A stretch of DNA of 18,021 bases. It comes from Alistipes sp. GTDB taxonomy: Bacteria > Bacteroidota > Bacteroidia > Bacteroidales > Rikenellaceae. Shown in pieces: positions 1 to 18,021 of this stretch. The position numbers were made by a program, and so were the translations under genes. The stretch covers positions 1-18,021 of the forward strand of contig JAFYOF010000066.1 of the NCBI GenBank assembly GCA_017560305.1, written 5' to 3'. Every line of letters starts with the position of its first letter. The first letter of the stretch is position 1. The notes under the pieces were generated by a model. It did not search any database and was not told the origin of the DNA. It worked only from the letters and a program-made list of their open reading frames with translations.

Positions 1-672
1 GAAGATACCCTGGATAGCACCCATCAATGTACCACGCTCACCTGTAAGGTCAGAATATACCTCACGCTTGAATGTTGTCTCGAACAAGTAACCTGAACCT
101 ACACCGATACCGAGTGCGATTACGCGGTCCCAAGCCTTACCAGTTGCATCCTGGAAGATAGCGTAGCTTGAGTTCAAACCGCGACCCTGCAAGAACATAC
201 GGCGGAGTGATGTACCCGAGCCCTTTGGAGCAACCAAGATAACATCAACATCTGCTGGAGGAACGATACCTGTGCGCTCCTTGTAGGTGATGCCGAAGCC
301 GTGTGAGAAGTAGAGTGCCTTGCCTGGGGTGAGGTATGGCTTGATTGTAGGCCATACAGAAATCTGACCAGCGTCAGAGAGCAAGTACTCGATGATGGTT
401 GCCTTCTGGCAAGCCTCCTCAATCTCGAACAATGTCTCACCTGGTACCCAGCCATCCTCTACAGCCTTGTCCCAGCTCTTTGAGCCCTTACGCTGACCAA
501 CGATTACATTGAAACCGTTGTCACGCAAGTTGAGTGACTGACCAGGACCCTGCACACCATAACCGATAACTGCGATAGTCTCATCCTTCAATGTCTCCAA
601 GGCCTTTGCCAATGGATATTCCTCTCGTGTTACGACATTCTCTTCAACGCCGCCAAAAATCATCTTTGCCAT
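1..672 (-). CDS. ilvC: Ketol-acid reductoisomerase, N-terminal 224 residues (C-terminus beyond window)
   Basis: Second common enzyme of valine/isoleucine synthesis: it rearranges and reduces acetolactate or acetohydroxybutyrate to the dihydroxy acid using NAD(P)H and Mg2+. The reading frame runs from an ATG at 672 through the left edge without a stop. It contains the Rossmann motif AVIGYGVQGPGQSLNLRDNG at about residues 34-53, followed by the cofactor-specificity loop VGQRKGSKSW, whose Arg and Ser residues suggest NADPH. Further on are SHGFGI and the APKGSGTSLRR segment of the family, and the end of the visible part (SGYLFETTFKREVYSDLTGE) enters the knotted helical domain that carries metal-binding acidic residues. 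Bacteroidetes homologues are about 350 residues, so roughly a third is missing beyond the edge. It starts 27 nt after the ilvN stop and is the fourth gene of the ilv operon. No Shine-Dalgarno sequence is apparent. The identification is secure. Confidence 0.96.
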   Translation of the reverse strand, partial: MAKMIFGGVEENVVTREEYPLAKALETLKDETIAVIGYGVQGPGQSLNLRDNGFNVIVGQRKGSKSWDKAVEDGWVPGETLFEIEEACQKATIIEYLLSDAGQISVWPTIKPYLTPGKALYFSHGFGITYKERTGIVPPADVDVILVAPKGSGTSLRRMFLQGRGLNSSYAIFQDATGKAWDRVIALGIGVGSGYLFETTFKREVYSDLTGERGTLMGAIQGIF

Positions 673-699
673 AATTGTAAATTTTTATTGTTTTTAATT

Positions 700-1248
700 T
701 TATTTGTTTTCTATGTTGTTTCGCAAAATGCGATCTCTCTTTTCGTTTACATATTGCAGATACTCATCCAGAAGCTCTCTGCGTGATTTGATGATAGCCA
801 CCTGACCCGAACTTACGAACTGATAGATGCCGTAGGGGGCAAGCATCTGGTAGAGTTCATCAATCTCTGATTTGTGACCTGTCTTCTCCAGAACGATATA
901 CTCGTCGTGAATCTCCAGGATGCGTACATTGTGTCGGCGTACCATATCCTCCACATTGCGGCTTCGCTTAACCTTGTAGAGCGCCAGCTGCTGCATTACA
1001 ACCTCGTTTGGTGAGAAGCAGAATACCTTCAGCACCTCCACCTTCTTTTCAATCTGCTTTACAAGGTTTGCCACTCGCTCGGGGTCGTTCTTCACCGCAA
1101 TGGTGTATTTGTGAATGCCCTCAATAGCCGATGGTGAAGCCGCGATTGACTCGATGTTTACATTACGATGGGTAAAGACCGTTGTCACTTGACTCAAGAT
1201 ACCCACCTTGTTCTCCGAAAATATGGTAATGATAAATTCCTTCTCCAT
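700..1248 (-). CDS. ilvN: Acetolactate synthase small (regulatory) subunit, 182 aa
   Basis: Regulatory subunit of acetohydroxyacid synthase; it binds the catalytic subunit IlvB and usually confers valine feedback inhibition. Residues 1-77 form an ACT domain that begins EFIITIFSENKVGILSQVTTVF and continues with RNVNIESIAASPSAIEGIHKYTI. This has the expected Gly in the ligand-binding turn (NKVGIL) and the NIESI strand. Residues 85-165 form the second ferredoxin-like domain of small subunits, with RSRNVEDMVRRHNVRILEIHDEYIVLEKTGHKSEIDEL. The length is normal for the long IlvN/IlvH type. It lies between ilvB (18 nt upstream) and ilvC (27 nt downstream) and is evidently cotranscribed. Which effector it senses cannot be read from the sequence. 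The symbol ilvN is used by convention; ilvH would be equally defensible. Confidence 0.95.
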   Translation of the reverse strand: MEKEFIITIFSENKVGILSQVTTVFTHRNVNIESIAASPSAIEGIHKYTIAVKNDPERVANLVKQIEKKVEVLKVFCFSPNEVVMQQLALYKVKRSRNVEDMVRRHNVRILEIHDEYIVLEKTGHKSEIDELYQMLAPYGIYQFVSSGQVAIIKSRRELLDEYLQYVNEKRDRILRNNIENK

Positions 1249-1267
1249 TTTTGCTCTGTTTTAGTGG

Positions 1268-3001
1268 TTACTCAAGTCTTATATCGTGTACCGGTGCACC
1301 TGCTGGCACCATTGGGAATACATTCTCCTCCTTCTCTACGCGACACTCCAGAAGGAAAGCGCCTTCTGTGGAGTGCATCTCGCGGATGGCATCGTCCAAA
1401 TCCTCGTGACGCTCAACGCATCGGTAGGCGATATGGTTTGCCTTGGCGAGTAGCTCGAAATCGGGGTTTACCAATTCTGTGAACGAGTAGCGCTTGTCGT
1501 AGAAGAGCTCCTGCCACTGGCGTACCATACCGAGGAAGCCGTTGTTCATCAGGATAATCTTCACGCCCACCTGCGACTGGTAGATTGTGCCCAACTCCTG
1601 CGATGTCATCTGCAGACCGCCATCACCCACGAAGAGGCATACATCTCGCTCTGGTGCGCCAATCTTTGCACCGATGGCTGCTGGCAAGCCGAAGCCCATT
1701 GTGCCCAGACCACCCGAGGTGATTATGCTGCGGCTGCGCTTGAACTTGAAGTATTTCGAGGCGAACATCTGCTGCTGACCCACATCGGTTACAAGTATAG
1801 CGTCGTCAAACTCCTTCGATACGGCATCCACCACCTCACCCATACGCAGGTGCGCTCCGCGGCGCTCGATGGCTGGGTTGATGATATCCTCGCGCTCGAT
1901 GTTGGCGCATACTCTGAACTCGTCAATCCACGCCGAGTGGTCGTTCTTGGCGATGCGCTCGGTAATCATCGGCAACGACTCCTTGATATCGCCCAGCACT
2001 GGGACATCGGCATAGACAATCTTGTTAATCTCGGCAGGGTCAATCTCCAGATGGATAACTTTTGCGTTGATGCCGAACTTCGAAGCGTCGCCCGTTACTC
2101 TATCGTCGAAACGCATACCGATTGCAATCAGCAGGTCGCAGTCGCGGTTTTTGATGTTTGGACCATAGTTGCCGTGCATACCCAGCATTCCTACATACTG
2201 CGGATGGTTGCTTGGCAGAGCCGACAGACCCAGAAGGGTAGAGGCTGCGGGGATACCGCTCTTCTCCAGGAACTCCTTCAACTCCTGCTCGGCGTTGGCA
2301 AGGATTACTCCCTGACCGATGAGCGCCATAGGCTTGCGTGAGAGGTTAATCAAACGCACCGCCTCCAAAATCTGGTCGCTACAGATGTCGGCGTAGGGCT
2401 GATAACTGCGGATAAACTTGATTGGGTTATAATCGAAGTTGGTCAAGCCATTCTGTGCATCCTTCGTGATATCGACCACCACAGGGCCTGGGCGGCCGCT
2501 CGATGCGATGTAGAAGGCGCGGGCGATGGCCTCGGGGATATCCTCGGCGCGCTTCACCTGACAATTCCACTTTGTTACCGACTGTGTAATCTCTATGAAG
2601 TTAATCTCCTGAAAGGCGTCTGTGCCGAGCTGGCTTGATGCCACCTGACCGCTGATAAGCACGATAGGGGTTGAGTCGAGCAGCGCATCAGCCAAACCTG
2701 TCACGGTGTTCGTTGCACCTGGACCCGAGGTCACGATGCAGACACCGGTCTTGCCCGTTGCTCGCGCATAGCCCTGCGCTGCGTGCAGAGCACACTGCTC
2801 GTGACGCACCAGAATGTGGTTAATCTGGTCACGATAGTCGTAGAGCGCATTGTATACGGGGATGATAGCACCGCCTGGGTAGCCAAAGATTGTCTCCACA
2901 CCCTCGGCGAGGAATGAGCGGATGACAGCCTCCGAGCCCGTGATGCGGGGCAACTCCTTGGCGGGTTGTGCCGCCGTAGTATCTGAAAAACCTGAATTCA
3001 T
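1268..3001 (-). CDS. ilvB: Acetolactate synthase large (catalytic) subunit, 577 aa
   Basis: Thiamine-diphosphate enzyme that condenses two pyruvates to acetolactate, or pyruvate plus 2-oxobutyrate to acetohydroxybutyrate, the committed step of the pathway. The order is the PYR domain, with catalytic Glu68 in VRHEQCALHAAQGYA and the GYPGGAIIPVY opening; the central FAD-binding domain (IGMRFDDRVTGD at about 294-305); then the PP domain with the ThDP/Mg motif GDGGLQM (459-465) ending at the NN pair 486-487. The MVRQWQELFY segment after the NN pair is typical of biosynthetic AHAS rather than of catabolic AlsS or other ThDP enzymes. The neighbouring ilvN supports the biosynthetic role. The start at 3001 is the first ATG, and the preceding gene ilvD ends 19 nt earlier. 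No Shine-Dalgarno sequence is visible. Confidence 0.97.
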   Translation of the reverse strand: MNSGFSDTTAAQPAKELPRITGSEAVIRSFLAEGVETIFGYPGGAIIPVYNALYDYRDQINHILVRHEQCALHAAQGYARATGKTGVCIVTSGPGATNTVTGLADALLDSTPIVLISGQVASSQLGTDAFQEINFIEITQSVTKWNCQVKRAEDIPEAIARAFYIASSGRPGPVVVDITKDAQNGLTNFDYNPIKFIRSYQPYADICSDQILEAVRLINLSRKPMALIGQGVILANAEQELKEFLEKSGIPAASTLLGLSALPSNHPQYVGMLGMHGNYGPNIKNRDCDLLIAIGMRFDDRVTGDASKFGINAKVIHLEIDPAEINKIVYADVPVLGDIKESLPMITERIAKNDHSAWIDEFRVCANIEREDIINPAIERRGAHLRMGEVVDAVSKEFDDAILVTDVGQQQMFASKYFKFKRSRSIITSGGLGTMGFGLPAAIGAKIGAPERDVCLFVGDGGLQMTSQELGTIYQSQVGVKIILMNNGFLGMVRQWQELFYDKRYSFTELVNPDFELLAKANHIAYRCVERHEDLDDAIREMHSTEGAFLLECRVEKEENVFPMVPAGAPVHDIRLE

Positions 3002-3020
3002 AAGTTTGGGTTATCTAATA

Positions 3021-4841
3021 TTACTCTTCTGGAACGATTCTCACTGCGCCCTGATCTGCCGAACTTACCAATAATGAGTAGGCACGCAACGACTGTGGAA
3101 TCTTTCTGTCGCGGTTTGCTGGCTTGTGGATTGTCCAAGCGGCCATTCTCTCGGTCAACTCCTCATCTGTGATGCGGAGGTTGATTGAGCGGGCTGCGAT
3201 GTCGATGTCGATGATGTCACCACTCTGGATGATACCAATCTCACCGCCCGAAGCGGCCTCTGGCGAGATGTGACCGATTGACAAGCCCGATGTTCCGCCC
3301 GAGAAGCGGCCGTCGGTAATCAATGCACACGCCTTGTCCAGATGCTTTGACTTGAGGTAAGAGGTAGGGTAGAGCATCTCCTGCATACCAGGGCCTCCCT
3401 TTGGACCTTCGTAGCGGATAACCACCACATCGCCAGCCTCGACCTCGCCGCCAAGGATGCCGTTCATAGCCTGCTCCTGCGACTCGAATACCTTTGCCTT
3501 GCCCGAGAACTGCATCAGCGACTGGTCTACGCCAGCGGTCTTTACGATGCAACCCTTGCGGGCGATGTTGCCAGTCAGAACAGCCAGACCGCCATCGCGG
3601 AAGTAGCAATGCTCCATATCGCGGATGCAACCCTCTGCGTGGTCGTCGTCCATCTGCTCGTAATAGCACTCCTGTGAGCCCATTTCGCGGCTGTAACGAT
3701 TCGCTGGGGCGCTGCAATAGATGTTGCGAGCCTCCTCCGAGAAGTTCTCCGAGCCGAAGTAGTACTCGTCAATAACCTCTGCCAATGAAGGTGCATCAAC
3801 ACGCTTTGCCGATGTATCAATCAAACCATTCTTCGCCAACTCGCCGAGGATGCCCATAATGCCGCCTGCGCGGTTTACATCCTGAATGTGGTAGTGGCCG
3901 TTTGGTGCAACCTTGCAGAGCACAGGAATCTTGCGTGAGAGGCGGTCGATGTCCGCCATTGTGAAGTCCACACCCGCCTCGTGAGCCACAGCCAGGAGGT
4001 GGAGGACTGTATTTGTTGAGCCACCCATCGCGATGTCGAGCGACATAGCATTCTCGAAGGCAGCCTTCGTTGCGATTGAGCGTGGAAGAACCGACTCATC
4101 ACCCTCGAAGTAGTAACGCTTGGCGTTCTCTACGATAAGTTTCGCCGCCTTCGCAAAGAGAGCCTTGCGATTGGTGTGAGTTGCAACGATTGTTCCGTTG
4201 CCAGGCAATGCCAAGCCGATAGCCTCGTTCAGGCAGTTCATCGAGTTCGCTGTGAACATACCCGAGCACGAGCCGCAACCTGGGCAGGCGCACGCCTCAA
4301 TCTCGTCGGCGTCAGCGTCGGTGCAGTTTTCGTCGGCACTCAACACCATAGCATCAATCAGGTCGGCACCTCTGCCACGGAAGTTACCTGCCTCCATAGG
4401 TCCGCCCGATACGAAGATTGTTGGGATGTTAAGGCGCATCGAAGCCATAAGCATGCCTGGGGTAATCTTGTCGCAGTTGCTGATGCAGACCAAGGCGTCC
4501 ACCTTGTGGGCGTTTGCCATATACTCAACGCTGTCGGCAATGATGTCGCGCGAAGGCAGCGAGTAGAGCATCCCATCGTGCCCCATAGCGATACCATCGT
4601 CAATGGCGATGGTGTTGAACTCGGCGGCGAAGCAGCCCTGCTCCTCGATTAATGACTTTACATACTGACCTATCTCGTGGAGGTGAACATGACCTGGCAC
4701 CATCTGTGTGAAGGAGTTTGCGATGCCGATAACGGGCATTCCCATCTGCTCCTTCTTCATTCCGTTAGCCCTCCAGAGGGCTCTTGCTCCTGCCATACGA
4801 CGACCGATGGTTGTGATGGCGCTTCTTAATTGGTGTTTCAT
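3021..4841 (-). CDS. ilvD: Dihydroxy-acid dehydratase, 606 aa
   Basis: Iron-sulfur dehydratase that converts the dihydroxy acids to 2-keto acids, the third common step of Val/Ile (and Leu precursor) synthesis. Close family motifs run along its length: [13 protein letters not shown] near the N-terminus, [40 protein letters not shown] with the cluster Cys123 and the adjacent Lys, and [20 protein letters not shown] with the second ligand region at Cys189/Cys192. Near the C-terminus are [13 protein letters not shown] and [20 protein letters not shown]. The length is normal. I chose the ATG at 4841 (MKHQLRS), which matches the usual family N-terminus. An in-frame TTG three codons upstream (4850) would fall in the tail of the terminator hairpin and is unlikely. 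It is the first structural gene of the operon, 13 nt downstream of a terminator-like hairpin and preceded by the attenuator leader. Confidence 0.97.
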
Positions 4842-4854
4842 AACTTTCAAAGTT

Positions 4855-4888
4855 AAAAGCCCTTCTCCAAAGTGGGAGAAAGGCTCTT
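4855..4888 (-). terminator. Attenuator terminator hairpin before ilvD
   Basis: On the minus strand a stem of 11 pairs (5' arm 4885-4875, 3' arm 4868-4858, one G-U) encloses a 6-nt loop CACTTT. Three A-U pairs and one G-U can extend it to 14 pairs using 4888-4886 and 4857-4855. The 3' arm runs directly into TTTTAACTTT, a short U-rich tract, and the ilvD ATG follows 13 nt later. A strong intrinsic-terminator shape between the promoter and the first gene of its own operon means conditional termination. The 5' arm is also the exact complement of a strand just after the leader-peptide stop. The U-tract is only moderately rich, so a translational (start-occluding) effect is a possible alternative. 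Confidence 0.8.
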
Positions 4889-4925
4889 AAAATTTCGTCA
4901 AATATATACATACAACCTTTCTCCC
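4874..4925 (-). promoter_or_regulatory. Antiterminator pairing in the ilv leader
   Basis: On the minus strand the decamer GGGAGAAAGG (4925-4916) is an uninterrupted perfect complement of CCTTTCTCCC (4883-4874), with 32 nt between the arms. The second arm is the 5' half of the downstream terminator stem, so the two hairpins cannot coexist. The first arm begins one base after the leader-peptide stop codon. A ribosome finishing the peptide would cover it and allow the terminator. A ribosome stalled at the Ile/Leu codons upstream would leave it free to form this antiterminator. The pairing is directly visible; the mechanism is inferred from the classical attenuator model. Confidence 0.75.
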
Positions 4926-4926
4926 G

Positions 4927-4983
4927 TTATCTCTGCAAGAGTACGAGGTTTAGGTTGATGATAATTGACAAATTGCTTAACAT
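4927..4983 (-). CDS. ilv operon leader peptide, 18 aa (MLSNLSIIINLNLVLLQR)
   Basis: A short frame from ATG 4983 to TAA 4927 encodes MLSNLSIIINLNLVLLQR. Ten of its 18 residues are branched-chain amino acids (six Leu, a run of three Ile, one Val), exactly the products of the operon that follows. The Leu codons are varied (TTA, TTG, CTA, CTC, CTC, TTG), including TTA and CTA, which look scarce in the neighbouring long genes. It starts about 65 nt after the predicted transcription start and ends 85 nt before ilvD. It is not expected to be a functional protein; its translation should report charged Leu/Ile/Val tRNA levels. There is no strong Shine-Dalgarno sequence (a GAGAAT stretch precedes the ATG). 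Such a composition is very unlikely to arise by chance at this position, given the hairpins immediately after it. Confidence 0.8.
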   Translation of the reverse strand: MLSNLSIIINLNLVLLQR

Positions 4984-5053
4984 ATATTCTCTAACTTTAC
5001 TAACCTATAACAGTCGCCCTTGTGGAAAATTCCTTTCGGGTGATTTGTTAATG

Positions 5054-5084
5054 CAAATGTAATAGTAAAATTTATTAAAAACAA
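5054..5084 (-). promoter_or_regulatory. Bacteroidetes-type promoter of the ilv operon
   Basis: On the minus strand TACATTTG (5061-5054) is a perfect TAnnTTTG -7 element, and TTG (5084-5082) lies 20 nt upstream as a -33 element. Transcription would start near 5048. This gives a leader of about 205 nt to the ilvD start, containing the leader peptide and both hairpins. The same spacing is seen in front of lpxK. An AT-rich block surrounds it. Confidence 0.65.
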
Positions 5085-5245
5085 GTATTGTGAGTGCTTT
5101 TTCTGCATAAAAATTCCATATTGCTATCTATTTGCTGCACTTTTTGCTTGTGGCATAGGGCGTTAAGGGATTTGCGATGGATATTTATTGTGTAATAAAT
5201 CGTAACACGCCCACTTCTTGGAGGCTGCTTTTTGCCCCTTGCCGA
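5085..5245. other. Intergenic stretch between the DsbA-like gene and the ilv promoter
   Basis: The 404-base gap 4842-5245 is explained on its ilvD side by the ilv promoter and attenuator leader. In the remaining 161 bases I find no coding frame with recognisable features. On the minus strand GGGCGT (5211-5206) and ACGCCC (5162-5157) are inverted about 43 nt apart. Inside them lies an AT-only inverted repeat of 7 bp (ATTTATT 5200-5194, AATAAAT 5189-5183, 4-nt loop). Neither is followed by a convincing U-tract, so where transcription of the upstream DsbA-like gene ends is unclear. Confidence 0.4.
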
Positions 5246-6157
5246 TTACTTTTTCGCGTTGCGGTGAGCGTGGTGCTTGCTATTTGTCGGTGGCGCAGTT
5301 TTGGGGCGGGGCAGATAGAGCCTTCGGGTTGTGCCCACCTTATCGAAGCCAAGTAGACCCTCCTCAATAAGCCCATCAATCAGAAGGTCGGTCTGGTAGC
5401 GGTCGAGCGAGAAAACCACCTCAATCTCAACCGAATAGAGAGTTTTGAAGCGCCTTACAAAATCCACCACATTGGCTTTCGATGGCCCTGTGCGGCGGGG
5501 TTTTACGGTATCAGCAGTGAGGCGGGAGATGATGGTATGGAAGGTGGCGAGGTTCTGGTATCCGCCCACGATGACCTCCTTGTCGTCGTAGCGGATGATG
5601 TAGGTGGGAAATCCCGTTACGCCGTTGCGGCGGCAGAACATCCGCTCCTGCTGGAAGTCGGCATACGCCTCGCCCGTGGTGTACAGGTCAATGAATTCCG
5701 CAGGCTGGTATCCCGCCTCACTCGCCAGCGACAGCAGCACATCAATCTGCGAGGTGCGCTTGCCCCAAACGAATGTCGCCTCACGCATCAGTCGCAGAAA
5801 GTGCGGGGCGCGCTTGGGATTTAGTCGCTTTGCCACCTCATAGGCTATGTTTTGCGGGAAACTTGAGGTGTAGCGCTCGGTGAAGAACGGAGCGAAAGGA
5901 TTTTCGACGGGCATCCCGTGTTTCTCGGCGGCGCTCTGCCAGTTGTGGAGGATGATTTCGTTTGCCTGTCGGATGATGTCCGACTTCTCGCCGCGCAGGT
6001 CAAAGAGCGTGGTGATATCCTCCACCAGACCACCCATAACATACTCAATCTTAACCTTTTCGCCGTAGAGATACTCGATGGCTCGCATAACGGGGTCGTT
6101 GCCCCAGCACCAGACGCAGATGGGGTCGGTGAACTGCAAAATAGTGACGCTTTTCAT
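5246..6157 (-). CDS. DsbA/FrnE-family thioredoxin-fold protein with C-terminal extension, 303 aa
   Basis: Likely a cytoplasmic thiol-disulfide oxidoreductase or adaptor. The N-terminus TILQFTDPICVWCWGNDPV has the FrnE-like DP-x-C-x-x-CWG active site (Cys14, Cys17) after the first strand. An inserted helical region follows (about 60-170), then the cis-Pro loop GVTGFPTYII (Pro184) and the closing strand and helix GGYQNLATFHTII, ending near residue 212. Residues about 225-283 (VVDFVRRFKTLYSVEIEVVF to RRLYLP) are not part of the thioredoxin fold and read like a small winged-helix-type domain. The tail is basic and His-rich. There is no signal peptide, so it should act inside the cell. FrnE-type proteins and SpxH/YjbH-type ClpXP adaptors share this fold, and I cannot tell which role applies. 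The gene stands alone, divergent from the DUF2148-luxS cluster. Confidence 0.8.
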   Translation of the reverse strand: MKSVTILQFTDPICVWCWGNDPVMRAIEYLYGEKVKIEYVMGGLVEDITTLFDLRGEKSDIIRQANEIILHNWQSAAEKHGMPVENPFAPFFTERYTSSFPQNIAYEVAKRLNPKRAPHFLRLMREATFVWGKRTSQIDVLLSLASEAGYQPAEFIDLYTTGEAYADFQQERMFCRRNGVTGFPTYIIRYDDKEVIVGGYQNLATFHTIISRLTADTVKPRRTGPSKANVVDFVRRFKTLYSVEIEVVFSLDRYQTDLLIDGLIEEGLLGFDKVGTTRRLYLPRPKTAPPTNSKHHAHRNAKK

Positions 6158-6190
6158 AACGGATTTCTTTTATAGATTCTCCCCGAGCAA

Positions 6191-6218
6191 GAAATGCGCC
6201 AAACGGAAATGCGTCAAA
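6191..6218. repeat. Two direct repeats GAAATGCGYCAAA between divergent genes
   Basis: GAAATGCGCCAAA (6191-6203) and GAAATGCGTCAAA (6206-6218) match at 12 of 13 positions and start 15 nt apart. They sit in the 147-bp divergent spacer, 34-61 nt upstream of the DsbA-like start. They could be tandem operator half-sites, but no regulator is known and chance cannot be excluded. Confidence 0.35.
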
Positions 6219-6251
6219 AAGCGTCGTTGGATGCAAAAAGAGTTGCCTCGA

Positions 6252-6283
6252 TTTCCAAAATTGCGCAAAAATTCCTAAATTTA
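6252..6283 (+). promoter_or_regulatory. Possible promoter of the DUF2148-luxS cluster
   Basis: TAAATTTA (6276-6283) matches TAnnTTTG at all but the last base, and TTTC (6252-6255) lies 20 nt upstream in place of TTTG. It overlaps the palindrome TTGCGCAA (6261-6268). The start codon follows 21 nt after the -7 element. Both boxes are imperfect, so this is tentative. Confidence 0.35.
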
Positions 6284-6304
6284 TGCCGCTAAAAACTAAA
6301 AATT

Positions 6305-6874
6305 ATGATTTACAACGAAAGAGATATCCGTAATCAGACGGTTAAGAGATTGGCAGAGGCTGTGATGGCTGCTGCCCGTACAGCGCCCAAGGCAAAGGGT
6401 CGTGATTTGGTTGAGGTGGCTATGATCACCGACGAAGATATTGAGCGCCTGTCGCAGACTATGCTCCAGATGAGCGCCGAGTCAGGTATGAAGTTCCTGT
6501 TGCGTGACGCTGCCAATGTGCTGGAGGCTGAGGCTGTGCTGGTGGTGGGTATCCAGGGCGAGAACTCGGAGTGCGGTCTTAACTGCGGCTATTGCGGTTA
6601 CAAGGCTTGCCTTGAGAAACCAGCCTGCACACCTTGTGTGATGAATGGTGTTGATGTGGGTATCGCTATCGGTGCTGCCTGCTCGAAGATTGCTGACTTC
6701 CGCCTCGACTCACGCGTGATGTTCTCGGCAGGTTGGGCGGCAAAGCGTATGGATGTGCTCAATGGTGCCGACCTTGTCTTCGCTATCCCATTGAGTTCTG
6801 CATCGAAGAACCCATTCTTCGACCGTAAGTCTCCACGCAAGGAGCAGCCAGCGGCGGCAGAGCCAGCAAAGTAG
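6305..6874 (+). CDS. DUF2148 (ferredoxin-like, cysteine-rich) protein, 189 aa
   Basis: A protein of unknown function recognisable as the DUF2148 family, which is common in anaerobes. The N-terminal half (residues 1-85) is an alpha/beta domain with RNQTVKRLAEAVMAAARTAP and KGRDLVEVAMI. The core is a cysteine cluster from 90 to 111 (Cys90, 94, 97, 102, 108, 111: CX3CX2CX4CX5CX2C), with a further Cys126 in GIAIGAACSKIADF. This spacing suggests iron-sulfur binding, which is inference. A second conserved block, SRVMFSAGWAA, follows, and the tail is low-complexity (Ala/Pro/Lys). There is no signal peptide or membrane segment. It is first in a four-gene plus-strand cluster, 24 nt before luxS. Its link to SAH recycling is positional only. 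Confidence 0.85.
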   Translation: MIYNERDIRNQTVKRLAEAVMAAARTAPKAKGRDLVEVAMITDEDIERLSQTMLQMSAESGMKFLLRDAANVLEAEAVLVVGIQGENSECGLNCGYCGYKACLEKPACTPCVMNGVDVGIAIGAACSKIADFRLDSRVMFSAGWAAKRMDVLNGADLVFAIPLSSASKNPFFDRKSPRKEQPAAAEPAK

Positions 6875-6898
6875 TAATAAATTTATAATATATAGTAT

Positions 6899-7417
6899 AT
6901 GGAGAGCAAAAAATCAGTTGTCTCATCATTCGATGTTGACCATATCACCCTGAAGGCGGGTCTTTATCTGCGTTCGGTATATACCATTAACGACGAGTTT
7001 GCGGTGCACTCTTGGGATATGCGTTTCCGCGCACCTATGGACCACGCTCCACTCGGCGCCGAGGAGGTGCACACCATCGAGCACCTGATGGCCTACCACC
7101 TGCGTCTGGACCCAGTCATCGGTCATAGCATCGTGTCGTTCTGCCCTATGGGTTGTAAGACAGGTTTCTATCTCTCGACAATGAACGATATCACAGCCGA
7201 GCAGATTCGTGAGGCCTTGGGTCGTGTCTACAAGCAGGTGTTCCCGCTCAAGTCAAAGGATGATATCGTAGGCTTGAACGAGGTACAGTGCGGTAACCCG
7301 GGTCTTTACGCCGTGGCAACAACAAACTTCGCTATGGCACAGTATATGCGTGCGCTCTATACTCCCGAGGAGGCTAAGGAGGCAGGTATTGAGTCAATCT
7401 ATAATTGCGTTTGGTAA
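6899..7417 (+). CDS. luxS: S-ribosylhomocysteine lyase (LuxS), 172 aa
   Basis: Cleaves S-ribosylhomocysteine to homocysteine and DPD, the precursor of autoinducer-2, in the cytosol. The metal site is visible as H58-T-I-E-H62 in EEVHTIEHLMA, with Cys131 in NEVQCGNPGLY as third ligand. The catalytic Cys86 lies in SFCPMGCKTGFY. The N-terminal SFDVDHITLKAGLYLR and the IWSWD-like HSWDMRFRAP segments are family hallmarks, and the length is slightly above the usual 155-165. Its stop codon overlaps the start of the nucleosidase gene that makes its substrate (TAATG), which strongly supports a joint detoxification and recycling role. Whether AI-2 serves as a signal here cannot be judged. Confidence 0.97.
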   Translation: MESKKSVVSSFDVDHITLKAGLYLRSVYTINDEFAVHSWDMRFRAPMDHAPLGAEEVHTIEHLMAYHLRLDPVIGHSIVSFCPMGCKTGFYLSTMNDITAEQIREALGRVYKQVFPLKSKDDIVGLNEVQCGNPGLYAVATTNFAMAQYMRALYTPEEAKEAGIESIYNCVW

Positions 7418-8004
7418 TGAAGTACTTAATCATTGCTCCTACCGAGAGAGAGTATCGCAACATCACTCGCGCTCTTGAGAAGAGAACCACCGAGAACCAG
7501 TATCTTGTGACCCGTTGTGGCGTGGGTAAGGCTTTGGCGGCGGCAAATACGGCGCTTGCCATTGCGCAGCTCAACGGCGAACTCAACCGCGTGGCAGTTA
7601 TCGGCTATGCCGCTTCGACTCTGGGTCGCAAGCGTGGCGAGTTGGTAGCCCCTCGTGTGGCTCGCTACCACGATTGCCGCATCCCTGGCGACTTCGTTCC
7701 CGAACTCACAGACCCACACCCTCTGCTTGGTCACGATGACGCGGTGGTGTGGACTGGCGATTCGTTTGTTGATGGCGAGATTATTGCCGATGTGAAAGCA
7801 AAGTATGGCTTGAAGTCGGGTCTTTTCGATATGGAGGCTACGGCGGTGTGTCAGGCGGCGGAGTTGTTCGACCTGCCCGTGGTGGTTATCAAGATGGTGT
7901 CGGATGTTCCCGAGGAGGGCGACAACGAGCACTCTTACGACGAGTTCGTGGACTCTCACTCCGACTTTAATGTCTTTATCGATTACCTCGAGACCTTGAA
8001 ATAG
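7417..8004 (+). CDS. 5'-methylthioadenosine/S-adenosylhomocysteine nucleosidase-like protein, 195 aa
   Basis: Predicted to hydrolyse S-adenosylhomocysteine (and methylthioadenosine) to adenine and the ribosyl product, supplying LuxS. The PNP/UDP-phosphorylase fold is recognisable from the N-terminal strand with the acidic residue Glu10 (IAPTEREY), the ARYHD motif (82-86), GDSFV (115-119), the substrate-binding FDMEATAVCQAA with Glu140, and Asp163 in KMVSDVPEEGD as catalytic acid. I set the start at ATG 7417, which shares one base with the luxS stop (TAATG) and begins MKYLIIAPTE. An in-frame TTG at 7405 inside luxS is less plausible. At 195 residues it is shorter than the usual 230 or so. The expected TG-x-AGG glycine motif reads VIGYAAS here. 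Futalosine hydrolase is the main alternative, but the luxS coupling favours the methyl cycle. Confidence 0.85.
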   Translation: MKYLIIAPTEREYRNITRALEKRTTENQYLVTRCGVGKALAAANTALAIAQLNGELNRVAVIGYAASTLGRKRGELVAPRVARYHDCRIPGDFVPELTDPHPLLGHDDAVVWTGDSFVDGEIIADVKAKYGLKSGLFDMEATAVCQAAELFDLPVVVIKMVSDVPEEGDNEHSYDEFVDSHSDFNVFIDYLETLK

Positions 8005-8013
8005 TTCGTTTGA

Positions 8014-8796
8014 ATGTCACCTGAAATTGCATACGGCTTGCTGCTTCCGTTCCTTGGAACGGCATTGGGTGCGTCGATGGTCTTTCTGCTGCGTGGCGAG
8101 ATGTCGTCGTGGTTGCAGAAACTGTTGCTCGGCTTTGCGTCGGGCGTGATGATTGCCGCCTCGGTGTGGTCGCTGCTCATACCTTCGATAAATATGTCTG
8201 CAGAGTTGGGCGTTGTGGAGTGGTTGCCAGCGGTGGTGGGCTTTCTGGGCGGTATGTTCTCGTTGCTCATCTTCGACAGCGTTGTGCCGCACCAGCACCT
8301 TGATTCTGAAGAGCCCGAGGGTGTCAAGTCGGGACTTGGCAGGTCGGCGATGCTTGTTATGGCGGTGACGCTGCACAACATTCCCGAGGGTATGGCGGTG
8401 GGCGTCGTGCTGGCGGGTGCGTTGAGCGAGAGTGCGGGTATCACACTGGCGGGTGCGCTTGCCTTGTCGGTGGGTATCGCCATTCAGAACTTCCCCGAGG
8501 GCGCTATTGTCTCGATGCCTCTCAAGCAGAGTCTGCGCAGTAAGTGGAAGGCGTTTGCCTATGGTGCGGGCTCGGGTATTGTTGAGCCGATTGCGGGACT
8601 TTTGACTGTGTTGATGATTGATGTGATGCAGCCCATCTTGCCCTATCTGTTGGCATTTGCTGCTGGCGCGATGGTCTATGTGGTGGTCGAGGAGTTGATA
8701 CCCGAATCGCAGAGCGGTCATCACTCGAATATAGCAACAATAGGAGTTGCACTCGGTTTCGCCCTTATGATGGTTTTGGACATCGCATTAGGATAG
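8014..8796 (+). CDS. ZIP-family divalent metal transporter, 260 aa
   Basis: Inner-membrane permease likely importing zinc or iron (ZupT/GufA-like). About eight hydrophobic segments are visible, beginning at residues 5-26, 36-57 and 70-88. TM4 carries H121-N-I-P-E-G (TLHNIPEGMAVG) and TM5 carries Q158-N-F-P-E-G, the paired metal-binding motifs of the family. The C-terminal half has VVVEELIPES (about 223-232). The cytoplasmic loop between TM3 and TM4 is short, with only a minor His cluster (PHQH 92-95). The QN in TM5 instead of HN is a usual bacterial variant. It begins 9 nt after the nucleosidase stop, so it is probably cotranscribed, and it ends at a palindromic terminator. LuxS and a putative Fe-S protein in the same cluster are metal-dependent, but a functional link is inference. 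Confidence 0.92.
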   Translation: MSPEIAYGLLLPFLGTALGASMVFLLRGEMSSWLQKLLLGFASGVMIAASVWSLLIPSINMSAELGVVEWLPAVVGFLGGMFSLLIFDSVVPHQHLDSEEPEGVKSGLGRSAMLVMAVTLHNIPEGMAVGVVLAGALSESAGITLAGALALSVGIAIQNFPEGAIVSMPLKQSLRSKWKAFAYGAGSGIVEPIAGLLTVLMIDVMQPILPYLLAFAAGAMVYVVVEELIPESQSGHHSNIATIGVALGFALMMVLDIALG

Positions 8797-8799
8797 AAA

Positions 8800-8825
8800 A
8801 ATAGGTTGCCAATTGGCAACCTATT
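8800..8825. terminator. Bidirectional terminator between convergent genes (perfect 26-nt palindrome)
   Basis: The 26 bases are a perfect inverted repeat, giving 11 stem pairs (AATAGGTTGCC with GGCAACCTATT) and an AATT loop. A-rich sequence precedes it and CTTTTTAT follows, so it can act on both strands. It separates the plus-strand ZIP gene, whose stop is at 8796, from the minus-strand PH-like gene ending at 8830. Confidence 0.9.
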
Positions 8826-8829
8826 CTTT

Positions 8830-9381
8830 TTATATCGCTTCTTGAACTTCCTCCTTCTCGGCCTCCTTGTCCTGCTCCTCGCAAAGCGCCTTGGCTTGCA
8901 GGATGGTGTTTATCAGGTTATCAGCCTCGCGGCACGAAACGATGGTGCGTGAGTCGTAGATGTCGGTAATCTCCACAAAGTTATCCCACTCCGAGGCGTA
9001 GATTGTCACAATCTCAAACTGCTTCAAATCCAGATACTTGCCATAGTATCCGAAGAATCCCGCAGCGCCAAACAATCGTATCACCCAGCGCATCTCCCTT
9101 GGCTCCATCTTGCGCATCGAAGCAATCTCGCGCACATCAAACTCGGTGATGTCGCAGACGCACTGTATCTCCACTCGGTCGCCAAGCAGCACTATGCGGC
9201 GGGGGATGGAGAGCACCATCAGTCCCACCAGAGCGGCCATAAACGACAGAAACCACGCCGAGAAGAAACCACCCGTGTAGAGCAGGTATAATGCTCCCGC
9301 GATGAGCAGCACGCCGATGAGCGTGAATGCCGTTGAGAGTTTTGTTCGGCGGTTGAAATTATAACTAAAGCTGCGTATCAT
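8830..9381 (-). CDS. Two-helix membrane protein with PH-like domain, 183 aa
   Basis: Hypothetical inner-membrane protein. Two hydrophobic segments (about residues 16-37 and 41-60) are joined by a short Gly/Phe turn. A soluble domain follows, beginning PRRIVLLGDRVEIQCVCDITEFDVREIASMRKME. The strand pattern and position after a TM pair resemble small bacterial PH domains, but this is fold-level recognition, not a named function. The C-terminal 25 residues are a charged Glu/Lys stretch, possibly helical. I start it at ATG 9381, inside the last codons of ispD and directly preceded by AGGAGA, one of the few Shine-Dalgarno-like sequences in the window. An upstream TTG at 9396 is possible. It overlaps ispD by 17 nt, so it is translationally coupled as the last gene of its operon. 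Confidence 0.75.
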   Translation of the reverse strand: MIRSFSYNFNRRTKLSTAFTLIGVLLIAGALYLLYTGGFFSAWFLSFMAALVGLMVLSIPRRIVLLGDRVEIQCVCDITEFDVREIASMRKMEPREMRWVIRLFGAAGFFGYYGKYLDLKQFEIVTIYASEWDNFVEITDIYDSRTIVSCREADNLINTILQAKALCEEQDKEAEKEEVQEAI

Positions 9382-10054
9382 TCTCCTGAGAGGCAATTAT
9401 AGCCTCGGCAATAGTGATGTCCGAAGGCGTTGTAATCTTGATGTTTTCGCGCTCACCCTCGATGAGCGTAATTGTGTGACCCGCAGCCTCCATCACCGAT
9501 GCGTCGTCGGTAAACGATGCCGAGAATGGCTGCTCGTAGGCCTTGCGCAGAGCCTCGGCAGAGAAGCATTGTGGGGTCTGTATCATTCGCAATTGCGAGC
9601 GGTCGATGATGCGTGAGCCCTCGCCCTCGACGATGCGGTAGGAGTCGGTGGGTGCAACGGCAGGGATGACTGCATCGTGCTCCTCGCACTCAAGCACCAG
9701 CTTGATGATGAGTTTCTTCGATACGAGTGGGCGCACACCATCGTGGATGGCGATGGTCTTGACCTCCTCGCCCAGAGCCTCGATGCCGTTCTTTACCGAG
9801 TGGAAACGCTCCGCTCCGCCCGTGGCAATCTTATGCTCGGCGATGTCGAAGCGGGCGGCTATGTTGCGCCACAACTCGATGTGCTCCGCTGGCAGCACCA
9901 CCACAATCTGCGCCGCAGGCAACGCCTCGCGCATACGGTTGATAGTTCTGCCCAGAATAGGCATATTGCCCAGCATCATAAACTGCTTTGGCAGCGCAGC
10001 ACCCATACGGCGTCCCGAGCCACCAGCCACAATCACTACTCCTGTCTTTGCCAT
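9365..10054 (-). CDS. ispD: 2-C-methyl-D-erythritol 4-phosphate cytidylyltransferase, 229 aa
   Basis: Third step of the MEP isoprenoid pathway: CTP plus MEP gives CDP-ME. The N-terminal nucleotide loop AGGSGRRMGAALPKQF contains the key Arg and Lys. HDGVRPLVS holds the metal-binding Asp, followed by PTDSYRI, RSQLRMIQTPQCF and TDDASVMEAAG, and the closing GERENIKITTPSDI. All core motifs of the family are present and the length is typical. Its start overlaps the upstream UPF0306 gene by 19 nt, and its end overlaps the PH-like gene by 17 nt. Isoprenoid supply feeds undecaprenyl phosphate for cell-wall synthesis, which fits its companion M23 peptidase gene. TarI/CDP-ribitol enzymes are related, but no ribitol genes are nearby. 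Confidence 0.95.
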   Translation of the reverse strand: MAKTGVVIVAGGSGRRMGAALPKQFMMLGNMPILGRTINRMREALPAAQIVVVLPAEHIELWRNIAARFDIAEHKIATGGAERFHSVKNGIEALGEEVKTIAIHDGVRPLVSKKLIIKLVLECEEHDAVIPAVAPTDSYRIVEGEGSRIIDRSQLRMIQTPQCFSAEALRKAYEQPFSASFTDDASVMEAAGHTITLIEGERENIKITTPSDITIAEAIIASQENDTQL

Positions 10055-10455
10055 ATCAGTTTCTTTCCAAATCCGAGTCTGTTATCTGTAAGTTTCATAA
10101 AGTCCGCCTCGATGCGCCACAGAGTAAGGTCGGCAACTGCGGCGTAGGGGAAACTCTTGATGTAAGCCATCTTGTCGCCCTCCTTGGCGGGCATCACCGT
10201 GCCCGTAATCTGCAGACCCTGTACCTTGCCTACGGTGCGTGTCTCAAGCACTACCGATGCCGCTACGCGTGGGTTGGCTGACATCATCTCGCCGTGGCGT
10301 GTGGTTGAGTCTGTGGTAAAGACAAAAGCCTGCTCATCAGCGCGGTAGGCGAAGAATGCGTTGCAGCAGTAGGGTGCGCCATCGGGGGTCGCTGTGGCGA
10401 GCGTCAGCACATGGTGCTCGCCGATGAATGCTGCTATCTTCTCTAAATTCTCCAT
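10036..10455 (-). CDS. UPF0306/YhbP-family split-barrel (pyridoxamine oxidase-like) protein, 139 aa
   Basis: Uncharacterised flavin-type split beta-barrel protein. It follows the YhbP pattern throughout: HHVLTLATATPDGAPYCCNAFFAYR at 14-38, VFTTDSTTRHGEMM with the TRHG signature, VGKVQGLQITG, SFPYAAV, and the characteristic C-terminus IEADFMKLTDNRLGFGKKLIWQR. FMN binding is likely from the fold, but no substrate is known. The start codon is 1 nt after the stop of the M23 gene (TAA-G-ATG), and the last 19 nt overlap ispD, so translation is probably coupled on both sides. It has no signal peptide. Its role in a cluster with a cell-wall peptidase and IspD is not evident from the sequence. Confidence 0.85.
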   Translation of the reverse strand: MENLEKIAAFIGEHHVLTLATATPDGAPYCCNAFFAYRADEQAFVFTTDSTTRHGEMMSANPRVAASVVLETRTVGKVQGLQITGTVMPAKEGDKMAYIKSFPYAAVADLTLWRIEADFMKLTDNRLGFGKKLIWQRQE

Positions 10456-10456
10456 C

Positions 10457-11794
10457 TTACTTCTTCTTTTTTGTCTGCTTCTCCTCTTGTGGCTCGGCCT
10501 CCTGCGCAGGGGTGCTCTCGCTCACCGCGGGTGCTATGGTGACGCTGTCAAGTTGAGTGACAATCATATCGGGTGTAGCCGTGCCGTTGAGCTCTGCAAT
10601 GATACGCTCACGAATATGCTCGAAGGCAGCTCTGTGCTCCTTCTTGATTGGCTCGGCAGGCTCTTGCGGAACCTTCAGAGGGTCGATGGCCACGCCATTT
10701 TTCCAGATGCGGTAGTCAAGGTGAGGACCGGTCGAGGTACCTGTGCTACCTACATAGCCAATCAGTTCGCCCTGTCTTACGCGTGAGCCCTGCTTGATGC
10801 CCTTGGCATAGCCCTTCAGGTGGAGATATCCAGTCATAAGATTGCCCGCGTGTTTGATTTTCAGCGTGTTTCCGCCTCCGCCACCCCAGCCTTTGAAGGT
10901 GACAACACCATCCGCCACGGCGTGTACTGGTGTGCCCGAAGGTGCGGCGTAGTCAACGCCCAGGTGAGGGCGATAGACGCGGTGCACGGGGTGAAGGCGT
11001 GCGCGCGAGAAGCGTGAACTGATGCGCGAGAACTTCAGAGGCGCTTTCAGCAACTGCTTGCGCAGCGAAGCACCATCCTGCTCCCAGTATTGTATCTTGT
11101 CATCCTGCTTGAATGGGATGGCGTAGATGTCCTTGCCAGCGTGGTTGAACTTCGCACCCCAGATGCGGCCAATGCCGACAAGGGTGGTGTCGATGAGTTT
11201 CTCATCGTAGATTACCGTGAAGTGGTCGCCCTTCTGGATGCCGAAGAAGTCGACAGTCCACTGGTAGATATCCTCAAGGTCGGCAGCCAGCGCATAGGGC
11301 AGGCTGTCGCGCATAATAGCGCCCCAGAGCGACGACTCGATGGTCGAAGAGCGCACCTGTCGGCGGATGGTTACATCCTTCTCGCCCTTGGTGATTGTGA
11401 GCGAGTCGTTCCTGAAGCCAAAGACAACATACTCCACAATATCCTTCTCGTAGACAAGGTAGTCGAGCTTGTCGCCTGCCACCGAGTCCTCGGCGATGAA
11501 TGCCGTGTAGCGGCGGTCGGCACGAATCTGCTTCAGGGGGAAGATATCCTTCGCAGCCTTGTCCAGCTTGTCGATTGTAGAGCCCGAAACGCCATATTTC
11601 GAGAGAATCTGACCCATAGTCTCGCCCTTGCCGACCGAGTCGGTAAGGAGTTTGTAGTCGTCGGCTACGATGCCGAAAAGTATTGTTGGTTGCTTCTCGA
11701 CCTCCTCGGTGGGTGTGATCTGAGAGCCGCCCCTGCACGCGGTGAGGGCGATAAAAAGCGATAGCGCAAGTGTGGTAAAAATTATTCTTTTCAT
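10457..11794 (-). CDS. M23-family metallopeptidase lipoprotein, 445 aa
   Basis: Predicted periplasmic peptidoglycan endopeptidase anchored as a lipoprotein. MKRIIFTTLALSLFIALTAC is a lipoprotein signal with the lipobox LTAC (Cys20). Residues about 52-100 (VGKGETMGQILSKYGVS) form a LysM/OapA-like domain, and a middle beta region spans 110-260. The M23 domain has H277-LGV-D281, YLHL with His325, and GPHLDYRIW with His358. The usual second His of HxH is Asp360, so the third zinc ligand would be Asp. The tail (about 380-445) is low-complexity Glu/Pro/Lys. I chose ATG 11794; an upstream extension would overlap lpxK and lacks the signal. It is first in a four-gene cluster. A possible -7 box TATTTTTG (11809-11802) lies so close that the mRNA would be nearly leaderless. 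Confidence 0.92.
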   Translation of the reverse strand: MKRIIFTTLALSLFIALTACRGGSQITPTEEVEKQPTILFGIVADDYKLLTDSVGKGETMGQILSKYGVSGSTIDKLDKAAKDIFPLKQIRADRRYTAFIAEDSVAGDKLDYLVYEKDIVEYVVFGFRNDSLTITKGEKDVTIRRQVRSSTIESSLWGAIMRDSLPYALAADLEDIYQWTVDFFGIQKGDHFTVIYDEKLIDTTLVGIGRIWGAKFNHAGKDIYAIPFKQDDKIQYWEQDGASLRKQLLKAPLKFSRISSRFSRARLHPVHRVYRPHLGVDYAAPSGTPVHAVADGVVTFKGWGGGGGNTLKIKHAGNLMTGYLHLKGYAKGIKQGSRVRQGELIGYVGSTGTSTGPHLDYRIWKNGVAIDPLKVPQEPAEPIKKEHRAAFEHIRERIIAELNGTATPDMIVTQLDSVTIAPAVSESTPAQEAEPQEEKQTKKKK

Positions 11795-11881
11795 AGTCAC
11801 GCAAAAATACGCAAAATATCCCACAATTTGGAATCCTGGCAAGTTAAATGATGTGAAATAATTAAAAAAACGGCTAAATGG

Positions 11882-11912
11882 TTGTTTCCTAAATAATAAA
11901 TGGTTATCTTTG
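11882..11912 (+). promoter_or_regulatory. Promoter of the lpxK-ssb unit
   Basis: TATCTTTG (11905-11912) is a perfect TAnnTTTG -7 box, and TTG (11882-11884) is 20 nt upstream. The leader of about 60 nt to the lpxK ATG contains two small inverted repeats, CGCAA/TTGCG (11930-11945) and GGCAA/TTGCC (11960-11970), of unknown relevance. Confidence 0.65.
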
Positions 11913-11978
11913 ACCAAATTGTATAGGTGCGCAATCGCGGTTGCGAGGTGGCATATAAAGGCAATTTGCCCTGATGAT

Positions 11979-13046
11979 ATGAAGTTAATACTCAAATTGA
12001 TATCGTATATATACCGAATGGTGATCTCCATTCGCCATTGGTTGTTCGATTCTGGTATCCTGAAGAGCCATTCGTTCAAGACACCAGTCATCTGTGTGGG
12101 TAACATTACCGTGGGCGGTACGGGCAAGACACCGACTGCCGAGATGATTATCGAGAGTATGACCCCTTACTACCGTGTGGCACTCCTCTCGCGTGGCTAC
12201 GGACGCCGCACGAAGGGTTATATGGAGGTGAAGGCGACCTCATCCTATCGTGATGTGGGTGATGAGCCGTTGCAGATAAAACTCAAGTACCCGGAGACTT
12301 TGGTTGTGGTGTGCGAGAAGAGAGTGGATGCCATCCGCAGAATCGAGGCGGAGCACCCCGAGATTAACCTCATCGTGATGGATGATGGCTTCCAGCACCG
12401 CTATGTAGACCCTCGCATCAATGTGATTATCATTGACTCTACGCGTTCAATCTTCGAGGATGACTTCCTGCCTGCGGGCTCGTTGCGTGATAAGGTGGAG
12501 GCTTTGGATAGAGCACATTATTTCATTGTGACGAAGTGCCCGCTCGGTATGTCACCGCTCGACCAGCGCATCTGGCGCAAGGGGTTGTTGAATTACGCTT
12601 ATCAGCGCATCTACTTCACGCAGGTAGTGCCTACCGATGCGGTGTCGCCATTCTTCCCCGAGAGTACGCTGGAGAAGGGCTCGGAGGTGATTGTGATGTC
12701 GGGTATCGGTAATCCGAGAGCCTTTGTCAAGGGCGTGAAGCGAGAGTATAAGGTTGAGGCGAAGATGATTCTGCCCGACCATCACATCTATACGGTCAGC
12801 GACCTGAATCGTCTGGTGGAGTTGTTTGCAAAGTATCCAAATGCCAAGTTGCTGACAACCGAGAAGGATGCCGTGAAGTTGCGCCGCAGTAAGAAGGTGC
12901 CGGCGATTGTGCGCGAGAGGATGTTCTATCAGCCTTTGAAGATTGAGTTCCTCGAGGGCTCAGATCCCGATTTCTTCAGCACCCTGAAGGATGATTTGGA
13001 TGGAAAGATTCATCTCGGCGACTTGAAAATTGATGGTGAAGAGTAA
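11979..13046 (+). CDS. lpxK: Tetraacyldisaccharide 4'-kinase, 355 aa
   Basis: Inner-membrane-associated kinase that phosphorylates the 4' position of the lipid A disaccharide to give lipid IVA, showing a lipopolysaccharide-bearing outer membrane. The P-loop GNITVGGTGKTP (41-52) follows the first hydrophobic/amphipathic helix (about 1-20). SRGYGRR, VGDEPLQ and MDDGFQHR (134-141, with the catalytic acidic region) are family signatures, as is the C-terminal LTTEKDAVKL. The length is normal. I start at ATG 11979, where the usual short N-terminal helix begins; in-frame codons up to 11910 overlap the -7 element and are not coding. ssb follows 18 nt downstream. The gene is divergent from the M23 lipoprotein operon. 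Confidence 0.95.
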   Translation: MKLILKLISYIYRMVISIRHWLFDSGILKSHSFKTPVICVGNITVGGTGKTPTAEMIIESMTPYYRVALLSRGYGRRTKGYMEVKATSSYRDVGDEPLQIKLKYPETLVVVCEKRVDAIRRIEAEHPEINLIVMDDGFQHRYVDPRINVIIIDSTRSIFEDDFLPAGSLRDKVEALDRAHYFIVTKCPLGMSPLDQRIWRKGLLNYAYQRIYFTQVVPTDAVSPFFPESTLEKGSEVIVMSGIGNPRAFVKGVKREYKVEAKMILPDHHIYTVSDLNRLVELFAKYPNAKLLTTEKDAVKLRRSKKVPAIVRERMFYQPLKIEFLEGSDPDFFSTLKDDLDGKIHLGDLKIDGEE

Positions 13047-13064
13047 ATTAAAAAAGAGTTAGAT

Positions 13065-13538
13065 ATGATTAACAAGGTAATTTTAGTAGGTAATGTAGGT
13101 ATCGACCCCGAGGTGCGCACCACCGAGTCGGGTGTTAAGGTTGCGCGCGTGCGTCTGGCTACATCGGAGCGTTATGTGGACAAGCAGAGCGGCGAGCGCA
13201 AGGAGCTCACAGAGTGGCACACAATCACCCTTTGGCGTGGTTTGGCGGATATTGTTGACCGCTATGTTCACAAGGGCTCACAGCTCTATATTGAGGGTCG
13301 CCTCCGCACACGCGAGTGGGTTGACAAGGATCAGGTAAAGCGCTATACAACAGAGATTTTGGCTGATAATATGCAGCTTTTGGGTAGCCGTGGCGACAAC
13401 AGCAATGCAGCGGCATCAGCTCCAGCGGCAGCACCTGCTGCTCCAGCATATCAGCAGCCAGCGCAGTCATATCAGGCACCAGCCGCACCTGCTGCTATCC
13501 CTACGCCACAGGAGGATCCAGATGACCTTCCATTTTAG
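13065..13538 (+). CDS. ssb: Single-stranded DNA-binding protein, 157 aa
   Basis: Binds and protects single-stranded DNA during replication, recombination and repair, as a homotetramer. Residues 1-107 form the OB-fold, starting MINKVILVGNVGIDPEVR with SGVKVARVRLATSERY, the WHTITLW strand, KGSQLYIEGRLRTREW and the closing TTEILADNMQLL. Residues 112-148 are a disordered Ala/Pro/Gln-rich linker (two QxPAQSYQAP-like stretches). The last residues EDPDDLPF give the acidic tip that docks partner proteins. It is separated from lpxK by 18 nt without an obvious promoter, and a strong terminator lies about 60 nt downstream, so it is the last gene of the unit. Confidence 0.97.
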   Translation: MINKVILVGNVGIDPEVRTTESGVKVARVRLATSERYVDKQSGERKELTEWHTITLWRGLADIVDRYVHKGSQLYIEGRLRTREWVDKDQVKRYTTEILADNMQLLGSRGDNSNAAASAPAAAPAAPAYQQPAQSYQAPAAPAAIPTPQEDPDDLPF

Positions 13539-13599
13539 TGGCCTAATGCGCTAAGGGGGGGCTTTGGATGTAAACCCTTTTGCGTAATAAAAGCAAAAA

Positions 13600-13627
13600 A
13601 AAAGTCGCTGCCCACGCAGCGACTTTT
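13600..13627. terminator. Bidirectional terminator between ssb and dCMP deaminase
   Basis: Perfect 12-bp stem (AAAAGTCGCTGC and GCAGCGACTTTT) with the loop CCAC. It is preceded by a run of A and followed by TTTTCTGTTT, so a U-tract exists on either strand. It lies between convergent genes ending at 13538 (plus) and 13655 (minus). A run of seven G (13555-13561) lies upstream and is not explained. Confidence 0.92.
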
Positions 13628-13654
13628 CTGTTTAATATAATAAGGTATAATCTC

Positions 13655-14089
13655 CTACTCCTCCTCGCGCTTGACGCACTCGATGCCGACGCGTTTCAGG
13701 AGGTTAAGACCATCCTCCGAACGGTAGTCGTCGAGATATACCACTCGCTTGATGCCCGCTTGGATAATCAACTTTGAACACTCGATGCAAGGCGCAGCGG
13801 TGATGTAGAGCGTTGCTCCATCGCAGTTGTTTGCGCTCTTGGCAACCTTTGTGATTGCATTCGCCTCGGCGTGCAGTACATAAGGCTTTGTCTTGCCCGT
13901 AACCTCATCCTCGCAGATGTTCTCAAAGCCCGATGGCGTACCGTTGTAACCATCCGAGATAATCATCTTATCCTTCACAATCAGCGCACCCACCTGACGG
14001 CGTACGCAGTATGAGTTCTCTGCCCAGATGCGCGCCATACGCAGGTAGCGCGAGTCCAATTGTCGAAGTTTCTCCTCCTCGTATCCCAT
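13655..14089 (-). CDS. dCMP deaminase (ComEB-like zinc deaminase), 144 aa
   Basis: Zinc-dependent deaminase predicted to convert dCMP to dUMP for thymidylate synthesis. The zinc site is H73-A-E75 (VLHAEANAI) with Cys101 and Cys104 in TAAPCIECSKLI, giving the HAE...PCxxC arrangement. GYNGTPSGF (47-55) and the KTKPYVLHAE lead-in are characteristic of dCMP deaminases/ComEB rather than of cytidine or tRNA adenosine deaminases. The length is typical. It lies 42 nt downstream of secA, with a GC-rich hairpin between, so it may be read partly from the secA transcript. The C-terminus is a short acidic stretch (KREEE). Allosteric dCTP regulation occurs in relatives but cannot be seen here. Confidence 0.92.
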   Translation of the reverse strand: MGYEEEKLRQLDSRYLRMARIWAENSYCVRRQVGALIVKDKMIISDGYNGTPSGFENICEDEVTGKTKPYVLHAEANAITKVAKSANNCDGATLYITAAPCIECSKLIIQAGIKRVVYLDDYRSEDGLNLLKRVGIECVKREEE

Positions 14090-14105
14090 TTTCAGAGAGT
14101 TTTAA

Positions 14106-14125
14106 GGGCGGAGCGAACCCCGCCC
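14106..14125 (-). terminator. GC-rich hairpin after secA
   Basis: On the minus strand GGGCGG (14125-14120) pairs with CCGCCC (14111-14106) across an 8-nt loop, 6 nt after the secA stop. It is followed by TTAAAACT, a weak U-tract, so termination may be partial and allow some readthrough into the dCMP deaminase gene. Confidence 0.55.
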
Positions 14126-14131
14126 ATATTA

Positions 14132-17100
14132 TTACATATTCTTACCGTGACAGTGCTTGTACTTCTTGCCGCTACCGCAAGGGCAGAGGTCGTTACGACC
14201 CACCTTCTTCTCAACCTTGATTGGCGCTGGCTTTGACTTCTCGCCCTGACCTGCTGCCGCAGCTGCCGCCATACGAGATGCCTGAAGCTTGTTCACATCC
14301 ACCTTCGCCTGCTGACGACGCTCCTGCTGAACGCTCTGTGGGTTGTTCTCGCGTGTTGGGATGTATGACTTGTTCAACACGGCAAGTGCATCGCGGTTAA
14401 CCTTCTCGAGCATCTTCGAGAAGAGCTGGTATGACTCAAGCTTGTAGATAAGCAATGGATCCTTCTGCTCGTATGTTGCATTCTGTACGCTCTGGCGCAA
14501 CTCATCCATCTCGCGCAAGTGCTCACGCCAAGCGTCGTCGATAGTTGTGAAGAGCACAATCTTCGAGAATGTCTTGTAAATCTCTGCGCCGTCGGTATCC
14601 TTGCAACGCTGCAACTCAACTGGCACATGGAAGCCCAGGTGACCATCGGTGATAGGGAAGTGGATGATGCGGTCCATCTGGTGCTCGTTGTCCTTGTAGA
14701 TTGCCTCCATAGTTGTACGAACGGTGTCGGCAACAGCCTTCTGGCGGCGAGCAAAGAGTGTACGCATATCCTCTACAATCATCTCCACGAGCTGCGCTGG
14801 CTTTGCAGAGTTATAGGTAGCCTCATCGAATGATGGCTGGAGAGCCACCTCTCGGATAAGGTCATATACTGCATCCTCGTAAGCAACGCCATCGTGCTGC
14901 TGAACGAAGCCCTCGGCGTAGTCGTACATAATGTTGTTAAGGTCAATCTCAATCTGCTCTCCGTAGAGCGCGTGGCGACGACGAGTGTAGATAACCTCAC
15001 GCTGTGAGTTCATCACATCATCATACTCCAGCAGGCGCTTACGCACACCGAAGTGGTTCTCCTCGACCTTCTTCTGCGCACGCTCGATGGCGTTGGTCAT
15101 CATAGAAGCCTGAATAACCTCACCCTCCTGGATGCCCATACGGTCCATAATCGCAGCGATACGCTCCGAGCCGAACAGACGCATCAAGTTGTCCTCCAAC
15201 GATACGAAGAACTGTGAAGAACCTGGGTCACCCTGACGACCGGCACGACCACGCAACTGGCGGTCAACGCGACGGCTCTCGTGTCGCTCAGTACCGATGA
15301 TAGCCAAACCGCCCGCAGCCTTAGCCTCTGGCGAGAGCTTGATATCGGTACCACGACCCGCCATATTGGTTGCGATGGTTACCTGACCCACACGACCTGC
15401 CTCGGCAACAATCTGCGCCTCCAGCTGGTGCTGCTTTGCGTTCAGGACATTATGCTTGATGCCGCGCAACTTGAGCATACGGCTCAACAACTCTGAAATC
15501 TCGACTGAAGTAGTACCCACCAAAACAGGACGCTTTGCCTCCACAAGGCGTACAATCTCCTCAATCACGGCGTTGTACTTCTCGCGCATAGTCTTGTAAA
15601 CCAAGTCCTCGCGGTCGTCGCGGATAACTGGTCGGTTTGTAGGAATCACAACAACATCCAACTTGTAGATGTTCCAGAACTCTGATGCCTCGGTCTCGGC
15701 AGTACCTGTCATACCGCCCAGCTTGTGGTACATACGGAAGTAGTTCTGCAGGGTGATGGTAGCGAATGTCTGCGTAGCAGCCTCCACCTTCACTCTCTCC
15801 TTTGCCTCGATAGCCTGATGCAGACCATCCGAGTAGCGGCGTCCGTCGAGGATACGACCTGTCTGCTCGTCGACAATCTTCACCTTGTTGTCCATCACCA
15901 CATACTCCACATCCTTCTCGAACATTGAGTATGCCTTCAGGAGCTGGTTTACGGTGTGAACACGCTCCGACTTAACCGAGTAGTCGTTGATAATCTCATC
16001 CTTCTTCTGAGCCTTCTCCTCTGCCGACAGGTCGCTCTTCTCCAACTCAGCAACCTCGCTGCCGATGTCAGGCAACACGAAGAAACGCTCCTCGTTGAAG
16101 TACTTCGACAACACCTCGTGACCCTTGTCGGTGAGCTCCACAGAGTTCATCTTCTCGTCGATTACGAAATAGAGGTCGTCGGTAATCTCGTGCATACGGC
16201 GGTTGTTGTCCTGCATATAGACATTCTCAGTCTTCTGGAACTGAACCTTGATACCCTGCTCCGAGAGGAACTTGATGATAGGCTTATACTTTGGCAGACC
16301 CTTGTGCGCACGATAGAGCAGGATACCTCCCTCCTCAGGCTTGCCATCGGCGAAGAGCTTACGCGCCTCGGCAACCAGCGATGTCACAAAGTTCTTCTGC
16401 AAGTTGTAGAGGTGCTCGATTGATGGGCGGTAGTTCTCGAACATCTGGTCATCACCCTTTGGCACCGGACCTGAGATGATGAGTGGAGTACGAGCATCGT
16501 CAATCAATACCGAGTCGACCTCATCGACGATTGCGTAGTGGTGCTTGCGCTGTACCAGATCCTTTGGCGACGATGCCATATTGTCACGCAGGTAGTCGAA
16601 GCCGTACTCGTTGTTTGTACCGAATGTGATGTCGGCGAGGTATGCCTTGCGGCGAGCCTCCGAGTTTGGCTGGTGCTTGTCGATGCAGTCCACCGACAGA
16701 CCGTGGAACTCATACATAGGACCCATCCACTCCGAGTCACGGCGTGCAAGGTAGTCGTTCACAGTCACCACATGCACACCCTTGCGTGCCAATGCGTTCA
16801 GGAAGACTGGCAATGTAGCCACCAGGGTCTTACCCTCACCGGTAGCCATCTCGGCAATCTTACCCTTGTGCAGAACAACACCACCGAAGAGCTGTACATC
16901 GTAGTGTACCATCTCCCACTTGATGTCGTTACCACCCGCAGTCCAGTGAGTAGCGTAGATAGCCTTGTCGCCCTCGATTGTCACGAAGTCCTTGTGGGCT
17001 GCCAGATTGCGGTCGAAGTCGTTTGCTGTAACCTCTACGACCTCGTTCTGGGTGAATCGGCGAGCTGTATCCTTCATAATGGCGAAAGCCTCGGGCAGAA

Positions 17101-17425
17101 TCTCGTCGAGTTTCTGCTCAATCTTATCGTCAATGCGCTTCTTTGTTGTCTCGATATCCTTTGAGATCTTCTCCTTGTCAGCGAGCGATGTGTCGGCAAG
17201 CTCCAGCTTCGCCTTCTGCTCAACGATGTGTGCCTCATCGGCGGCGATGAACTCTGCAATCTGCTGCATCAAGGCAGCACTGCGTGCACGCAACTCATCG
17301 TTCGAGAGTTTCTCGATAGAAGGGTATACCTCCTTGATCTTCTGCACATAAGGCTCAATCTGCTTGCGGTCCTTGTCTGCTTTCGATCCGAAAATGAGTT
17401 TGATAATGTTGCTTAATATATCCAT
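14132..17425 (-). CDS. secA: Preprotein translocase ATPase SecA, 1097 aa
   Basis: Cytosolic/membrane motor that drives unfolded preproteins through SecYEG. Walker A is ATGEGKT (194-200), [15 protein letters not shown] follows, and Walker [17 protein letters not shown] begins at 301. The second motor domain has [12 protein letters not shown] and [17 protein letters not shown]. The C-terminus ends in the zinc-binding tail [20 protein letters not shown] (CxC-x8-CH), which contacts SecB or lipids. At 1097 residues it is about 200 longer than E. coli SecA. A charged helical insertion (about 60-115) precedes the motor, and there is extra sequence in the preprotein cross-linking region. I recall long SecA proteins as usual for Bacteroidetes. 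It has its own consensus promoter and a leader of about 33 nt. The start at 17425 gives the normal amphipathic N-terminus. Confidence 0.98.
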
Positions 17426-17464
17426 TTTGTCTTGCTTTATATTTCGTGGAAAAATTTCATCCTA

Positions 17465-17495
17465 CAAAGATAATGATTTCTTTCTAATTTTCAAA
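17465..17495 (-). promoter_or_regulatory. Consensus Bacteroidetes promoter of secA
   Basis: On the minus strand TTTG (17495-17492) and TATCTTTG (17472-17465) are separated by 19 nt, a perfect match to both the -33 and the -7 consensus. Transcription would begin near 17459. The -33 box begins 3 nt after the stop codon of the preceding DUF2851 gene. Confidence 0.75.
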
Positions 17496-17498
17496 ATA

Positions 17499-18020
17499 TT
17501 ACGCCTCGCTTTTCTCCTCCGTGCTCTGCTTGAGAGACTCTATCGAAGCCAGTATATGTCGTCCGACGATACACTCCTCGCATCGCTGGTGGCGACAATA
17601 CTCAAACGAGAGTTGCAGCAGCGCCTGACTGTCGAAGGCGGTTTGTGCTATCGGGCCATAACTTTTCCACTGCGCAATGATGGAATTGCTCTCGGCGGGA
17701 AGCCCCTCGAGCATCGAGATTGCACGGTTGCGCAGGGTGTCGTTGTTGATGTAGTCGCCATAGGCGTATTGCATCTGCGCCACGAGATTTATCGCCAGAA
17801 GGTCGGTCTTGGTGCGACCTATGCGCTTGGCTACGCTCTGCTGCTTGGCGGATGCGGGTGTGTAGTGATTTACCCAGTATGGCAATGATTCACAACTGAA
17901 TAACTTATTGACATCCTCGCCCGTACGACACGCCAGCATACGGTCCATAATGTCGCTGGTGTGGGTCAGCAGGGTGGCAATCTGCGAGAGTCGCAGGATA
18001 GGGTGGTTGTTGGGGTAAAT
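17499..18020 (-). CDS. DUF2851 family protein, C-terminal 173 residues (N-terminus beyond window)
   Basis: The minus-strand frame is open from the right edge to the TAA at 17499. The first visible residues, IYPNNHPILRLSQIATLL, match the conserved R-P-x-N-x-P-x-x-R-I-A-Q segment of DUF2851. The C-terminal FEYCRHQRCEECIVGRHIL carries the family's cysteine motif. An internal ATG (17948) is only an apparent start, since the homologous sequence continues upstream of it. The family is usually a little over 400 residues, so more than half is missing. Function is unknown; the cysteines suggest metal binding (inference). The gene precedes secA, which has its own promoter. Confidence 0.8.
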   Translation of the reverse strand: MYPNNHPILRLSQIATLLTHTSDIMDRMLACRTGEDVNKLFSCESLPYWVNHYTPASAKQQSVAKRIGRTKTDLLAINLVAQMQYAYGDYINNDTLRNRAISMLEGLPAESNSIIAQWKSYGPIAQTAFDSQALLQLSFEYCRHQRCEECIVGRHILASIESLKQSTEEKSEA

Positions 18021-18021
18021 C

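Follow-up and report, generated by a model that had tools for sequence, protein, structure and literature searches.

A predicted leader-peptide attenuator upstream of ilvD in Alistipes and its counterparts across the Bacteroidales

The window analyzed here, a stretch of DNA of 18,021 nucleotides, carries upstream of ilvD a leader which very probably functions as a leader-peptide, ribosome-mediated transcription attenuator controlling the operon ilvD-ilvB-ilvN-ilvC. The parts of this attenuator are present in the window, they are conserved in relatives, and its strands covary. On the grounds of anatomy, recurrence, and three-way covariation, the attenuator is by far the best reading of the region. 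On balance, we also favor the view that the leader belongs to an unlisted cis-regulatory RNA family, old in the Bacteroidales, in which a four-strand ilvD attenuator has kept its three pairings while its sequences drifted.

Anatomy of the operon and its leader

The features on which the argument rests are the following.

1..672, minus strand: ilvC, ketol-acid reductoisomerase, cut by the window end (TIGR00465, 226.0 bits, just below the cut-off of 226.15)
700..1248, minus strand: ilvN/ilvH, acetolactate synthase small subunit (TIGR00119, 84.1 bits, cut-off 56.9; NF008864, 102.2 bits, below the cut-off of 119)
1268..3001, minus strand: ilvB, acetolactate synthase large subunit (TIGR00118, 683.3 bits, above cut-off)
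3021..4841, minus strand: ilvD, dihydroxy-acid dehydratase, 606 aa (NCBIfam NF009103, 1013 bits, and TIGR00110, 776.8 bits, both above cut-off)
4855..4868, minus strand: strand 4, the terminator 3' arm, ending in TTTT (4858-4855) and followed by AACTTT (from sequence and fold)
4874..4888, minus strand: strand 3, comprising the terminator 5' arm (4888-4875) and the antiterminator 3' strand (4885-4874) (from the fold)
4894..4934, minus strand: 3' side of the 1:2 hairpin, which includes strand 2 at 4925-4914 (from the fold)
4914..4925, minus strand: strand 2, the antiterminator 5' strand, GGGAGAAAGGTT (from sequence, fold, and covariation with strand 3 across the order)
4927..4983, minus strand: leader ORF of 18 aa, MLSNLSIIINLNLVLLQR, followed by TAA (from sequence, with similar leader ORFs in relatives)
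4938..4972, minus strand: strand 1, lying within the leader codons and pairing with 4934-4894 as the anti-antiterminator hairpin 1:2 (from the window fold and own-versus-cross pairing)
5054..5084, minus strand: promoter candidate of Bacteroidota type, TTG (5084-5082), a 20-nt spacer, and TACATTTG (5061-5054) (from a pattern match)

The NCBIfam assignments of ilvD, ilvB, ilvN, and the cut ilvC, whose TIGR00465 match has 191 of 314 positions inside the window, identify an operon for the same amino acids that the leader codons specify. The leader ORF, read on the minus strand from its ATG at 4983-4981 to its TAA at 4929-4927, is rich in these codons, with Leu, Ile, or Val at 10 of its 18 residues. 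As an earlier note on this DNA had observed, a single base (4926) separates the stop codon from strand 2. The exact 10-nt complementarity claimed in the same note, between GGGAGAAAGG (4925-4916) and CCTTTCTCCC (4883-4874), is indeed present over 10 bp, and the 2:3 helix is extended by two further pairs, one of them U-G, to 4914/4885, for 12 pairs in total. The terminator stem described there as sharing an arm with the antiterminator is likewise found, as 14 pairs, some G-U, between 4888-4875 and 4868-4855, with TTTT as its last bases and a loop at 4874-4869. The window fold thus contains a predicted intrinsic terminator between the leader ORF and the first gene, with a 14-pair stem and a short TTTT, and a mutually exclusive antiterminator which begins near the leader stop and uses the terminator 5' arm. 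By eye, a small extra hairpin also seems to be present in the interval from promoter to leader ORF, at about 5041-5005 in the window and also in two related loci (L001 and L003).

A strong 1:2 hairpin

The absence of a strong competing 1:2 hairpin, and with it a minimal three-segment attenuator, had been proposed for this leader; neither is borne out. Strand 1 (4972-4938) forms 29 pairs with 4934-4894, in a hairpin that covers leader codons as well as strand 2 and so makes the element four-stranded. The leader up to strand 3 folds at -24.3 kcal/mol, a value for the whole fold containing this hairpin. The 1:2 duplex of the window has -23.0 kcal/mol; when partners are taken from other species instead, only 1.1% of the combinations reach this strength. 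We therefore rejected the three-segment model on the basis of the 1:2 window fold and the own-versus-cross pairing tests, and a 1:2 hairpin within the leader codons that competes with 2:3 is found both in the window duplex and in the order-level tests.

In an alignment of 16 leaders, the window and 15 Alistipes-type relatives, the successive 1:2 helices are paired in 55.0, 63.4, 91.7, 100, and 53.1% of cells from the outside to the apex. Overall, 75.7% of the 1:2 cells are paired, a value reached by 16 of 500 shuffles, and the best slid version (+2) gives 67.3%. Double changes in 1:2 are weak, the same count being reached by 175 of 500 shuffles. For 2:3, 96.4% of cells are paired in these leaders, but no pair has changed on both sides and the shuffles are not beaten, whereas 3:4 has 95.1% of cells paired and three pairs changed on both sides. 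Since column covariation among the 16 leaders is weak for 1:2 and uninformative for 2:3, the claim for 1:2 rests on the order-level tests.

Recurrence upstream of ilvD in the Bacteroidales

To the window we added 152 ilvD upstream regions of the same order, close relatives included, giving 153 regions. The sample was drawn from the ilvD matches listed, and 11 of the listed places lie outside it (G630, G563, G687, G474, G370, G450, G388, G666, G452, G387, and G454). The detector used looks for a short L/I/V-rich ORF, a terminator-like hairpin 8 to 85 nt after it, and complementarity of the post-stop sequence to the hairpin 5' side; an earlier version requiring five T missed the window, and the relaxed version, requiring at least four, was used. 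At a score of at least 70, 106 of the 153 regions pass, compared with none of 1530 dinucleotide-preserving shuffles; at 65 or more, the figures are 116/153 and 5/1530. The window itself scores 89. The other 47 members of the order fall below 70, and among seven of these inspected by eye the architecture is seen only in L210; no detector output was obtained at some loci labelled Muribaculaceae, Paramuribaculum, Prevotellaceae, or Prevotella. Five Alistipes-labelled loci outside the 153 (L084, L086, L092, L094, and L095) show the architecture by eye and failed the T-run rule.

Among 29 named non-Bacteroidota ilvD upstream regions, one (L157) passes at 70. Detector output was given by 7 of 27 distant Bacteroidota ilvD upstream regions, with scores of 54 to 71; two of the seven reach at least 70, with near-identical peptides. 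These distant outputs may represent a separate attenuator type or chance. They come with L/I/V-rich ORFs before ilvD, at L030, L038, L042, L043, L048, L052, and L053.

Leaders more than 80% alike were collapsed to one, which reduced 127 leaders to 94; a partial ilvD (L024) was dropped. Removal of the non-Bacteroidota L157 left the set of 93 leaders used below. Val, Leu, and Ile make up 56.7% of the residues in these 93 leaders, a value to be read with the selection of leaders for these residues in mind, the shuffles being the independent control.

Across 393 genomes of the order, an exact motif, GAGAAAGGT-N20..50-CCTTTCTC, has 30 strand-wise matches, which fall at 23 places in 21 genomes, compared with 6 strand-wise matches in 5 genomes for a reversed control pattern. 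At 17 of the 23 places, ilvD follows on the same strand 31 to 193 nt downstream; in the 3 kb retrieved for each of the other six, no ilvD is present. The motif is a strict one: among the 179 genomes of the 393 in which ilvD is matched, few carry it, and even the nearest relative (G001) is without it. Judging from the sequence in L008 and L011 and from the peptide ends in L054, L055, and L093, leader ORFs of some lineages seem to continue through strand 2. There, strand 2 (GAGAAAGG) is read as codons with the stop beyond, which would give the ribosome an alternative means of covering it.

Compensatory changes and pairing tests

In 81 of the 93 leaders, strands 2 and 3 form 6 bp or more without interruption. 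This helix starts at -6 to +8 nt relative to the stop, the search itself having begun at -6 nt. Strands 2, 3, and 4 change together: GAGAAAGG, GTGGAAAGG, GAAGAAAGG, and GAGAATGG each meet their own complement, as do GGAGGGCT, GCGGACTGGAA, CCGGGAAGTT, and other variants. In the 44 of the 81 leaders that lack CTTTCTC on the hairpin 5' side, pairing with the leader's own partner exceeds the cross-species mean in 43 for 2:3 and in 44 for 3:4.

In the first own-versus-cross test, own pairing exceeded cross pairing in 79 of 94 leaders for 1:2, 73 of 94 for 2:3, and 94 of 94 for 3:4, with the control combinations 1:3 and 1:4 at 41/94 and 43/94. Because the detector score in this test includes the 2:3 helix, which could favor 2:3, the test was repeated with ORF and hairpin chosen blind to 2:3; one further leader did not qualify, leaving 92. 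Own pairing then prevailed in 78/92 (1:2), 78/92 (2:3), and 92/92 (3:4), as compared with 45/92 for 1:3, 43/92 for 2:4, and 48/92 for upstream sequence paired with strand 2. The presence of related sequences among the cross partners makes this comparison conservative, and its Wilcoxon statistics ignore shared descent. The earlier note had made its attenuator depend on compensatory changes in related genomes, and these are found at the order level for 2:3, 3:4, and 1:2. Its reading of a leader-peptide attenuator of the ilv operon is supported, without the three-segment form.

Switching logic

In the mechanism that we infer, comprising leader translation, a response to amino acids, termination, and antitermination, RNA polymerase would make a leader of about 195 nt, counted from a start site placed by the promoter-like sequence, and a ribosome would translate the 18-codon leader peptide. 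With charged Leu, Ile, and Val tRNA plentiful, the ribosome would reach the stop and cover strand 2, so that the 3:4 terminator forms and the operon is off. With charged tRNA short, it would stall on a Leu, Ile, or Val codon and open 1:2, so that strand 2 becomes available to strand 3 before the polymerase has produced strand 4; the antiterminator would then keep the operon on. In the window, absence of translation would tend to leave strand 2 held by 1:2, and 3:4 would win.

We modeled this logic by folding the RNA while barring from pairing the roughly 30 nt that a ribosome was assumed to occupy; with this footprint, a ribosome at the stop covers strand 2 as a matter of geometry. In the window, just before strand 4 is transcribed, 2:3 has a predicted probability of 0.37 if no ribosome is present; the value is 0.99 when the A site is at any of codons 1 to 15 and falls to 0.00 for all positions between codon 16 and the stop. 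The modeled switch point thus falls after codon 15 of 18, and 9 of the 10 L/I/V codons lie inside the antitermination zone. The proposal of the earlier note that a ribosome at the stop hides strand 2 and a stalled one frees it agrees with these values (0.00 versus 0.99).

Across 81 leaders, the mean probability of 2:3 is 0.81 with the ribosome on L/I/V codons and 0.00, by geometry, at the stop. Without a ribosome the mean is 0.62, and 53 of the 81 leaders exceed 0.5; only 36 of the 81 gain more than 0.02 in probability when the ribosome stalls on L/I/V codons. An off state without translation is therefore not a general prediction of the model. When strand 4 is present, 3:4 has a probability of at least 0.95 at equilibrium for every ribosome position in the window, and hence regulation would have to be kinetic, decided during transcription.

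Termination and the alternative explanations

The U-tract of the window is short, TTTT followed by AAC, and its hairpin ends just 13 bases before the ilvD ATG (4841). Both features would suit a translational attenuation, with the same leader peptide and hairpins, in which 3:4 blocks ribosome loading on ilvD; so would the same hairpin in the five Alistipes-labelled loci named above, where by eye it is followed by three T or by no T-run. Across the 93 leaders, however, the hairpin ends 11 to 282 nt (median, 33 nt) before the IlvD match, often too far for occlusion, and this range of distances is more readily explained by termination than by blocked initiation at ilvD. A run of at least five T stands at the hairpin end in 79 of the 93 leaders (at least four in all, by detector requirement), which also speaks against translational attenuation, and we consider that explanation improbable.

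The hairpin has the shape of a plain terminator, and a gene at 5246-6157 lies upstream on the same strand as ilvD. It could accordingly be a constitutive or read-through terminator of the upstream transcript accompanied by a chance leader ORF, with no amino acid sensing. We give this explanation very little weight: three features recur in the order, namely an L/I/V ORF with its stop beside strand 2, covariation of 2:3, and pairing of 1:2, and promoter-like sequence lies between the upstream gene and the leader. A long, structured leader could also point to an RNA sensing tRNA or a metabolite, such as a T-box or a branched-chain amino acid riboswitch. In that case the L/I/V-rich ORF would be without a role, and neither the window nor any of 16 related loci, two of them with a common leader, has a match to an Rfam 15 family at its gathering score. 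At E values up to 5 there were five chance-like matches, the sole cis-regulatory one being PyrR, whose 19.2 bits lie below its gathering score of 54. Such a sensor is, in our judgment, extremely improbable, and we retain the transcription attenuator.

Relation to known attenuators

In E. coli and its kin, the ilvGMEDA leader (ilvL) is an attenuator with a Leu/Ile/Val-rich leader peptide and alternative hairpins. The Alistipes leader resembles that of Escherichia coli ilvGMEDA in its L/I/V leader peptide, its alternative hairpins, and the ilv operon downstream; it differs in the gene order, ilvDBNC, and in having no Rfam gathering-score match.

Passages of other work describe related leaders. 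In Listeria monocytogenes, Rli60 upstream of ilvD is an experimentally supported ribosome-mediated attenuator with a leader peptide of branched-chain amino acid codons, and mutants of its start codon and ribosome-binding site had lowered ilvD transcription (PMC5864092). Its likeness to the Alistipes leader is one of architecture as described there, whereas it belongs to a Firmicute, has a 13-aa leader, and is accompanied by the action of CodY (PMC5864092). The ilvBNC leader of Corynebacterium glutamicum is presented with terminator, antiterminator, and antiantiterminator hairpins and with Leu and Val control codons; it differs in coming from an Actinobacterium, in having ilvB first, and in its own terminator/antiterminator overlap (PMC11857589). 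For the similar-looking ilvB leader peptide and hairpins of Streptomyces coelicolor, codon replacement is described as having had no response (PMC1262725), so that anatomy alone is no proof of attenuation. PMC4833913 cites Lopatovskaya 2010 as a comparative survey of attenuators.

Two sources concern the phylum of Alistipes itself, and their passages propose leader peptides for attenuation: in Flavobacterium psychrophilum, strong clues for it ahead of operons for amino acid biosynthesis (PMC9723704), and in Bacteroides thetaiotaomicron, sORFs that are situated in long 5' UTRs, are reminiscent of leader peptides, and are proposed to act in transcription attenuation (PMC7366714). A search of both main texts found no "ilv", and the passages concerned contain no ilvD leader and no hairpins.

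Ribosome-mediated attenuation is thus an already known mechanism. In the literature searched, which was open-licence text, so that an earlier prediction is possible, we found no description of this Bacteroidales ilvD leader or of an order-wide ilvD element. If confirmed, the element would bring textbook regulation to a major gut order whose amino acid control is little described in the searchable literature, and it predicts leader RNAs that vary with Leu, Ile, and Val supply. A four-strand attenuator working as drawn would also imply functional transcription-translation coupling in Bacteroidota and provide a native reporter for it. The switch would need ribosomes to follow RNA polymerase closely, and it could therefore serve as a direct test of such close trailing in Bacteroidota.

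Promoter candidate and genomic context

The pattern TTG-N18..21-TANNTTTG, which we take to be the Bacteroidota promoter consensus, is found in the 150 nt preceding the leader ATG in 64 of the 93 nonredundant leaders, the window included, and in 0.4% of mononucleotide shuffles. The -7 box is present in 80 of the 93 leaders, and the median distance from its end to the leader ATG is 24 nt, so that the 5' UTR would be very short in many leaders. In the window, the box ends at 5054 and the ATG starts at 4983, a longer 5' UTR than in many of them.

The nearest named relative, Alistipes sp. RGIG7724 from water buffalo rectum, has an IlvD 98% identical to that of the window, in agreement with the earlier assignment to a Bacteroidales-type genome. 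In the genus of the nearest genome, an ilvD match is found in only 10 of 37 genomes (G001 to G037), many of which are incomplete, and the operon accordingly appears patchy there. Elsewhere in the window, at 6899-8004, two adjacent ORFs presumably resemble LuxS and a nucleosidase.
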